Origin: Prevotella sp.
GTDB taxonomy: Bacteria > Bacteroidota > Bacteroidia > Bacteroidales > Bacteroidaceae
NCBI GenBank assembly: GCA_017548605.1
Contig: JAFYZT010000023.1
Coordinates: 124,001-188,000 of the forward strand
Direction of reading: 5' to 3'
DNA length: 64,000 nt
Shown: positions 1 to 64,000 of the stretch, piece by piece
Numbering within the stretch: position 1 is the first letter of the stretch
How the letters are laid out: the number at the start of each line of letters is the position of its first letter
Program-made: the position numbers and the translations under genes
The notes under the pieces: generated by a model
Seen by the model: the letters and a program-made list of their open reading frames with translations, nothing else
Databases searched by the model: none
What the model was told of the DNA's origin: nothing

Positions 1-228
1 GATGCAAAGATACAATTTATTAAGAAACATAGGTTGCGTTTCGGGAGTAAAAATGATATTTTTTTCATTTTGTATTCCGCTTAAGGACTAAATCATATTC
101 TGCACTCGATTTTACGTATCTTTGCATAAGTTACTCCATCACGGCATAAAAAATAAACAGTTTATTTTGTTCTGCACTCGATTTTACGTAACTTTGCAGC
201 ATCAAAGAAGTAAAAGGACATAATTATT
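1..228. promoter_or_regulatory. Divergent promoter region upstream of lysS, with a duplicated promoter
   Basis: A 29-base segment occurs twice, at 98-126 and 170-198, 72 bases apart with one difference (TATCTTTGC against TAACTTTGC). Each copy ends in a TAnnTTTG -7 box. The downstream copy also has TTTG 19 bases upstream of the box and is the better promoter for lysS; in the upstream copy that TTTG is replaced. On the minus strand, TATCTTTGC (complement of 4-12) is a promoter for a gene lying off the left edge. No coding sequence is seen here. Confidence 0.75.
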
Positions 229-1959
229 ATGAATATTTTAGAACTTAGCGAGCAGGAGATAGGACGCAGACAGAGTCTGCAGGAGTTGCGAAACATGGGT
301 ATAGACCCCTACCCTGCCGCCGAATATCCCACAAACGCCTTTTCTACCGACATACGCGAGCAGTTCAGCGACGATGCACCGCAACGCGAGGTGTCCATTG
401 CCGGCCGTCTGATGAGCCGTCGCGTCATGGGCAAGGCTTCGTTTGCTGAATTGCAAGACTCAAAGGGACGTATCCAGGTGTATATTACACGCGACGATAT
501 CTGCCCGGATGAGAACAAAGAAATGTATAACACCGTATTCAAGCGGTTGATGGACATCGGCGACTTCATCGGTGTGAAAGGCTTCGTCTTCCGCACGCAG
601 ACAGGCGAGATCAGCGTCCATGCCAAGGAGCTGACACTGCTGGCGAAAAGTCTGAAGCCCCTGCCCATCGTGAAATATAAGGACGGCGTGGCTTATGACA
701 AGTTCGACGACCCCGAGTTGCGTTATCGTCAGCGTTACGTAGACCTGGTAGTAAACGACGGTGTGAAAGACACCTTCCTGCAACGCGCTACGGTATTGCG
801 TACCATGCGCCGCGTGCTCGACGAGGCAGGATACACCGAAGTGGAGACGCCTACATTGCAGATGATTGCCGGCGGAGCCTCTGCCCGTCCGTTCATCACC
901 CATTTCAATGCCCTCGACCAAGACATGTATATGCGTATCGCCACCGAGCTGTACCTCAAACGACTCATTGTTGGTGGCTTTGAAGGTGTGTACGAGATTG
1001 GCAAGAACTTCCGCAACGAGGGAATGGACCGCAACCATAACCCAGAATTCACCTGCATGGAGTTGTATGTGCAGTATAAGGACTACAACTGGATGATGTC
1101 ATTTACCGAGAAATTGCTGGAGACCATCTGCATCGCCGTGAACGGCACGGCAGAGCGCGAGGTTGACGGCAACATCATCTCTTTCAAGGCTCCCTACCGC
1201 CGACTACCCATCCTCGATGCCATCAAAGAAAAGACAGGCTTCGACTGCGAAGGAAAGAGTGAAGAGGAGATACGTCAGTTCTGCCTGTCGAAAGGCATGG
1301 AGGTGGACGAGACCATGGGCAAGGGAAAGCTTATCGACGAGCTGTTCGGTGAGTTCTGCGAGGGCACATTCATCCAACCGACGTTCATCACCGACTATCC
1401 CGTGGAGATGAGTCCGCTGACAAAGATGCACCGCAGCAAACCCGGTCTGACTGAGCGTTTCGAGCTGATGGTGAACGGCAAGGAGCTGGCCAATGCCTAC
1501 AGTGAGCTGAACGACCCCATCGATCAGGAGGAGCGTTTCCAAGAACAGATGCGACTGGCCGACAAGGGCGACGACGAGGCGATGATTATCGACCAAGACT
1601 TCCTGCGTGCCCTGCAATATGGCATGCCGCCGACGAGTGGCATCGGCATCGGCATCGACCGTCTGGTGATGCTTATGACTGGTAAGACATTTATCCAGGA
1701 AGTGCTGTTCTTCCCACAGATGAAACCTGAAAAGAAGATTCCGCAGAGCAGTGTGGAAGAATGGGCGGCCATTGGTGTAGCAGAAGAGTGGGTGCCCGTT
1801 CTGCGCAAGGCTGGTTTCAACATGGTGAGCAACATCAAGGATGAAAAGGCCCAAGGATTACAACAGAAAATCGGCGACATCGTGAAGAAATACAAGCTCG
1901 AGATGCAAAAACCTGCCGTGACAGAGATACAGAATTGGATTGACAAAGTTACAGAATGA
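229..1959 (+). CDS. lysS: Lysyl-tRNA synthetase (class II)
   Basis: Charges tRNA-Lys with lysine in the cytoplasm. The N-terminal OB-fold anticodon-binding domain covers about residues 55-150. The class II core follows, with motif 2 around the IGKNFRNEGMDRNHNPEF segment and motif 3 GIGIGIDRLVMLM near the end of the core. At 576 residues it is about 70 longer than the E. coli enzyme. The extra C-terminal segment, a helical stretch after the core that contains EEWVPVLRKAGF, is as I recall a usual Bacteroidetes extension. The start is supported by a -7 box about 35 bases upstream and an AAAAGGACATAA stretch just before the ATG. The next gene begins 36 bases downstream. Confidence 0.97.
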   Translation: MNILELSEQEIGRRQSLQELRNMGIDPYPAAEYPTNAFSTDIREQFSDDAPQREVSIAGRLMSRRVMGKASFAELQDSKGRIQVYITRDDICPDENKEMYNTVFKRLMDIGDFIGVKGFVFRTQTGEISVHAKELTLLAKSLKPLPIVKYKDGVAYDKFDDPELRYRQRYVDLVVNDGVKDTFLQRATVLRTMRRVLDEAGYTEVETPTLQMIAGGASARPFITHFNALDQDMYMRIATELYLKRLIVGGFEGVYEIGKNFRNEGMDRNHNPEFTCMELYVQYKDYNWMMSFTEKLLETICIAVNGTAEREVDGNIISFKAPYRRLPILDAIKEKTGFDCEGKSEEEIRQFCLSKGMEVDETMGKGKLIDELFGEFCEGTFIQPTFITDYPVEMSPLTKMHRSKPGLTERFELMVNGKELANAYSELNDPIDQEERFQEQMRLADKGDDEAMIIDQDFLRALQYGMPPTSGIGIGIDRLVMLMTGKTFIQEVLFFPQMKPEKKIPQSSVEEWAAIGVAEEWVPVLRKAGFNMVSNIKDEKAQGLQQKIGDIVKKYKLEMQKPAVTEIQNWIDKVTE

Positions 1960-2615
1960 TTCTTAGACAAAGGAACAAAAGGACATAATAGATAGATGGA
2001 TGTCGAAAAACTGATAAAAGAAATTCTTGATAGTGCTCGAGAGGTTCGCAAAGAACTAAAACAAGGATTTGAAGAAAAAGTCTATAAGAATGCACTATTT
2101 CTTGAATTGAAAGATCGAGGTTTATCCGTGATGACTGAAGTTGAATATGATGTTCGATATAAGAATAGAATAGTAGGCCAATATAAGGCTGATATGGTTG
2201 TAGACGACAGTGTCGTAGTCGAACTAAAAGCTAACAACTCTCTTTGTGCTGCAAACGAGGTGCAATTGGTTAATTACCTTAATGCATCTGGAATTGAAGA
2301 CGGATTGTTAATCAACTTTGGCGGTGACAGATTGGAAGTTAAGCGGAAGTTCAGGACATACAGACCAAAACAAGAATAATTCTTAGACAAAAGAACATAA
2401 TATTCTTAGACAAAAGAACAAAAGGACATAATAAATAATATTGACAAAAGAACATGTATTCATAGACAAAGGAACAAAAGGACATAAAATATTATACACA
2501 AAGGAACATAATAATTCCAATAAAATGACGATTAATATTTGTTCTTGTGTTCATATGTCGAAAAAATATGTTCATGTGTTCATATGTCGAGATAATATGT
2601 TCATGTGTCAAATAA
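1959..2615. repeat. Degenerate ~32-bp repeat array around the GxxExxY gene
   Basis: A unit reading ATTCTTAGACAAAGGAAC followed by AAAAGGACATAATA occurs at 1959-1990, between lysS and the next gene. It recurs right after that gene at 2379-2402 (shortened), 2402-2433, 2439-2458 (shortened), 2458-2491 and 2492-2513 (diverged). From about 2536 to 2610 there are three copies of a unit built on ATGTTCATGTGTTCATATGTC, which looks like a diverged inverted form of the same unit. The units contain the AAAAGGACATAA segment that also precedes lysS. Each bracketing copy overlaps the stop codon of the preceding gene. Spacers are too irregular for CRISPR. Confidence 0.7.
1996..2379 (+). CDS. GxxExxY family protein, PD-(D/E)XK nuclease-like
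   Basis: A 127-residue protein with the family signature GFEEKVY (residues 25-31, G-x-x-E-x-x-Y). A later core ADMVVDD...VVELKA has the Asp...Glu-x-Lys arrangement of the PD-(D/E)XK fold. The family is widespread in Bacteroidetes and its cellular role is not established. It is more AT-rich than lysS and gpsA and is bracketed by copies of a 32-base repeat, suggesting a cassette inserted between them. The ATG at 1996 follows the repeat copy by 5 bases, and the repeat carries a purine-rich stretch that could help ribosome binding. Confidence 0.85.
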   Translation: MDVEKLIKEILDSAREVRKELKQGFEEKVYKNALFLELKDRGLSVMTEVEYDVRYKNRIVGQYKADMVVDDSVVVELKANNSLCAANEVQLVNYLNASGIEDGLLINFGGDRLEVKRKFRTYRPKQE

Positions 2616-2619
2616 AGAT

Positions 2620-3615
2620 ATGTACGACTGCGGAAAGATAGCCATTATTGGCGGCGGTAGCTGGGCTACGGCAATAGCCAAGATTGTGGTGGGCCACACC
2701 CATCACATAGGGTGGTATATGCGCAGGGATGACCGCATTGAGGATTTCCGCCGTATGTCGCACAACCCCGCCTATCTGACGAGCGTACATTTCAACGTGG
2801 ACGAGATTTTCTTCTCAAGCGACATCAACAAGATAGTGCAGCAGTACGACACACTTGTGTTCGTTACCCCCTCGCCCTACCTGAAGAACCACCTGAAAAA
2901 ACTGCGCACACGTATCAAGGAGAAATACATCGTGACTGCCATCAAGGGCATCGTGCCCGACGAGAATCTCGTGTGTTCGGAATATTTCCATCAAGTGTAC
3001 GATGTGCCCTATTCTCAGCTGGCTTGTATCGGCGGTCCCTCACATGCCGAAGAAGTGGCCTTGGAGCGCTTGTCATACCTCACCGTGGGCTGTGCCGACG
3101 AAGAGAAGGCACGGGCATTCACGCAGGTTCTCTCCAGCAGTTTCATCAAGACGAAAACCTCGACCGATGTGCTGGGCATCGAATATTCGTCAGTACTGAA
3201 GAATGTGTACGCTATTGCCGCGGGTATCTGTAGCGGTCTGAAATACGGCGACAACTTCCAGGCCGTGCTCATGTCGAATGCCGTGCAGGAGATGCAGCGG
3301 TTCCTTTCTGCCGTGCAACCGTTGGAACGAAATATCTACGACTCGGTGTACTTAGGTGATCTATTGGTCACTGGCTACAGCAATTTCTCGCGCAACCGCG
3401 TGTTTGGTACAATGATTGGCAAGGGCTACAGCGTGAAGAGTGCGCAGATAGAGATGGAGATGATAGCCGAAGGGTTCTTCGGCACGAAGTGCATGAAGGA
3501 AATCAACCGCCGCATGCATGTGAACATGCCCATCCTCGATGCCGTGTACAATATCCTCTACGAGCGAATCTCTCCGCAGGTAGAGATCAAGTTGCTTACC
3601 GACTCGTTCAGGTAG
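2620..3615 (+). CDS. gpsA: NAD(P)H-dependent glycerol-3-phosphate dehydrogenase
   Basis: Reduces dihydroxyacetone phosphate to sn-glycerol 3-phosphate for phospholipid synthesis. The nucleotide-binding loop is IIGGGSWATAIAK at the N terminus. Conserved family segments are VTAIKGI (with the catalytic-region lysine) and LKNVYAIAAGI. At 331 residues it is the normal length. A GTG at 2605 would add five residues (MSNKD), but the ATG at 2620 sits closer to the usual start of the family and is preferred. It lies downstream of the repeat array and ends 5 bases before a REP-like palindrome and a strong terminator. Confidence 0.96.
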   Translation: MYDCGKIAIIGGGSWATAIAKIVVGHTHHIGWYMRRDDRIEDFRRMSHNPAYLTSVHFNVDEIFFSSDINKIVQQYDTLVFVTPSPYLKNHLKKLRTRIKEKYIVTAIKGIVPDENLVCSEYFHQVYDVPYSQLACIGGPSHAEEVALERLSYLTVGCADEEKARAFTQVLSSSFIKTKTSTDVLGIEYSSVLKNVYAIAAGICSGLKYGDNFQAVLMSNAVQEMQRFLSAVQPLERNIYDSVYLGDLLVTGYSNFSRNRVFGTMIGKGYSVKSAQIEMEMIAEGFFGTKCMKEINRRMHVNMPILDAVYNILYERISPQVEIKLLTDSFR

Positions 3616-3619
3616 GAGT

Positions 3620-3650
3620 AACCCACCCCAACCCTCCCCAAGGGAGGGAG
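3620..3650 (+). repeat. REP-like palindrome after gpsA
   Basis: A copy of a dispersed element made of ACCCACCCC followed by the palindrome CCCTCCCCAAGGGAGGG. It starts 5 bases after the gpsA stop codon and is oriented with the gene. Related copies lie at 14141, 14224, 46573, 47518, 47541, 49543, 52534 (minus) and 61343. Confidence 0.7.
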
Positions 3651-3669
3651 CCTGAGTTCTAAAAAACAA

Positions 3670-3710
3670 CCGCCGTTGCAAGTCCCTGCTTGCAGCGGCG
3701 GTGAATTTTT
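3670..3710. terminator. Intrinsic terminator between gpsA and the convergent lipoprotein gene
   Basis: The arms are CCGCCGTTGCAAG (3670-3682) and CTTGCAGCGGCGG (3689-3701): a 13-bp stem with one G-T pair and a 6-base loop. A short T run follows on the plus strand, and A residues precede it, so it can also serve the minus-strand gene. Confidence 0.85.
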
Positions 3711-3731
3711 GAAAGCAATGTATGTGAAGCG

Positions 3732-4154
3732 TTACTTCTTGTTCTCTTTGGTAAGGACAACGGTGATGTGGTATTTGTTGTTCATGCCTTCAAAGACCAC
3801 ATCGTTATCCATTACCACTCGTGAAGGCGTGTAATCTTCATGAATGTTGAAAGTCAGTATGATGTCCTCAACATTATTCTTCATTTTAAGCGTCCAGCCG
3901 TTCAGCGACCAGTCACCTTCTTCTCCATAGTTGTTCTCGAAAGAACCACTCGATTTGAAAGTGATGGTTTCTCCAAGTCCCAGGCTGGCACCATCGGGAA
4001 GGGTGGGCGAAGAAGTGGCGGAAACATTCCATGTACCCACCAATGTCGCTTTTGCAATGAATTCTTCCACATCATCTTCATTGCAAGAGGTAAACACTGT
4101 TGTCATACCGCAAGAAAGGATGGCGGCAAACATCCAGATAAGAATCTTTTTCAT
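3732..4154 (-). CDS. Lipocalin-like lipoprotein
   Basis: A 140-residue predicted lipoprotein. The signal peptide MKKILIWMFAAILSCGMTTV runs into a lipobox with Cys in FTSCNEDD, and acidic residues after the Cys are common in Bacteroidetes surface lipoproteins. The mature part contains LVGTWNVS and alternating beta-strand segments, resembling small lipocalin-like (beta-barrel) lipoproteins of Bacteroidales. The exact ligand is unknown. A -7 box TACCTTTG (complement of 4250-4257) lies about 95 bases upstream. It converges on gpsA across a shared terminator. Confidence 0.75.
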   Translation of the reverse strand: MKKILIWMFAAILSCGMTTVFTSCNEDDVEEFIAKATLVGTWNVSATSSPTLPDGASLGLGETITFKSSGSFENNYGEEGDWSLNGWTLKMKNNVEDIILTFNIHEDYTPSRVVMDNDVVFEGMNNKYHITVVLTKENKK

Positions 4155-4346
4155 TGTCTTTTTTTTAATAACTAATTATGTTTCAATGTGTTGCTATATT
4201 CTCAAGCATTCGAAACCCTCAAAAGAGGATTGAATGTCGAGATTGGATGCAAAGGTAATTTATATTTTTATTTTAAACAAAAAAAAGACGAAAAACTGTT
4301 CCTTGTTATTGTCTGTAACTTAAAAACTCAAAAACTTAATCACTCA

Positions 4347-4378
4347 TTTGGTGTTGTTCGAAAGAAATAGTAACTTTG
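4347..4378 (+). promoter_or_regulatory. Promoter of pgi
   Basis: TTTG at 4347-4350 and TAACTTTG at 4371-4378 are separated by 20 bases, matching the Bacteroidetes -33/-7 pattern. Transcription should start near 4383, well upstream of either candidate start of pgi. Confidence 0.7.
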
Positions 4379-4520
4379 CAAATGTTTAATTCCCCATTTT
4401 GGCTTTCCCCAAGGAGGGTTCGCTGAACACTAAACACTCAACAAGACCATGGACATCAGAGATATCGACAAGCTACAGAGCAAAGCATTGCTGAAAGATA
4501 AAACAATCATATCCACAACG

Positions 4521-5876
4521 ATGAAAATTATTCAGTTAGACATCAAGAAAGCCGCCCAGTTTCTTGACGAGGGCGCAGTAAAGTGTTTTGAACCGCTAGT
4601 GAAAGCCGCACAGGATGCCTTGGAAGCAGGCACCTGTCCCGGTAACGATTTTCTGGGTTGGCTCCACCTGCCCAGCAGTATCAGCCCCGAGTTTTTGGAT
4701 GAGGTACAAGCTTGTGCCGACGTGCTCCGCGCCAACTGCGAAGCCGTAGTGGTGGCCGGCATTGGCGGCAGCTACCTCGGTGCACGTGCCGTGATTGAAG
4801 CCCTGGGTAACTCCTTCGCCTGGTTGCTGCGCGACGGCAAGAACCCCACCATTCTCTTTGCCGGCAACAATATCGGCGAGGACTATCTGAGTGAACTGAC
4901 CGAATACCTGAGCGACAAGAAATTCGGTGTGATTAATATCTCAAAATCGGGCACCACCACGGAGACCGCCCTCACCTTCCGTCTTTTGAAGAAACAGTGC
5001 GAAGCACAGCGTGGCAAGGAAGAGGCCAAGAAAGTGATTGTAGCCATCACCGATGCCAAGCGCGGTGCTGCACGCACCTGTGCCGACAAGGAGGGTTACA
5101 CCAGCTTTATCATCCCCGACAACGTGGGCGGCCGTTTCTCGGTGCTCACACCGGTAGGTCTGCTGCCCATCGCCTGTGCAGGTTTTGACATCAAGCAACT
5201 AGTGGCCGGTGCACAGGACATGGAGAAAGCCTGTGGCAAAGATGTCCCCTTCGAAGAGAACCCCGCAGCACAGTATGCCGCCGTGCGCAACGCGCTCTAC
5301 GGTGCAGGCAAGAAAATAGAAATCATGGTGAACTACCAGCCAAAGCTCCACTTCATCAGCGAGTGGTGGAAACAGCTCTACGGAGAGAGCGAAGGCAAGG
5401 AGAATAAGGGTATCTTCCCCGCCTCTTGTGACTTCACCACCGACCTTCACTCCATGGGTCAATGGATTCAGGAAGGTGAACGCTCTATCTTCGAGACCGT
5501 CATCAGCATCGAGGAGCCAAGCCGCAAACTGCTCTTCCCCGAGGATGATGAGAACCTTGACGGTCTGAACTTCCTCGCCGGTAAGCGCGTCGACGAGGTG
5601 AACAAGATGGCTGAACTTGGCACCCGTCTGGCCCATGTCGACGGTGGCGTGCCCAACATCCGCATCGCGGTGCCCAAACTCAACGAGTATTACATCGGCC
5701 AGCTCATCTATTTCTTCGAGATTGCTTGCGGTATTAGCGGCAACGTGCTCGGCGTGAACCCCTTCAATCAACCCGGCGTTGAGGCGTATAAGAAAAACAT
5801 GTTCGCGCTGCTCGACAAACCCGGCTACGAGACCGACAGCAAAGCTATCAAGGAACGACTGGCGAACGAGGCATGA
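4521..5876 (+). CDS. pgi: Glucose-6-phosphate isomerase
   Basis: Interconverts glucose 6-phosphate and fructose 6-phosphate. Family segments are [31 protein letters not shown] (sugar-phosphate binding) and the [11 protein letters not shown] segment near residue 330. From the ATG at 4521 it has 451 residues, which fits the short bacterial Pgi type. An upstream in-frame ATG at 4449 would add 24 residues of unusual charged sequence ([12 protein letters not shown]) and is less likely. The stop codon overlaps the start of the HAD gene (ATGA), indicating translational coupling. Confidence 0.95.
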
Positions 5877-6592
5877 TGCACGACGCCATAGCAGCTTATA
5901 TCGAACGTCACGGCTTGGAGCGGTTCGCGCCCCAAGCCGTGCTCTTCGACATGGACGGGGTGCTTTTCAACTCCATGCCCAACCATGCTCATTCTTGGCA
6001 CAAGAGCATGACAGAATGTGGCTTGGAGATGAGTGAGAAGGACGCTTACCTTTTTGAGGGGATGCGCGGAGTGGAAACAATCAAACAATTGGCACGGGAG
6101 CAGTGGCACCGCGAACTGAACGACGACGAGGCACAGCAACTGTATCAAATAAAATGTGACTATTTCGCCGCCTGTCCCCCAGCCCAAAAGATGACGGGTG
6201 TGGAAGAACTGATGACGTGGCTGCACGACCATGGCTATGCCATCGGTGTGGTGACAGGCAGTGGACAACATTCCCTGCTTGACGCTTTGGAACAGACTTT
6301 CCTCGGACTCGTACACAAGCAGTATATAGTGACCGCTTTCGATGTGCTCCACGGTAAACCGTCACCCGAGCCTTATCTGGCCGGACTTAAGAAAGTGGGT
6401 GTCGATGCCACGCAAGCCATTGTGGTAGAGAATGCCCCTCTTGGAGTGCAGTCTGCCGTGGCTGCCGGAATATTCACCATCGCCGTGAACACAGGACCTC
6501 TGCCCGACGAAATACTAAAAGAAGCCGGAGCCGACATCGTGGTGAAGGACATGGCCGCTGCAATGAAGGGGATTAAAATATTAAAAAATTAA
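5873..6592 (+). CDS. HAD-family phosphatase, beta-phosphoglucomutase-like
   Basis: A 239-residue haloacid dehalogenase superfamily enzyme. Motif I is [11 protein letters not shown], with the nucleophile and acid Asp. Motif II is VVTGSG, motif III lysine lies in GKPSPEPYL, and motif IV is [16 protein letters not shown]. The usual acidic pair at motif IV is Glu-Asp, here Glu-Asn. The sugar-phosphate subfamily is indicated by the cap and the GKP...P segment. It overlaps pgi by four bases, so a role near hexose phosphate metabolism is likely, but the substrate cannot be read from sequence. Confidence 0.85.
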
Positions 6593-6737
6593 AAGATTAA
6601 AAAGAGGGGCAAGGGGCAAGGAGCAGGGGGCAAGGAGCAGGGGACAAGGAGCAAGGGGCAAGTGGAGTATTGTCTAAACTCCCATACTCCTATACTCCCA
6701 AACTCCCAACCTTAGAACCCAAAACATTTAAAGATAC
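6593..6737. repeat. Low-complexity intergenic filler
   Basis: The stretch has AATTAAAAGATTAAAAAG followed by six or so degenerate GGGGCAAGGAGCA units and then TCCCATACTCCTATACTCCC. The same GGGGCAAGGAGCAAGG motif recurs as an inverted repeat at 60119-60176, and the ATTAAAAGATTAAAAA motif recurs near 45360-45460 and 50110-50170. Confidence 0.6.
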
Positions 6738-7220
6738 ATGAAAAGAATATTACATGCGATGATGACAGCGATGCTCTGCTGCAGCGCATTCATGTTTACC
6801 TCCTGCGGTGACGATGATATTACGGTAGACCGTGACTACACAAGTGTACACTATACCGTGACACCTGGCATCGGTCTGATGAAATTCTACACCATCAAGG
6901 CCTATTACACCGATTTCAACGGTGTGGACCATGAGGAAGAAGTCAAAGATGTGACAACATGGGAATACCGCGAAAAGAAAGAGGGCACCCACAAGATACA
7001 GTGCCGTGTGGTGGCCACGGTGAAGTCAAAAGAAGAATATGGTGAGATTGATGCCTCTGCGTATGACTTCAACTGGGAATACTCCATACACTGGTATAAG
7101 AAGGAAGGAGGTGCCCATTCCGAGCAACCCATCACATCACCCAATTATATCAGCAAGGACAATGTACCTGGTTATCTGGAGGCACATCCTGCAATAACGC
7201 TCATCAGTTTCAACAAGTAA
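6738..7220 (+). CDS. Predicted lipoprotein of unknown function
   Basis: A 160-residue protein with a lipoprotein signal, MKRILHAMMTAMLCCSAFMF followed by TSCGDDD, placing Cys 23 as the lipidated residue. The Asp-rich start of the mature chain fits a surface-exposed lipoprotein. The remainder is rich in aromatic and beta-strand-like residues (WEYREKKEGTHKIQCRVVATV). I recognise no family. It is followed by a perfect 14-bp hairpin terminator and stands as its own unit. Confidence 0.75.
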   Translation: MKRILHAMMTAMLCCSAFMFTSCGDDDITVDRDYTSVHYTVTPGIGLMKFYTIKAYYTDFNGVDHEEEVKDVTTWEYREKKEGTHKIQCRVVATVKSKEEYGEIDASAYDFNWEYSIHWYKKEGGAHSEQPITSPNYISKDNVPGYLEAHPAITLISFNK

Positions 7221-7241
7221 GGGAACCGTTAAAAGAGTACT

Positions 7242-7280
7242 TAAAAGGACAATACCATACTGCTGAGTATTGTCCTTTTA
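7242..7280. terminator. Bidirectional intrinsic terminator
   Basis: Perfect 14-bp inverted repeat, TAAAAGGACAATAC (7242-7255) and GTATTGTCCTTTTA (7267-7280), with an 11-base loop. The A-rich and T-rich outer ends allow termination on either strand. It follows the lipoprotein gene. Confidence 0.8.
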
Positions 7281-7373
7281 TCTTTAAAGTGAAGCGAAAA
7301 CACCCTAATTCCTTAAATACAAAAAAATGGTGTTAATGTAAAACGAGAAAATGATGAAAATTTTAACAAAAGT

Positions 7374-7405
7374 TTTGGTGAAATGATGAATATTCACTAA
7401 ATTTG
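7374..7405 (+). promoter_or_regulatory. Promoter of the structured RNA/leader
   Basis: TTTG (7374-7377) and TAAATTTG (7398-7405), spacer 20 bases, giving a start near 7410. The next coding start is about 375 bases away. Confidence 0.7.
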
Positions 7406-7409
7406 CAGC

Positions 7410-7687
7410 ATCGCTTAGTTAGCCCTTTGGGGCAAAGTGGGCGGTCTTATTTTATGAGAAAGACGTTTTCGAACGTCTGTCGTTGTGAGCCAAGAACTTC
7501 GCAAACTCTTAACATCACAGCAGACAGATGACAACGAGACGTCTGCGTGGTACGTTCCTATATACCTTAATTTATATATAGTCCGTACTGGCGTGGGCTA
7601 ACTGCGTTGTCTATCCTGTGTGATGTGGGCAATGCGAAGGCCTTTGGCTCCAGGATGGGCAGAGAAACAGACACCTACGCCTTTTTT
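7410..7687 (+). ncRNA. Structured RNA of unknown family (candidate cis-regulatory leader)
   Basis: About 278 bases between a good promoter and a T6 tract at 7682-7687, with no open frame. Visible helices: a UUCG-capped hairpin 7461-7478 (7-bp stem), 7480-7486 with 7531-7537, a two-part hairpin 7550-7588 (GTACG/CGTAC and CTATATA/TATATAG), and a long 3' hairpin built from 7590-7597/7674-7681, 7608-7612/7669-7673 and 7613-7618/7651-7656 directly before the T tract. A perfect 9-bp pairing of 7417-7425 (AGTTAGCCC) with 7595-7603 overlaps the base of the 3' hairpin, so the two are mutually exclusive or form a pseudoknot. It could be a trans-acting RNA or an attenuator for the two genes downstream. 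I cannot assign a family. Confidence 0.65.
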
Positions 7688-7784
7688 GTATCATAAGCCA
7701 ACCTAAAACAAAACTGTTAACTGCCAATTCCGGGGTGTTTATGAGGCAACCTAAACTTATTAGGTAATAAATGGCATATATCTC

Positions 7785-8432
7785 ATGAAAGGAAAAATTG
7801 AAAAAAGCTTTGTTAATGACAATTTAATTGAAATAGATTGTATTCATATTAAAAATCTCTTTAAGGCTATTCTGGAAGTAAGAAGAAACTATTTTTACTA
7901 TAGGACTGAAACGAATGAAACAATTGATGATGATGACTGGCAGGAACAGTTAGAGCGTGTATTTGCCTATGAATTATATCATCAATGGTCCTTAATACAA
8001 ATGCAATACAATGATTTTTTATTGAAAGAAGGTAAAAGAAATGATCTTCTATATATAAATGGTGAAGTAGGAAAGGGATTGGAGGGTATTCACAAGTATC
8101 CAGATATGGTTTTACATGGAGGTCAAGGAGATTATGTTCATCAAGAAATTGCCGTTGAAATTAAAAGAAAAGCCAACATAACTTCAGAAAAAGTCATTAA
8201 AGATTTGGAAAAGTTATCAGATATGATTACAGAAGGAAAAATGGCTTTTAATGCAAAGCCTTTTAAATGGGGTGTATTTATATTAACATGTGGTGATGTC
8301 TCTGATATGAAAAACATATTAGATTCAAATTCATTAGATGCAATTCGTGATGAAGTGTTGTGTGTCTTCTGTAAAGGCGACGGTATACTTGAATATAGTA
8401 CAATAGACGAAATCAAATATGAATTATTATGA
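7785..8432 (+). CDS. Uncharacterised protein with nuclease-like core
   Basis: A 215-residue AT-rich gene with no recognised family. Residues around 108-135 read YPDMVLHGG...EIAVEIKRK, an Asp followed by Glu-x-Lys as in PD-(D/E)XK nuclease folds. No signal peptide is seen, so it should be cytoplasmic. Its stop codon overlaps the start codon of the giant surface-protein gene (ATGA), so the two are probably translated together. Base composition matches the first half of the downstream gene, suggesting both arrived as one piece. A repeat of (A/G)GCAACCTAAA-like sequence and a CCTAA...TTAGG hairpin lie just upstream. Confidence 0.6.
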   Translation: MKGKIEKSFVNDNLIEIDCIHIKNLFKAILEVRRNYFYYRTETNETIDDDDWQEQLERVFAYELYHQWSLIQMQYNDFLLKEGKRNDLLYINGEVGKGLEGIHKYPDMVLHGGQGDYVHQEIAVEIKRKANITSEKVIKDLEKLSDMITEGKMAFNAKPFKWGVFILTCGDVSDMKNILDSNSLDAIRDEVLCVFCKGDGILEYSTIDEIKYELL

Positions 8433-11400
8433 AACGACTACTAACTTCAGCAGTATTGTTCCTATGCTGCATAGTAACATCATTTGCTCAGTTTAGCGGA
8501 TCAGGGTCGGGAACCGAGAGTGACCCTTATCTGATTTTGAATCCGATTCAGTTGAATCAGTTGCGTAACTTTGTGAATCGAAGTGGAGTGTATTTCAAGT
8601 TGATGGCAGACATCGACTTGACGGAGTACATCGAAGACGAGAACTCCTCACAAGGATGGCTGCCTATAGGAACATCATCCACACCTTTCAAAGGCATATT
8701 GGATGGTAACGGGAAAACTGTATCTGGTTTATGGATTAATAGACCAAATTCGGATTATGTGGGATTCTTTGGTTCAACATATGGGGCTAAAATCAAAAAC
8801 TTGACTTTAATTGGTGAATCTGTAATAGGAAAAAACTACGTTGGTGTACTATCTGCATATTCAAGTAGTTCAACAATTAGCAATTGTACACTTTCTGCGT
8901 CTCTTTCTGGTGCTTCTTATGTTGGAGGAACTGTTGGTAAGGGGGCATCTTGTACAATGAACAACATATCTTCTTACGTTAATGTCATATGTAGTGGTGA
9001 CTATACCGGCGGAATTATTGGTTATATTGATGGAAGTGGTTCGATATCCGATTGTAGAGTGAAGTGTAATAGCATTTCTGGGGTGAACTATGTTGGTGGT
9101 GCTTGTGGAGCCAATCGTGGAACAGTTTCATTTGCCACATGCTATATTTCGGCCAATTTAAATGGTAATAAATATGTAGGTGGTGTTGTTGGCCAAATAC
9201 AAAGAGCATCCCAAAATAATATGACAAATTGTAACTTTTTTGGCGATGTTAATGGAACATCCTATGTAGGTGGTATTTGTGGCCTATATGTAAGTAAAGC
9301 GACAATGAAAGGATGTTATGCGGTTGCACATGTGGTAGCATCTGGTAATTACGTTGGTGGTTTAGTAGGAGAAACACATGATATTGATTCTGGTTCTAAT
9401 TGCGTTTCTCTTTTGAGCAACTACTTTAGCGGCTCTGTATCTGGTTGCGAACAAGTAGGAGGACTGATAGGTCATGCATTCAATGGGACGACAAACTGTT
9501 GCTATGCCAATGCTGTGGTAAATGGGTCAAAAACTATTGGAGGTTTAATTGGTAAGATAGAAGGATTAGATCGTTATAATCATGGGATAATAAGCTCTTG
9601 TGTTGCTATTTGTTCTTCTGTTAAAGCAACAGAAGGAAATGTCGGTAGAATCTATGGGGAAAGGGGAAACTACGTTTCGATTGGCGAAAATGGAACAACT
9701 AGTGAGAACAAAGCATGGAACCGCATAATAATGATTGATGCGGGTGTTGCGCATGATATAACAGATGACGAACAAAACGGGACAGGCGTTAGTTCTTCAA
9801 CATTGAAACTCAAAGCCACATATGTAACAATGGGTTGGGATTTTACTGATACTTGGATGATTCAAGAAACAGAATGCTATCCCTATTTTAAGTCCCAGAC
9901 GGCTCCACCAGTAATAACATCGAATGTCGTTTCTGGTGCAACAATAATCTACGGCAATTGCGTAGATGGTGGGACAATAACCCTAGAGGTTGATGACCTT
10001 AAGCAACAGCTGGTTAGTAGTGGAAATTCTTTTTCGTTTACCGTAAGCCCATTACAAGCGGGTCATGAGGTGCGAATCTCGGCAAAAGCCGAGGGTAAAG
10101 AAATGTCTTATTATACCACAGAAACCGTATCATATTTAGGGAAAGGAACGGAAACCGACCCCTATCAAATATATACAGCTGCAGACTTGACTGGTGTTTA
10201 TAGAAAGGGATATTTCAAACTAATGAATGACATTGACCTGACAGACTATATCAATCTATTTAACCCTACAGAAGGTTGGGAATCCATCGGACGAGAAGGC
10301 AGTGAAACGGTATATTTTGATGGGAACGGACACAAAGTGACAGGACTTTGGTGTAATACTACTCGTGACAACACAGGTCTATTTTCTTGTTTTGCCAATG
10401 GTTATATCAAGAACCTGACGGTAGAGACAGCCAACGGCAAACAAGTGAAAGGCGGTGCAAACACAGGTATTCTGATTGGCAAGATGATAAACGGCACAAT
10501 AGAGAATTGCTGTGTCTCAGGAAATGTTGCGGATGGAACACCTGTTGGCGGTCTGGTAGGCTTGTTCGATGGTGGAACGATTTCTCTCTCTCAAGCTTCT
10601 GTGACGATAAATACGAGTGGCGCGACTTCTTATGTTGGCGGAATAGTTGGAGTAATCTTTAGTGGCGTGATAGATCAGTGTGTTACTTTAGGTACATTGA
10701 CGGCAACAGGCCAGGAGTCATACGTTGGCGGACTGGTTGGAAAGAACTATGCCACCGTGACCAATTGTTACAGCAACGCCTCTGTAATTTCATCTTATAA
10801 TGCAGCAGGACTCATAGCCTATAACTATGGTGTATTGGATAAATGCTATGCAACGGGGAACCTCTATAGTAGCAACTATGCAGCGGGGGTGATTGGCTAT
10901 AATGACGGAGAAGATGCTATCGTTAGGAATTGTGTTGCAATGAATAGTATAATTGAAATTGTTTATGAATCTCAACAAGTTCAACAAGGAGGTGGTTACG
11001 GGCAAAGAATAATAGGAGGTATAAAGAATAACGCACCAGCTCCGGAGATGAATAATTATGCCTTGAAAACAATGCAGGTATCTGTTAATGACGTCGCACA
11101 AAGAGTATATGATGATATCATGAACGGTGTCGCCAAAACCACCGTGGAACTGATGAGTGCTAATACCTATCAAGGTATAGAATGGGATTTCTCAACAATA
11201 TGGGGTATTGAAGAAGGAGCAAATTACCCCTTCTTGCTATGGAATGATAAGAGTACCCCTGTGGCAGGGATTTCTTTTGACAAGACGACCCTAATCATAG
11301 CCATTGGCTCGGAGGAGACCATTACTGCCAGTGTCATGCCACTCGGGGCCACTAACAAACGGTTGAACTGGACGAGCAGCAACGAAGCCGTGGCTACCGT

Positions 11401-13657
11401 GGACAACGGCGTGGTGACGGCTGTCGCTGTGGGTACGGCTACCATCACCGCTTCCGCCACTGACGGCTCAGGCGTGACAGCCACCTGCCAGGTGACGGTG
11501 ACGGCGAACAAAGAGGCGGCTATCGCCGCGTTGCAAGCGTTGGTAGATGAGGCTCAGACCCTCTACGACAACAGCACGGAAGGTGAGGACATTGGTGAAT
11601 ATGCACCCGGCTCACGAGCCGCCCTTCTGGCGGTCATCAACAGCGTGAGGGCCCAGATATCCAGTACGATGAGCGACGAGGCCATCAACCAGTGCACGGC
11701 CGACATCAATGCCGCCATCGAAGCATTCGAGAGTCAGAAAGTGACGGCGAGCGAGGACACCGACTACGGCGCCATCGCCAACACCATCTATCTGGAGCGC
11801 GTGGAGGGTGCCGCCGGCAGCCAGGTGACGCTGTCGGTGAAGATGAAGAACACCGTCGAGGTGCAGGGTTATCAGTTCGACCTCTACCTGCCCGAGGGCG
11901 TGACCGTAGCCACCGACGAGGACGGCTTCAGCCTGATAGAACTGAGCACGGAGCGCACCACGACGCGCAAGACCGACTACTTCAATTCGACCGTGCAGGC
12001 TGACGGCAGCATCCGCGTGCTCTGCGGCTCGTCGAAGGGATACACCTTCGAGGGCAATGACGGCGAGGTGGCAACCATCACGCTCAACATCAGCGAGGAC
12101 ATGGAGGAAGGCGACTATCCCATTATCCTGAAGGAAGTGAACCTGACCGACAGGAACTCCACGCTCTACGCCACCGCCTACCTGAAGTCGACGCTCTCCA
12201 TCATCAACTTCATCCTCGGCGACGTGAACGGCAACAAGAAAGTGGAGGTGGCCGACTTCATCGCCACGGCCAACTACATCCTCGGCAATCCGCCGCAGGT
12301 GTTCATCTTCAAGGCGGGTGACTTGAACAACAACAAGAACATCGAGGTGTCCGACTTCATCGGCATCGCCAACATCATCCTGAACTCGTCGACCAGCAGC
12401 AACGCTCCGGCGGCAGCCCCGAAGAAGGGCCCGAGGAAAGCCGCGACGGATATTTCGACGCTGACCGACGTCATCTACGTGGAGCCCGTGACCGCCACCC
12501 CGGGCACGCAGCAGACGCTCTCCATCCAGATGAAGAACAGCAGCCCCGTGGCGGGCTTCGAGTTCCGTCTGCAGCTGCCCGAAGGCATCACGGTGGCACA
12601 AGAGGACGGCTTCAACCTCGCCGAGCTGAGTACGGAGCGTACCACGGCACGCAAGACCGACTACTTCAACACCGCCCTTCAGGATGACGGCACGCTTCAG
12701 GTGCTCTGCGGCACCTCCACTGCCGACCCGAACACGGGCAAGCCTTACGTGTTCAGCGGCAACGAGGGCGAGGTGGCACGGATTACGGTCAACATCCCCG
12801 AGGACTATGCCGATGGCGTATATGAGATGAGCATCCTCGACGCAGCCTTCTCCGATGCTGATAACAACCTCACCGAGGTGGGTCAGACGGTGACCACCGA
12901 GCTGACCATCGGTGACAATACCATCGTGCTTGATGAGGACTCCGAAGACGACATCGAGACGACGGACGCTGCGGTGAACATCAGGGTGAGGCGCACGATA
13001 GCCGCCAACCAGTGGAGCACCATCTGTCTGCCTTTCAACATGACGGCTGAGCAGGTGTACGCCTCGTTCGGCGACGACGTGCAGCTGCAGGCGTTCGACA
13101 GCTACGACGTGGATTACGACGATGACGACAACGTAAAAAGTATCCTTGTCCACTTCGGCGACATCGACATCGACGAGGAAGGGTTCTACGCCAACTATCC
13201 CTACCTGATCAAGGTGTCGGAACCCGTTGAGGAGTTCACGGTGAGAAGCATCCTTGAACCCGACGAGGAGAGCGCGATAGCTGAATACGACAACGGCAAG
13301 ACGGGCAGGCAGCGCAAGGTGTACGGCACGTTCTACGGCACGTACCATGCCCAGACGACGGTGCCGGAGAGCTGTCTCTTCATCAGTAACAACAAGTTCT
13401 GGTATTCTACCGGCCTGACGAAGATGAAGGCTTTCCGCGGGTATTTCGAGTTCGTGGATGTGCTGGCAGACATGGCCAACGCGAACATCAGCTTCTCGTT
13501 CGACGGAACGACTGGAATTCATGAGATTCTGAACCGGTCGATGGCTGACGGTGCCGTGTATACCATACAGGGCCAGTTCGTAGGCAAGGATATCGACCTG
13601 AAGAAGTTGCCTCGCGGCATATATATCATCAACGGCAAGAAACAGGTAATTAAGTAA
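8429..13657 (+). CDS. Large mosaic surface protein (GLUG repeats, Ig-like, cohesin/dockerin-like, T9SS-like tail)
   Basis: A 1742-residue secreted protein with an N-terminal signal peptide (cleavage near FAQ). Residues about 50-480 and 560-930 carry many GLUG-type repeats (YVGG(L/I)VG pattern) of a beta-helix surface fibre. About 944-1027 is a bacterial Ig-like (Big_2) domain, and 1031-1104 is helical. Two related cohesin-like domains lie near 1114-1262 and 1344-1500, each with LSTERTT(T/A)RKTDYFN. Between them are two dockerin-like calcium loops (GDVNGNKKVEVADFI, GDLNNNKNIEVSDFI). The end, LPRGIYIINGKKQVIK, resembles Prevotella secretion tails. The first 2.8 kb is AT-rich and the rest GC-rich, so the gene looks recombinant. 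Its ligand is unknown. Confidence 0.85.
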   Translation: MKRLLTSAVLFLCCIVTSFAQFSGSGSGTESDPYLILNPIQLNQLRNFVNRSGVYFKLMADIDLTEYIEDENSSQGWLPIGTSSTPFKGILDGNGKTVSGLWINRPNSDYVGFFGSTYGAKIKNLTLIGESVIGKNYVGVLSAYSSSSTISNCTLSASLSGASYVGGTVGKGASCTMNNISSYVNVICSGDYTGGIIGYIDGSGSISDCRVKCNSISGVNYVGGACGANRGTVSFATCYISANLNGNKYVGGVVGQIQRASQNNMTNCNFFGDVNGTSYVGGICGLYVSKATMKGCYAVAHVVASGNYVGGLVGETHDIDSGSNCVSLLSNYFSGSVSGCEQVGGLIGHAFNGTTNCCYANAVVNGSKTIGGLIGKIEGLDRYNHGIISSCVAICSSVKATEGNVGRIYGERGNYVSIGENGTTSENKAWNRIIMIDAGVAHDITDDEQNGTGVSSSTLKLKATYVTMGWDFTDTWMIQETECYPYFKSQTAPPVITSNVVSGATIIYGNCVDGGTITLEVDDLKQQLVSSGNSFSFTVSPLQAGHEVRISAKAEGKEMSYYTTETVSYLGKGTETDPYQIYTAADLTGVYRKGYFKLMNDIDLTDYINLFNPTEGWESIGREGSETVYFDGNGHKVTGLWCNTTRDNTGLFSCFANGYIKNLTVETANGKQVKGGANTGILIGKMINGTIENCCVSGNVADGTPVGGLVGLFDGGTISLSQASVTINTSGATSYVGGIVGVIFSGVIDQCVTLGTLTATGQESYVGGLVGKNYATVTNCYSNASVISSYNAAGLIAYNYGVLDKCYATGNLYSSNYAAGVIGYNDGEDAIVRNCVAMNSIIEIVYESQQVQQGGGYGQRIIGGIKNNAPAPEMNNYALKTMQVSVNDVAQRVYDDIMNGVAKTTVELMSANTYQGIEWDFSTIWGIEEGANYPFLLWNDKSTPVAGISFDKTTLIIAIGSEETITASVMPLGATNKRLNWTSSNEAVATVDNGVVTAVAVGTATITASATDGSGVTATCQVTVTANKEAAIAALQALVDEAQTLYDNSTEGEDIGEYAPGSRAALLAVINSVRAQISSTMSDEAINQCTADINAAIEAFESQKVTASEDTDYGAIANTIYLERVEGAAGSQVTLSVKMKNTVEVQGYQFDLYLPEGVTVATDEDGFSLIELSTERTTTRKTDYFNSTVQADGSIRVLCGSSKGYTFEGNDGEVATITLNISEDMEEGDYPIILKEVNLTDRNSTLYATAYLKSTLSIINFILGDVNGNKKVEVADFIATANYILGNPPQVFIFKAGDLNNNKNIEVSDFIGIANIILNSSTSSNAPAAAPKKGPRKAATDISTLTDVIYVEPVTATPGTQQTLSIQMKNSSPVAGFEFRLQLPEGITVAQEDGFNLAELSTERTTARKTDYFNTALQDDGTLQVLCGTSTADPNTGKPYVFSGNEGEVARITVNIPEDYADGVYEMSILDAAFSDADNNLTEVGQTVTTELTIGDNTIVLDEDSEDDIETTDAAVNIRVRRTIAANQWSTICLPFNMTAEQVYASFGDDVQLQAFDSYDVDYDDDDNVKSILVHFGDIDIDEEGFYANYPYLIKVSEPVEEFTVRSILEPDEESAIAEYDNGKTGRQRKVYGTFYGTYHAQTTVPESCLFISNNKFWYSTGLTKMKAFRGYFEFVDVLADMANANISFSFDGTTGIHEILNRSMADGAVYTIQGQFVGKDIDLKKLPRGIYIINGKKQVIK

Positions 13658-13772
13658 TGTAGAATGTTGAGTGTTGATTGTTGAGTGGTCACTTTACGAT
13701 GATGAATTATGAATTGTGAATTCGTCAAGTTCAAACTCACAAACTTCAAACTCATAAATATAAAGACTCACA

Positions 13773-13988
13773 ATGAAAAAAACAAGATATATTACACCGC
13801 AGGTGAAATCCTGCATGATGGAGACGGGCAGCCTCTTGGATGGCAGCGTGACAGGTGACAACGGCACAGGCTGGGGCGGCGTGGACGATAGCGGCACTCA
13901 AGAACCGGCCGCCAACAGCACGAATGTGTGGGAAGAAGAAAGCACCCTGAACGATAATAACGCCTCTTCCATGTGGGACTCGTTATAA
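13773..13988 (+). CDS. Small protein of unknown function downstream of the surface protein
   Basis: A 71-residue protein starting MKKTRYITPQVKSCMMETGS, followed by a Gly/Asp/Asn/Ser-rich, acidic, low-complexity half. The MKK-x-YITP start is shared, as I recall, by many unannotated short proteins in Prevotella that sit beside surface-protein genes. No membrane segment is seen. It lies 115 bases after the giant gene and is closed by a strong terminator, so it probably belongs to the same transcript. It could be a small exported peptide, but nothing in the sequence proves this. Confidence 0.65.
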   Translation: MKKTRYITPQVKSCMMETGSLLDGSVTGDNGTGWGGVDDSGTQEPAANSTNVWEEESTLNDNNASSMWDSL

Positions 13989-14080
13989 GGTCACGAGGAT
14001 GGGGTGTGTTTAATAACACCTCATCCTTCCGATTATCACAGGCCACGGAACTATTTGGCTTCATGGACTGATATTTATAT

Positions 14081-14123
14081 CCTATCCGAAACACGATTAT
14101 TTCCTGTTTCGGATAGGTTTTTT
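14081..14123 (+). terminator. Intrinsic terminator of the surface-protein operon
   Basis: Perfect 13-bp stem, CCTATCCGAAACA (14081-14093) and TGTTTCGGATAGG (14105-14117), followed by six T. Confidence 0.92.
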
Positions 14124-14140
14124 ATCTAATAATGTTACTG

Positions 14141-14255
14141 ACCCCACCCCTGACCCCTCCCCTACAATGGGAGGGGAAACGTTACGGCTGGAGATGGACC
14201 AGTCGGAGGGTTGTCCGACCTAACTCCTCCCCTACAATGGGAGGGGAAATGTTAC
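14141..14255 (+). repeat. Two REP-like palindromes
   Basis: Copy 14141-14179 has ACCCCACCCCTGA followed by CCCCTCCCCTACAATGGGAG and GGG. Copy 14224-14255 keeps only the palindrome CCTCCCCTACAATGGGAGG and the trailing GGAAATGTTAC. They resemble the ACCCACCCC-palindrome family but have a different loop, CTACAATG. Confidence 0.6.
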
Positions 14256-14340
14256 TCCACTAACAATTAGAGATTGTCTGGCATGAAGTCAGTCCCTACA
14301 CGTGAGCGAATTGTTAGGCTTCAAGCGATGGTGGTACTTA

Positions 14341-14385
14341 CATTTCAAAATACAAAAAGAAGCCAGATTTTTGTATTTTGAAATG
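14341..14385. promoter_or_regulatory. Perfect 18-bp inverted repeat upstream of the AAA ATPase
   Basis: CATTTCAAAATACAAAAA (14341-14358) is inverted perfectly at 14368-14385, with a 9-base spacer. A related direct copy, TTTTGCATTTTCAAATATAA, follows at about 14402-14421, next to the probable promoter TACTATTTTTGC. An operator or an RNA hairpin in the 5' region are both possible. Confidence 0.6.
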
Positions 14386-14458
14386 TAAAAAACTTCTAGA
14401 ATTTTGCATTTTCAAATATAAATTACTATTTTTGCATCGTCGAATAAAAAGTATACTT

Positions 14459-15664
14459 ATGGATACCCTTGAACTTCAACCTTTATTTAACAATTATCAT
14501 CGCAAGATAGCAAAAGTAGATACACATTTCATACGGTATCTTTACACTCAGATCAATTGGGATGCCCGTATCATAGGCATAAAAGGAGCACGTGGGGTTG
14601 GCAAGACCACTATACTGCTGCAACATATTCTCCTGAACTACGAGGACATAGACAAGACACTTTACGCTTCTCTTGATGACTTATGGTTTTCCACACATTC
14701 ACTTATCGACCTTGTTGACTGGGCTGACCAACACGGCATCATGCGTTTGTATCTTGATGAAGTACACCGTTTTGAAAAATGGTCGGAGACATTGAAAAAC
14801 ATCTACGACAACTATCCCGATATAAGCATTATTTACACAAGCAGTTCATTGTTACTGATGGATAATGCCAATGTTGATCTTTCGCGTCGTCAGACGACAT
14901 ACACGCTATATGGTTTGTCATTCCGAGAATATCTGGCTTTTGAGAATATTATAAATATTCCGTCAATTCCCCTTGAAGACTTACTTAAGCACCATGTCAG
15001 TTATGCCATGAAGATTGTCAAGGAAATCAAGGTGTCAGCCCATTTTGAGTCGTATCTCAGTCACGGCTATTATCCTTTCTACAAGGAGTCGGGTGACGAT
15101 TACTCTGCCAGACTTAGAGAGACTATTTCAGTAGTTATTGAAAACGACCTGCCAGCAGTAGAGAAAATGTCCTTCGAAACGATTCAGAAAGTCAAGAAAC
15201 TAGTTATGATTATCAGCGAGCGCGTACCATTCGAGCCCAACATGTCTGAACTATGGAAACAACTTGCCACCAATAATGAGCTTGGACTGCGAATGCTCTA
15301 CAGCCTTGATAAGGCGAAGATATTGTCCTTGCTATCATCGAAGACTAAAAACTACAAATTCCTGCACAAACCAGATAAAATATTCCTTGGTAATACTAAC
15401 CTCATGCATGTATTATGTCCCCAAGTGGATAAGGGTAATGAACGGGAGACATATTTCAACAGCCTGTTGTCCGTGTTACATGACACAAAACAACCACACA
15501 AAGGAGATTTCCTGGTTGATGATAAATATTTGTTTGAAGTAGGTGGTCGGAAGAAATCTTATGAACAAATAGCAGATGTTCCAAACAGCTTTCTAGCTGT
15601 AGACAACACGGAAGTTGGATATGGAAACCGTATTCCTCTGTGGATGTTTGGCTTTATATACTAA
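14459..15664 (+). CDS. AAA_14/DUF4143-type ATP-binding protein
   Basis: A 401-residue P-loop ATPase. Walker A is GARGVGKTTILLQ (about residues 42-54), and Walker B is LYLDEVHRF near residue 97. The sensor region has IIYTSSSLLLM, followed by the DLSRRQTTYTLYGLSFREYL block typical of this family. The C-terminal DUF4143 part contains a winged-helix and a nuclease-like FEVGGRKKS segment. The family is widespread in Bacteroidales and archaea, with unknown role. The ATG at 14459 is chosen because the family starts close to this point and a promoter-like box lies just upstream; an extra 27 in-frame residues upstream look spurious. Confidence 0.85.
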   Translation: MDTLELQPLFNNYHRKIAKVDTHFIRYLYTQINWDARIIGIKGARGVGKTTILLQHILLNYEDIDKTLYASLDDLWFSTHSLIDLVDWADQHGIMRLYLDEVHRFEKWSETLKNIYDNYPDISIIYTSSSLLLMDNANVDLSRRQTTYTLYGLSFREYLAFENIINIPSIPLEDLLKHHVSYAMKIVKEIKVSAHFESYLSHGYYPFYKESGDDYSARLRETISVVIENDLPAVEKMSFETIQKVKKLVMIISERVPFEPNMSELWKQLATNNELGLRMLYSLDKAKILSLLSSKTKNYKFLHKPDKIFLGNTNLMHVLCPQVDKGNERETYFNSLLSVLHDTKQPHKGDFLVDDKYLFEVGGRKKSYEQIADVPNSFLAVDNTEVGYGNRIPLWMFGFIY

Positions 15665-15707
15665 TATACATACGAACATCCATGCTATATCATGGAAACG
15701 GGGTATT

Positions 15708-15747
15708 TGACCTTATTTAGTACGCCATTTGGTACTTTATAAGGTCA
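15708..15747 (+). terminator. Hairpin after the AAA ATPase
   Basis: TGACCTTA and AGTAC pair with GTACT and TAAGGTCA around a short internal loop, followed by a weak T run. It lies about 45 bases after the stop codon. Confidence 0.6.
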
Positions 15748-15820
15748 TAATTTTGGAATGGGCTGAAATTCGCTATATATTTGCATCAGCATTACAAACA
15801 AAAACTTAAAATATTAGCAT

Positions 15821-16249
15821 ATGAAAAAGATTCTTATTTCCCTATTTTGGATGCTGTTGCTCAGCACTACGGCATCCGCACAAGTGAAGACATTCAAAGA
15901 AGTGGCTAACGACGAGACAATGGTGGTGAACGCCAGCGACTGTGTGGACCGTATAGGCAACAACTACCTCTTGTGGGTGCGTTATGACTACAAGAGCAAA
16001 AAAGATTGCAAGAAAGACGCCAAACGCGACGGTGTGAGTGGCAAACCCGTTCGGGCGGAAGTGCTCTATGAGTTTGACGAATACGTGCTCACCTATCGTA
16101 TCATCTCGAAGAAATACTACGACAAGAACGATATGGTGATAAAAGAAATCAACTATTACAATGCCCCGTGGAACCAAATCGGCGACATCGACTATTCTCT
16201 CAAACTGGGCATCTACATGTCAGGAGAATTCAATATCACGGTAGGATAA
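15821..16249 (+). CDS. Secreted protein of unknown function
   Basis: A 142-residue protein with a clear signal peptide (MKKILISLFWMLLLSTTASA, cleavage near SAQ). The mature part has LWVRYDYKSKKDCKKDAKRD and a repeated Tyr-rich beta pattern, similar in style to surface-adhesin E-like periplasmic proteins, but I would not assign that family firmly. A promoter TATATTTG at 15776-15783 precedes it. The 3' end faces mnmA on the other strand with only 12 bases between the stop codons. Confidence 0.65.
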   Translation: MKKILISLFWMLLLSTTASAQVKTFKEVANDETMVVNASDCVDRIGNNYLLWVRYDYKSKKDCKKDAKRDGVSGKPVRAEVLYEFDEYVLTYRIISKKYYDKNDMVIKEINYYNAPWNQIGDIDYSLKLGIYMSGEFNITVG

Positions 16250-16261
16250 CCCACCACTTCT

Positions 16262-17347
16262 TTACCTCACTACGATTTCAGCACTACCGAAACAACGGTG
16301 GTGCTGTTCGTCATATACAACGCAGAACTGCCCGGGTGCAACGCCATGAATGGGGCGTTCGGCATGAACGGTGAAACCGCCATCAAGAGGTTCTACAGTT
16401 GCCGGCAAGTAATCGGCGGTATGGCGAATCTTAAAAGTTACCTTTTCGGGCAGGGTTGTTCCCGCCTCGGGAGTGAGGAAATGGAAGTCACCGATAGCGA
16501 AATCCTGCCGGTAGGCTGTCTGTGGATTGTAGCCCTTGGAGACATAGAGGATATTATGCTCTATATCTTTCTTCACAGCAAACCATGGTCCACCGCCGAA
16601 ACCCAGACCATGACGCTGTCCTATGGTGTGGAACCATAGTCCACGGTGCACCCCCAAACGTTTGCCTGTCTCCAGTTCCACCACATCGCCGGGGTTCTCA
16701 CCCAAGTAACGGCGAATATAATCATTGTAGTTGATTTTTCCGAGGAAACAAATGCCCTGAGAATCCTTCCGTTTGGCATTGACAAGATGTTCGCGCTCGG
16801 CGATAACACGCACCTCGTCTTTCATATAATGACCAATGGGGAAGAGTGCCTTTTTCAACTGCCAATCGTAAATCTGCGCAAGAAAATCCGTCTGGTCCTT
16901 CACCGGGTCGGGAGAGGTGGTGAGCCATTTGTGACCATCTATGATTTCCGTCTGGGCATAATGGCCCGTAGCAATGAGGTCGTAGTCATGTCCCCGTTTC
17001 TCGTGGAAGGCACCGAACTTAATGAGTCGGTTGCACATTACATCAGGATTAGGCGTAAAACCCGCCCGCACCTTGTCCATGGTGTAGCGTGTCACCTGAT
17101 CCCAATACTCCTGATGGCAGTCGACCACCTCGAGGTGGCAACCGTACTTATGCGCCACGGCAGTAGCCATCTCCAGGTCCTCCTCCGAAGAGCAGTCCCA
17201 CTCCTCTTCTTCCTCTGGTCCTATCTTGATATAGAAGCAGTCGGGATGCTGTCCTAATCGTGCGAACTCATACACCACCACGGAACTGTCAACACCACCA
17301 GAGAGGAGCACTGCGATGCGCTTGTCTTGTAACTCTTCGATTTTCAT
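16262..17347 (-). CDS. mnmA: tRNA-specific 2-thiouridylase
   Basis: Thiolates U34 of tRNA-Lys, -Glu and -Gln. The PP-loop LLSGGVDSSVVVYE is at residues 14-27. The catalytic cysteines lie in PDVMCNRLIKF and GICFLG. The length of 361 residues is normal. The -7 box TAATTTTG (complement of 17353-17360) lies 6 bases before the ATG at 17347, so transcription should begin at or next to the start codon, giving an apparently leaderless mRNA. It converges with the secreted-protein gene and diverges from the mutarotase-like gene. Confidence 0.95.
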   Translation of the reverse strand: MKIEELQDKRIAVLLSGGVDSSVVVYEFARLGQHPDCFYIKIGPEEEEEWDCSSEEDLEMATAVAHKYGCHLEVVDCHQEYWDQVTRYTMDKVRAGFTPNPDVMCNRLIKFGAFHEKRGHDYDLIATGHYAQTEIIDGHKWLTTSPDPVKDQTDFLAQIYDWQLKKALFPIGHYMKDEVRVIAEREHLVNAKRKDSQGICFLGKINYNDYIRRYLGENPGDVVELETGKRLGVHRGLWFHTIGQRHGLGFGGGPWFAVKKDIEHNILYVSKGYNPQTAYRQDFAIGDFHFLTPEAGTTLPEKVTFKIRHTADYLPATVEPLDGGFTVHAERPIHGVAPGQFCVVYDEQHHRCFGSAEIVVR

Positions 17348-17436
17348 AGGTGCAAAATTAGTGTTTTTTTCAAATAAGACACATGGAAAGCCAAGAAAAA
17401 TGACTATATTTGCAGCATAATCATACGAACTGACCT

Positions 17437-18315
17437 ATGGCAACAGAACAACTTAAAAACGAATTCCTCACCATCGAGGTATCTACCATGGGAGCCGAGC
17501 TCCAGAGTATCAAAAACAGTAAGGGTCATGAATACCTCTGGCAAGCCAATCCCGACTATTGGCCTCGCCGTTCACCCATTCTCTTCCCTATCGTCTGCGG
17601 GTTGTGGGAAGGTAAATATCGCATCGACGGCTACGAATACAAGATGGAACGGCATGGCTTTGCCCGTGACACCGAGTTTACCGTCATCTCGAAGAGCGAT
17701 ACCAAGGTGACCATGGCCATGCACGACACGCCGGAGACCCACCGGCTCTATCCTTTCCATTTCAATCTGGCTGTGACCTACCGTCTCGACGGAAGGAAGA
17801 TACATGTGATATGGCATGTGGAGAACACTGACCATGGTGAGATACATTTCCAGATAGGCGGTCATCCCGCGTTCTATGTGCCCGGTGTTAAGGACGATAA
17901 GCCTTTGAAAGGAAAAATGCTTTTTGACGATCCTGGCATGATTGAGCGTGTGTTCGGCGATGTCAACGGCTGTATCCGACCGGGACGATTCCCATTGGAA
18001 GATTGTCGCGATGGCGAATGGTCATTCACCGAGGAGAGTTTCAGGAATGATGCCGTGATTATCGACCGTTGCCAACTGTCGGAAGTGACATTGCTCGACG
18101 AGGACGAGGAGCCCCACGTCAGTGTACGCTTCAAGGCCCCTGCCGTTGGCATTTGGAGTCCGTATGGCAAACATGCTCCGTTTGTGTGTATCGAGCCGTG
18201 GTATGGCATCCACGACAAGGCCTATTATCAAGGTGACTTCAAGGAGAAGCAATACATGAACCACCTACAACCCGGCTCGTCGTTTATGAGTGAGTACACG
18301 ATAGAAATCAAGTAA
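17437..18315 (+). CDS. Aldose 1-epimerase family protein (LacX-like)
   Basis: A 292-residue galactose-mutarotase-fold protein. The N-terminal segment EVSTMGAELQSIKNSKGHEYLWQ and the central QIGGHPAF, with the His of the active site, are family hallmarks. The family includes LacX and hexose-6-phosphate mutarotase-like proteins, and the exact sugar is unknown. The promoter TATATTTG is at 17405-17412, 25 bases before the ATG. It is on the opposite strand from the RiPP operon that follows. Confidence 0.87.
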   Translation: MATEQLKNEFLTIEVSTMGAELQSIKNSKGHEYLWQANPDYWPRRSPILFPIVCGLWEGKYRIDGYEYKMERHGFARDTEFTVISKSDTKVTMAMHDTPETHRLYPFHFNLAVTYRLDGRKIHVIWHVENTDHGEIHFQIGGHPAFYVPGVKDDKPLKGKMLFDDPGMIERVFGDVNGCIRPGRFPLEDCRDGEWSFTEESFRNDAVIIDRCQLSEVTLLDEDEEPHVSVRFKAPAVGIWSPYGKHAPFVCIEPWYGIHDKAYYQGDFKEKQYMNHLQPGSSFMSEYTIEIK

Positions 18316-18346
18316 AGAGTGAGGGGTGGCAAGTTTACGCGAGACT

Positions 18347-18619
18347 TCAAGGTGTCACAAGATAAATCTCACATGAATCGAAATTGATTTCCCAGTTGCC
18401 GTTCTCGGCACTTTCCCAGCCGTACTTTGCAGACATGCGGTTCCACCAGTCCTGATACTTGGTGGCATTTTCTCCCATGTCGGCCACCAAACGGTCATAC
18501 AACTCCACATCATTAGCGGTAAGTATCTTGGCAAGCTCTCGCAAGCCATTGCGGCGCTCAAAGAGCAACTGTATCTCATTACGTTCGTCTTCACTGACTT
18601 TTCCTACAATCTTTTTCAT
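18347..18619 (-). CDS. CXXX-repeat peptide modification system small protein
   Basis: A 90-residue soluble protein (MKKIVGKVSEDERNEIQLLF...) with Trp-rich C-terminal half (DWWNRM, GWES...NWEINF). It matches what I know as the small accessory protein of CXXX-repeat peptide systems. Its start overlaps the end of the maturase gene by four bases (ATGA), so it is the last gene of the operon. It may bind the precursor leader or act as a chaperone for the two SPASM-type proteins, but that is inference. No Cys cluster is present, apart from one Cys near the end. Confidence 0.75.
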   Translation of the reverse strand: MKKIVGKVSEDERNEIQLLFERRNGLRELAKILTANDVELYDRLVADMGENATKYQDWWNRMSAKYGWESAENGNWEINFDSCEIYLVTP

Positions 18620-19563
18620 CTTCCTATGATTTCAAAAGGGTCAAGGTAATCAATTTTTTTAATTTCGGTCTCTGGTAAAAACATCCCCTCTTCCCTAATG
18701 GACAGGAGAAGGCTGCGGGCTGCGTTTCGCTCGACATGCGACATAACGCATTGCTGATGCGAGGGAGTGTTCACCTCCAGCGTGATGCGATGGTTCAGCC
18801 AGATGCAACGGTGACACTGAAAAGCATCACATCTCCGGCAAATCGGTGCATATTGCAGTTTGTATAACTGCTGATTGGGAATCTTCGGACCAGTGGTCAG
18901 ATCTCCCACGGCAAGAGTGCCTTCCCTGGAATAATAGAATGCCGGACAAATATAGAATTGTCCATCGGGGGCAAGAGTAACAGATGAGTCGCCAGCACCA
19001 CAATTGTTCATCTCCGTCAACATCATGCGGTCGGTCAGCAAATTAAACTGAACAGGATGGTTGTTCAGGTATTCTATCTTGACCATAGCAGCCATTTGCG
19101 AAAGAACTTCACGATAAGTAACTACATCTTCATCCGAAAAAGATTCCACGTCTGTAAACACCACATTGACGCGCCCAACATGTGGAAACACCTTGTTCAA
19201 GAGTTCATATTTCTGAAAAAAGGCATTGATACTTGTGCGTATCACTATCGATTTATCTCGAATCATTTCTGACGGTTCGACATCTTCTATCTTGTCGAAC
19301 ACCATCACATCGGCATCGGTAATGTCGGCGGCAGCAGACGGTTTAATCTTGACATGGTCGATGCTCTCTATCGTCTCATTCCATTCGGTTGGCAACTCAT
19401 AAGCGGGATAGACGAACTGTATCATCAAATTCTCAGTCATCGCCCAACGAATGGATTTCTCCAATACGTCCAAAGGCATCAAACGCGCTTGGCGTGTGCC
19501 TATAGGGTAATGGCAAAACGACGTGGACGTGTCATCCAATACAACAATCAAATATCTTAGCAT
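18616..19563 (-). CDS. CXXX-repeat peptide maturase (SPASM-type cysteines, no radical SAM motif)
   Basis: A 315-residue protein. A C-terminal cysteine set, C188, C206, C242, C245, C250, C253 and C272, has the spacing of a SPASM-like auxiliary iron-sulfur domain. There is no CxxxCxxC near the N terminus (MLRYLIVVLDDTSTSFCHYP), so it should not cleave S-adenosylmethionine itself. The family is, as I recall, the companion maturase of CXXX-repeat peptides. It starts 7 bases after the radical SAM gene and is followed by the 90-residue protein. A likely role is docking or electron transfer with the active enzyme. Confidence 0.8.
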   Translation of the reverse strand: MLRYLIVVLDDTSTSFCHYPIGTRQARLMPLDVLEKSIRWAMTENLMIQFVYPAYELPTEWNETIESIDHVKIKPSAAADITDADVMVFDKIEDVEPSEMIRDKSIVIRTSINAFFQKYELLNKVFPHVGRVNVVFTDVESFSDEDVVTYREVLSQMAAMVKIEYLNNHPVQFNLLTDRMMLTEMNNCGAGDSSVTLAPDGQFYICPAFYYSREGTLAVGDLTTGPKIPNQQLYKLQYAPICRRCDAFQCHRCIWLNHRITLEVNTPSHQQCVMSHVERNAARSLLLSIREEGMFLPETEIKKIDYLDPFEIIGR

Positions 19564-19569
19564 AAGAAA

Positions 19570-20802
19570 TCAGCAAATATCGGGGTTGACATCTTTTTTG
19601 TTCTTCTCAAAATCCTCACGTTTGCCCTCTTGTTCCAACTTGCGGAACAAACGGTTCCAATAGTAGTTGTTGGCATGCACCCTTGCCTTGTGCATCAGAC
19701 AGATAGCCGTGGAACGCTGATAAATGGTCGGACTATCGGCAGCGTCGTAATTTTCTCCCTGGCACCAAGCGCATCCGCTTGCCACTTCACAGTCAATACA
19801 TTTTTGTGGTGATTGTGTAGTACGGTCGAGTGTGAGGAACGGACGTAGCTTGTTCTTGTTGATGCCGTCATGCACGTTGCCAATGATGATGGGAGCCTTT
19901 GAACGTAACGAATAGGCGGCAAAGCGTGTGCATGGATAGAAATTGCCAGCTGCGTCGATGGCTAGCATCTTGCCAGCGCCACACCAGTTATTGTTCTCAC
20001 GCTCAGGATCTAACGGCTTGCCGATGTTTTCACTGAAAAACGAGCAAGCATAGTCTTCATACCAACCTTCATCGATGATGGCATCAGCCAGTTGCATCAA
20101 CTGGTCCTCAAAGAGTCGGTCATCGCCTTCCTGCCACACATCCTCGAACACCACATTGATATTCACCTGGTGGATGCCCAGAGAGTAGAGGTGGAGCACA
20201 CTCTCCTTGATGTAGGGGATGTCGGCACTGCTGATAGTGACTTTCGTGCCAGCATCCGGGAATTGAGAAAGCCACAGAGGTATGTTCCTGACCACATCAT
20301 CATAACTGCCACGCTCATCCTTACCGCCCTTCCATATCCTGTTCAGGTCATGCTTGCGCTTTGTGCCGTCGATGGTGATGCCTATCGACAGGTGGGTGGG
20401 GTTTTTTCGGATGAATGTCTGCACCTTGTCGGAGTGGTAGTTGATACCATTGGTAGAAAAACTGAAACGATAGGAATCGAACCAATGGTGATGACGACGG
20501 TACAGTTCCTTTTTTATATAGTCGCAGATGCGGTCAATGAGGTCGATTTCAAGGAACGGCTCGCCGCCGATGAAGTCGAAAACGACCGATTTTTCGGGAA
20601 AGTCCTGTTCATGTTCCAGGATATAGTCTACAGCCTGTTTCGCCACATCCCACGACATGCGCTCTTTCTCGTTCTTACCCACCAGATAGCAATACTTGCA
20701 GGCCAACTGACAGTCCTTGGTTACAATGAAGGTGATGGATTTAGCCATTCCCTCTTGCCAGTTGCCCGCATTCCCCCTGATTGTTGCTTTCCGATTGTCC
20801 AT
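19570..20802 (-). CDS. Radical SAM peptide maturase for the CXXX-repeat target
   Basis: A 410-residue radical SAM enzyme. The SAM cluster cysteines are C31, C35 and C38 (CQLACKYC), and GGEP is at 79-82. The SPASM domain has C274, C291, C335, C338, C344, C347 and C368, enough for two auxiliary 4Fe-4S clusters. Such enzymes form thioether or other carbon-centred cross-links on Cys-rich peptides; here the Cys-every-fourth-residue precursors next door are the obvious substrate. A Cys-containing tail NPDIC ends the protein. A 14-bp hairpin separates it from the upstream precursor gene. Confidence 0.92.
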   Translation of the reverse strand: MDNRKATIRGNAGNWQEGMAKSITFIVTKDCQLACKYCYLVGKNEKERMSWDVAKQAVDYILEHEQDFPEKSVVFDFIGGEPFLEIDLIDRICDYIKKELYRRHHHWFDSYRFSFSTNGINYHSDKVQTFIRKNPTHLSIGITIDGTKRKHDLNRIWKGGKDERGSYDDVVRNIPLWLSQFPDAGTKVTISSADIPYIKESVLHLYSLGIHQVNINVVFEDVWQEGDDRLFEDQLMQLADAIIDEGWYEDYACSFFSENIGKPLDPERENNNWCGAGKMLAIDAAGNFYPCTRFAAYSLRSKAPIIIGNVHDGINKNKLRPFLTLDRTTQSPQKCIDCEVASGCAWCQGENYDAADSPTIYQRSTAICLMHKARVHANNYYWNRLFRKLEQEGKREDFEKNKKDVNPDIC

Positions 20803-20844
20803 TACGGCTCTATTTCGTGAAGAATCCTTCTATTGAATACCAAT

Positions 20845-20884
20845 AATTCTCAGACCTGCCGCGTCGGTACCAGGTCTGAGAATT
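20845..20884 (-). terminator. Hairpin between precursor and maturase genes
   Basis: Perfect 14-bp inverted repeat, AATTCTCAGACCTG (20845-20858) and CAGGTCTGAGAATT (20871-20884), with a 12-base loop. Read on the minus strand no T tract follows, so it is better seen as a partial terminator or mRNA end protector that raises precursor over enzyme levels. Confidence 0.65.
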
Positions 20885-20922
20885 GTTTTCCCGGAAAACG
20901 ATATGACATGGTCGTTGACCGT

Positions 20923-21219
20923 TTAATTTCTCGTGGAGCCATAGGAGCAACTGCCCGCGCAGTCTCCTGTGCAACTGCCATCGCAACTTTGCTGGCAACC
21001 GCCTTCGCACGACCCAGTGCAAGCGCCTCTACATCCTGTATAGCATCCGCTATTGCATCCTCCATAGCATCCCGAGCACCAAGTCGATTGGGTGTCTTTC
21101 TCATGGGCATGGCTCACGAAGGGCATCTGGCTGACGGCTATGGCACCCACGATGGGAAGAGCCTTCTTGGCGGCACTCTTGAAAAACTCGCGGCGCGATT
21201 GTAATTCCTTGCTATCCAT
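20923..21219 (-). CDS. CXXX-repeat RiPP precursor 1
   Basis: A 98-residue precursor peptide. Residues 1-38 form a leader (MDSKELQSRREFFKSAAKKA...) with a twin-arginine motif SRREFFK, a hydrophobic stretch and an A-x-A-type site near residue 38. The core has 12 Cys: C48, then C51 to C91 at every fourth position without a break. The residues between are mostly Gly, Ser, Asp, Thr, for example CTGSCEGGC and CDGSCTGDC. It shares the leader almost exactly with precursor 2. The regular Cys spacing is the substrate signature of this family of radical SAM modified peptides. Confidence 0.9.
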   Translation of the reverse strand: MDSKELQSRREFFKSAAKKALPIVGAIAVSQMPFVSHAHEKDTQSTWCSGCYGGCNSGCYTGCRGACTGSCEGGCQQSCDGSCTGDCAGSCSYGSTRN

Positions 21220-21273
21220 AAAAAGATTCGTTTGATGTTGATTTCGTTTGACTCAAAAAGGCAAGAAGCAGGA

Positions 21274-21576
21274 TTACGAACTTGTGTAGGCACATGTCCG
21301 ATAACAGTTGCCCGAGCAGTCGCCCGTGCAACTTCCGCTGCACGTGCTTCGGCAACCCCGGTAACAATCACCATCGCATGAACCTTGACAGCCCGTATAG
21401 CATCCATCGGAACATCCGCTGTCACAATTGTCATCGCAACCCATGTTAACTTTCCTCTCACGGGCATTGCCCACGAGCGGCACTTGGCTGATGGCTATGG
21501 CACCCACAATGGGAAGAGCCTTCTTGGCTGCGCTCTTGAAAAAATCGCGTCGCGATTGCAATTCTTTGCTATCCAT
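21274..21576 (-). CDS. CXXX-repeat RiPP precursor 2
   Basis: A 100-residue precursor and the first gene of the operon. The leader is nearly identical to precursor 1 (SRRDFFKSAAKKALPIVG). The core has 13 Cys from C47 to C95, every fourth residue without exception. It is more charged than precursor 1 (CDDNC, CYRGC, CYRTC), so the two products differ in side-chain chemistry while keeping the Cys grid. A promoter, TATATTTG with TTG 20 bases upstream (complement of 21613-21643), lies 37 bases ahead of the start. Confidence 0.9.
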   Translation of the reverse strand: MDSKELQSRRDFFKSAAKKALPIVGAIAISQVPLVGNARERKVNMGCDDNCDSGCSDGCYTGCQGSCDGDCYRGCRSTCSGSCTGDCSGNCYRTCAYTSS

Positions 21577-21612
21577 AACTGACTAATTCATAAATAATTA
21601 CTAAATATCGGC

Positions 21613-21643
21613 CAAATATAACACCAATAATTTTTTTTTGCAA
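21613..21643 (-). promoter_or_regulatory. Promoter of the CXXX-repeat peptide operon
   Basis: On the minus strand TTG (complement of 21641-21643) and TATATTTG (complement of 21613-21620) are about 20 bases apart. The region is very AT-rich with a nine-base T run between the boxes on the plus strand. Confidence 0.7.
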
Positions 21644-21719
21644 CTATTTTTAGAATTATTAACAAGATATTTGATTATGGAGAACAGAAACAATACCTCA
21701 GAATACTAAATGCCCAACA

Positions 21720-23009
21720 CTAATCTCCGTATGTAACACGGAAGATATTGACGGCGTTACCACCTTGGTTACGTCGACCCTGTGAGGTGACGATGACCCA
21801 CTGGCCATCGCGGGAGATATCGAGGCCCACGGGGTAGGAGTCGCAGGTGATACGTGCCACAGTGCGCATCTTCCGGGTGTCAACCACGCATACCTCGGAA
21901 GCAGCGTTACAGGCTGCAAAGACATAGTGTCCGTCAGGGGAAATCTCGATAGTGCGTGCGCCAGTTCCTACCTGACACTCCTCCCAACCAGAGACCGAAC
22001 CGAGGTGGTTCTTCATCTGCCGAGCCGCCTCGAGAAATTTCTCCAACGGCAGGCGCTGCACATAACCGGCAGCATTGATGCTGAGATAGAGATAGCCGTT
22101 GTTGATGACGAGGTGGCGAACGTTTGAACGCATGCCCTGCACCCGTCCGAGGTATTCCATGTTCTGCATGTCGAAGACAGCAATACCTCCCGACTGCCCC
22201 ATACACCCTACAAGCAGGTAATGGTCGTCGGGCGTGAACACCGTGCCACGCAGACAGTAGCCACTGTTATTGTCACGGTCAATCTGATGTGTCATGCTGA
22301 AGTTCAACGGCAGCACATAATCGACCACCAGCAGCCGTTCGTGCCGCCATTCCTGAGGATTATCGCTGTCGACACGCACCAGTCCGACAGTGTTGTTGCC
22401 CCAATGAGTGATGGCCACATATTTGCCATCGTGAGAGCAACACACCATCTTTGGTAATGGACCAGTTTCCATGAGGCGCACTATCTCATCGGTTTCCGTA
22501 TCGATGATGGCCAATGCTGAGGGGTCCTGCGCATTGATATCGTAGGTACGCCGATAGTAAGGCACCCAGAAATAACGTCCACCATGCGAGAAACAACCCT
22601 CGACGGGTTTTCCCGCAAAGGTGTTCAGGTTCGTCTTATAGTGCGTGAACGGGTAGAGGTCTGACGGTGGACTCCACAGCGCATCTTTCGACGGGTCACA
22701 CTGGTGGTTGATGGTCTTGAGTTTTCGGTTCGTACCCATCTCGAAGACCACGGTGGCACATCCCTCGAGCGAGTTGATATAGTATTTCTTGCCGTTAGGG
22801 TGTATGTTCGCCGACTTCGGTGAGTTGACGGCCGTCTCGCGCGTCTGCGCATCACCACCGCTATAGTTCTGGCGTTTATCAACAGAGGTGATAGTGAGCT
22901 GTCCGTCATCAGAACGCACCGACGTGCCCAAGACGGAGTGTTTGAGTGGCGGCTGTGCCGTGGCCTGCAGGGCGAAGAGAGCAAGGGCTGCAATAAGAAG
23001 TTTTTTCAT
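21720..23009 (-). CDS. Secreted YncE-like beta-propeller protein
   Basis: A 429-residue exported protein with a signal peptide (MKKLLIAALALFALQATAQ). It has repeated propeller-blade motifs such as SPDGHYVFAACNAASEVCVVDT, SRDGQWVIVTSQG and TPDDHYLLVGC, as in YncE/surface-layer beta-propellers. Such proteins bind ligands or scaffold others in the periplasm. The gene lies upstream of the CXXX-repeat operon on the same strand, with the operon's own promoter in between, so a link with the peptides is possible but unproven. No promoter box was clear upstream. Confidence 0.8.
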   Translation of the reverse strand: MKKLLIAALALFALQATAQPPLKHSVLGTSVRSDDGQLTITSVDKRQNYSGGDAQTRETAVNSPKSANIHPNGKKYYINSLEGCATVVFEMGTNRKLKTINHQCDPSKDALWSPPSDLYPFTHYKTNLNTFAGKPVEGCFSHGGRYFWVPYYRRTYDINAQDPSALAIIDTETDEIVRLMETGPLPKMVCCSHDGKYVAITHWGNNTVGLVRVDSDNPQEWRHERLLVVDYVLPLNFSMTHQIDRDNNSGYCLRGTVFTPDDHYLLVGCMGQSGGIAVFDMQNMEYLGRVQGMRSNVRHLVINNGYLYLSINAAGYVQRLPLEKFLEAARQMKNHLGSVSGWEECQVGTGARTIEISPDGHYVFAACNAASEVCVVDTRKMRTVARITCDSYPVGLDISRDGQWVIVTSQGRRNQGGNAVNIFRVTYGD

Positions 23010-23174
23010 TTTTATAGGATAGGAAATTCTAGGGAATAATAGGATACTCTAGGGGTAAAAGGAAATTCTAGGATATTTGGGAGGAGTTAGGACATCTAGG
23101 AGGTTCTTGTGAGGAATAATGGAGAAGGGCAGAGTAATCTCTCACCACTCACCTCTTACCTCTCACCACTTCTT

Positions 23175-24107
23175 TCAATACGCTTCGCGATATTTGCTTT
23201 CGTCTTTGTCTTCGAGCATGGAGAGATAGGAGTTGTAGCGGCTTTCGGCTATATAATGATTCTTGACGGCTTCGATGACCGCACAGTCGGGTTCATGCGT
23301 ATGCGTACAGTTGTTGAAGCGACAGTCCGCTGACACCTTGAATATCTCGCGGAAATAGGAGCATATCTCCTCCGGCTCCATATCGTAGGCTCCGAAGCCT
23401 TTTACTCCAGGCGTGTCGATAGCCCACCCGCCGCAGGGGAGGCGGAGCATCTCGCTGAAGGTGGTGGTGTGCATGCCTGTGTTATGCGCATCGGAGATTT
23501 CTGCTGTTCGCAGTTGGACACCCGGTATGAGGCGATTAAGCAGTGTTGACTTGCCCACACCGCTGTTGCCGCTGAAAAGCGTTATCTTGTCGCGCAGCAG
23601 TTCCTCCAGTTCATCGACACCCTCACCTGTAGTGGCGGAAATCTCACAGCAGGTGTACCCGATGCCCTCATAGAGATCGACCATCATGTGTTGCAGGTGT
23701 CGTTCCTCGGGGCTGAGTCGGTCGGTCTTGTTGAAGACCATCACCACGGGCACAGCATACGCCTCGGCGGTAGCCAGGAAGCGGTCGATGAAGGTGGTGG
23801 ATGTCTCGGGGTAGTTGACCGTGACGATGAGGAACGCTTGGTCAACATTTGCCGCGATGATATGGCACTGCTTCGACAGGTTTGACGAGCGCCGTATGAT
23901 ATAGTTACGGCGGTCATCGATATGAGTGATGAACGCCGTACCCTCTTGGTTGGTCAGTATGGTTACACGGTCGCCCACCGCCACAGGGTTAGTGCTCCGT
24001 ATGCCCTTAAGGCGGAAGTTACCCTTTATCTTGCTGTCGATGACAGCACCCTCATCGGTGAGTACCGTGTACCAGCTGCCCGTATTCTTGATGACGAGTC
24101 CTTTCAT
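23175..24107 (-). CDS. rsgA: Ribosome small-subunit GTPase RsgA
   Basis: Circularly permuted GTPase that checks 30S subunit maturation. An OB-fold comes first ([11 protein letters not shown]...), then G4 NKTD (VMVFNKTDR) and the later G1 loop [14 protein letters not shown]. Switch residues TTT lie in [11 protein letters not shown], and the zinc-binding C-terminal cluster is [14 protein letters not shown]. The length of 310 residues is normal. It begins 7 bases after frr, so the two form an operon of late ribosome functions. Confidence 0.96.
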
Positions 24108-24113
24108 GCGGGA

Positions 24114-24674
24114 TCAGACCGTCATAATCTCTTTGTTCTTTGCCGCCAACAGTTCGTCGATTTTCTTGATGAACTTGTCGTGAATCTTCTGCAGTTCAAG
24201 TTCGGCATCCTTTTCGTTGTCTTCCGACAGTCCGTCCTTAATGGCTTTTTTCAGGCGGTCCTTGATGTCGCCGCGCACGTTGCGCACCTCCACCTTGGCC
24301 TTCTCGCCGATTTTGTTACACTGCTTGGCCAGTTCACGACGGCGCTCCTCGGTGGGCTGAGGTATGCCCAAACGGACGATTTCGCCGTTGTTCTCTGGTG
24401 TGATACCTACGTCGGAGTCCATGATAGCCTTTTCGATGGCCTTAATCATTTTCTTATCCCATGGCCTGATGGCAATGGTTCGCGGGTCGGGTGTGGACAC
24501 GTTGGCTACTTGGTTGAGCGGCACCATCTGTCCGTAGGAGTCTACCCTCACACCGCTGACGATGGCGATATTGGCCCTTCCGGCACGTATGCGTGCCAGC
24601 TGTTCTTCAAGGAACATGGCGGCCATCTCCATTCTCTCTTCACTCTCGTTGAGTGTTGCTTTTACGTCGATCAT
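24114..24674 (-). CDS. frr: Ribosome recycling factor
   Basis: Releases 50S subunits after termination together with EF-G. The 186-residue protein starts at the ATG at 24674 (MIDVKATLNESEERM). The family core RIRAGRANIAIVSGVRVDSYG and the C-terminal helical segment EVRNVRGDIKDRLKKA are present. An upstream in-frame extension of 41 residues is hydrophobic and rich in aromatic residues and is not part of the family. It is followed immediately by rsgA. Confidence 0.96.
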   Translation of the reverse strand: MIDVKATLNESEERMEMAAMFLEEQLARIRAGRANIAIVSGVRVDSYGQMVPLNQVANVSTPDPRTIAIRPWDKKMIKAIEKAIMDSDVGITPENNGEIVRLGIPQPTEERRRELAKQCNKIGEKAKVEVRNVRGDIKDRLKKAIKDGLSEDNEKDAELELQKIHDKFIKKIDELLAAKNKEIMTV

Positions 24675-24796
24675 GATATAGTTGTTATGATTGTTATAGA
24701 TTATTTGCCACAAAAATAGAAAGATTTCGCGGAATACGCAAAAAAGTGGGGAATATTTTTTAGTTTGGAGATTGAAGTTTAAAATACCACTCGACA

Positions 24797-24948
24797 CTAA
24801 ACATATTCAACTTCCGCAAGTTCCAATTGTAAGGAGTTAAAAGAAGTTAGGAGGAGTTAGAAGAAGTTAGAAGCCAATAGCCTGGAATCCATCAAGGTTG
24901 GTTAGGTATTGTCCTTTATCTTCACCGCTGACAAGCGGCAATCTTCCT
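24797..24948. repeat. GGAGTTA-type intergenic filler
   Basis: Repeated (A)GGAGTTA and AGAAGTTAG units at 24832-24872, then sequence without a gene. The same word family occurs near 23085, 27290, 27725, 31772 and 52425. Confidence 0.5.
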
Positions 24949-25437
24949 TTATCTTCTTTTATCTTCATAACATGCGCTTGAATAAACATATATACTGTTG
25001 CCCACGATGGCAGCGGCGGATTCAAGGAAAGCCACATCATCGGGGGAGAAATCGGCCAATAGTTTGCTGTCAACATCGAGAACGGCCATCACATCGCCAT
25101 TGGCGTTGAAGAGCGGTGTCACCACCTCTGACTGGCTAAGTGAACTGCATGCGATGTGACCGGGAAACTGATGCACATCGTCGACAACGATGGTGCGCCG
25201 TTCTTTCCATGCCGTGCCGCATACGCCGCGACCATAAGTAATGTGCATACATGCCACCGATCCCTGGAAGGGGCCAAGCGACAACTCATCGCCACGCACT
25301 ACGTAGAATCCCACCCAGAAATAGCCTGTCGCCTCCTTGATGAGTGCTGCAGCATTGGACAACACAGCCATCTCATCGTGCTCACCATCAAAAAGCGCTT
25401 TCAGTTGTTCAAGTGCCAGGTTGTAGTTTTCTTTCAT
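24949..25437 (-). CDS. Free methionine-(R)-sulfoxide reductase (GAF domain)
   Basis: A 162-residue GAF-fold enzyme that reduces free methionine-R-sulfoxide. The signature GPFQGSVAC...GRGVCGTAW and DVHQFPGHIACSS holds the three catalytic or resolving Cys. The closing SEVVTPLF and LDVDS segments match the family. Promoter TATTTTTG (complement of 25471-25478) lies about 34 bases upstream. It stands divergent from the small secreted protein at 25555. Confidence 0.88.
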   Translation of the reverse strand: MKENYNLALEQLKALFDGEHDEMAVLSNAAALIKEATGYFWVGFYVVRGDELSLGPFQGSVACMHITYGRGVCGTAWKERRTIVVDDVHQFPGHIACSSLSQSEVVTPLFNANGDVMAVLDVDSKLLADFSPDDVAFLESAAAIVGNSIYVYSSACYEDKRR

Positions 25438-25520
25438 GACGTATTACGATAAAAGCAGTTAATGACATCGCAAAAATATGAAAAAAAACGGGAATAATAT
25501 GTTTTTTCCCAAAAAACTAT

Positions 25521-25528
25521 TATCTTTG
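25521..25528 (+). promoter_or_regulatory. -7 box of the small T9SS-tail protein
   Basis: TATCTTTG at 25521-25528 precedes the ATG at 25555 by 26 bases. Confidence 0.65.
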
Positions 25529-25554
25529 CAAAGTAATAATTAGATGATTTTATC

Positions 25555-25959
25555 ATGAAAATACTACGCTCCTTTCTATTGACCTTAACGGCCCTGCTGT
25601 CGGCGACAGTTTTTGCTAACGGCATAGATTATATCGTTATTGAGAATAACGATGCAAGCACCACACAGATATCATTGACCGACTTCAAGCAGATTAAATT
25701 CACCGACAGTCAGATGATGGTCATGAACGACGGGGCTACGGTGGCCACGTTTATGTTGAAGGACATTCACAAGTTGTTCTTAGGTCCCACAGAGAATACA
25801 GCCATAGAAGAGGCAGAGTGGGATGCCACAGGCGAGGTGGAGGTTTACAGCACATCGGGTATCCTCATCAAGCGTGGCAATCTGGACGAGCAGTCGTTAC
25901 CCCGAGGCATATACATCATCCGTCAGGGTAACAAGGTGAAGAAGATTCAAAAATTATAG
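25555..25959 (+). CDS. Small secreted protein with T9SS-like C-terminal tail
   Basis: A 134-residue protein with a signal peptide (MKILRSFLLTLTALLSATVF). Its end, VEVYSTSGILIKRGNLDEQS followed by LPRGIYIIRQGNKVKKIQ, has the same pattern as the end of the giant surface protein at 13540-13655 (LPRGIYIINGKKQVIK). A short Asp/Gln-rich middle (FKQIKFTDSQMMV) links the two. It may be exported by the type IX system, but a short C-terminal domain with no large passenger is unusual. Confidence 0.7.
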   Translation: MKILRSFLLTLTALLSATVFANGIDYIVIENNDASTTQISLTDFKQIKFTDSQMMVMNDGATVATFMLKDIHKLFLGPTENTAIEEAEWDATGEVEVYSTSGILIKRGNLDEQSLPRGIYIIRQGNKVKKIQKL

Positions 25960-26012
25960 AATTATTAGATTAAAGGATTTAAAGAGGTTAGGACTGTTTT
26001 TGACAAACCACC

Positions 26013-26801
26013 TCAGAGTTCTTTTTCCACCCTATTGGTAAGTTCGACAAATTCGGCTACGGACAATTGTTCAGGCCGTTGTGTCATTATCGTGTGTGCA
26101 AAGAAATCCAACGACGGCTGTCGTTCCGTAAAGATCGGTCGCAGACTCACCCTGAGCATTTTTCTTCGTTGGTTGAATGCTGTCTTTACTACACGGCGGA
26201 ACAATCGTTCATCGCACCCCAGCGAAGTAACCTCGTTGCGCGTCATGCAAATAACGGCACTCTTCACCTTCGGCGGCGGATTAAACACATTTTCATCGAC
26301 GGTGAAGAGATACTCCACATCGTACCATGCCTGTATCATCACACTGAGGATGCCATAAGACTTCGTTCCCGGCTTTGAAGCAATGCGTAGGGCCACCTCG
26401 CGCTGTATCATGCCCGTACAGCAAGGGATATAGTCCTTGTAGTCGAGCATGTGGAAGAAAATCTGTGTAGAGATATCGTAGGGGTAGTTGCCCGTGAGCA
26501 CAAAGGGCTTTCCTTGGAATAGCGAGGCGAGGTCCATGCGCAGGAAGTCACCCGCAATGATTTTCTCTCCCAACTGGGGAAAATGTACTTTCAGGTAAGC
26601 CACCGACTCACCGTCAATTTCCACAACCCTTACGTCACGTTCTTTAGGTAAAAGGTATTGCGTCAATACACCCATGCCCGGTCCCACCTCGAGTACGGGT
26701 ATGCCTGGGCAGGTGTCGACGGTGTCGGCGATGCGTCGTGCTATATCAAGGTCGATGAGGAAATGTTGTCCTAGGTTTTTCTTGGGTCTTACCGTTCGCA
26801 T
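26013..26801 (-). CDS. rsmA: 16S rRNA dimethyladenosine transferase
   Basis: Dimethylates two adenosines near the 3' end of 16S rRNA. The 262-residue protein starts at the ATG at 26801 (MRTVRPKKNLGQHFL). Motif I is VLEVGPGMGVLTQYL and motif IV is LTGNYPYDIS. In most relatives the motif reads NLPYNIS, so NYPYDIS is a local variant shared, as I recall, by Bacteroidetes. An in-frame extension of 16 residues upstream overlaps the promoter and is not counted. Two copies of its promoter lie upstream. Confidence 0.96.
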   Translation of the reverse strand: MRTVRPKKNLGQHFLIDLDIARRIADTVDTCPGIPVLEVGPGMGVLTQYLLPKERDVRVVEIDGESVAYLKVHFPQLGEKIIAGDFLRMDLASLFQGKPFVLTGNYPYDISTQIFFHMLDYKDYIPCCTGMIQREVALRIASKPGTKSYGILSVMIQAWYDVEYLFTVDENVFNPPPKVKSAVICMTRNEVTSLGCDERLFRRVVKTAFNQRRKMLRVSLRPIFTERQPSLDFFAHTIMTQRPEQLSVAEFVELTNRVEKEL

Positions 26802-26815
26802 GATATTTTGTTTTG

Positions 26816-26921
26816 TTTGCAAAGATAACACAAATCGAGAGAAGAACAAAGAACTTGTTCTTTTTATTCAGAGATGTAGTTTAGCTTATGTAAAGATAAC
26901 ACAAATCGAGAGAAGAACAAA
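26816..26921 (-). promoter_or_regulatory. Duplicated promoter region of rsmA
   Basis: A perfect 30-base direct repeat occurs at 26821-26850 and 26892-26921, 71 bases apart. Near the gene the minus strand reads TTTG, 19 bases, TATCTTTG (ending at 26819). The distal copy ends in TATCTTTA, so its -7 box is weaker. Confidence 0.75.
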
Positions 26922-26937
26922 AAGATGATGGCTTTTT

Positions 26938-26994
26938 TCAATAAAGCAAGCGGGGCAGCAAACCGCTTTACCGGTCACTGCCCCGTCTTATTGA
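26938..26994 (-). terminator. Hairpin downstream of the 32-residue ORF
   Basis: Outer arms TCAATAA (26938-26944) and TTATTGA (26988-26994) enclose CGGGGCAG (26951-26958) and CTGCCCCG (26978-26985). It sits 19 bases after the stop codon of the small ORF, on the same strand. No T tract follows directly. Confidence 0.65.
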
Positions 26995-27012
26995 CTTCTC
27001 TCAAAATTTTAC

Positions 27013-27111
27013 TTATTCAAAATTAGATGTTCCTATTCCACGATTCTTCACAATAAAATAGATGTGAATGGATGCCACTACAATGGCTGCAATTGTTAAT
27101 GCCATAATCAT
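27013..27111 (-). CDS. 32-residue single-span membrane protein
   Basis: Translates as MIMALTIAAIVVASIHIYFI followed by VKNRGIGTSNFE, with one hydrophobic helix of about 18 residues and a short basic and polar tail (inside-positive orientation). It has its own promoter (-7 TACCTTTG, complement of 27173-27180), a purine-rich AAAGGAAA before the ATG, a downstream hairpin and two FNR/CRP-type palindromes upstream. I do not recognise a family. Its size and upstream boxes suggest a small subunit or regulator of a redox or respiratory membrane complex, which is inference. Confidence 0.6.
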   Translation of the reverse strand: MIMALTIAAIVVASIHIYFIVKNRGIGTSNFE

Positions 27112-27541
27112 TTTCCTTTCTTAATCTTTAATTATACGTTATCCTTACAATCTTTTTATCTTTTTGGCAGTGCAAAGGTAGAGGGTTGTTGTGATATGGC
27201 AAGGGGAAGAAGTCATTTTTAATACAGGAATAGGCATATTTTTGACCCACATCAAAATGTTTGACACAAGTCAATGTATTTCTTTTGTAGATAGGAGTTA
27301 AGAAGTTAAGCTGTATGTCCACGGTTCTAAAGAGGAAAAACATGATAATATGTCGCGAAAAAACGCAAAAAACCTACAATCTGCAAGCTAAACGCTTAAT
27401 TTTTCTTAAAAATCGGAAGCAGGATGAACGTTTTTGTCTATTGTGTATTATCTTTGTAAATGACACAAGAACGGGGACGTCTCCACCCCATCATTTACTA
27501 AAAATCCGTTCGGAGACAACCGGATAACAGGAGGAAGAATT
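27112..27541. other. Gene-free region between the two small ORFs
   Basis: 430 bases without a convincing larger gene. It contains the promoter and palindromes of the 32-residue ORF, a TAGGAGTTAAGAAGTTAAG filler near 27291-27310, and the promoter box TATCTTTG (27449-27456) of the following ORF. Confidence 0.6.
27173..27274 (-). promoter_or_regulatory. Promoter with two FNR/CRP-family palindromes
   Basis: The -7 box TACCTTTG (27173-27180, minus) is preceded 19 bases upstream by CTTG. Further upstream lie TTGACCCACATCAA (27242-27255) and TTGACACAAGTCAA (27261-27274). Both have the TTGAn-N4-nTCAA layout of FNR/CRP-type sites and their centres are 19 bases apart, near -80 and -100. Confidence 0.6.
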
Positions 27542-27655
27542 ATGAACATGAGGAAAGCCGCCTATGAGGAAGAGCACGAACACGACACGATGTATGACTG
27601 CGAGATGGATGATCTCTATCCTTATGAAGCAGAGCCATCGATTTGGTACACTTGA
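27542..27655 (+). CDS. 37-residue acidic protein of unknown function
   Basis: Translates as MNMRKAAYEEEHEHDTMYDC followed by EMDDLYPYEAEPSIWYT. It is strongly acidic with several His and Tyr. A good ribosome-binding site AGGAGG (27529-27534) lies 7 bases before the ATG, a -7 box TATCTTTG is at 27449-27456, and a strong terminator follows, so a real transcript is likely. The function is unknown. Confidence 0.5.
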   Translation: MNMRKAAYEEEHEHDTMYDCEMDDLYPYEAEPSIWYT

Positions 27656-27680
27656 TTTACATAATCATTCATTTATATTG

Positions 27681-27718
27681 GCGCGTCGCATAGCTGAAAA
27701 GCATGTCGACGCGCTTTT
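27681..27718 (+). terminator. Intrinsic terminator of the 37-residue ORF
   Basis: GCGCGTCG (27681-27688) and CGACGCGC (27707-27714) with CAT/ATG extending the stem, then TTTTA. Confidence 0.8.
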
Positions 27719-27800
27719 ATTATCTATAGAGGAGTTAAGGAGTTATAGGAGTTAAGCCGTATGCCTATGGGACAGGAGAACGATTGAAATGGGATATTTC

Positions 27801-27857
27801 AAGGTAATGGCTTAACTACCTAGCGAAGCGATAACTACATAACTCCTTAACTACAAA
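27801..27857 (-). repeat. 57-bp dispersed element, copy 1
   Basis: Read on the minus strand it is TTTGTAGTTAAGGAGTTATG followed by TAGTTATCGCTTCGCTAGG and TAGTTAAGCCATTACCTT. It differs at three positions from the copy at 31772-31828. The stretch 27720-27770 next to it carries more GGAGTTA words. It lies in the 330-base gap before slyD, which holds no gene. Confidence 0.65.
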
Positions 27858-27986
27858 AAGATGAGTAAATGCGAAACTAGAATGACCTTTACATAAGAGA
27901 GGCTGCGGTTCGGAAAAACACAAATAAATTTGGTTTTTCGCTCGCCTTGCACTATCTTTGCAGTCAGACAAAAAATACATTATATT

Positions 27987-28571
27987 ATGACTGAGAAAGA
28001 CAACAAGATGATGGCCGTAACTTACCGCATGGAGAGCATAGACGGCGACGAGAGAGAAATGTTGGAAGAAGCCAGCGAAAGTCAGCCCTTCCAGTTCATT
28101 ACTGGCATGGGTATCACCATCCCCGATTTTGAGGATGCGGTGAAAGATTTGGCTGCTGGCGATGCGTTCGACTTCACCATTCCCTGCGCCAGAGCCTACG
28201 GTGATTATGAAGACGAGCGTGTGCTCGACCTCGACAAGTGTCTGTTTGAGGTGGACGGCCGTTTCGACAGCGAACATATCCATCCCGATGCCATCATCCC
28301 CTTGCAGAACGAGGAAGGTCAGCGTTTCCAGGCTCAGGTGGTGGAGGTAGGAACCGACAAGGTGAAGGTAGATTTGAACCATCCTTTAGCCGGTTACGAC
28401 CTGCATTTCACAGGTAAGGTGTTGTTGAGCCGTGCCGCCACGCTTGAGGAGATGGAGCACATGGCCAAGATATTAAGCGGCGAAGGCTGCAGCAGCTGTG
28501 GCGGTTGCCAGGGTGGCGACTGCGGTAGTAATGGTTGTGACAGCGGCTGTGGCGGCTGTGGTAAAAGTTAA
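27987..28571 (+). CDS. slyD: SlyD-type FKBP peptidyl-prolyl isomerase
   Basis: A 194-residue isomerase and metal-binding chaperone. The FKBP core includes MTEKDNKMMAVTYRMESIDG and AAGDAFDFTIPCARAYGDYE, with the insert-in-flap between, as in SlyD. The tail has a run of CxxC and CGGC elements (CSSCGGCQGGDC and CDSGCGGCGKS) that replaces the His-rich metal-binding tail of the E. coli protein. Start chosen at the ATG at 27987, 26 bases after the -7 box TATCTTTG (27954-27961); an in-frame upstream part overlaps the promoter. It is followed by aroC after 6 bases. Confidence 0.9.
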   Translation: MTEKDNKMMAVTYRMESIDGDEREMLEEASESQPFQFITGMGITIPDFEDAVKDLAAGDAFDFTIPCARAYGDYEDERVLDLDKCLFEVDGRFDSEHIHPDAIIPLQNEEGQRFQAQVVEVGTDKVKVDLNHPLAGYDLHFTGKVLLSRAATLEEMEHMAKILSGEGCSSCGGCQGGDCGSNGCDSGCGGCGKS

Positions 28572-28577
28572 CATTCT

Positions 28578-29654
28578 ATGAGTAATACTACAGGAACACT
28601 TTACCGCCTAACCACCTTCGGCGAGAGTCACGGCCCCGCCATCGGCGGCGTTGTCGACGGCCTGCCTGCCGGTATCGACATAGATATGTCGTTCATACAG
28701 CAAGAACTGGCCCGTCGTCGTCCCGGCCAGAGTCATCTCACCACCTCACGTAATGAGGCCGATGAGGTGGAGTTTCTCAGCGGGGTATTTGAAGGCAAGA
28801 GCACCGGTTGTCCTATCGGTTTCCTGATACGTAACACCAACCAACATTCCTCCGACTACGACGAAATGCGCCAAGCCTTCCGTCCATCGCATGCTGACTT
28901 CACCTACCAAAGCAAATACGGCATTCGTGACCATCGTGGCGGTGGCCGCAGTTCAGCCCGTGTGACCATCAGCCGGTGTGTGGCTGGTGCACTGGCCAAG
29001 CTGGTGCTTCGGCAGCGAGGAATCACTATCCATGCCTTCACGTCGCAGGTAGGTGACATCGCTTTGGACCGCGACTATCGCTGTTACGACCTGACGAAGA
29101 TAGAGGACAATGCCGTACGCTGTCCTGATAGTGCTGTTGCCGCTCGTATGGAACGTCTTATCATGGAAGTGAAGGAAGCCGGCGACACCATAGGCGGAGT
29201 AATTACCTGTGTGGTAAGCGGCTGTCCTGTAGGTCTGGGCGAACCCGAGTTTGGCAAGTTGCATGCTGCGTTGGGCGGTGCCATGCTCAGCATCAATGCC
29301 GCCAAGGGCTTCGAGATAGGTGAGGGTTTTGAAGGAGCATGCCATCGAGGCAGTGAGCAGAATGACTTGTTTACGGCCGCCTCCGAAGGCATCACCACCC
29401 TGACGAACCACAGCGGAGGCATCCAAGGGGGCATCTCTAACGGCCAGGATATCTATTTCCGAGTTGCTTTCAAGCCTGTGGCCACTTTACTTCGCGAACA
29501 GTCCACTGTGAGTGTCACTGGCGAACCGATGACGCTGAAGGCCCGTGGGCGGCATGACGCTTGTGTGTTGCCACGTGCCGTGCCAGTTGTAGAAGCCATG
29601 ACCGCCATGACGCTTCTCGACCACCTGCTTATTTGTGATGCAAGGAAAGGGTAA
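28578..29654 (+). CDS. aroC: Chorismate synthase
   Basis: Last step of the shikimate pathway, converting EPSP to chorismate with reduced FMN. The 358-residue protein has the N-terminal signature [19 protein letters not shown], the flavin-loop [13 protein letters not shown] and the later [17 protein letters not shown]. It follows slyD by 6 bases and probably shares its promoter. Confidence 0.97.
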
Positions 29655-29826
29655 TACTCGCCCATGTACAAACCATTTAAAAGGGGATAGTGGGAGAAGG
29701 GGGGGATTACCCCCAATTTACCTCCAATTTCATGATTCCCTCCTAAATAATGAGGATTTTTATCAAAATAATTGTGTCAAAAACACTTTTTTCTTCAAAA
29801 AAATTTTGAAAGTCCAATTTATTTAT

Positions 29827-29938
29827 TAAATTTGCAAACGATTAATGTGGGGTTTGTGAAAATCCCTATTTGATTTAGTTAAGTCTAGTTTAGTTTTTGT
29901 GTTGGTTGAGAGTGGTCAATTGGCCACTCTCATTTTTT
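29827..29938 (+). ncRNA. Candidate small RNA between aroC and pyrD
   Basis: A promoter (TTTG 29805-29808, 18 bases, TAAATTTG 29827-29834) and a terminator (stem 29908-29917 with 29922-29931, then T6) are 74 bases apart and nothing between codes for protein. The expected transcript is about 100 bases, from near 29839. The feature is drawn from the -7 box to the T tract. It ends next to the pyrD stop codon and runs toward pyrD. Confidence 0.55.
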
Positions 29939-30848
29939 ATTGTGCAATGGCACCGATGATTTCGTTAATGGACTTGCATCCGTGGTTATCGAGCCATTGG
30001 TTGATGCCATGAGCCACCTTCACACTCACGGTGGGGTCGACGAAATTGGCTGTACCTATCTCGATGGCCGTAGCTCCCGCCATGAAGAAGGCGATGGCAT
30101 CTTCAGCACAGCTGATGCCCCCTAATCCGATGACAGGCACCTTCACCGCCTTTGCCACCTGCCACACCATGCGCAGTGCCACCGGTTTGATGGCCGGACC
30201 GCTGAGCCCACCAGTAGCTATGGAGAGTATGGGTTGCCGCCGTTCTATGTCGATGGCCATCCCCATGAGCGTATTGATGAGCGACACGCTGTCAGCCCCC
30301 TCTGCCTCTACCGCCCTTGCAATGTCGGCGATATTGGTCACGTTAGGCGACAATTTCACGATGAGTGTCTTGTGATAGCGCTGTCTGACAGCCTTCACCA
30401 CGCTGGCCGCCCCATCAGGAGTAACACCGAAAGCCATACCTCCCTGTTTGACATTTGGGCAAGAGATGTTCAGTTCTATGGCCGGTATCTTTTCCAATGT
30501 ATCGATGCGTGCTGCGCATTCCGCATAGTCATCGGGTGACGATCCGCTCACATTAACGATGATATGGGTATCGATGTCCTTCACCTGCGGGTAGATATGT
30601 TGGCAGAAATAATCCACCCCTTTATTTTGAAGTCCCACGCAATTGAGCATACCCTGTGCCGTTTCCACCATACGCGGGTAGTCGTTACCCTCACGGGGGT
30701 GGAGTGTCGTACCTTTGACGATGATACCACCCAGCTCATTCAGTGGTACGAGATCGGCGAACTCCAATCCATATCCGAAAGTACCGGAAGCAGTGAGTAC
30801 CGGGTTTCGGAAGCGCATATCATTTATTTTTACATTTATAGCTGCCAT
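29937..30848 (-). CDS. pyrD: Dihydroorotate dehydrogenase B, catalytic subunit
   Basis: FMN enzyme of pyrimidine synthesis, 303 residues. Family segments are [29 protein letters not shown], the catalytic-Cys segment [13 protein letters not shown], and [11 protein letters not shown] with the phosphate-binding end. Cys in NISCPN marks the class 1B type, which works with PyrK. Its start lies inside the end of pyrK (13 bases overlap), so the two are translated together. Confidence 0.96.
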
Positions 30849-31612
30849 AACAGTTTATTTACATTAAACACCGGTCCCTCCTTACACACGCACACATTCC
30901 CCTCCGTGGTCTTCTCTACACAGCACAGGCAGGCCCCCAAGCCACACGCCATGGTGTTCTCCAGCGACACCTCACAAGGGATGTCGGCCTGGTAGGCAAA
31001 TCGTGCCACCGCCATCATCATCGGTTTAGGGCCGCAGGAGTAGATGAACGAGAATGATTCATTGCCGAGCACGCTATGGTTGGTGACAAATCCCCGTTCT
31101 CCCTCCGACCCATCTTCGGTGGTGAGGAACACCCTTCCGATGGAACGAAACAGAGGGAGCATAGGCAGGTCGGCTGCCGTACGCGCACCGAGCAGGAATG
31201 TCGGTTCTACACCTTTTTCAAGCAGTCGCTTACCAAGGAAGAGCAGGGGAGCTACGCCCACGCCGCCACCCACGAGCAGCGGTTGTCCGTCGGCTGGTGA
31301 AATCATCGTGAAGCCATTGCCCAGCGGCAACAGCGCATTGAGTGTGTCGCCCGGTCGTAGTTGCGCCAACCGCCGTGTGCCGTCGCCCACCACAGCTATC
31401 AGGAGCCACAATTCGTTGTTTGTTGTGTCGATGAAGTTGATGGATATAGGGCGTCGCAGATAGGTTGACGGAGAGTCGTCGATGCGCAGTTCGGCGAACT
31501 GTCCCGGCACCATCTCGGGTAGCGGATTTGAATCGGTCAGGCGCAGGAGCACATAACGTCCTCCCACCTTCTCCACACTTTTCACCTTGAGGTCTAATAG
31601 ATACTTTTTCAT
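30836..31612 (-). CDS. pyrK: Dihydroorotate dehydrogenase electron-transfer subunit
   Basis: Passes electrons from PyrD to NAD through FAD and a 2Fe-2S cluster, 258 residues. FAD-binding site is TYLRRPISI and the NAD-site motif is [13 protein letters not shown]. The iron-sulfur Cys set is CGLGACLCC...VCVC. The ATG at 31612 ([13 protein letters not shown]) is chosen because 35 in-frame residues upstream are hydrophobic and not part of the family. The -7 box TATCTTTG (complement of 31666-31673) lies about 54 bases upstream. Confidence 0.94.
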
Positions 31613-31686
31613 TGTACAATGATGACAAATAGCCTTAGCACGGTATGCGCTAAGTTGATGTACTGCAAAGATAGTGTAAGTTGAGA

Positions 31687-31727
31687 GAAGTACAAAATGA
31701 AAAAACCATTTTTTCATTTTGTACTTC
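31687..31727. promoter_or_regulatory. Perfect 19-bp palindrome upstream of pyrK
   Basis: GAAGTACAAAATGAAAAAA (31687-31705) is inverted perfectly at 31709-31727 with a 3-base loop. On the minus strand its proximal arm contributes the TTTG that sits 19 bases before the pyrK -7 box. It may be an operator or terminator of upstream transcription. Confidence 0.6.
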
Positions 31728-31771
31728 CGAAAAGCAGTCTTTGTGATTCAAGTTTCGTATTTACTCAACTA

Positions 31772-31828
31772 TTTGTAGTTAAGGAGTTAAGTAGTTATCG
31801 CTACGCTCGGTAGTTAAGCCATTACCTT
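31772..31828 (+). repeat. 57-bp dispersed element, copy 2
   Basis: TTTGTAGTTAAGGAGTTAAG followed by TAGTTATCGCTACGCTCGG and TAGTTAAGCCATTACCTT. Three differences from the inverted copy at 27801-27857. It lies directly downstream of the XRE-type gene. Confidence 0.65.
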
Positions 31829-31835
31829 GCTTTCC

Positions 31836-32300
31836 CTACATTTTTTTGGGTACGAAAGTCTCGTAGGTGAGGTCATCGAAATAGATACGTATTTCTGTGA
31901 TGCTCCGTTTCGGTTTGTCAGGATTTTTTACCTCAAAATTGGCCTGATTAATTGGTGTATTTCTTACACTTGCTTGAAAAGCCATAGATTTTGGCTGTTT
32001 TGGGGGTGTATTTTGGGGATTTTTTTGAGGTTCTGCAAAGTTGAGTGTTGGTTGTTCGTCCTTTGTCGGGTCATCAGATAACTTTTTGTCTGTCAAAAAC
32101 ATGTTACCTTCGCCATTGATGAGCCAGATGAGGTTGATGTCCGGGAATTTCGACTGTATGCATTCCACCGTTTTCAGGGTAGGATTGGTACGTCCGCCAT
32201 AAATACTACTGAGCGCTGCCGGTGACAGTCCGATATGATGAGCAAAATCACTCTGGGTCATACCCGTGGAATCCTGTATCTGTTTGATTCTATCTTTCAT
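31836..32300 (-). CDS. XRE-family helix-turn-helix regulator
   Basis: A 154-residue DNA-binding protein. The HTH covers about residues 1-60 (TGMTQSDFAHHIGLSPAALS followed by SIYGGRTNPTLKT), then a Pro/Gln-rich linker and a C-terminal domain (RSITEIRIYFDDLTYETFV) that could bind a partner. The gene overlaps no neighbour. The palindrome GTTTAC-AAAG-GTAAAC (32348-32363) covers its -7 box, so it probably represses itself. It is followed by a long AT-rich region. Confidence 0.85.
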   Translation of the reverse strand: MKDRIKQIQDSTGMTQSDFAHHIGLSPAALSSIYGGRTNPTLKTVECIQSKFPDINLIWLINGEGNMFLTDKKLSDDPTKDEQPTLNFAEPQKNPQNTPPKQPKSMAFQASVRNTPINQANFEVKNPDKPKRSITEIRIYFDDLTYETFVPKKM

Positions 32301-33060
32301 GTCTTTTTTATGGTGTAAGTTCTATAACATGTGATTTTTTCGTTTTCGTTTACAAAGGTAAACTGATTTTTTGAAATGTGCAAGGATTTTGATATTTAAA
32401 TTTGTTTTTATGTTTCCATATTTACATTTACATATCTAAATACACAGGCTGTTGTCGTCTATCACGCCGACATTTCTACATTCATAAATATATCACCATT
32501 TTCTTTACAATGTAAAACGTGAACGAAATAACGTAACAAACTGGCTTTCGATATCATACAATACGTTTACAAACCGAAATACGCCCGTTTATTCATTTTT
32601 CAGTGCCACAACCCTTGAAAACCTTTAACCATTTTCTTTATACAAACGCATAACTTATTGGTTTACCTATGCTTAAACACCTTTTCAGTATGCTGTATAA
32701 TTATTCGTTACAATTTTAAAACGTAAAATTTTACATTTCCATATTGCGTTTACGTTTTCAAACAAACAAAACGGACATCTGCCCCGTATTCTACATTTGC
32801 AAATTCCAGCCCTTTCGCCGACATGATTTTTACAAACCGAAACACAAAAAATCGTTAACGCGATTTTTCGGGAATGCTGAAAACTACGATTTTTCGGCGT
32901 TTTGGAGATTTTTCGAAAAGTTGTCCGAACACAAGTGAAATACGCGAGTTTTGAAGGGTCACAAATGGGCAAACCACTTCTTTCTTAATGGTTTAGGGCT
33001 AAAAAAAGCATCCTTGTGAATGCTCGTTTTAGGTTGAAAATAGGTGGAAAAAGACCGTTT
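32301..33060. other. AT-rich gene-free region with repeated GTTTAC words
   Basis: 760 bases between the XRE gene and holA, no convincing gene on either strand. It has the palindrome GTTTACAAAGGTAAAC (32348-32363), and further GTTTAC words near 32570, 32661 and 32750. TTTACAAACCGAAATACG-like sequence occurs twice (about 32568 and 32831). It may be an operator array for the XRE protein or the remains of a decayed element. Confidence 0.5.
32348..32363. promoter_or_regulatory. Candidate operator overlapping the -7 box of the XRE gene
   Basis: GTTTAC-AAAG-GTAAAC is a perfect 6-bp palindrome with a 4-base spacer. The minus-strand -7 box TACCTTTG (complement of 32353-32360) sits inside it. Confidence 0.65.
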
Positions 33061-34092
33061 TCAGTGCAAAATGAAGTAGATAAGTTCCTTGAAAAGTTCC
33101 TCCGCACCCGTATTTGGGTTGTCCAAACCCTTACTTTTGGCGTCCATCTCTCTCATTTTGGAAATTATCTGTAGAGTTTTCTTTCCAGAGTAGTTTCTCA
33201 TGGCCGTCACATAGTCTCTCGCCCCCCACTCCGTTATTCCGAGGAAACTTGCCACTGCTCTTTCGTTCCTTTTATCAGGCGCATAATACGCAATCATCAA
33301 ATTTTGGAAAAAAGAAAAGAGATTTGGGAGAATGGAATAGAGCGAACCAGCCTTGGGGTTGTTGTTAAAATATTTTACTATCTGATTTGCCTTGAAAACA
33401 TCCTTATATATGATTGCATTTCTCAGTTCGAAGACATTAAAGTCTTTACTAACCCCTACCCTATCCTCCACCAGTTCGGGTGTAATGCGCCGGTCGTCAT
33501 CGTTGAGTGCCACGAGCAGTTTGTCTATCTCCGACACAATCCTTGGCAAGTCGGACCCGATATGATCTTTGAGCATCTGCACCGCCTTGTCGTCAGCAGT
33601 GGCACTTTTCTCCTTGATATATTTATTAATGAAACTTACCAGCTCGCGATCGTTTTTCTTTGTACTCTCATACAGTACTCCGATTTTTGTCGCCTGAGCC
33701 ACGAACTTCTTTCTCTTATCGATTTTCCCCTTGTAGCACAGCACGAGCACAGTGGAAGGCATGACCCTCTCGAAATACTTCTCCAACGCATCGAAGGAGC
33801 GCATATTCTGCGCCTCCTTCACCATGACCACCCTCCGTTCCGCCATCATCGGATATTCCTTGGCCATATTGACAAGCTTGGCAGCCCCTTCGGCATTGTC
33901 TATATCGACGCCATAGAGCACCGTCTGGTTGAAGTCACGTTCCTCGGGTTGCAGCGCATGTTCAAGAATATAGTTGGCGATGGCATCTATATAATACGGT
34001 TCCTCGCCCATAAGGATATATACGGGCGCGAACTGACCTTTTTTCATGTCGGCCATGATACCGTCGAACGTATTGTTTTTCTTTTCAGCCAT
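33061..34092 (-). CDS. holA: DNA polymerase III delta subunit
   Basis: Clamp-loader subunit that opens the sliding clamp, 343 residues. The N-terminal segment YILMGEEPYYIDAIANYILEHAL and the LPRIVSEIDKLL part match the family, as does the C-terminal helix bundle region. No Walker motif is expected in delta. Its promoter TATCTTTG (complement of 34176-34183) abuts the divergent promoter of the next gene. Confidence 0.92.
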   Translation of the reverse strand: MAEKKNNTFDGIMADMKKGQFAPVYILMGEEPYYIDAIANYILEHALQPEERDFNQTVLYGVDIDNAEGAAKLVNMAKEYPMMAERRVVMVKEAQNMRSFDALEKYFERVMPSTVLVLCYKGKIDKRKKFVAQATKIGVLYESTKKNDRELVSFINKYIKEKSATADDKAVQMLKDHIGSDLPRIVSEIDKLLVALNDDDRRITPELVEDRVGVSKDFNVFELRNAIIYKDVFKANQIVKYFNNNPKAGSLYSILPNLFSFFQNLMIAYYAPDKRNERAVASFLGITEWGARDYVTAMRNYSGKKTLQIISKMREMDAKSKGLDNPNTGAEELFKELIYFILH

Positions 34093-34167
34093 ACTATGAT
34101 TGGGTAATGATATAAACCGCCCTGAAAAAACGGTAGTAATTAATTTGGATTTTCACCCGCCTTGCAT

Positions 34168-34183
34168 TACCTTTGCAAAGATA
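34168..34183. promoter_or_regulatory. Abutting divergent -7 boxes of holA and the HsdR-N-like gene
   Basis: TACCTTTG (34168-34175, plus) directly touches the minus-strand TATCTTTG (complement of 34176-34183). The two start sites should lie so that the 5' ends of the transcripts overlap by a few bases, and only one polymerase could bind at a time. Confidence 0.65.
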
Positions 34184-34268
34184 ATGCAAAACCCACGAAA
34201 AACCAAGAACAATTGTTTTTTCTTCTGTTTGGGCATATTCTTTGCAGGCTAACCAGTAAATACGACGT

Positions 34269-34718
34269 ATGGAACCACTCAACCTTCCACCCTACGAGAG
34301 AAAGCTCAAGCGAGAAGACGGCAAACTGTTTATCTTCGACAACCTGCGCCGACGATTCGTAGCCCTCACTCCCGAGGAATGGGTACGCCAACATTTCGTG
34401 CATTACCTGACCGACCATCTTGGCTACCCCCCCACCCTGTTGGCAAACGAGGTGGAGCTGCAGTTAGGTACAAAAAAACTGCGTTGTGACAGTGTGCTCT
34501 ACACACAGACACTCACGCCGAAGATGATTGTGGAATACAAAGCGCCGAATGTCGCGCTCACCAAGCGTGTGTTCGACCAAATAAGCGACTATAACCTCTT
34601 GCTCCGGGTAGACTACCTGATAGTCAGCAACGGCCTGCGCCATATCTGTTGTAAGATGGACTACGAGCATCATAGTTACTCTTTTTTAGAGACCATTCCG
34701 AGATACGAAAATCTTTGA
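34269..34718 (+). CDS. Type I restriction HsdR N-terminal domain-like protein
   Basis: A 149-residue protein resembling the N-terminal nuclease domain of HsdR. The core has VELQLGTKKLRCDSVLY...MIVEYKAP, with an Asp and Glu-x-Lys arrangement of the PD-(D/E)XK fold. It has no helicase part and no HsdS/HsdM nearby, so a stand-alone nuclease or a small orphan is likely. The family is common next to holA in Bacteroidetes as I recall. Its promoter lies 94 bases upstream, back to back with that of holA. Confidence 0.82.
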   Translation: MEPLNLPPYERKLKREDGKLFIFDNLRRRFVALTPEEWVRQHFVHYLTDHLGYPPTLLANEVELQLGTKKLRCDSVLYTQTLTPKMIVEYKAPNVALTKRVFDQISDYNLLLRVDYLIVSNGLRHICCKMDYEHHSYSFLETIPRYENL

Positions 34719-34739
34719 CAAAACATAATCATTTTTATT

Positions 34740-35555
34740 ATGGGCATATTAAGTTGGATAGGCGGTATAGTAGGATTTATGGCTTTTGGCCCTTTAGGTG
34801 CACTGGCCGGCTTTGTCTTCGGATACTTGATGGAAGGAGGCAGTACAAGCCAGACCACCTACACCAATGGCGGCGGCTTCGGTAATGATGACTTCGACAA
34901 CGGCAACATCAACACCGGCCAGCGCAACAGTTTCCTCTTTTCGCTGATGGTGTTATCCGCCCACATTATCCAGGCCGACGGCAAGATTATGCATTCCGAG
35001 ATGGAATTTGTGCGGTCGTTCCTCCGCAATAATTTCGGCAGTGCCGCCGAACAACAGGGCAACGACATATTATTACGCCTGTTCGAGCTACGCAAGCAGC
35101 AGGACCGTGAGAGTCCCTATAAATGGCGCGACACCATCCGCCAGTGCTGCCAGCAGATAGCCTCCAACACCACGCGAAGCGAACGTCTGCAACTGTTAAA
35201 CCTGTTGGTACTGATTGCCCAGGTCGATGGCAACACCCCCACATCGGAGGTTAACGCCCTCTATGAGGTGGCGCAGATGCTTGGTCTTTCGTCCTCTGAC
35301 GTTGACTCGATGCTTAACCTCGGTCGCGTGGACGAGCCCGATAGTCCTTCTGCATTGGAGGCCGCCTATAAGGTGCTGGGAGTATCTCCCGATGCCACTG
35401 ATGCCGAGGTGAAGGCCGCGTACCGCAAGATGGCCCTCGAGCACCACCCCGACCGCGTGGGCAAATTGGGCGACGACGTGCGCAAGGCCGCTGAAAAGAA
35501 ATTCCAGGAGATCAACGCCGCCAAAGAGATTATTTATAAGGCGAGAGGATTGTAA
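34740..35555 (+). CDS. TerB-DnaJ domain protein (DjlA-like)
   Basis: A 271-residue membrane-anchored co-chaperone. The start MGILSWIGGIVGFMAFGPLG is a hydrophobic Gly-rich anchor, TerB-like helices occupy about residues 70-185, and a C-terminal J-domain (LGVSPDATDAEVKAAYRKMALEHHPDRVG) carries the essential HPD. The DjlA layout of a Gly-rich transmembrane segment, TerB and C-terminal J domain is followed closely. It probably recruits DnaK to the membrane. It follows the HsdR-N-like gene by 21 bases. Confidence 0.88.
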   Translation: MGILSWIGGIVGFMAFGPLGALAGFVFGYLMEGGSTSQTTYTNGGGFGNDDFDNGNINTGQRNSFLFSLMVLSAHIIQADGKIMHSEMEFVRSFLRNNFGSAAEQQGNDILLRLFELRKQQDRESPYKWRDTIRQCCQQIASNTTRSERLQLLNLLVLIAQVDGNTPTSEVNALYEVAQMLGLSSSDVDSMLNLGRVDEPDSPSALEAAYKVLGVSPDATDAEVKAAYRKMALEHHPDRVGKLGDDVRKAAEKKFQEINAAKEIIYKARGL

Positions 35556-35568
35556 TGACAGAAACACC

Positions 35569-36231
35569 ATGTCACACATCATAACATACACGGAAGAGAT
35601 TGAAGAGCACGGTTTTTGTCAGGAGCGTCCTACATTAAATACCGGGGATAAGTATCTTTATGAGGTCAATGGAAAGAAACGCCTGCGCATCGTCCTTTCC
35701 GTTCATTTTGACAAATATGTCTGGGAGGATGTCGCGCAATGGACTACCATCATCAAGGAGTATTTTGAGGAGGAATATACGCTGTGTACGATACCTATCA
35801 ACAACGGCAGACCTCAACAAACAGAAATTCCCGTTTTCGTAGCCAACGGACTGGCAGGTGTACTTTCCTGCAATAAGGATTTGGTTTGTGGGGAACTAGT
35901 CATCCCATCAAAAACAACGGGCAATGTCACAATTAAAGGAGTAGCTGCTTTCGGGTTCTACGACTGTCAGCAGCTGACGAAGGTAACGATTTCCCCGATG
36001 GTTGTAATTGTGTATGGGTGGGCATTCGCGAAGAGCGGTATCAAGGACATGGTCTTTAATGAAGAAGTGGCCGTTATGGTACACATTACGGCTCTAAATG
36101 ACTGTGATGGTTTGCCCAAGTTTGACAGGCTGTTCGACTTTCCTTTTTCCGGCAAATATTTAATCCATGGCGGTGAAATATTCAAAAAGTGGGAAGAAGA
36201 CCTGATTCGAACTCATTTTTTAGTTCCGTAA
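35569..36231 (+). CDS. Leucine-rich-repeat-like protein of unknown function
   Basis: A 220-residue soluble protein with no signal peptide. Residues about 120-190 carry a BspA-like repeat pattern (VTIKGVAAFGFYDCQQLTKV followed by TISPMVVIVYGWAFAKSGIK). It resembles LRR_5-type proteins but is shorter and lacks secretion signals. It starts 13 bases after the TerB-DnaJ gene and ends at a hairpin. Its function is unknown. Confidence 0.6.
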   Translation: MSHIITYTEEIEEHGFCQERPTLNTGDKYLYEVNGKKRLRIVLSVHFDKYVWEDVAQWTTIIKEYFEEEYTLCTIPINNGRPQQTEIPVFVANGLAGVLSCNKDLVCGELVIPSKTTGNVTIKGVAAFGFYDCQQLTKVTISPMVVIVYGWAFAKSGIKDMVFNEEVAVMVHITALNDCDGLPKFDRLFDFPFSGKYLIHGGEIFKKWEEDLIRTHFLVP

Positions 36232-36257
36232 GCCCTCGCTATGGTTGTAAACGACAA

Positions 36258-36295
36258 TTGGCCAAAAGTGATGAAAAAACATCTCTTTTGGCCAA
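36258..36295. terminator. Bidirectional terminator
   Basis: Perfect 11-bp repeat TTGGCCAAAAG (36258-36268) and CTTTTGGCCAA (36285-36295) between convergent genes. Confidence 0.75.
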
Positions 36296-36326
36296 CTATC
36301 GAAATAAAGCAGTTAGGCACTCTATC

Positions 36327-37154
36327 CTACTCTGCTGCCGGTTCGTCCTTCTTGGTCTTGCGCGTGGCGCGTTTGCGCTTCGGTTTCTCCTCTGCCTCGG
36401 CAGTTTTCACACCAGCCAATTCGGGATCAATCATGATACGTCCGCAGTATTCGCAGACGATGATTTTCTTGTGCATCTTGATATCAAGTTGTCGCTGTGG
36501 CGGAATCTTGTTAAAGCAACCGCCGCAGGCATCACGCTGCACATAAACGATACCCAGTCCATTGCGTGCGTTTTTGCGGATACGCTCGAAACTGGCCAGA
36601 AGGCGTGGCTCTATCTTCATCTTCAGGTCGTGAGCCTTGTCGCGGAGCTTATCCTCCTCCTCGCGTGTCTCCTGCATAATCTCCTCGAGTTCGCTCTTCT
36701 TCACCTCCAGGTCCTTCTTGCGCTCCTCAACGAGCTGAGTGTTGCTCTCGATGTCACGTGAACGTTCCTCAACGTGTGTCAAGCCCTCACGGATTTTCTT
36801 GTTGCACAGTTCGATTTCCAGTTCCTGAAATTCCACCTCCTTAGTCAGCGTGTCGTATTCGCGGTTGTTACTCACCTCGTTGAGCTGTTCCTTGTAACGG
36901 GCCACGCGCGACTGTGCCTCGGCTATCTTCGCCTTGTTGTCAGAGATGGCCTTGTTAAAGGCATCCACCTCGTCCTGAATTTTCTGTATACGGAGCGAGA
37001 GACCTTCTATCTCATCCTCCATCTCCTGCACCTCATAAGGCAACTCACCTCTGAGGGCTTTCTTCTCGTCGATGCTCGAAAGCACCGTCTGCAACTGGTA
37101 GAGCGTGCTCAGGCGCTCCTCTACCGTCAAATCTGTGGGATCTTTCTTTGCCAT
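36327..37154 (-). CDS. C4-type zinc-ribbon coiled-coil protein
   Basis: A 275-residue protein. A long coiled coil runs from about residue 30 to 190. A C-terminal C4 zinc ribbon follows (QRDACGGCFNKIPPQRQ with a later IVCEYCGRIMIDP). The family is widespread in Bacteroidetes, and proposed links are to nucleic-acid binding and cell-cycle functions in other groups; I do not assign one. It ends with a Lys/Arg-rich tail. The start is 2 bases after the NIF3 stop codon. Confidence 0.87.
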   Translation of the reverse strand: MAKKDPTDLTVEERLSTLYQLQTVLSSIDEKKALRGELPYEVQEMEDEIEGLSLRIQKIQDEVDAFNKAISDNKAKIAEAQSRVARYKEQLNEVSNNREYDTLTKEVEFQELEIELCNKKIREGLTHVEERSRDIESNTQLVEERKKDLEVKKSELEEIMQETREEEDKLRDKAHDLKMKIEPRLLASFERIRKNARNGLGIVYVQRDACGGCFNKIPPQRQLDIKMHKKIIVCEYCGRIMIDPELAGVKTAEAEEKPKRKRATRKTKKDEPAAE

Positions 37155-37155
37155 T

Positions 37156-37941
37156 TTACAAATAGATTATGGGATTGGTGTTCACTTGGCTCAGTACGCA
37201 CCTTACCTCAGGACACCTCTCCTGAATGATTGACTTGAATATTTCTTTTGTGAATTGCTCACTTTCGTAATGACCGATGACGCAAATTTGTATCTGCTGT
37301 TCATGGTCGAAAAAATCATGGTAATGCATCTCACCGGTGATGAAGGCATCAGCCTCCTGTGCTATAGCATCACCAAGAAGAAACGCTCCGGCACCGCCGC
37401 AGATAGCCACCCGCCGGATGGGTCGTTCCAGCAGTTGGTTGGCATGCACACACTTCACGCCAAAGCACGCCTTTACGTCCTGTATGAAGTCTTCGGCCGA
37501 CATGCTCTTGTCCCATTCGCCCACAACACCGCTGCCGGCTTCTATGCCATCTACTTCCTTCGTTGCAAAGAACCTGACGTTTTTTAATCCCAGTTTCTCG
37601 GCAATCTTGAAGTTGACACCACCAAGGGCATTGTCCATGTTGGTATGCATGGCCGCGATGGTTATCTGCTGCTGTATGGCCTTGATAACCACCCTCTGCA
37701 CATAGTTGGCATCAGTGATACGCTTGAGGGGACGGAAGATGAGCGGGTGATGCGCCACAATGAGGTTGCACCCCTGTTCTATGGCCTCATCTACCACCTG
37801 TTCGGTAACGTCAAGGCACAATAAAGCCCCTGACACTTCCGCTTCTGTCAATCCAACTTGCAGGCCGGCATTATCGAAGTCTTCCTGCAAGGGCAGAGGC
37901 GCGAATCGTTCAAGGGCGCAAAGCACTTCTTTTATTTTCAC
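37156..37941 (-). CDS. NIF3-like dinuclear metal-centre protein
   Basis: A 261-residue hexameric metal protein of the NIF3/YbgI family. The metal-binding HHPLIF (NLIVAHHPLIFRPL) and the late IGHYESE with His and Glu are present, as is the AAMHTNMDNALGGVN segment. Function is uncertain; some members hydrolyse nucleotides. The promoter TAACTTTG (complement of 37980-37987) is about 40 bases upstream. The zinc-ribbon gene follows immediately, so both form a unit. Confidence 0.9.
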   Translation of the reverse strand: MKIKEVLCALERFAPLPLQEDFDNAGLQVGLTEAEVSGALLCLDVTEQVVDEAIEQGCNLIVAHHPLIFRPLKRITDANYVQRVVIKAIQQQITIAAMHTNMDNALGGVNFKIAEKLGLKNVRFFATKEVDGIEAGSGVVGEWDKSMSAEDFIQDVKACFGVKCVHANQLLERPIRRVAICGGAGAFLLGDAIAQEADAFITGEMHYHDFFDHEQQIQICVIGHYESEQFTKEIFKSIIQERCPEVRCVLSQVNTNPIIYL

Positions 37942-38073
37942 GCTGTGTATGTTTTGCGGTTTCCCGCGTTTTCGGGTGCAAAGTTAATGTAAAATGACGT
38001 AAAAACCAAATTTTTAATTCATAATTCTTCATCGCGAAACAACCTCCCTTCACTCGTCACTCATCACTCGTCA

Positions 38074-39027
38074 TCAGTACCTCCATCCGCTTCGACTACC
38101 ACCGCTGCTTCGGCGTTCATAGTAATACCTCACCGGCATATTCCAGTCGCGCACCATGTCATCATGTTCCGATGCCTCCACGCGCCGCTCTGTATCATCC
38201 TTCAGCGAGGGGAAGAAATCGATGCCCGTGAGCCGTTCCACCGAATCAACTGGCACCACATACCGCCTCAGGTTGTTCTGCCCCTCTTTATTACCTTTGT
38301 TCGGTACGATGAAAGCGATGGCTCTGGCATAGTTTTTCATGCAGAGCACCACCTTGAAGAGTGCGTCGGGTACAGCCACCTTATTGCGTCCGATGGTTTT
38401 CTTCACACCATCGTAGAAAATGGGACCAGCCACGATATAGAGGTCACCGTATTGTCGTGCCCAGTCGCGGCACTGCATCTCCAGGTCGTTCCATTCTCCC
38501 TTGTTCATGCCGTGGTTTTGCGGGCATATATTGGTAAAGAGGAACGACTGTATCTGTGCACGGTTGTCCCATTTGTTGTCGCCCGCAGGACAGAGATGTC
38601 CACGATCGTAACGCGAGTCGTAGTAGTCGTCGTCGGTAGCCCGTGGTCGTGGCACCTCCGTATCTTCATGAAATTCCATCTCTTCTCGTCCGTAGTTGCC
38701 GTAGGTATGCGCCTTGGTAAGATGCCACGCCACCCAATTGGCGATGCGCCAGTCTTTATTATACGACACGTAATAGCCGTCGCGCACTAAAAGCATGTCG
38801 GGTCTCCCCTTCAGCTCCGCCGGAATCTCCATCTTATGTGGGCGGTCGCTTTTCTTCGTCTCCACTTTCTGTGCAGCCTGCTCCGCCGCCTGCGTGTCGA
38901 AGAAGCCCGTCACCTCGTCGCTGTCGCGCTGGGAACTGTCACTCCCCTGCCCCGTCGTTGTATTTCGGCATGCAACAGCCATGAGAGCAAGCAGCAATGA
39001 AAATAGTATGTATCGTATCGTTTTCAT
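38074..39027 (-). CDS. DNA/RNA non-specific endonuclease lipoprotein
   Basis: A 317-residue secreted nuclease. The signal MKTIRYILFSLLLALMAVAC has a lipobox Cys. The catalytic motif is DRGHLCPAGDNKWD (D-R-G-H) followed by the metal-site Asn in TNICPQNHGMNKGEWN. Its close paralogue at 44367-45344 shows this region strongly conserved. It may use extracellular DNA as food or fight other cells. The ATG at 39027 is preferred because the upstream 20 residues are not signal-like. The C-terminus is Arg/Ser/Gly-rich. Confidence 0.88.
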   Translation of the reverse strand: MKTIRYILFSLLLALMAVACRNTTTGQGSDSSQRDSDEVTGFFDTQAAEQAAQKVETKKSDRPHKMEIPAELKGRPDMLLVRDGYYVSYNKDWRIANWVAWHLTKAHTYGNYGREEMEFHEDTEVPRPRATDDDYYDSRYDRGHLCPAGDNKWDNRAQIQSFLFTNICPQNHGMNKGEWNDLEMQCRDWARQYGDLYIVAGPIFYDGVKKTIGRNKVAVPDALFKVVLCMKNYARAIAFIVPNKGNKEGQNNLRRYVVPVDSVERLTGIDFFPSLKDDTERRVEASEHDDMVRDWNMPVRYYYERRSSGGSRSGWRY

Positions 39028-39246
39028 CATCATCCGTCGTTCTTGATTTACGCAGGCAAAGATAACCATTCGCCATGAAAAATGCAAAGAAAAAACGTAT
39101 AATAACGAACCATTTCATCATTTATGTGGCGAGGTACATACAAAAGGGGATGGATTGTTTGGAAGGGGAGATTGTTCAGAGTATATTTGCAGAAGAAACA
39201 ACCAATGACAACAGAAAAAAGAATCACAAAAAAAACGAAATAAGCT

Positions 39247-39948
39247 ATGAAACGAATGGTTATTATTGGTCTGCTGACCATCATGGGAGTTCACTTAAGC
39301 ATGGGGCAAGTCCGTCATATCCACCCCAGCAGTGTGTCATCACTACCCACAGCGAGCTACGCCGAATTCACCCGTCTTTCAGAACGAGATAATCAGGGCA
39401 AGGCTTTAACCGCCAGTGAACGGAAAATAGTTGAGGATTACACCATCTACGACGATCTATATGCGGGCTATTGCAGTTGGTATTGCGGCGGCGAGGTGCT
39501 GGAGGTGACAGCAACGAGCAGTCTTCACCCCATCGGCAAGTTCAGCTATGACGCGGCGCACGCCCACGATTTCGACCACGAGAGCGTATGGGCCGAGGGA
39601 GCAAAGGGCCAGGGTATCGGCGAGTCACTGACCTATGAGTTTGCCGGCGGGTGTCCACGTATCACCACGGTGAACATCCTCAACGGTCATGTGAAGAGCG
39701 AGAAGGCGTGGCGCGAGAACTCGCGTGTGAAGGAACTGCTGGTATATTACAACGGTACGCCATACGCCATCCTCGACTTGGAGAACAGCCGTACGCTACA
39801 GTCATTCGACGTGGGTGTGTTGGGCTTCCATGACCCGGATGCAAAAAACTGGACACTGAAGTTCGAGATCCTTTCTGTATATCCTGGTACGAAATACGAA
39901 GACACCGTCATTTCAGAATTGTATTTTGACGGGATTGACGTGCATTGA
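39247..39948 (+). CDS. Secreted protein with NADase-type glycan-binding-like domain
   Basis: A 233-residue protein with a signal peptide (MKRMVIIGLLTIMGVHLSMG). The segment VWAEGAKGQGIGESLTYEF followed by the later INILNGHVKSEKAWRENSRV pattern matches the jelly-roll domain I know as NADase-type glycan-binding. It may bind glycans at the cell surface. Upstream is a promoter-like TATATTTG near 39183. A hairpin and the promoter of the SDR gene lie downstream. Confidence 0.72.
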   Translation: MKRMVIIGLLTIMGVHLSMGQVRHIHPSSVSSLPTASYAEFTRLSERDNQGKALTASERKIVEDYTIYDDLYAGYCSWYCGGEVLEVTATSSLHPIGKFSYDAAHAHDFDHESVWAEGAKGQGIGESLTYEFAGGCPRITTVNILNGHVKSEKAWRENSRVKELLVYYNGTPYAILDLENSRTLQSFDVGVLGFHDPDAKNWTLKFEILSVYPGTKYEDTVISELYFDGIDVH

Positions 39949-39994
39949 AGGAGGCCGTGTCACGACAGAACCGAAACTATACGTTTTTCGGATA

Positions 39995-40032
39995 AATAAA
40001 CGGGGGAATTGTCTAAAGTTTCCCCGTTTATT
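39995..40032 (+). terminator. Hairpin before the SDR gene
   Basis: AATAAACGGGG and CCCCGTTTATT pair across a 14-base loop and stand directly before the -7 box TACCTTTG (40035-40042) of the next gene. Confidence 0.7.
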
Positions 40033-40113
40033 CATACCTTTGCACACAATCAACGATAAGTACATAACCGTATTTTTACACTTTATTGAATATCAACTAA
40101 ATATAGTAAGAAG

Positions 40114-40824
40114 ATGAAAGAACGTATAGTATTTGTGACAGGAGCCAACAAAGGTATTGGATTCGGTATTGCAAAACATCTCGGTCTCAGCGGATGGAAA
40201 GTCATCATCGGTGCCCGCCATGAGCAGCGTGCAAAAAAAGCCATAGGTGAGCTGAAGGGGTTGGGTGTTGACGTGTTAGGATGGGTGAATATTGAACTGT
40301 CTGACCTCGCGAGTGTGGAACAGGCCGCCAAGGTTGTAGCAGAGAATTATCCCGGACTTTCGTTGTTGGTAAACAATGCCGGCATTCCCGGCGATATGAG
40401 CGTTGACGGCCAGCATACCACCATCGATGCCATCAAGGAAACGCTCGACGTGAATTTCATCGGCACTTTTGCCCTCACCCGTGCGATGATACCATTACTG
40501 GAGAATAACGAAGGCAGGATTGTCAATGTCACCGTGCCCTCAGAAATCAGTCCATATTGGCATCCCCTGGCTTATGTAGCGAGCAAGGCGGCACAGAATG
40601 CCATGATGGGTGTTATGGCCATGGATTTCCAGCAACAGAATAAGCCTCTGGAAATCTTCTCTGTTCATCCGGGTCCCACCACTACCGATCTGAACGGTAA
40701 CATGAGCCTTCCCGGTTTCCACGATATCGAGACGGTGGGTCAGAAGATGGCCGAGCTCATCAACGACGGTAACAACCACCAAGGCGAATTCATCGAACTC
40801 TACCCCATCGTCAAGGAAGATTAA
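40114..40824 (+). CDS. Short-chain dehydrogenase/reductase
   Basis: A 236-residue Rossmann oxidoreductase. The cofactor motif is VTGANKGIGFGI (TGxxxGIG), NNAG follows at about residue 88, and the catalytic YVASK is near residue 150. Arg/Lys around the first helix suggest NADP preference, which is inference. It has its own promoter and is closed by a strong hairpin. The substrate is unknown. Confidence 0.9.
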   Translation: MKERIVFVTGANKGIGFGIAKHLGLSGWKVIIGARHEQRAKKAIGELKGLGVDVLGWVNIELSDLASVEQAAKVVAENYPGLSLLVNNAGIPGDMSVDGQHTTIDAIKETLDVNFIGTFALTRAMIPLLENNEGRIVNVTVPSEISPYWHPLAYVASKAAQNAMMGVMAMDFQQQNKPLEIFSVHPGPTTTDLNGNMSLPGFHDIETVGQKMAELINDGNNHQGEFIELYPIVKED

Positions 40825-40851
40825 GTTGCTTTCTCTGACACACACGAGTTT

Positions 40852-40890
40852 ACCTAAGATGCGCACCGCACGTCATTGTGCGGTGCGCAT
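40852..40890. terminator. 39-bp repeat with terminator hairpin, copy 1
   Basis: The stem is GCGCACCGCAC (40861-40871) and GTGCGGTGCGC (40878-40888), perfect 11 bp. All 39 bases are identical to 43489-43527, 2637 bases away in the same orientation. It separates the SDR gene from the convergent LytTR gene. Confidence 0.85.
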
Positions 40891-40925
40891 TCAAAATGGG
40901 AGTGCCTTTATGACTTGAATGGTGG

Positions 40926-41651
40926 TTACTTACTGAACGAGCGTGTCTCAAGAAAGTTTCGGAAAGCCTGTTGGTATCCGTCTGGAACATGGATGATATC
41001 CTTGCCAATATACACGCAGTCGTTTCTGTCAACCTTACGGATTTTATCGACGGCGATGATGTAAGAACGATGGATGCGAAGGAATTTGTCTTTTGGCAAC
41101 ATATCCTCTACCGCCTTCATCGTCAAGTGGGTAACCAATGGTTTGGGTTCGTTGTCAAGAAAAAACATCACATAATCTTTCATGCCGTTGACATAGGTAA
41201 TCTGGTCAACGGGGATATTTCTCCATTCTCCATCGACTCGGATAAAAACGGTATTGGGCTGTTGTTTGGGTTGAGCAGCTGTCTGCTGGATGTCAAACTG
41301 TTTTCTCGCCTTTTCTATGGAGCCAAGAAACTTGTTGTATCTGACAGGCTTCAGGAGGAAGTCAAGGGCATTCACCTCATAGCTCTCGAAAGCATATTCC
41401 TTGAAGGCTGTGGTGAAGACGACGCGTGTCTGTTCAGGCAGGCTATGTGCCAGTTCCATGCCGTCGATGTTGGGCATCTGTATGTCGAGGAACAGCAAGT
41501 CGGGCTTCTGTTCCTTGACGGCGTTGATGGCACGGATGGAGTCCGTAAACGAGGCCAGCAACTGCAAGTCTGGTGTCTTCTCCACGTAGGATACTAGCAA
41601 GCGGACAGCCAACGGCTCGTCATCGACAATCATACAAGTAAGTGGTCTCAT
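40926..41651 (-). CDS. LytTR-family response regulator
   Basis: A 241-residue two-component regulator. The receiver domain has the phosphorylation Asp in LLFLDIQMPNIDG, and a C-terminal LytTR DNA-binding domain has KDKFLRIHRSYIIAVDKI. It partners the histidine kinase directly upstream (4-base overlap). Its target may be the secreted-protein gene at 42753, whose start region has two copies of a 10-base direct repeat, but LytTR sites are not otherwise proven here. Confidence 0.93.
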   Translation of the reverse strand: MRPLTCMIVDDEPLAVRLLVSYVEKTPDLQLLASFTDSIRAINAVKEQKPDLLFLDIQMPNIDGMELAHSLPEQTRVVFTTAFKEYAFESYEVNALDFLLKPVRYNKFLGSIEKARKQFDIQQTAAQPKQQPNTVFIRVDGEWRNIPVDQITYVNGMKDYVMFFLDNEPKPLVTHLTMKAVEDMLPKDKFLRIHRSYIIAVDKIRKVDRNDCVYIGKDIIHVPDGYQQAFRNFLETRSFSK

Positions 41652-42652
41652 AGGCGGATGGAGATTTTGACGTGATAGATGTTCTCAGGGGTGATTTCTT
41701 GTTCCCATGTATAGCGGCCAGGATAGAGCAGATCCAGACGGCGGCGGGTGTTCTCAAGGCCGATGCCAGAGCCGCTGCGGTCCTTGGTGGGCTTGGGATT
41801 GTTGGTGTTGTCGCATATGAAGACAAGAGTTTCGTCTTGTTGCTCCATACAGATATCGATGATGGCTGGAGCATTACTGTTCATCCCATGTTTGAAGGCA
41901 TTCTCAACGAGTGAGATGAACAGCAGAGGAGCCACTTCTAATTGAGGGTCGGCAATGGCAAACTGAGTACAGACTGTCGTCATCTCATTACAGCGCAATT
42001 TCATCAGTTCTATATAGTTGCGCATAAACTCCACTTCGCCATCGAGACATACCTTTGGCTTGTTGGTCTCATACATCGCATAACGCAACAGGTCGCTCAG
42101 TTGCATGATAGCCTCCTGTGTCTCATCACCGTCTATCTGCGCCAGGCTGGAGATATTGTTGAGGGTGTTGAACAGGAAATGCGGATTAATCTGGTTCTTC
42201 AACCATGCCAACTCTGCCTCGACCTCCTTCTGCTTCCTTTCGCTCCGTCGCATCATGTAACGGATGCTCAAAGCAAAGGCGATAGCCATAACGTTGATGA
42301 GCAACGAAATCATTATGAATGAAGAGAAGCCCGTCTGATAATAATCAGGCATGGTAGATATGTCGGTGGTCAAGGATCTGTAGTTACATGCCAGCACCAA
42401 CAGAATGTTAAGACAGATGAACCACCATAGACGACGGCGGAAATAGAACAAGGGCACCAGCACGTAGAAGTTGACCAAATAGACGATGACCATCGGCATG
42501 AGCCAATAGGCCGACACAACCAATGCCCCCCACGAGAGGGCTGGGTCATGGGTGGTGAAGTAGTTGATGAGTCCTGGTGAGAGCACGATGAGCCCCAGCA
42601 GCAGCACTTGCACCACAAACAGCCAGATGTCTTTCCCTTGTATTTTCTTCAT
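41648..42652 (-). CDS. LytS/YehU-type sensor histidine kinase
   Basis: A 334-residue membrane kinase with four predicted helices in the first 140 residues, then the His-kinase domain with the phospho-acceptor in NPHFLFNTLNNIS. The ATP-binding part has SLVENAFKHGM and GSGIGLENTRRRL. Its -7 box TATATTTG (complement of 42658-42665) lies 6 bases before the ATG at 42652, so the mRNA appears leaderless. It is followed by the response regulator. Confidence 0.93.
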   Translation of the reverse strand: MKKIQGKDIWLFVVQVLLLGLIVLSPGLINYFTTHDPALSWGALVVSAYWLMPMVIVYLVNFYVLVPLFYFRRRLWWFICLNILLVLACNYRSLTTDISTMPDYYQTGFSSFIMISLLINVMAIAFALSIRYMMRRSERKQKEVEAELAWLKNQINPHFLFNTLNNISSLAQIDGDETQEAIMQLSDLLRYAMYETNKPKVCLDGEVEFMRNYIELMKLRCNEMTTVCTQFAIADPQLEVAPLLFISLVENAFKHGMNSNAPAIIDICMEQQDETLVFICDNTNNPKPTKDRSGSGIGLENTRRRLDLLYPGRYTWEQEITPENIYHVKISIRL

Positions 42653-42752
42653 CGGTACAAATATACGAATTCTTTTCCAAATGGAAAAATCTCTCCCACA
42701 TAATCTCGATGCGGGAGAGACGAAATACTTAAGTATGACTATTGCAAAGCTG

Positions 42753-43115
42753 CTATTTGGCGGCAGTGGCCCCTTCCATCATCCGTTGGGCTGAGTTATG
42801 CACTGTCAGGTCGAAGATCTGCACATACTTGTTGTATTGCTTCTCATTCAGTATCCGCCTCATCGTTTCCTTGTGGCGTTTCTGAATTTTCTCCCAAGTC
42901 TCAGCACTCTTTGAGGAATCCTGGAGTTGATAATAAGCCTCCATCGAAGCAGAGAACTGTGCCATAGCGGTCTTAACAGGTTCGACCTGATTAACTGTCA
43001 GTTCCAGATAGTTGCTCATACGGTCGAACGACAGATTGCTTTGGTTATCACTCTGAGCGTTAGCACTCATCACCATTACGAACATTGCCACGAGGGCGAT
43101 CATCATCTTTTTCAT
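42753..43115 (-). CDS. Small secreted helical protein of unknown function
   Basis: A 120-residue protein with a signal peptide (MKKMMIALVAMFVMVMSANA). The mature part is helical with MSNYLELTVNQVEPVKTAMA and a KYVQIFDLTVHN end. I recognise no family. It lies directly upstream of the kinase and regulator on the same strand, and may be their target or sensor partner. The promoter TATCTTTG (complement of 43185-43192) and two GTCTTTTGAC repeats (43152-43161, 43171-43180) lie in the upstream region. Confidence 0.7.
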   Translation of the reverse strand: MKKMMIALVAMFVMVMSANAQSDNQSNLSFDRMSNYLELTVNQVEPVKTAMAQFSASMEAYYQLQDSSKSAETWEKIQKRHKETMRRILNEKQYNKYVQIFDLTVHNSAQRMMEGATAAK

Positions 43116-43151
43116 ATCCTTTACGTTTTAAATTGTGAATAATCTGTTTTT

Positions 43152-43192
43152 GTCTTTTGACTTTGTTTTCGTCTTTTGACATTGCAAAGATA
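43152..43192 (-). promoter_or_regulatory. Promoter with 10-bp direct repeats at the start site
   Basis: The -7 box TATCTTTG (complement of 43185-43192) gives a start near 43180. GTCTTTTGAC on the plus strand occurs at 43152-43161 and 43171-43180 (period 19), covering the start site. Confidence 0.55.
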
Positions 43193-43419
43193 TGAAATAA
43201 GAGGGGTGCATTCAAAATCGCTTTCGACGTTTGCTCCCACGTGTTTCGACGTTTACATCGTGGATTCATGCTTAGCACTTGTAGAATCGACAAAACTTTC
43301 TTTTCCACAGGCAATTGTTTTCAGCAAAGCCAGCCCATACAGCATCAAATCTGCATGAAAAGTTTGAAATTTTAAAGTCGGCTTTCAAAAAATACACAAA
43401 AAATTGTAAATTATTAAAG

Positions 43420-43494
43420 GATCCCGACCTTCATTTTTGGTGTGACAGCCAAGGCAACGAGGTTAACCTGCTGGTTTACGAGGATGACACCTAA
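43420..43494 (+). pseudogene. Remnant of an AAA_14/DUF4143 ATPase gene
   Basis: In frame it reads DPDLHFWCDSQGNEVNLLVY then EDDT and stop. The FW-D-x-x-GNEV-LL pattern is the C-terminal signature of DUF4143-type ATPases like the intact one at 14459. No ATPase domain remains upstream, although the reading frame stays open to about 43330. It overlaps the second 39-bp repeat, which supplies its stop codon, and no gene start is visible. The 423-base gap from 43116 to 43537 holds no other gene. Confidence 0.45.
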
Positions 43495-43527
43495 GATGCG
43501 CACCGCACGTCATTGTGCGGTGCGCAT
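43489..43527. terminator. 39-bp repeat with terminator hairpin, copy 2
   Basis: The same 39 bases as 40852-40890, here with AAGAT and ATCTT extending the stem. It separates the DUF4143 remnant from the convergent Fic gene. Confidence 0.85.
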
Positions 43528-43537
43528 CTTATGGTCA

Positions 43538-44317
43538 TCAGAAGAACAATGTAGGAATGGAGTTTTTGCGTTTTTGAGTCATTTCTTCCTTCATACGTTC
43601 GATGGCAGTATTGAAGAAGAAAGAAACGAGGTGTTCATCCGTTCCCTCTGTGCGTATCTGCTTTAAGGCAGAGATATATTCCCCTCGGTTTTCCAATTTG
43701 AAAATCATCAACGGATGTCCGGCACGTAGAAGGATGAAGTTTGAAAGTAACCGCCCCGTCCTTCCATTACCATCACGGAAAGGATGAATATATTCGAAAT
43801 AACCGTGCCATTTGGCTGCCACAATAATGGGATACATTCCATCATCAACAGCCTTTTGTGTCGATAACATCAGTTGAGGCACTTGGGCAATCAGCTTCTC
43901 ATGATCACCAAATACAGTATCACCAGCCGCCATATCTTCGGTGGTATATTCTCCAGGAATGGCACCGGGAGCACGATAGTTGAGGGTATGCTTCGTCACC
44001 AGACGGTTCACCTCCTTCAACAACACTTCATTGAACGGATGTTCTAAATGCTCGGTCATAAACTCGAAAGCACGGAAATGGTCTGCCATTTCCGTACATT
44101 CCAAAAGTGACCGTCCTACAGGAATCATCGCCATGCCTTGTTCATGAAGAATCCTCGTATCATCAACCGTGAATGAATTGCCTTCAATAGCACAGGAGTG
44201 GGCAGAAAAAAGAATCTCATTGTATTCCTTCCATTGCTTCGCCCCCATCCTGTCAACAATGCGCTGTTGGTATTCCTGACGGACACGCTCGTATACTTCT
44301 ATTTCTTTTTCGAACAT
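43538..44317 (-). CDS. Fic-domain protein (probable AMP transferase)
   Basis: A 259-residue Fic protein. The active site is HPFRDGNGRTGRLLSN (HPFx2GNGRxxR). The N-terminal inhibitory helix motif S-x-x-x-E-G-N lies in HSCAIEGN, marking the self-inhibited class. Fic enzymes AMPylate target proteins; the target is unknown. The -7 box TATCTTTG (complement of 44322-44329) lies 5 bases before the ATG, so transcription should begin at the start codon. An in-frame extension of 25 residues upstream runs into the promoter and is not counted. Confidence 0.9.
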   Translation of the reverse strand: MFEKEIEVYERVRQEYQQRIVDRMGAKQWKEYNEILFSAHSCAIEGNSFTVDDTRILHEQGMAMIPVGRSLLECTEMADHFRAFEFMTEHLEHPFNEVLLKEVNRLVTKHTLNYRAPGAIPGEYTTEDMAAGDTVFGDHEKLIAQVPQLMLSTQKAVDDGMYPIIVAAKWHGYFEYIHPFRDGNGRTGRLLSNFILLRAGHPLMIFKLENRGEYISALKQIRTEGTDEHLVSFFFNTAIERMKEEMTQKRKNSIPTLFF

Positions 44318-44366
44318 CGATGCAAAGATAAACAATAATTCTTTGATATACAAGCAAAGAGACTCT

Positions 44367-45344
44367 TTACTTCCACTTATCGAGATCGGCATGCTCCTCG
44401 ATGCGCCGTTCTACGTCATCAGGCAAGGCGGAGAAGAAGTCGAGACCTGTGATACGCTCCACCTCGTCGACGGAAACCACATACTCGCGCATCTTCTTGT
44501 GATGATCTTGACGGTTGTCGTAGATGAAACCGAGAGCACGGGGCGTGCCTTCGGTACAGAGTACCACCTTGAAAAACTTGTCGGGGACCACCACATGGTT
44601 GCGACCGATGGTCTCGGGATTACTCTTCGACACGATGGGGCCCGCCACGATATATACCTCGCCATAACGCTCCGCCCAGCGGCGACAACGCATCTCCAAT
44701 TCGTTCCAGTCACCGCCATTAAGGGTGCGGTCCTGCGGACACATATTGGTGAGCAGGAACGACTGGTCCTGTGCCTTGGCATCCCATTTGTTGTCGCCAG
44801 ACGGACACATGTGTCCACGGCTGTAATGCGACCCTTTGTAGTCGTCGAGCGTGGCGCGTGGCTCTGCCACCTCCACATCCTCGTGGTATGAGACGCCCTG
44901 CCGTTTATAAGGTCCCGTGGCATGGTCACGAGAAAGGCTCCAGGCCACCCAATTGGGTATGCGCCACTCGGCATTATACGACGTGGTGTAGCCCTCGCGT
45001 TTAAGGACGCGTCCCCGCTGTCCTCCCCTCACAGCCAACAAGTCGTTAGAAGCTGCGGGTGCCTCATCATCAACATGACGCACCTCGATAGGATGGCGAC
45101 CCTCATGCCTATAGTCGATGTCGGTATCGTCATCGTCGTCATACGATGGTTCCTGCTCCTCTTCTACGGACAGCTGTCGATCGGTTTCTTCGGACTGGTA
45201 ACGTTCATCATCTATCGCAGGCAACGAGCCGTCGGAACGCTCTATCACCGCCACATCATCCTGCGTAACTTGTTCTTTTTTCTGGCTGCAAGACACCATA
45301 CACCAAAGGGCCACGAAGGCCATAAAAGGAAATATCTTTCTCAT
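44367..45344 (-). CDS. DNA/RNA non-specific endonuclease lipoprotein, paralogue
   Basis: A 325-residue lipoprotein (MRKIFPFMAFVALWCMVSCS) with an acidic linker rich in Asp and Glu (YDDDDDTDID). The nuclease core resembles that at 38074, but the motif reads SRGHMCPSGDNKWD, so the first Asp of DRGH is Ser while the catalytic His is kept. The metal-site TNMCPQ is present. Activity may be changed. The -7 box TACCTTTG (complement of 45350-45357) lies 6 bases before the ATG, again an apparently leaderless mRNA. Confidence 0.88.
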   Translation of the reverse strand: MRKIFPFMAFVALWCMVSCSQKKEQVTQDDVAVIERSDGSLPAIDDERYQSEETDRQLSVEEEQEPSYDDDDDTDIDYRHEGRHPIEVRHVDDEAPAASNDLLAVRGGQRGRVLKREGYTTSYNAEWRIPNWVAWSLSRDHATGPYKRQGVSYHEDVEVAEPRATLDDYKGSHYSRGHMCPSGDNKWDAKAQDQSFLLTNMCPQDRTLNGGDWNELEMRCRRWAERYGEVYIVAGPIVSKSNPETIGRNHVVVPDKFFKVVLCTEGTPRALGFIYDNRQDHHKKMREYVVSVDEVERITGLDFFSALPDDVERRIEEHADLDKWK

Positions 45345-45531
45345 GGGGGCAAAGGTAGTGGAAAATTAAAAAATTTTGGAAAAATAAAAGATTAAAAAAA
45401 TATAAGATAAAAAATGGGAAGATTAAATGATTATAAAATTAAAAGATTAGGAAATAAAAGAATAGAAAAATATAAGTCTCATTTTTATTTATTACTTTTG
45501 CATTCGAGATAATTAGCATCGCATATAGTTG
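45345..45531. repeat. AT-rich ATTAAAAGATT filler before aguA
   Basis: Repeated ATTAAAAGATTA and related words at about 45360-45470, followed by the promoter-like TACTTTTGC near 45493-45501 serving aguA. No gene. Confidence 0.55.
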
Positions 45532-46608
45532 ATGGAGAATAACACCCTGACAAAAACGAGCTATCGGATGCCCGGTGAATGGGAACAACAGTGGGGCGTG
45601 ATGCTCACCTGGCCACACGAACAGACTGACTGGGCCTGTTACTTGGATGACATCACCGAGACCTACCTGCAAATGGCTGATGCCATAACACGCCATGAGC
45701 ACCTGCTCGTGGTAGAGCCTGTGCATGGCTATGCCGAGCGATTGCTGCAGACACGCCTCTCCCCTACCCAACAGCAAAGGGTGGTGTACCATACCTTTGA
45801 GAGCGATGATACCTGGGCACGCGACCACGGTCCCATCACACTGGTGGGTAACGACGGTGCACTGCGTTCGCTCGATTTCCATTTCAACGGCTGGGGCAAG
45901 AAATTCCCGGCAGAGAAAGACAATGCCATCAACCGTTCACTGTATGAGGCTGGATTACTGCATGGAGATTATGAAAGCCATCTGGACTTTGTGTTGGAAG
46001 GCGGTTCGATAGAAAGTGACGGCCGAGGAACAGTGTTCACCACCTCTACTTGTCTGTTGGCACCCCACCGCAACCAGCCGCTGACACGAGACAAGATAGA
46101 ACAACAACTCAAGCGGCGACTGCATGCCAGACGCATCGTGTGGTTGGACCATGGTGAACTGGAAGGTGACGACACCGACGGACATATTGACACCATCGTG
46201 CGTGTGGCACCCGACGACACGCTGCTGTATGTAGGTGCTGGGGATAACGACGACCCGCAACATGACGATTTCACGCTGTTGGAACAGCAATTAAGAGCCC
46301 TGCACACCATAGAAGGCAAACCTTACAGGCTTATTGCGTTACCCATGGCCGATGCCATCTACGAAGACGGGGAACGGTTGCCTGCCACCTATGCCAATTT
46401 CCTTGTCATCAACGGAGCGGTCATCTATCCCACCTACGCACAGCCTGAGAACGATGAGCAGGCGCGCGAGACCATAGCACGGGCATTTCCCGACCGAGAG
46501 ATGATAGGCATCGACGCACGCACCATCATACGTCAACACGGCAGCATTCACTGCCTGACGATGCAGATAAATACCCACCCCGACCCTCCCAAAGGGAGAG
46601 AGCATTAA
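45532..46608 (+). CDS. aguA: Agmatine deiminase
   Basis: Converts agmatine to N-carbamoylputrescine, 358 residues. The N-terminal MPGEWEQQWGVMLTWPH and ESDDTWARDHGP with the active-site Asp residues match the PAD-fold family. The catalytic Cys lies in HGSIHCLTMQIN near the end. The last 11 residues, THPDPPKGREH, are encoded by a REP-like repeat and extend past the usual end. The start is the ATG at 45532; one codon upstream is TTG. It is followed by aguB after 26 bases, giving the putrescine route. Confidence 0.94.
   Translation: MENNTLTKTSYRMPGEWEQQWGVMLTWPHEQTDWACYLDDITETYLQMADAITRHEHLLVVEPVHGYAERLLQTRLSPTQQQRVVYHTFESDDTWARDHGPITLVGNDGALRSLDFHFNGWGKKFPAEKDNAINRSLYEAGLLHGDYESHLDFVLEGGSIESDGRGTVFTTSTCLLAPHRNQPLTRDKIEQQLKRRLHARRIVWLDHGELEGDDTDGHIDTIVRVAPDDTLLYVGAGDNDDPQHDDFTLLEQQLRALHTIEGKPYRLIALPMADAIYEDGERLPATYANFLVINGAVIYPTYAQPENDEQARETIARAFPDREMIGIDARTIIRQHGSIHCLTMQINTHPDPPKGREH
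46573..46602 (+). repeat. REP-like palindrome inside the end of aguA
   Basis: ACCCACCCC followed by GACCCTCCCAAAGGGAGAG. It lies in frame inside aguA and supplies the last residues before the stop codon at 46606-46608. Confidence 0.75.
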
Positions 46609-46634
46609 ATACATATTAAGCAAAAAACTGAACC

Positions 46635-47510
46635 ATGAAGATTGGTATTATACAACAGCATAATGTGGCTGACTGCGATGACAACCGCAGGCGGTTGGCC
46701 GAAGGCATTGGCGAACTGGCAGGTCAGGGAGCCGAACTGATTGTGCTTCAGGAACTGCACAATGGTCTGTATTTCTGTCAGACGGAAAACGTGGACCTTT
46801 TCAACCAGGCCGAAGCCATACCTGGTCCTTCCACCCGTCTGTTCGGTGAGTTAGCCAAACAGTATGGTGTGGTCATCGTGACCTCTCTTTTCGAGCGCCG
46901 CGCCGCAGGCCTGTACCATAACACCACTGTGGTGCTGGAGAAAGACGGCAGCATTGCCGGCATATACCGTAAGATGCACATCCCCGACGACCCCGCCTAT
47001 TATGAGAAATTCTATTTCACCCCCGGTGACCTCGGTTTCCATCCCATCGACACCAGCGTGGGACGCCTAGGTGTGTTGGTATGCTGGGATCAGTGGTACC
47101 CCGAGGCTGCACGGTTGATGGCTCTCCAAGGAGCCGAACTGCTCATCTACCCCACCGCCATCGGCTATGAGAGCAGTGACACACCGGAGGAGCAAGAACG
47201 GCAGCGCGAGGCATGGACCACCGTGCAACGCGGACATGCAGTGGCCAATGGCCTGCCCGTGGTGAGCGTGAACCGCGTAGGTCACGAGCCAGACCCCAGT
47301 GGCCAGACCCGTGGCATACTGTTCTGGGGCAGCAGTTTCGTGGCTGGCCCGCAGGGTGAACTGCTCTACCGCGCCCCCAAGGACGAAGAGCAACGTGCTA
47401 TCGTGGAGGTGGACATGAGCCGTGCAGAACAGGTACGTCGCTGGTGGCCATTCCTCCGCGACCGACGCATCGAAGAGTATGACGGGTTGACGAAGAGATT
47501 TTTGGATTGA
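46635..47510 (+). CDS. aguB: N-carbamoylputrescine amidase
   Basis: Converts N-carbamoylputrescine to putrescine, CO2 and ammonia, 291 residues. Nitrilase-superfamily triad: Glu in LIVLQELHN, Lys in YRKMHIPDD and Cys in VLVCWDQWYPEA. It completes the pathway begun by aguA. The downstream gene is a secreted glycosidase, separated by a doubled REP-like repeat, so it probably is not part of the same process. Confidence 0.95.
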   Translation: MKIGIIQQHNVADCDDNRRRLAEGIGELAGQGAELIVLQELHNGLYFCQTENVDLFNQAEAIPGPSTRLFGELAKQYGVVIVTSLFERRAAGLYHNTTVVLEKDGSIAGIYRKMHIPDDPAYYEKFYFTPGDLGFHPIDTSVGRLGVLVCWDQWYPEAARLMALQGAELLIYPTAIGYESSDTPEEQERQREAWTTVQRGHAVANGLPVVSVNRVGHEPDPSGQTRGILFWGSSFVAGPQGELLYRAPKDEEQRAIVEVDMSRAEQVRRWWPFLRDRRIEEYDGLTKRFLD

Positions 47511-47517
47511 GACCAAT

Positions 47518-47570
47518 ACCCACCCCGACCCTCAAAGGACACCCACCCCGACCCTCCCAAAGGGAGGGAG
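47518..47570 (+). repeat. Doubled REP-like palindrome after aguB
   Basis: A truncated copy (47518-47538, ACCCACCCCGACCCTCAAAG) and a complete copy (47541-47570) stand in the same direction, 8 bases after the aguB stop codon. Confidence 0.8.
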
Positions 47571-47614
47571 AACTAAGAGGAAAGAGGAATTACGAGTTAC
47601 AAAACTACAAACAA

Positions 47615-49534
47615 ATGAAAAAAAGTATTCTTTGTCTGGTTTGCGGAGCCATGATGCTCACCGCCCAGGCCCAACATACCTTCAAAGTACAAACCAAGAA
47701 ACCTGTGGCGCAAATACAGCCCACGATGTATGGTATTTTCTTTGAAGACATTAACTTCGGTGCCGACGGTGGTCTCTATGCTGAGTTGGTGGAGAATCGT
47801 TCGTTTGAATTCCCCGATGCCACCATGGGATGGGAGATGTCGGGAGCAACCTCCATCAAGACAGACAGTCCCGCTTTCGACCGCAATCCCCATTATATAA
47901 GTCTGGATCAACCCGGACATGCTCATCGACGGACGTGCATTGAGAATCACGGGTTCTTCGGAATTGGTTTGCGGCAAGGGATGACCTACGACTTTTCCAT
48001 CTATGCCCGCAACCATGGCAAGTCCGCCACCTTACGTGTACAACTGATGGACACCCACCACAATCCAGTGTCCACCGACACACTGACCGTCAACAGCGAC
48101 CAATGGGGCAAATACACTCTCTCGCTCCACTCCAACATCACCGATGCCCATGGATTCCTGCGCATCATGCTCATGCGAGGCAAAGTGGACCTCGACCACA
48201 TCTCGCTGATGCCCCACGACAACTGGCATGGCCTTAGGGCCGACCTCGTGCAACGATTGGCCGACCTGCACCCAGGCGTATTCCGCTTCCCCGGTGGCTG
48301 TATCGTGGAGGGCACTACGCTTGACACGCGCTATGAGTGGAAGAAGAGCGTGGGACCAGCTGAAAACAGACCGCTGAACGAGAACCGTTGGAACTTCACC
48401 ATGGAGGGACGCCAGTACCCCAACTACTTCCAATCGCTGGGACTGGGGTTCTATGAGTATTTCCTGTTAGCCGAGCACATCGGTGCTTCGCCCCTGCCCA
48501 TCCTCAGTTGCGGAATAGCCTGCCAATTCCAGAACGAGCCGGATAATGAGTTGGCCAGCGTGCCCGTTTCAGCCCTTCAACCCTATATCGACGATGCACT
48601 CGACCTGATTGAATTCGCCAACGGCGATACCAATACCCAATGGGGCCGCCTGCGTGCAGAAATGGGGCACCCCGCACCCTTCGGACTGAAATATATCGGT
48701 ATCGGCAATGAGCAATGGGATGAGATGTATCCTGAACGATTAGAGCCTTTCCTCAAGGCCATCCGTGCAAAATATCCCGACATCAAGGTCGTAGGTTCCG
48801 CCGGACCCTCAGCCAGTGGCAAGAGTTTTGTCTATGGCTGGGAGCAGATGCGCCGGTTAAAGGCCGACCTCGTGGACGAGCATTACTATATGTCGCCGGA
48901 GTGGTTCCTACAAAATGCCGGACGTTACGACAAATACCCGCGCAAGGGACCGAAAGTGTTTGCCGGAGAATATGCCGCCCATGGTCAGGGACAACGCAAC
49001 AATTTCGAGGCCGCGTTGGCCGAGGCTGCTTTCATGACCGGTCTGGAGCGTAATGCTGACGTGGTGCACATGGCCACCTATGCGCCTCTCTTCTCGCATG
49101 TGGAAGGTCGTCAGTGGCAACCCGACCTGATATGGTTTGATAACTTGAACAGCTATGTCACGCCCAACTACCATGTGCAACAGCTGTATAGCCTTTACAA
49201 AGGAACACAGGTACTCAAGCTGACCGAAGACGGTCAGGCGGTAGAAGGCCAGAATGGACTTTATGCCTCGGCTGTATATGATGAGACAACCAAACGTTAT
49301 TATGTGAAGGTGGCTAACACCAGCCGTTCAGCTCAGACCGTGACCATCGCCTTTACAGGTAGCGGTGCATTGAGCAAAGGACAGGCCATTACACTTCATG
49401 CCGATGACAAGGCTGAGAACAGCATCGCCACCCCCGATGCCGTGAAACCCTACACCACCAGTCTGCCGACTATCGGTAATGGAGTGGAAGCTACTATCGG
49501 TGCCCGCACCTTCGTTGTGATAGTGGTGGAATAA
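47615..49534 (+). CDS. Secreted GH51 alpha-L-arabinofuranosidase
   Basis: Removes arabinose side chains from plant polysaccharides, 639 residues. Signal peptide MKKSILCLVCGAMMLTAQAQ. Family features are PTMYGIFFEDINFGADGGLY, the acid/base Glu in IGIGNEQWDE and the probable nucleophile Glu in VFAGEYAAHG. The start at 47615 is the one followed by a signal peptide; 36 in-frame residues upstream are REP-derived and not real. It fits a gut bacterium that uses arabinan or arabinoxylan. Confidence 0.92.
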   Translation: MKKSILCLVCGAMMLTAQAQHTFKVQTKKPVAQIQPTMYGIFFEDINFGADGGLYAELVENRSFEFPDATMGWEMSGATSIKTDSPAFDRNPHYISLDQPGHAHRRTCIENHGFFGIGLRQGMTYDFSIYARNHGKSATLRVQLMDTHHNPVSTDTLTVNSDQWGKYTLSLHSNITDAHGFLRIMLMRGKVDLDHISLMPHDNWHGLRADLVQRLADLHPGVFRFPGGCIVEGTTLDTRYEWKKSVGPAENRPLNENRWNFTMEGRQYPNYFQSLGLGFYEYFLLAEHIGASPLPILSCGIACQFQNEPDNELASVPVSALQPYIDDALDLIEFANGDTNTQWGRLRAEMGHPAPFGLKYIGIGNEQWDEMYPERLEPFLKAIRAKYPDIKVVGSAGPSASGKSFVYGWEQMRRLKADLVDEHYYMSPEWFLQNAGRYDKYPRKGPKVFAGEYAAHGQGQRNNFEAALAEAAFMTGLERNADVVHMATYAPLFSHVEGRQWQPDLIWFDNLNSYVTPNYHVQQLYSLYKGTQVLKLTEDGQAVEGQNGLYASAVYDETTKRYYVKVANTSRSAQTVTIAFTGSGALSKGQAITLHADDKAENSIATPDAVKPYTTSLPTIGNGVEATIGARTFVVIVVE

Positions 49535-49542
49535 TAACCGAA

Positions 49543-49570
49543 ACCCACCCTAACCCTCCCAAGGGAGGGA
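49543..49570 (+). repeat. REP-like palindrome after GH51
   Basis: ACCCACCCTAACCCTCCCAA followed by GGGAGGGA, 9 bases after the stop codon. Confidence 0.75.
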
Positions 49571-49577
49571 ATAAGAG

Positions 49578-49620
49578 GACGGCCGCCATCCAATGTAGGA
49601 TGGTGGCCGTCGTTATTTAT
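49578..49620. terminator. Terminator between GH51 and the convergent membrane protein
   Basis: Stem GACGGCCGCCATCC (49578-49591) and GGATGGTGGCCGTC (49598-49611), one G-T pair, then GTTATTTAT. Confidence 0.85.
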
Positions 49621-49655
49621 ACTATGCAACAAAACCTTATGCCTTCACTTATTGA

Positions 49656-50042
49656 TTAATCTTGCGCAGTGGGTTCTTTACGTGTTATCTTCATCTCGAT
49701 AAGGAATGATATGAACAGCCCCAAGCCGCATCCGAAAGCGATGGTCAAGTAGAAAAAGGCACTTTTCGGAGACATGTTGAGAAAGTAAGCCGCCAAAGCA
49801 CCCAGTCCTGCTCCCATGAGCAAACATCCCCATCGCAAGTGAGGATAACGGCTGCTGTTGTCGCGTTTCTCCTTGATTAATAATTTGGCCCGCTCGGCAT
49901 CCATATCGTGCTCTATGATGAGCTGGCGGATTTCCTTGTCACGGTTCTTTTCGTTGATGACCATCTTTGCCACGAAATACATCACTACCATAGGAATAGA
50001 CAGTGAAAAGATAACTCCCAAAATCGGTACTAATTGTTCCAT
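49656..50042 (-). CDS. DUF6249-type small membrane protein
   Basis: A 128-residue protein with an N-terminal transmembrane helix (VIFSLSIPMVVMYFVAKMVI), a charged cytoplasmic stretch (KNRDKEIRQLIIEHDMDAER) and two more helices. It matches small proteins that commonly stand with an ECF sigma gene in Bacteroidetes. Its role is unknown; it might hold the sigma factor inactive at the membrane. It is the last gene of a three-gene group. Confidence 0.72.
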   Translation of the reverse strand: MEQLVPILGVIFSLSIPMVVMYFVAKMVINEKNRDKEIRQLIIEHDMDAERAKLLIKEKRDNSSRYPHLRWGCLLMGAGLGALAAYFLNMSPKSAFFYLTIAFGCGLGLFISFLIEMKITRKEPTAQD

Positions 50043-50185
50043 TTTTATTATTGTTTTTATTGGTTAAACTTCACTCATAAGACAGGGATACTTGAGTATT
50101 ATTACAGGGAAGATTGAGAAATTAAAAGATTAAAAAATGAAAAGATTAAAAAATGAGAGATTTAAAAGATGAGAAAGAAAGGGGT

Positions 50186-50518
50186 TCATATTGATGAATG
50201 GCGGTATTTCGCCATGAAAGCAACTACGCCAAGCAACACCCCTAAAACCTGAATGGACAGGCACGCTGCAGCCCATACCGTGCCATGACCGGCATACCAC
50301 CCCTGCACGATGGTATAGGCGAAGAGTGCCAGCAGCACAGGAAGTCCGAAAGCCACAGTCACCATCCTTCTCCACCTGGACCACCGCTCACGACGAGCAG
50401 CACGGTTCAGTTCTTTCATCACCGAACGGTTCAAGTCATCAACCATCGCCTGACGCTCCAAGGTCTCGGCAATAAGGTCATCGAACTCTTGTTCATTTAT
50501 AAATTCATTCTTCTCCAT
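50186..50518 (-). CDS. Small two-helix membrane protein, possible anti-sigma
   Basis: A 110-residue protein with a cytoplasmic helical start (MEKNEFINEQEFDDLIAETL and so on), then two hydrophobic helices. Its start overlaps the end of the sigma factor gene by 14 bases, as is usual for anti-sigma factors. No family assigned. Confidence 0.65.
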   Translation of the reverse strand: MEKNEFINEQEFDDLIAETLERQAMVDDLNRSVMKELNRAARRERWSRWRRMVTVAFGLPVLLALFAYTIVQGWYAGHGTVWAAACLSIQVLGVLLGVVAFMAKYRHSSI

Positions 50519-51038
50519 GATTCATAATTTTTCTGAGACGGTCACGAACACGATGCAGACGTACCAACACGTTCGACTGAGATATACCCATCGTCTTCGC
50601 TATCTCTTCGGTTTTCATCTTACGGTAATAATGCATTGTAATCAATTGTCTGTCATCGGACGACAATTGCTCAAGAGCCTGTTCCATGCGTTGCAGTTTC
50701 GACTCATGTTCATCGGAATACGTTTCGTCGGGCACATTCTCCAACCGTTTTTCTTCCGTTGACAAACGATTAATCCGATGTTCCTTTTCCATCAAGTTAA
50801 GTGCTGTATGCATGGTAATGGTTAAGAGCCACGGGCCAAGGGTATCTCCCCGCCAAGAGTCGAGGTTGGCATACGCCTTGGCGAAAGCCATCTGTACGGT
50901 CTCGGCAGCACGGTCATGGTTGCGTGTGATGGTAAGTGCCTTCGAGAGCATCATGCCCGAATAGCGCTGAACAACTGGAGTGAACAAGCGTGTGCTACCT
51001 CCATTCAATATTTTCTGAACAATCTGTTTGTCTTCCAT
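50505..51038 (-). CDS. ECF RNA polymerase sigma factor
   Basis: A 177-residue sigma-70 family factor of the ECF type. Region 2 is in about residues 20-95 (ETVQMAFAKAYANLDSWRGD), and region 4 is near the end (SSDDRQLITMHYYRKMKTEE followed by IAKTMGISQSNVLVRLHR). The start at 51038 is preferred over an in-frame extension of 11 residues. It heads the small membrane-protein genes on the same strand, which may regulate it. Confidence 0.92.
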   Translation of the reverse strand: MEDKQIVQKILNGGSTRLFTPVVQRYSGMMLSKALTITRNHDRAAETVQMAFAKAYANLDSWRGDTLGPWLLTITMHTALNLMEKEHRINRLSTEEKRLENVPDETYSDEHESKLQRMEQALEQLSSDDRQLITMHYYRKMKTEEIAKTMGISQSNVLVRLHRVRDRLRKIMNHGEE

Positions 51039-51110
51039 TTCACATGGGTGTCTATCATCAAGAGCAGACAAACACGAAATTATTACAAATGACGAATGAA
51101 AATTTTACTT

Positions 51111-52409
51111 TCATTTCTTTCCCGCCAAGTGATCGACCTTTGCAAGGAATGTTACACACCAAGTGACAAGCGAACAGGCCACCACCAACCAGAAGAAACG
51201 GTAGTAACCCAGCCATTCCATCAGATAGCCCGAAAGTGCCGTGAACAACAATGTGGCGAATGCCATCACCGACGAACATACCGCCAACCGTTCCGGTCGC
51301 AGTTCCCCACCGTCGTCACGAGAAAAAGCAATCAGGCTCACCATATAAGCCGTGCTGCCAAAGCCCAGACCCATGAACTTCACACCCATACTGAGCGATA
51401 TCAACCAGATATTGGTAGGCATATACGCCGCCAGGAACAAATAAGTCACATTGGTGATGGTGAAAGCCAGTGCCATGGGCCATAACCAACGACCCACCCC
51501 ATGCCTATGCACTGCCATACCGCCGAGGACACCTCCTATGGAGAGGGCAAACACACCGATGGTACCTTGGACAAAGCCGAACTCTTGCGGCGACAACGCC
51601 AAGCCCCCCGTATGCCCTGCATCGACCAAGAATAACATGCCCACCTTCTCGACCAATAGTTCAGGCAACAGGAAAAGAGCCAGGAAGAAAAGAACAGATA
51701 CGATACCTTTCTGAGCAAAAAAATCCTTGACTGGTTCCATCCACCGAGACTTGAATAAGAAGGGAGTGCCCTCCTCGATGGGAGCCGGTTTGGGCAATAG
51801 CAACAGGTTTCCTACTGCCAACAGCAGAAAGAAGAGTGACATAGCATAGAAGAGGAATCGCCATGCTCCTGCCACATCGCGCGTGAGCGTCTCCATATTT
51901 CCCACAACCATCAGCAGCACTCCTTGTCCGAAGAGCAGTGCCACCCGATAGAACACGCTGGTGATGCCTCCGAAAGAGCGACGTATGGTCAAAGGAGCGT
52001 TCATGCGGAAATATTTGTCAACCGCCGCATCATGTATCACACCCACCACAGAATGGACCATGAGCCACAACATCACCCCCACATGCGTCCCTTTGAACGA
52101 CACACACAGGGCCACTGCAAACAGAGCTACAGCCATACACAGTTCGCAGAGAACAATCCACCGTCGTAGCGACATCAGACGGAGTACCAACACCGATGCC
52201 AGCGGTCGGAAGAGCCATGGCAGGTAGAGTAAAGCCACATGCATACACACCTGCGCATTGTCCATACCCAATCGTTTGAAAGCCAGGACAGATATGACGG
52301 CGAATGTCACCGTGCTCACCCCCTTGGCCAGAAACGCCGTAGGAATCCATGCCCAGGGATGACCCTTGAGCCATCCTTCCAAACGCTGCATCAGATGTGA
52401 ATAATTCAT
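51111..52409 (-). CDS. AmpG-like MFS transporter 1
   Basis: A 432-residue permease with about 12 predicted helices. The start HPWAWIPTAFLAKGVSTVTF and the loop DAAVDKYFR resemble AmpG-type muropeptide permeases and the second transporter (residue pattern SPWAWIPT...). The cluster with a SpoIID-domain protein suggests recycling of cell wall fragments. Specific substrate is not determined. Confidence 0.8.
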   Translation of the reverse strand: MNYSHLMQRLEGWLKGHPWAWIPTAFLAKGVSTVTFAVISVLAFKRLGMDNAQVCMHVALLYLPWLFRPLASVLVLRLMSLRRWIVLCELCMAVALFAVALCVSFKGTHVGVMLWLMVHSVVGVIHDAAVDKYFRMNAPLTIRRSFGGITSVFYRVALLFGQGVLLMVVGNMETLTRDVAGAWRFLFYAMSLFFLLLAVGNLLLLPKPAPIEEGTPFLFKSRWMEPVKDFFAQKGIVSVLFFLALFLLPELLVEKVGMLFLVDAGHTGGLALSPQEFGFVQGTIGVFALSIGGVLGGMAVHRHGVGRWLWPMALAFTITNVTYLFLAAYMPTNIWLISLSMGVKFMGLGFGSTAYMVSLIAFSRDDGGELRPERLAVCSSVMAFATLLFTALSGYLMEWLGYYRFFWLVVACSLVTWCVTFLAKVDHLAGKK

Positions 52410-52533
52410 TATCTTTATAGTTTAATCGGGAGTTAAAGGGGGAGTTAAAATGGAAGTTAATTCGCTTCGCTCATGGAAGTTAAAATGGGCATTACTCCGC
52501 CTCTTCCTCTTTTTTCTTTTTTTCTTTTCACCC

Positions 52534-52560
52534 CCTCCCTTTGGGAGGGTCGGGGTGGGT
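52534..52560 (-). repeat. REP-like palindrome, minus strand
   Basis: Reverse complement of the ACCCACCCCGACCCTCCCAA plus AGGGAGG unit. It lies 30 bases after the stop codon of the minus-strand transporter at 52590 and is oriented with that gene. Confidence 0.75.
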
Positions 52561-52589
52561 ATTTTTCTTTCTTCCTTTTTTACCTCTAA

Positions 52590-53867
52590 TTATTTACTCT
52601 TTTTCCCAAACTCAGGGTCGATTTTGATGAATGCAGTGACCACAAAAGTAATGATACAGAGGAACATCACAATGACGAAAAAGTCGCGGTAGCCTACCTG
52701 ATCTTTGAGCCATCCCGACACCATACCCGGCAACATCAGTCCCAGATAAGTCAGTCCCGTACAGATAGCATAATGCGATGTCTTGAATTCACCCTGGCTA
52801 TAATACAGCATATACAAGGTGAGTGCCGTGAATCCCAGGCCATAGCCGAACTGTTCTATGAACAGACAGGTGCTGATGAGCCAGAGGTTGGAAGGCATCG
52901 CATAACTCATATAGACATATACGATGTCGGGCAGTGTAATGGCACATACGAACGGCCAAAGCCACCGTTTCAGACCATCACGACTGGCTAACATTCCCCC
53001 CACGATACCTCCGAGGAGCAGTCCCACAAGTCCCACCGTTCCATAAGCCAGTCCGAAAGCCTCTGGCGATAGTCCCAATCCTCCCTCCTCATGCGGTCGG
53101 AGCAGGAAAGTGCTGGCCATCTTGGTAAGCATGGCCTCCGGGAAGCGGTAGAGAAGCAGGAAGAGCAGCACGAAGATAATCTGTTTGACAGGCACTTTCG
53201 TAAAGAACGAGCATAGCATCTCCTTCAGTCCGTGCGCCACTTCTCGTGCCGTGAGGTGTTCGTTATTGCGGTCCACGGGTCGCGGCATGATGAAGCGATG
53301 GTATAGCCAGATAGCGATGAACAATCCTGCCAGTCCGAAGAAGATAAGGCTCCAAGTGTAGGCATTCCTATCAGGGAACGCCTTCTGCAGTAGTCCCGCT
53401 GCAGGCACGAGCAGTCCCTGTCCGAAGATGACCGCTATGCGGTAGCATGTGTTACGTATACCTACGAACCACGACTGGTTATGGCTGTCTAGTTCAAGCA
53501 TATAGAATCCGTCGGCAGCGATGTCGTGCGTGGCACTGGAGAATGCCATGAGGAAAAAGAAGAACATCGTGCCTTGGAACCAGAAATCAGTGTTCAGTGT
53601 GAAAGCCACACCGGCAAACGACGAACCCAACAACAGCTGCATGGCAATGACCCACCACCTTTTCGTCTTAAACAAATCGACGAAAGGACTCCACAGCGGT
53701 TTGATGACCCATGGCAGTCCCAGCCACCCTGTATAGAGAGCTATCTCGGTGTCAGTCATGCCCAGTTGCATGTACATGACCACCGCCACGGTCATCACCA
53801 CCACGTTAGGCAGACCTTCAGCGAAATAGAGTGTGGGAATCCATGCCCACGGTGATTTCTTTTTCAT
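52590..53867 (-). CDS. AmpG-like MFS transporter 2
   Basis: A 425-residue permease, MKKKSPWAWIPTLYFAEGLP at the start and about 12 helices. It has the family segment LPWVIKPLWSPFVDLF and a GTVGLVGLLLGGIVGG loop. Its start overlaps the stop codon of the SpoIID fusion gene by four bases, so both are translated together. Probable substrate: anhydromuropeptides or similar wall fragments, by analogy to AmpG. Confidence 0.88.
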   Translation of the reverse strand: MKKKSPWAWIPTLYFAEGLPNVVVMTVAVVMYMQLGMTDTEIALYTGWLGLPWVIKPLWSPFVDLFKTKRWWVIAMQLLLGSSFAGVAFTLNTDFWFQGTMFFFFLMAFSSATHDIAADGFYMLELDSHNQSWFVGIRNTCYRIAVIFGQGLLVPAAGLLQKAFPDRNAYTWSLIFFGLAGLFIAIWLYHRFIMPRPVDRNNEHLTAREVAHGLKEMLCSFFTKVPVKQIIFVLLFLLLYRFPEAMLTKMASTFLLRPHEEGGLGLSPEAFGLAYGTVGLVGLLLGGIVGGMLASRDGLKRWLWPFVCAITLPDIVYVYMSYAMPSNLWLISTCLFIEQFGYGLGFTALTLYMLYYSQGEFKTSHYAICTGLTYLGLMLPGMVSGWLKDQVGYRDFFVIVMFLCIITFVVTAFIKIDPEFGKKSK

Positions 53868-56800
53868 TTATAGATTTTCTTTATTTCTGCGTTTTGGTAA
53901 TAGTGGAGAAGGATTTTGTCATAGGGTATGCCCTGCTCGCCCATCACAGCGGCACCTATCTGGCACAGGCCAACGCCATGGCCCCACCCTGCCCCTACGA
54001 GTCGGAAACGTGCAGGTATGCCGTCGGTGACATCGAGTCGGTCAACCACGAAAGCCGAACTATATAGATGGGTGGTGCTGAGCGTGCGGCGTATCTCCAG
54101 TTCCTTGCCGATTGTGAAAGTACGTTTAGTACCCACGATTTTCAGCCTGCAGATACGTCCGCTGCGTCCACGTTCCAGAGGAACGAGGTCCACAATCTGT
54201 CCAAAGTCCATCTTTTGCTTCTCACTAATCAACGCCGCCAAGTCATCTTGTGAATACTCCACTTTCCAACGGAAGAAATCCGTCGTTTCCTGATCGTAGT
54301 CCTTGAGCACCTGTCGGAGGATACGCTGGTCGGCAGTGTTGCATGCTGCCTCCGGCATCTCCCTAATCCACTGTTCCGCTACCTGTTCCTGAGTGAGGTC
54401 GGGAATCATACCCTCTTCCACCACATCCCTCACCGACGTGAGGTAAGCCTTCGGCGTATTCTCCCAGCAATACTGAAACTCCTCGGTCACGCCTCCACAA
54501 CACTTGCTGAAGCGAGCGTCGCAAATATCTGCACCGTCCAGAAGCACTTGTCCCCGTGTCGCCCTGACTGCCGACACCGCCCTTGGCAATGCCTGTTGAG
54601 TGATACCTTGATAGCGCTGACAATGGTCGTCGGCACAGACATCGAAGATGGTATGGTCCTCGCGGTCATACCACCGTATGATTTCATCCTCTTTTTTCAC
54701 GAACGAGAAGAAGCTGTCCGTCCCAGCACCCAGTCGTTTGCGTTTCTCCATCTGTGCCAACAGCCAGCTACGCGAGATAACAGCATGTGCCTTAAGCAAC
54801 TCTTCCGAGGCTTCGGCGCTCATCTCGCTGGAGATGACGCTTGCGAGGTACTGCTCTACCGGCAGTTCGTTGATGGCACAGATGGTGTCGGCATCGACCA
54901 CCAGTCGTAAGATGCCTGGGAAAGTCTGCCGTTGCGTACGTTGCCAATGGAAATCGATGCCTATGAGCACATTGTCGATAGAGAACGATGCGTCGTTCTG
55001 TTTAGGGACAAAAGACAATTCGCGGTAGGTGTTACCCCTCCATACGATGCCACCTTCCACCAGTTCCACAGACTGCTCTCCTTCTATTATCTCCCCTTTT
55101 GCCAGATATGGCTTATTGAGCGTAAATTTGATTCTTTGTGCGTTGACTACACCCACGCTCACCGTCGGTTCCCGTTTAAATTCCATCTGCAATGAAGTGT
55201 TGTCATTGTTTTCTGCAGCCAGCCATTCAATGATTTGTTTCATCTCATCGGATGACACCGACACCTCGTCGTAGATTCGCAGCACCCCATCGGTATCGAG
55301 CCGGAGAAAATCCTCCTCGCGTGGAGTGATAATCAGTCCCGCCATATCGAGTGCTCCCGGACTGACCATCCGTTGTTCATCGCCCTCAGCAAAATAGCAG
55401 TCTGGCCGGTGCTTTTTCCTTGGAAAGACCACGAAGAGGAAGTTGTCATCTTCGTGCCATGCCACGATATTCATCATAGGTTCAAGATGCTGTCGCGTAC
55501 ACTCTTCGCTGCGTTCAAGTGCATGATAAGTACGTCGGAACAATTGCTCCGCCGTCTCGCGTCTTCTTGCCTTGATGAGCAGTGCCGGAGCCGGATAATC
55601 CTCGATGAAGAACAGGCCCTCATCGTCGTTGACGGCATAAAGAGGCCTCAGCGTTCTTACCAGGCGTTGCCAAGCGTTTTGCAGTGGCAGAAGCCCACTG
55701 GTACCACCTTGGAAATGTAAGTGGTCAGGAGCCGACGCCCCCGCCTCCGGTCCATTGTAAAAAAGCATCAGTTCAGGGTAGAGCGTAAGCAGTTTGAACA
55801 TCTCGCCGAAGGAGTCAGCAATACGTTGCGGCAGGTGTTCACGTGCCAGTATGGTGAAATGCGCCGGCAGTATGGGGAAGGGATTAACCAAAAGGTCGAA
55901 TTTCTCATCCACAGGTTTAGTGACCTGTGCTTCCGGCCTGTTTTTGGCGCAAAGGAAACAGGGTCGTTGTTGTATGCTTTTCTTGTCTATTTTAGCTCCT
56001 GTCGATACGATGCGGGCCGGGTTCCACTGTACCCTGAGATCGATGGTTCCTGGAATCTCCCGTGTTTCTACGGTTTGCAGCTCACGGAAATGCTGCCTTG
56101 CCTCATCCCACCGTTCCAATTGTCGATTGAGGAAACGATGCAGCGACGTGTCGTCTTTTCCCTTGTCTCCCTCGCGGTTCAGTCGTTGCCGTGCCTTAAG
56201 TTCCATGGTACGCAGCCTGTCTTTGTACAGGTTGTTGGCATTTACTTTTTCCACGCTCAATGCCGCATCGCTGTTGCCTCCCCACCGTCGGCAGAGATAC
56301 AGCTCCTGGTAGATACGTCCGATGCGGTACTGCCGTGAGAAGGCCAGTCCGAGCGCATAGTCCTCCCCATAACTCGTATTGGGGAATTGTATCTGTCGCA
56401 CCAATGGTGTGAAGAATGCCCTTGGCGCCCCCAGTCCGTTGATGCGCAAAGCATTGTTACAGCCATTGTCGTCGGTCCACTCACGATGGTCAATGAGACC
56501 TGGCGGCAGGGTGTTGAGCGAGAAGTCGCACATACGATAGGAACCGATAACCATAGCCGCATTTTGCTTTCGGAAAGCATCGACGATTGTCTGCAGCGTG
56601 GCTGTCGAGCTATATAGGTCATCGCTGTCGAGCTGTACGGCAAACCGCCCACAGCGGTCATCGTTTACAGCCACATTCCAGCAGCCACCAATACCTAAGT
56701 CCGTTCGTTCAGGTACAATATGCACCAACCGTTCATTGTCGTATTCACGTAGTATTTCCGTGGTACCGTCAGTGGAATGATTGTCAACAACAATAACATT

Positions 56801-57640
56801 GAACTTGAAATGTGTTTTTTGCGCCAAGGCCGAATCTACTGCGTCGCGTATGGTTTTTGCCCGGTTGAACACAGGAATGACCACAGATGCCTCCATGTCG
56901 AACTGTTCCTCGGAGAAGTTGATGGTCTTGTAACGTGACGTATCGACCAGTGCCCCCACTTCAGCGAGATGGGCCGTGACCACCTTTTCCATCTCCACTT
57001 GCACCTCACGGTTGCGTGGATTGACATAATCAAACTGTTTTTCACCACTGGCCCGCAGGTCATATTCATGTTCGGTATAGAGGAATTCATTGAGGTGGAA
57101 AAGCATTCCCTGTCTGCAGAGAAAGAGGCGCAGGGCATACCATCCCGCATATTGATAGGCAGGCTGTGACGATTGTTGTGCAAAAGAACGCAATAGGTCC
57201 GATGGTAATAAGACCAATGCCCCGAAGTCGAAATCGTCACGCAAGCTCCCCTCCTGATAGTCGATGACAGGATGTCGTACCGTCTGTCCGTTCTCTATAG
57301 ACAGGTGGTCGGCATAGACCATAGAAGAACCGGTATCAACCGCTGCCCTGAGCATGCGCGGAAGGGCATATAGTCCGAGTTGGAACGGTACACGTTTGAT
57401 GCAGAAAAGGACAAACGGCGAGACCGCTTTTCCGGCCATTTTCACCATCGTATTCGTGGAAGTGATACTATCGACGGGCATAAACGTACACCCCGCTATC
57501 GGAGAAACATCGTCGAGTATGCTTTCAGGTACCAACATATAAATATGTTGCACCGACTTGTCGGCGCTCAGCTCGCTTACGATGCGCGACGAAGTGTCGG
57601 CATCTACAAACGGCAGGAAACAATCCATTTTTTCAACCAT
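53864..57640 (-). CDS. GT2-DUF4922-SpoIID fusion protein
   Basis: A 1258-residue three-domain protein. A N-terminal part up to about 240 has no clear family. A GT2 glycosyltransferase domain spans about 250-480 (ASVVIPVFNRAKTIRDAVDS, VQLDSDDLYSS). A DUF4922, HIT-like domain spans about 530-800 (QRPCFLCAKNRPEA, DHLHFQGG, H-x-H-x-Q). A SpoIID/LytB domain occupies about 880-1255 (ELPVEQYLASVISSEMSAEA). It is inferred to act on wall or surface glycans, matching the AmpG-like transporters on the same strand. The -7 box TACATTTG (complement of 57645-57652) is 5 bases before the ATG. Confidence 0.85.
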   Translation of the reverse strand: MVEKMDCFLPFVDADTSSRIVSELSADKSVQHIYMLVPESILDDVSPIAGCTFMPVDSITSTNTMVKMAGKAVSPFVLFCIKRVPFQLGLYALPRMLRAAVDTGSSMVYADHLSIENGQTVRHPVIDYQEGSLRDDFDFGALVLLPSDLLRSFAQQSSQPAYQYAGWYALRLFLCRQGMLFHLNEFLYTEHEYDLRASGEKQFDYVNPRNREVQVEMEKVVTAHLAEVGALVDTSRYKTINFSEEQFDMEASVVIPVFNRAKTIRDAVDSALAQKTHFKFNVIVVDNHSTDGTTEILREYDNERLVHIVPERTDLGIGGCWNVAVNDDRCGRFAVQLDSDDLYSSTATLQTIVDAFRKQNAAMVIGSYRMCDFSLNTLPPGLIDHREWTDDNGCNNALRINGLGAPRAFFTPLVRQIQFPNTSYGEDYALGLAFSRQYRIGRIYQELYLCRRWGGNSDAALSVEKVNANNLYKDRLRTMELKARQRLNREGDKGKDDTSLHRFLNRQLERWDEARQHFRELQTVETREIPGTIDLRVQWNPARIVSTGAKIDKKSIQQRPCFLCAKNRPEAQVTKPVDEKFDLLVNPFPILPAHFTILAREHLPQRIADSFGEMFKLLTLYPELMLFYNGPEAGASAPDHLHFQGGTSGLLPLQNAWQRLVRTLRPLYAVNDDEGLFFIEDYPAPALLIKARRRETAEQLFRRTYHALERSEECTRQHLEPMMNIVAWHEDDNFLFVVFPRKKHRPDCYFAEGDEQRMVSPGALDMAGLIITPREEDFLRLDTDGVLRIYDEVSVSSDEMKQIIEWLAAENNDNTSLQMEFKREPTVSVGVVNAQRIKFTLNKPYLAKGEIIEGEQSVELVEGGIVWRGNTYRELSFVPKQNDASFSIDNVLIGIDFHWQRTQRQTFPGILRLVVDADTICAINELPVEQYLASVISSEMSAEASEELLKAHAVISRSWLLAQMEKRKRLGAGTDSFFSFVKKEDEIIRWYDREDHTIFDVCADDHCQRYQGITQQALPRAVSAVRATRGQVLLDGADICDARFSKCCGGVTEEFQYCWENTPKAYLTSVRDVVEEGMIPDLTQEQVAEQWIREMPEAACNTADQRILRQVLKDYDQETTDFFRWKVEYSQDDLAALISEKQKMDFGQIVDLVPLERGRSGRICRLKIVGTKRTFTIGKELEIRRTLSTTHLYSSAFVVDRLDVTDGIPARFRLVGAGWGHGVGLCQIGAAVMGEQGIPYDKILLHYYQNAEIKKIYK

Positions 57641-57752
57641 ACTGCAAATGTAGGTATTTTTTTTGAAACAATCGCCCTACAGTAGAAAAAAGGAAGTATA
57701 TTCGCCCTTTCCACCTTTTTTTGTTATTTTTGCAAGCAAAAACAATACTTTG

Positions 57753-59003
57753 ATGAACAAAGACATCAAAATAGCCGTTGCCGGTACCGGTTACGTGGGC
57801 ATGTCGATAGCCACGCTGCTGTCGCAGCACCATGATGTGACCGCCGTGGACATCGTAGCCGAGAAGGTGGAGAAGATCAACCGCAGGGAGTCGCCCATCG
57901 TTGACAAGGAGATAGAGGAATACCTCGCCACCAAGCCGTTGCGCCTGACAGCCACGCTCGACGGTGCACAAGCCTACAGTGATGCCCACTTCGTGGTCAT
58001 CGCCGCGCCGACGAACTACGACAGTAAGCGCAATTTTTTCGACACCACAGCTGTAGAAGCGGTGATAGCCCAAGTGATGCGTCACAACCCCGATGCCATC
58101 ATGGTTATCAAATCGACCATTCCCGTGGGCTATACGGAAAGCATCCGCCGCAAGACCGGTTCGAAGAATATCCTCTTCTCACCCGAGTTCCTGCGTGAAA
58201 GCCGTGCCCTGTACGACAACCTCTACCCCAGCCGTATCATCGTGGGCACCGACCTGACCGATGAACGATTGACCGGTGAGGCCCGTCTCTTCGCTTCGTT
58301 GTTGCAGGAAGGAGCTATCAAGGAAGATATCGATACCCTCATCATGGGTTTCACTGAGGCTGAGGCCGTGAAACTGTTCGCCAACACCTACCTCGCCCTG
58401 CGAGTGAGTTTCTTCAACGAGTTGGACACCTATGCTGAGATGAAAGGGCTGGACACCCAGAGTATCATCCACGGTGTGTGCCTTGACCCTCGTATCGGCA
58501 GCCACTACAACAACCCCTCCTTCGGCTATGGCGGTTACTGCCTGCCCAAGGACACCAAACAACTGTTGGCCAACTATGCCGACGTACCCGAGAACCTGAT
58601 AGAGGCTATCGTGGAGAGTAACCGCACGCGTAAGGACTTCATTGCCGACCGTGTGCTGTCGCTGGCCGGATATTACAACTATTACAACAAGGGTGACTTC
58701 AGTCCCAACGAGGAGCGTCGGTGCGTGATTGGCGTGTACCGACTGACGATGAAGACCAACAGCGACAATTTCCGCCAGAGCAGTATTCAGGGCGTGATGA
58801 AACGCATTAAGGCCAAGGGAGCCGAGGTCATCGTCTATGAACCGTCGCTCATCGACGGTAGCACCTTCTTCGGCAGCCGCGTAGTGAACGACCTGTCGGT
58901 GTTCAAGCAACAGTGTCAGGCTATCATTGCCAACCGTTATGACCCTGTGCTTGACGATGTAAAAGCGAAAGTTTATACCCGCGACCTATTCCACCGCGAC
59001 TAA
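57753..59003 (+). CDS. UDP-glucose/GDP-mannose 6-dehydrogenase family protein
   Basis: A 416-residue nucleotide-sugar dehydrogenase. NAD-binding [14 protein letters not shown] at the start, catalytic Cys in [13 protein letters not shown] near residue 265 and the FSPEFLRES segment are present. It makes a UDP-uronic acid for surface polysaccharide. The short form fits UDP-glucose 6-dehydrogenase of the Ugd type. The ATG at 57753 is preferred, since 30 in-frame residues upstream lie in the promoter (TATTTTTG 57725-57732). It is followed by the nucleotidyltransferase gene after 14 bases. Confidence 0.92.
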
Positions 59004-59017
59004 CACTAAAAACACCA

Positions 59018-60115
59018 ATGACCGACGTTACAAGATACCTGCATTTCCTGAAATGCTGCCTCAACGGCCAGCATGTGAGCGAGGAAGATATTGCCGGCAT
59101 TAATTGGCACGACCTGCTGTCGTTTGCCAAGAAACAAGCCATCGCCGGTGTTTTCTGGCAGGGTATCCAGCAACTGGGTCATCTACGTTCGAACAAGCCG
59201 ACCGACGACGATGTGATGGAATGGATGGCCGCCACCATCCGCATCAGCCGACAGAACAAGAAAGTGAGCGAGAAATGTGTATGGGTGTATAACAACTTCA
59301 ACCATGAAGGGTTCAGGAGTTGCCTGCTCAAAGGCCAGGGAGTGGCCCTGCTCTATCCCGACCCCACATTACGTCATTCCGGCGACATCGATATCTGGGT
59401 GGAAGGTGGTGCAGAGAAAGTCATCCCCTATATCCGTCAGTTCAAGCCCAAAGCCAAGGCCTGCTATCACCATATCGATTTCATGCGAGTAGAGAAGATA
59501 CCCATCGAGGTACACTACCGACCGTCGTGGATGAGTTGTCCCTGGTACAACCGTCGCTTGCAACAATACTTTGCCGAACAAGCAGACGAGCAATTCAAGC
59601 ATGTGGTGTCGCTGCACGGTGAAGCCGGCTCATTGGCCGTTCCCACATGGGAATTTAATATGGTGTTTCTGCTCTCTCATATCTACAACCATCTGTTGCA
59701 CGAAGGTATCGGTTTTCGTCAGGTAATAGATTATTATTACCTGCTTCGTCAAGGAGCAGGGAAGAGTATCGCCGAGCGTCAAGCCATGGGTGACACGCTG
59801 CGCCATCTGGGGATGCGTAAGATTGGTGGTGCGCTGATGTGGGTGCTGGGCGAGTACCTGAGTTTGGATTCTTCGCTGATGGTACTACCCATCGATGCCA
59901 AACGTGGCAAAGTGCTGTTGCATGAGATGGTTAGTGGCGGAAATTTCGGTCGCCACGATGAACGTACACTCAGTGGCAAATACGATAGTGCCGTAGCCAA
60001 CAACACCCAACGCCTATGGCGTGACCTGCGCATGGTGCGCCATTTCCCGTCAGAAAGTTTATGGGAGCCGTTCTTCAGAATTTATCATTTCTTCTGGAGG
60101 AAGAGACATTCATAA
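59018..60115 (+). CDS. Nucleotidyltransferase family protein (NTP_transf_5 type)
   Basis: A 365-residue protein with the nucleotidyltransferase signature RHSGDIDIWVEGG at about 120-135, followed by VHYRPSW. Such proteins occur in surface polysaccharide regions, but the activity is not known. It is co-oriented with the dehydrogenase, 14 bases away. Confidence 0.82.
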   Translation: MTDVTRYLHFLKCCLNGQHVSEEDIAGINWHDLLSFAKKQAIAGVFWQGIQQLGHLRSNKPTDDDVMEWMAATIRISRQNKKVSEKCVWVYNNFNHEGFRSCLLKGQGVALLYPDPTLRHSGDIDIWVEGGAEKVIPYIRQFKPKAKACYHHIDFMRVEKIPIEVHYRPSWMSCPWYNRRLQQYFAEQADEQFKHVVSLHGEAGSLAVPTWEFNMVFLLSHIYNHLLHEGIGFRQVIDYYYLLRQGAGKSIAERQAMGDTLRHLGMRKIGGALMWVLGEYLSLDSSLMVLPIDAKRGKVLLHEMVSGGNFGRHDERTLSGKYDSAVANNTQRLWRDLRMVRHFPSESLWEPFFRIYHFFWRKRHS

Positions 60116-60118
60116 AAG

Positions 60119-60176
60119 GGGGCAAGGAGCAAGGGGCAAGGGGTAGGCGATTTTCTTGCCCCATGCTCCTTGCCCC
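60119..60176. repeat. Inverted GGGGCAAGGAGCA repeat
   Basis: The 22-base arms 60119-60140 and 60155-60176 differ at one position. The motif is the one that fills 6603-6665. It sits between the nucleotidyltransferase gene and the terminator of the ferredoxin gene. Confidence 0.6.
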
Positions 60177-60193
60177 ATTCCCCCAAAAACAAA

Positions 60194-60211
60194 GGCATCC
60201 TTACGGATGCC
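60194..60211 (-). terminator. Terminator of the ferredoxin gene
   Basis: Perfect 7-bp stem GGCATCC/GGATGCC with a TTAC loop, then TTTGTTTTT on the minus strand. Confidence 0.85.
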
Positions 60212-60241
60212 CTGTTGAGATTTTTAATTACCAATTCTTTT

Positions 60242-60409
60242 TTAGGGAAGGCTGATAGCCTCGGAAGGACAAACATCAGCACAGGTGCCACACTCGGTGC
60301 AAGCATCGGGGTCGATGGAATACTTGTCGCCCTCGGAGATAGCTCCAGCGGGGCACTCGTCAATACATGTACCGCAAGCGATACAGTCATCACCAATTAC
60401 GTAAGCCAT
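60242..60409 (-). CDS. 2[4Fe-4S] ferredoxin
   Basis: A 55-residue electron carrier of the clostridial type, MAYVIGDDCIACGTCIDECP at the start. The cluster ligands are C9, C12, C15, C19 and C37, C40, C43, C47 (CxxCxxCxxxCP twice). It serves low-potential electron transfer, for example with pyruvate:ferredoxin oxidoreductase. The promoter TATCTTTG (complement of 60487-60494) lies about 78 bases upstream. It has its own terminator. Confidence 0.96.
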   Translation of the reverse strand: MAYVIGDDCIACGTCIDECPAGAISEGDKYSIDPDACTECGTCADVCPSEAISLP

Positions 60410-60591
60410 AATAAATGAATTATTAGTTAAAAATATTAGTTTATTCTACTTTGAGGCACACATGCGTGATACCTACTTTTGTGCGGTGCAAAGATACATG
60501 TTTTATTTGATATACCTACAAATAGCGAGTATTTTTTTTATAATTTATACATTTTCAAAATAAAACGTTGAAATAATCGTTATAGAACTAC

Positions 60592-61335
60592 ATGGGAAAA
60601 AGATTTATCACCCTGTTTTTGGCTGCCAGCAGCGTTCTTGCTGCCGCGGCTCAGGAGAGGACGGTGCAGAACCGCCCTTATACTGATTTGCGTAAATTTC
60701 ATTTCGGTGTTTTCGTGGGAACACACATGCAGGACATAGAATTCAAGAATGTGGGTCCCCAGCTCATAGAAATGGAAGACGGCTCCATAGTAGAGAAGAA
60801 CGTGGTCTGTGACCAAGACCGTTGGGATCCGGGGTTCAACGTGGGTGTATTGGGAGAGTTAAGACTAACCGAGAATTTCCAATTCCGTTTGGCTCCCGCC
60901 ATGTATTTCGGCACGCGCCACATCATGTTCCGTAACTACAGCGACCCCACCAACGAGAAAATCATAGAGGAGCATCAAGACCTTAAAACAGCCTACGTCT
61001 CTTTGGCTTTTGATCTTATCTTCGCTGCTCCCCGCTTCAACAATTACCGCCCTTATATGATGGCCGGTCTCAATCCGATGCTTAATCTCTCCGCGCGTGA
61101 CGATGATTTTCTGAAGTTGAAGAACAACGACCTGTTTTTCGAGGTGGGCATCGGCTGTGACTTCTACCTGCCCTTCTTCAAACTTCGTCCGGAGTTGAAG
61201 TTTATGCTCGGACTGTCGGACTGTCTTGACAAGAAACATGCCGACAAACTGAAAGACAAGAACATGACCATGTATTCGAAGTCGGTAAGCGAAGCGCACT
61301 GTAAGATGTTCGTCCTGACGTTCTATTTCGAATGA
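60592..61335 (+). CDS. porT: PorT-family outer-membrane protein of the type IX secretion system
   Basis: A 247-residue beta-barrel protein with a signal peptide (MGKRFITLFLAASSVLAAAA). The start of the mature chain, NRPYTDLRKFHFGVFVGTHM followed by QDIEFKNVG, matches PorT. Repeated aromatic-ended strands follow, and the last residue is after FYFE. It supports a working T9SS, in line with the C-terminal tails on surface proteins at 8429 and 25555. Confidence 0.88.
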   Translation: MGKRFITLFLAASSVLAAAAQERTVQNRPYTDLRKFHFGVFVGTHMQDIEFKNVGPQLIEMEDGSIVEKNVVCDQDRWDPGFNVGVLGELRLTENFQFRLAPAMYFGTRHIMFRNYSDPTNEKIIEEHQDLKTAYVSLAFDLIFAAPRFNNYRPYMMAGLNPMLNLSARDDDFLKLKNNDLFFEVGIGCDFYLPFFKLRPELKFMLGLSDCLDKKHADKLKDKNMTMYSKSVSEAHCKMFVLTFYFE

Positions 61336-61342
61336 AAAAGAT

Positions 61343-61371
61343 ACCCACCCCTACCCTCCCAAAAGGAGGGA
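61343..61371 (+). repeat. REP-like palindrome after porT
   Basis: ACCCACCCCTACCCTCCCAA followed by AAGGAGGGA, 8 bases after the stop codon. Confidence 0.75.
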
Positions 61372-61384
61372 GTTTAGCAAAATA

Positions 61385-61414
61385 AAATGGGCATCTCCAT
61401 GGAGATGCCCATTT
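61385..61414. terminator. Perfect 30-bp palindrome, bidirectional terminator
   Basis: AAATGGGCATCTCCA and its exact complement TGGAGATGCCCATTT meet without spacer between convergent genes, with A/T-rich flanks. Confidence 0.8.
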
Positions 61415-61433
61415 ACTATATGAGAATATCAAA

Positions 61434-62843
61434 TTACATCGCGAGGATTTGCTTTGCCACGTCGTTGTCAGGCTCCAGTTCAATGAGTTTCTGTGCCCAA
61501 CTCTTGGCGGTGGATACATCTTGCTTGGTGTAGTAGTAGATGGCCATGTAGCGGTAGGCACGCTTCAAGTAAACGACATCGTTCTCACCCTGTGTGCCAC
61601 CTTGCACCAGACTGATCAGACGCTCGTAATAGGGTTTGGCCAAACCTTCCTTGTTCTCCGGGTCGAGCTGTGCATTAATCTGCGCACGCTTATAGACATA
61701 GAACTTTGCCGTGGGGTTCATCTCGCAAACCTTGGCATACGCCTCGTCAGCCTTACGCAGAGCCTCCTTGGTAGCAGCCTCATCCGTATTCTCGTCGGAA
61801 GCAATAGCCTGATAGATGTCTGCCAAGCCGGTATAATCTTCAGCCTTCGGACTGCTGACGGTAGCCAGATACTTGTTGTACTGCTCTACGGCACTGGCAT
61901 GAGCGCCCTTGCCGGAGTAAGCCTGTGCTAACGCCTTATAAGCCTCGGGATTCTCACGCATCTGCAGCGACTGCTGGAATGCCGAAATGGCAGCATCCCA
62001 TGACTTGGCACCCAGGTTGGAGTATCCCAGATTGAGGTAGTCGCGCGGAGACACCTCAGCACTGTCGGATTGGTTCATCAGCCTGTCGGCATAATTCACC
62101 GCACCAGCATAGTCCTCAGCAACAAGACTGTTGTAGAATGCCATACGGTTGAGCACCGCCGAACGCGGGAACTTCTCGAGACCATATTTGGCTATCTCCA
62201 ACGATGTATCGTGCTTGCCGGTATAGTAAGCAGCGAGCGCATATTCCTTCAGATTGTCCTCATTGAGGCTGCCACGATTGGCCTTGGCAAAATATTCCAC
62301 AGCCTGGTCATAGTTCTCTGCCTGATAGAAGAAGTGAGCTGCCACGGCATCGACAGGATAGTCGGGACGTTCTGCACGCAGTTTCTCAAGCATTGCTGCC
62401 GACTCGGTAGGCGAAATCTTACGATACACGCGGGCATACTTGATATAACCCATCGGCTCTTTGGGAGCGATGTGCGTTGCTTGCTGATACCACACGGCGG
62501 CAGCACCACCATCGTCCTTCACGGCCTCGATGTCACCCTGCAGGAGGTAAGCCTCCACACACTTGTTCTTACCACGCTGCATGGCCATGTCGGCATACAC
62601 CTTGGCTTGCGCGGTGTCGCGTACGTCGAGGAACGCACGTCCCAGTCCGGCAAGTGCCACAGCATCCTTTTTATAGGTCTTGAGGAACTGTTTCACAGGT
62701 TCTTTAACCACGGCGGCGGCACCCTTGGAATCGTTAATCACTTTGGTAATGGCGGCGACATCGGCCTGAAGGTCTTGTGCCGCGGCGGAAGCGGAGAATC
62801 CTAACATCAACGCTCCCAAGAATAGATATTTGATAGCTTTCAT
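61434..62843 (-). CDS. Secreted tetratricopeptide repeat protein
   Basis: A 469-residue exported protein. The signal peptide is MKAIKYLFLGALMLGFSASA. Repeated TPR motifs (for example YLNLGYSNLGAKSWDAAISA) occupy most of the chain. It lies after the phosphate-binding lipoprotein and tonB genes in the same direction, an arrangement common in Prevotella. A role in TonB-linked envelope transport is likely. Confidence 0.87.
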   Translation of the reverse strand: MKAIKYLFLGALMLGFSASAAAQDLQADVAAITKVINDSKGAAAVVKEPVKQFLKTYKKDAVALAGLGRAFLDVRDTAQAKVYADMAMQRGKNKCVEAYLLQGDIEAVKDDGGAAAVWYQQATHIAPKEPMGYIKYARVYRKISPTESAAMLEKLRAERPDYPVDAVAAHFFYQAENYDQAVEYFAKANRGSLNEDNLKEYALAAYYTGKHDTSLEIAKYGLEKFPRSAVLNRMAFYNSLVAEDYAGAVNYADRLMNQSDSAEVSPRDYLNLGYSNLGAKSWDAAISAFQQSLQMRENPEAYKALAQAYSGKGAHASAVEQYNKYLATVSSPKAEDYTGLADIYQAIASDENTDEAATKEALRKADEAYAKVCEMNPTAKFYVYKRAQINAQLDPENKEGLAKPYYERLISLVQGGTQGENDVVYLKRAYRYMAIYYYTKQDVSTAKSWAQKLIELEPDNDVAKQILAM

Positions 62844-62920
62844 AATTCTCTTTGTTTTAGTTGTTGGTTATTAATGTATGTTGGTCAAATTTATGACGGA
62901 AGAATTCTGAAATAGTTTAA

Positions 62921-63880
62921 TCACTGTGTTATCTTAACATCACGTATAGATATCTCACCAGTTCTGGGCAACAGACCCGCCTTGAATATGATGAGCTGTC
63001 CTTTTGGCTGTTCGAGGAAATGGGCAAAGGCCCACGGCAGTCCGTTGTACGGATCATTGAGCAGCGCATAGAGTGTTCTCACTAATTCCTTCGGATATCG
63101 TCCGTCGAGCATATAAGCCTGATAAGGCTTCCATGAATTCATCTCGGTGGCTTTGTCCTTTTTGCTCACCGACATTACTGTTATGTTCTTTTTGAAAGTG
63201 GTGTTGGTTGAATCGCGTTTGTCGTTCAACCAGTTTGAACCAATAACCCCAATTGCGTTGGGAGTTTTCTCGACATAGTCGATAACGGCTGCTGACGTCT
63301 TTGCGGCCACTACGTTATCACCGAACTGCTTACCTTGCAACACGCTATCCACACAATAGCGAACCATGGCAGAACGGTTATTGTCGAACACGACCTCGAT
63401 ATCTCCCAGTTTTGAGCCTGGATTGATGTCGCCCCATTTCTTCACCTCGCCACTGAGCACCCTGCGCACATCGTTGAGTGTGATGCAGGAGTCTTTGTTG
63501 TTGCGGTTGATGATGAGCGCCATGGCATCGTAAGCGAATGGTATGGCTTTAGGGTAGAACTTACGGTCGTTGAAATCTTGTTCTTCTGCGGGATGGAACT
63601 TACGGGCGGTGATAAGCAGTTGGACGCTGTCTTTCATCAGCAATTCCATGCCTTCGCCCTCGCTCATATACAAAGGTGTGAGATGTGCCTTCGGACGGTC
63701 ATGCTCAAACACCTCACGATTCTCCTCGATGATGGGAGAAAAACTTTCGTCAGAGGCGAAAGCAATCGCCCCTGACGTAGCTGTATCAGTTCTGCTACTC
63801 TTGCGCTTGCTCTCACCGCATGCCGAGACGACAGCGATGAGACAAGCCACAAAGAGTGTGTAGAATAAACTTCGGTTCAT
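62921..63880 (-). CDS. PstS-like phosphate-binding lipoprotein
   Basis: A 319-residue periplasmic binding-fold lipoprotein (MNRSLFYTLFVACLIAVVSA with lipobox Cys after SA). It has the substrate-binding segments PKAIPFAYDAMALIINRN and the GEVKKWGDIN motif of the PstS family. No pstCAB genes are next to it. In this genomic setting it follows tonB, so it may serve a TonB-dependent system rather than an ABC transporter. Confidence 0.8.
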   Translation of the reverse strand: MNRSLFYTLFVACLIAVVSACGESKRKSSRTDTATSGAIAFASDESFSPIIEENREVFEHDRPKAHLTPLYMSEGEGMELLMKDSVQLLITARKFHPAEEQDFNDRKFYPKAIPFAYDAMALIINRNNKDSCITLNDVRRVLSGEVKKWGDINPGSKLGDIEVVFDNNRSAMVRYCVDSVLQGKQFGDNVVAAKTSAAVIDYVEKTPNAIGVIGSNWLNDKRDSTNTTFKKNITVMSVSKKDKATEMNSWKPYQAYMLDGRYPKELVRTLYALLNDPYNGLPWAFAHFLEQPKGQLIIFKAGLLPRTGEISIRDVKITQ

Positions 63881-63883
63881 GAA

Positions 63884-64000
63884 TTACTGAAGTTTGAAGG
63901 TTACAGGAACATTGTACTTCACACGCACGGCCTGACCGTTCTGCTTACCAGGAGTCCACTTCGGCATGGATTTCACCACGCGTGCAGCTTCCTTGTCAAG
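63884..64000 (-). CDS. Energy transducer TonB, C-terminal part (cut by the window edge)
   Basis: The last 38 residues of a TonB protein, ending RVVKSMPKWTPGKQNGQAVR then VKYNVPVTFKLQ. This is the typical TonB C-terminal domain that contacts TonB-box peptides. The frame is open to the window edge at 64000, so the rest of the gene lies beyond. It precedes the phosphate-binding lipoprotein gene by 3 bases. Confidence 0.9.
   Translation of the reverse strand, partial: LDKEAARVVKSMPKWTPGKQNGQAVRVKYNVPVTFKLQ

Follow-up and report, generated by a model that had tools for sequence, protein, structure and literature searches.

Comparison of a CXXX-repeat peptide operon from a Prevotella-like bacterium with related clusters suggests, on sequence evidence, that the CXXX peptides of these clusters leave the cell already folded via the twin-arginine (Tat) pathway, and that the channel is often encoded beside them. 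The operon lies in a 64,000-nucleotide stretch of DNA (the window) and consists of five minus-strand genes (18347-21576). These encode precursor 1 (21274..21576; 100 residues, 13 Cys in CXXX repeats) and precursor 2 (20923..21219; 98 residues, 12 Cys), both with a twin-arginine leader, a radical SAM/SPASM peptide maturase (19570..20802), a SPASM partner without the CxxxCxxC motif (18616..19563) and a 90-residue accessory protein (18347..18619). The five open reading frames of the initial annotation were confirmed on the sequence, as was its radical SAM motif, CxxxCxxC at 31-38, where C31, C35 and C38 are invariant in a 17-row alignment. Cys had been placed at every fourth position of the precursors; this spacing has one exception, the first interval of precursor 2, which is CXX.

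The annotation had recognised a CXXX-repeat peptide system and had named a family comparison as the test of it. The maturase, partner and accessory protein all score above the curated NCBIfam cut-offs, at 638.1 bits against TIGR04115 (cut-off 350), 224.4 bits against TIGR04119 (cut-off 150) and 91.3 bits against TIGR04116 (cut-off 50), respectively; similarity therefore reaches past the cluster motif, and its restriction to that motif is ruled out. Precursors 1 and 2 fall below the cut-off of TIGR04117 (49.6 and 43.7 bits; cut-off 50) and exceed that of the repeat model TIGR04114 (21.0 and 20.7 bits; cut-off 20). The NCBIfam CXXX-repeat peptide system (TIGR04114, 04115, 04116, 04117 and 04119) covers every gene of the window operon. 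As the matches above cut-off mean that this kind of system is already named, the description of it as undescribed is fair for its chemistry, export and role and not for its gene families; nothing on these three aspects was found in the literature among the matches listed. The names of the NCBIfam models are silent on export, and what is new here is the proposed export route, the tatA-tatC linkage, the lipoprotein precursors and the gene fusions. The Tat-like leader, the tatA-tatC genes of many relatives and the resemblance of several precursors to lipoproteins had escaped the earlier reader.

Tat signal peptides follow the rule (S/T)RRxFxK, then a hydrophobic stretch and a cleavage site. Both window precursors conform to this rule by sequence, with the leaders SRRDFFK in precursor 1 and SRREFFK in precursor 2 and signal-peptidase-like sites, located by eye, at GNA↓RE and SHA↓HE, respectively. 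In 59 related clusters the motif [RK]Rx[FL][FLM] is present in 78 of the 85 same-strand CXXX ORFs and the leader consensus is ELQSRREFFKKAAKxxLPILG. Seven ORFs lack the motif: those of L118 and L119 have RRRFI and, judged by eye, a stretch resembling a lipobox; that of L097 forms the end of a larger protein; that of L112 is the back part of a precursor that starts in a different frame; and those of L117, L120 and L036 are fragments or unlike. Precursors with fewer than four consecutive CXXX (L090, L128 and another in L097) fall outside the 85. In the set of 71 distinct precursors that carry [RK]RxFF, S/T precedes RR in 60 and K/R follows FF in 70 (both in 59), and these positions lie outside the selection motif. 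Across every reading frame of these regions there are 16 further RRxFF strings, five of which fit the Tat rule. Each of the five belongs to a cluster precursor, in L112 to its front part and otherwise to precursors of L090, L097, L128 and L131, so that no unrelated string fits.

Conservation of the leader continues past the Tat motif, with L at +12 in 63/71 and P at +13 in 69/71, as would be expected of an enzyme docking site. The matches to Tat profiles are weak: TIGR01409 matched 2/55 precursors, weakly (best E 0.14), and TIGR02811 matched 11/55. Both observations would suit a leader that serves only for recognition by the maturase, its Tat likeness having arisen by chance and the peptide being exported otherwise or not at all. 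Such an explanation has very little probability in view of the gene neighbourhood, in which tatA and tatC are found 3' of TIGR04116 in 43 of 66 clusters. Linked tatC is present in 38 of the 59 related clusters and in five of seven additional clusters found in other families within the order, and the gene order partner, TIGR04116, tatA, tatC is the same in 38/38 tatC-linked clusters. No tatA-tatC pair is found beside TIGR04116 in the window's own region (L135), so the operon, which had been called complete, is complete for the maturation genes and lacks this pair; the genome (G000) has one TatC, unlinked, on another contig. Another 20 clusters of the 59 are likewise without linked tatC. Three clusters counted as not linked, L085 and L133, which stop at a contig end, and L086, which extends at most 1.3 kb past the last core gene, end at or near the end of a contig, so that a tatC could be hidden there.

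The phylogeny of TatC also argues against a leader used for recognition only. In a tree with 41 unlinked TatCs from the sampled genomes, the 37 cluster TatCs fall together in a single, separate group (support 100/99), which is recovered (support 99) in a second tree for which four short unlinked rows were taken longer; the TatC of L109, in two pieces, was omitted from both trees. Both the maturase and the TatC are identical between L123 and L124, and the maturases of L034 and L035 are nearly so. By our reading of the counts, the cluster TatC is the sole full-length TatC in 8/52 CXXX genomes, and the sole TatC is unlinked in 14/52. TatC is common without the system: in the family sample it occurs in 202 of 266 CXXX-negative genomes, compared with 35/35 CXXX genomes (p 0.00024). 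This genome-level excess was set aside as proof because the clusters themselves contribute a TatC and the genomes are not independent by descent; where all clusters of a genome in the family sample are unlinked, TatC is present in 8/8 and the excess is not significant (p 0.20). We put at about even the chance that these systems represent a class of Tat-exported, folded RiPPs, in part cross-linked Cys-rich surface lipoproteins, where most of the Bacteroidales clusters seen have a specialised TatA-TatC inherited together with them (marked by a near-diagnostic Gln in place of the Glu of unlinked TatCs) and the operon provides the only Tat translocase of some genomes.

The existence of lipobox and AxA classes of precursor is a further point against recognition alone. 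At least 21 of the 71 precursors have a lipobox and an acidic run, and in the others the leader runs to a signal-peptidase-like site. The seven residues after the lipobox Cys include a mean of 3.5 acidic residues (21 precursors), compared with 0.56 after the first Cys in the other 50, and AxA precedes the first Cys in 43 of these 50. Among the seven precursors without AxA, those of L080, L103 and L127 resemble lipoproteins and were missed by the lipobox filter. The export signal of Bacteroidota surface lipoproteins is K-(D/E)2 or Q-A-(D/E)2 (PMC5080379), and the lipoprotein-class precursors share, by sequence, an acidic run after the lipobox Cys. The precursors of the window lie outside this class.

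The Cys pattern of the precursor bodies is far from random, with 12 Cys pairs at i,i+4 in precursor 1 and 10 in precursor 2, counts reached by 0/20,000 residue shuffles of each body. A known system that it recalls is the ranthipeptide pair PapA/PapB (freyrasin): both have many Cys, the spacing in the window is reminiscent of CX3D, and PapB is the second-best NCBIfam family for the window maturase, though at 200.3 bits it is below the cut-off of 340 (NF047865). In the PapA/PapB system the acceptors are Asp/Glu (PMC9413430), whereas such residues are rare in CXXX precursors, where they account for 9, 6 and 5% of residues at X1, X2 and X3, respectively (1149 CXXXC units, 69 precursors). The PapB Cys-to-Asp/Glu chemistry is therefore no simple carry-over. 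A test for the PapA-type Cys-X3-Asp/Glu motif failed, the residue after X3 being Cys by definition in CXXXC units.

The scarcity of acidic PapB-type acceptors, the Tat-like leader and the abundance of Cys (7 to 61 per body, median 15, in 69 precursors) would also be consistent with repeats loaded with metal or Fe-S, in which case the radical SAM enzyme would make a minor change and Tat would serve mainly for folded, loaded export, as for many cofactor-bearing substrates. We regard this as unlikely because a maturase resembling PapB/CteB belongs to the core genes, the families recurring in more than six of the 60 regions fetched serve maturation or Tat, and no metal transporter or cluster-assembly gene was seen among these recurrent neighbours. 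The recurrent families are the maturase, the partner/adaptor, the precursors, tatC, tatA and one ORF group, read as tatA antisense, in regions of up to 16 kb, so that short or fast-evolving genes and genes farther out would be missed. A role as a secreted RiPP, antimicrobial or for signalling, with genes for immunity or a receptor in the neighbourhood would accord with the precursors being variable paralogues, up to five per locus (L083), but appears quite improbable, as nothing beyond these families recurs in more than six of the regions.

The nearest solved sequence to the maturase is 5wgg (E 3.1e-33), which we take to be CteB, a SCIFF maturase, and which is also the best solved match of the SPASM part of the partner, yet the maturase is far under the SCIFF cut-off (TIGR03974; 112.4 bits, cut-off 425). 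An antiviral viperin identity was rejected, as the PADLOC viperin models gave just 35 and 23 bits, the level of a generic radical SAM protein. The phage radical SAM family phrog_1802 matched over nearly the full length (175 bits), which was taken as kinship and not as phage origin. The partner aligns with the C-terminal half of the maturase (hhalign, E 1.3e-5, probability 81) and eight of its Cys (17, 188, 206, 242, 245, 250, 253 and 272) are invariant in a 17-row alignment, making it a candidate pseudo-radical-SAM protein; its first 100 residues gave only weak matches in profile searches of NCBIfam and Pfam. The accessory protein is a candidate leader-binding or Tat-handover adaptor. A PDB profile search (E up to 10) assigned it no known fold, the best of 12 matches having an E of 0.49, and no Pfam family reached its cut-off (best HTH_38, 19 bits compared with 27). 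The radical SAM enzyme and the partner are fused in one gene in L185, and the partner and TIGR04116 in one ORF in L118, a pattern also seen in L119.

We consider it likely that the leader serves for both maturase docking and Tat export, the repeats acquiring their modifications and fold in the cytoplasm before they pass through Tat and are released or anchored at the surface. The leader would provide the docking site of a complex in which the radical SAM/SPASM enzyme, the motif-less SPASM partner and the 90-residue adaptor modify the CXXX repeats, most likely by thioethers linking Cys sulfur to nearby residues. The folded, cross-linked product would be poorly threaded through Sec and so would use Tat, by way of a dedicated TatA-TatC in many relatives and of the single unlinked TatC in the window's host. 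Signal peptidase I would then free the peptide, while paralogues in other genomes would be made lipoproteins by Lgt/LspA, their acidic run directing them to the outer surface.

Dedicated ABC transporters are a common export route of RiPPs. A Tat-signal leader with its own Tat channel would, if confirmed, explain how a heavily cross-linked peptide exits a Gram-negative cell, allow the folding requirement of Tat to be probed with a natural substrate and point to a novel type of peptide on the surface of Bacteroidota from gut and rumen. This reading also makes the CXXX chemistry testable, as the product can be sought in the periplasm, outer membrane and medium.

A single upstream promoter had been proposed. 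A promoter-like site (GTTG-20-TATATTTG; 21644-21613, minus strand), matching what we take to be the Bacteroidota-type consensus, is present and ends 36 bases 5' of precursor 1; it is the one match in the window, where 0.8 is expected by chance. A sigma-70 scan found two sites in the region, fewer than in shuffles (mean 4.6), one of which coincides with the promoter-like site (21643-21615). With matches near chance level and a scan below shuffles, a promoter upstream of precursor 1 is no more than plausible. The terminator scan gave 10 sites compared with 2.7 in shuffles and none directly 3' of the last gene on the operon strand, and is thus uninformative on the transcript end. The gap between precursor 2 and the maturase (20803-20922) has a fold z of -3.8, and the matching stretch has z -4.3 in L033 and z -0.5 in L034. 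It includes a minus-strand hairpin (20845..20884), possibly an attenuator or processing hairpin, the stem of which is kept in four rows of the alignment.

The five minus-strand genes that the initial annotation had described as a CXXX-repeat peptide operon with two Cys-repeat precursors were borne out in coordinates, Cys counts and NCBIfam scores. They encode precursor 1 (21274-21576, an ORF with 13 Cys), precursor 2 (20923-21219, an ORF with 12 Cys), a radical SAM enzyme, the maturase (19570-20802; TIGR04115, 638 bits, cut-off 350), its partner (18616-19563; TIGR04119, 224 bits, cut-off 150) and a small protein (18347-18619; TIGR04116, 91 bits, cut-off 50), all three maturation proteins exceeding the curated cut-offs. 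Precursors 1 and 2 contain 12 and 10 Cys pairs at i,i+4, respectively, numbers that no shuffle of the precursor body reached (20,000 per precursor); they score 21.0 and 20.7 bits with the repeat model TIGR04114 (over the cut-off of 20) and 49.6 and 43.7 bits with TIGR04117 (slightly below the cut-off of 50). As ORFs, Cys spacing and NCBIfam scores fit, the operon belongs to a named CXXX system, uncharacterised as far as the literature search showed. Many such families reportedly stem from work by Haft and Basu in 2011. Searches of open-licence full text, using the names of the CXXX families or pairing Tat with radical SAM and RiPP terms, revealed no paper on the system among the papers listed; an earlier note of the Tat connection is possible. 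By term search, Tat and CXXX are absent from the main text of a survey of Bacteroidales RiPPs (PMC10352776).

The precursors were compared across 59 clusters, namely the regions fetched around 54 clusters, the window's own region and four near relatives (L033 to L036). Same-strand ORFs containing four or more CXXX repeats were picked regardless of leader; of these 85, 78 contain the motif [RK]Rx[FL][FLM]. In the 71 distinct precursors selected by [RK]RxFF, RR is invariant (71/71), and two positions unused in the selection are also conserved, with S/T before RR in 60, K/R after FF in 70 and both together in 59. Scanning every frame of these regions gave 16 further RRxFF strings; five have both S/T and K/R, and each of the five is a cluster precursor or a fragment of a precursor (L090, L097, L112, L128 and L131). 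No unrelated string has both. The leader resembles a twin-arginine (Tat) signal, and the family evidence points to export of the modified Cys-repeat peptides by the Tat route, which, as a review mentions, engineers have used for nisin display (PMC11048544). Profile models of Tat signals match weakly (TIGR01409, 2/55 precursors; TIGR02811, 11/55). Conservation in the leaders also goes beyond the requirements of Tat, with P at +13 (69/71) and L at +12 (63/71), probably marking where the enzymes dock. Precursor-like ORFs with a twin-arginine leader and hardly any Cys repeats, perhaps decaying precursors, were found at L123:6736-7047 (+) and L124:8480-8791 (-). In another genome of the genus, a CXXX-repeat peptide (L023:2607-2894, minus strand) has a double-glycine type leader (INIRGG), not a Tat leader, and a different radical SAM gene nearby.

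The usual gene order is precursors, maturase, partner, TIGR04116, tatA and tatC, the genes mostly overlapping or almost so. tatC is linked in 38 of the 59 clusters, and the order partner, TIGR04116, tatA, tatC is kept in all 38. Of seven additional clusters, taken from other families within the order, five are linked, bringing the total to 43 of 66, which points to a dedicated translocase in these clusters for the predicted Tat export. The tatC match starts at most about 1.3 kb from the last partner match in 37 of the 38, and 6.6 kb away in L105 (G225:C85). There, about 5.7 kb separates the partner from TIGR04116, tatA and tatC, which lie together, as if inserted DNA had come between and these genes move as one block. 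tatA occurs without tatC in L088, L130 and L133, the last cut off by a contig end, and neither gene was found in the window's region (L135), L033 to L036 or the phylum-level regions L117 to L120. The maturase tree requires a minimum of 10 changes in linkage, compared with 17 in shuffles; tatAC was therefore probably lost, or gained, several times.

TatC is encoded in all 52 CXXX genomes tested, compared with 237 of 301 genomes in the family sample. Genome matches read against the cluster maps gave both linked and unlinked TatC in 29 of the 52; the linked copy is the sole full-length one in eight, one of which also has a stop-bearing remnant, 14 have unlinked TatC only, the window's genome among them, and one (G113) could not be assigned. 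At G143:C11:299841-300068, a short TatC-like stretch contains two in-frame stops, and the full-length TatC there is the cluster copy.

In a careful tree, one branch (support 100/99) separates 37 cluster TatCs from 41 unlinked TatCs; a second tree, built by a faster method and with four short rows extended, gave the same split (support 99). In a tally partly completed by eye from the exceptions, Gln in an F-Q-L-P string is present in 37 of 38 cluster TatCs, while 36 of 37 readable unlinked TatCs have Glu at this position and one has Gln. In E. coli TatC, this Glu is a conserved residue within the membrane. Because the P-A-L-Y...E-R region (37/38 cluster, 33/37 unlinked) and HLExxR (33/38 and 13/37) are retained, the cluster TatCs look functional.

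Downstream of the hydrophobic stretch, the 71 precursors form two classes. A lipobox Cys is present in 21, and the seven residues after it include 3.5 acidic ones on average; such acidic runs following the lipid Cys resemble the Bacteroidota surface export signal (PMC5080379). The other 50, which include both window precursors, have a mean of 0.56 acidic residues in the seven after the first Cys; a permissive AxA pattern precedes that Cys in 43 of them. By eye, the putative window sites are GNA|RE and SHA|HE.

The top solved match of the maturase is 5wgg (E 3.1e-33), presumably CteB. In a 17-row alignment the partner has eight invariant Cys and no CxxxCxxC; its middle section can be aligned to the SPASM regions of both the maturase (hhalign E 1.3e-5, probability 81) and 5wgg (E 0.0019). 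We read the partner as a candidate radical SAM relative that retains the auxiliary clusters but no longer has the SAM cluster. Fusions at both joints (a single 725 aa frame holding maturase and partner in L185; TIGR04116 at the end of the partner frame in L118, with L119 looking alike) support one complex of maturase, partner and TIGR04116. Tandem maturase genes occur in L084, L104 and L128.

The nearest other family for the maturase is PapB (200 bits, below the cut-off of 340), described as joining Cys to Asp/Glu within CX3D/E motifs (PMC9413430). By contrast, Asp and Glu together account for only 9, 6 and 5% of X1, X2 and X3 in the CXXX precursors, where 85% of Cys-Cys spacings are four and Gly, Ser, Thr, Ala and Asn make up 53, 74 and 83%, X3 being the most constrained. 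Should thioethers be formed, a carboxylate side chain is an unlikely acceptor, and X3 or X2 would be candidates.

The window's genome (3.25 Mb, 55 contigs) revealed no further precursor in a search to E 1. The closest named relatives comprise a Prevotella MAG of water-buffalo abomasum (L033), two Prevotellaceae MAGs (L034 and L035; partner identity 75-79%) and a Muribaculaceae MAG (L036; 54%). Within the genus, 14 of 150 genomes have a maturase-family match above cut-off. The partner family (E 1e-20 or better) is present in 35 of 301, 8 of 344 and 5 of 296 genomes of the family, order and phylum samples, respectively, each count including the window's own genome.

Directly upstream, on the same strand, lies a gene for a beta-propeller protein (21720-23009; Lactonase, PF10282, 34.9 bits). 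It is probably outside the system, as BLASTP at E 1e-5 against the ORFs called in the remaining 59 fetched regions found no match. A promoter-like site is rightly placed, yet such a pattern is not rare within the window. Between precursor 2 and the maturase, folding and alignment gave a hairpin (20845-20884) with a conserved stem of 13-14 pairs; relative to shuffles, folding of this stretch is favoured in the window (z -3.8) and in L033 (z -4.3) but not in L034 (z -0.5). Our guess is that it keeps precursor RNA above enzyme RNA.

In L003 (3088-3936, minus strand) and L097, CXXX repeats end a larger domain protein inside the cluster, so the repeats may also serve as tails of bigger proteins. 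Related peptide maturases may occur in some phages, since the phage protein family phrog_1802 matches the window maturase over almost its full length (175 bits).
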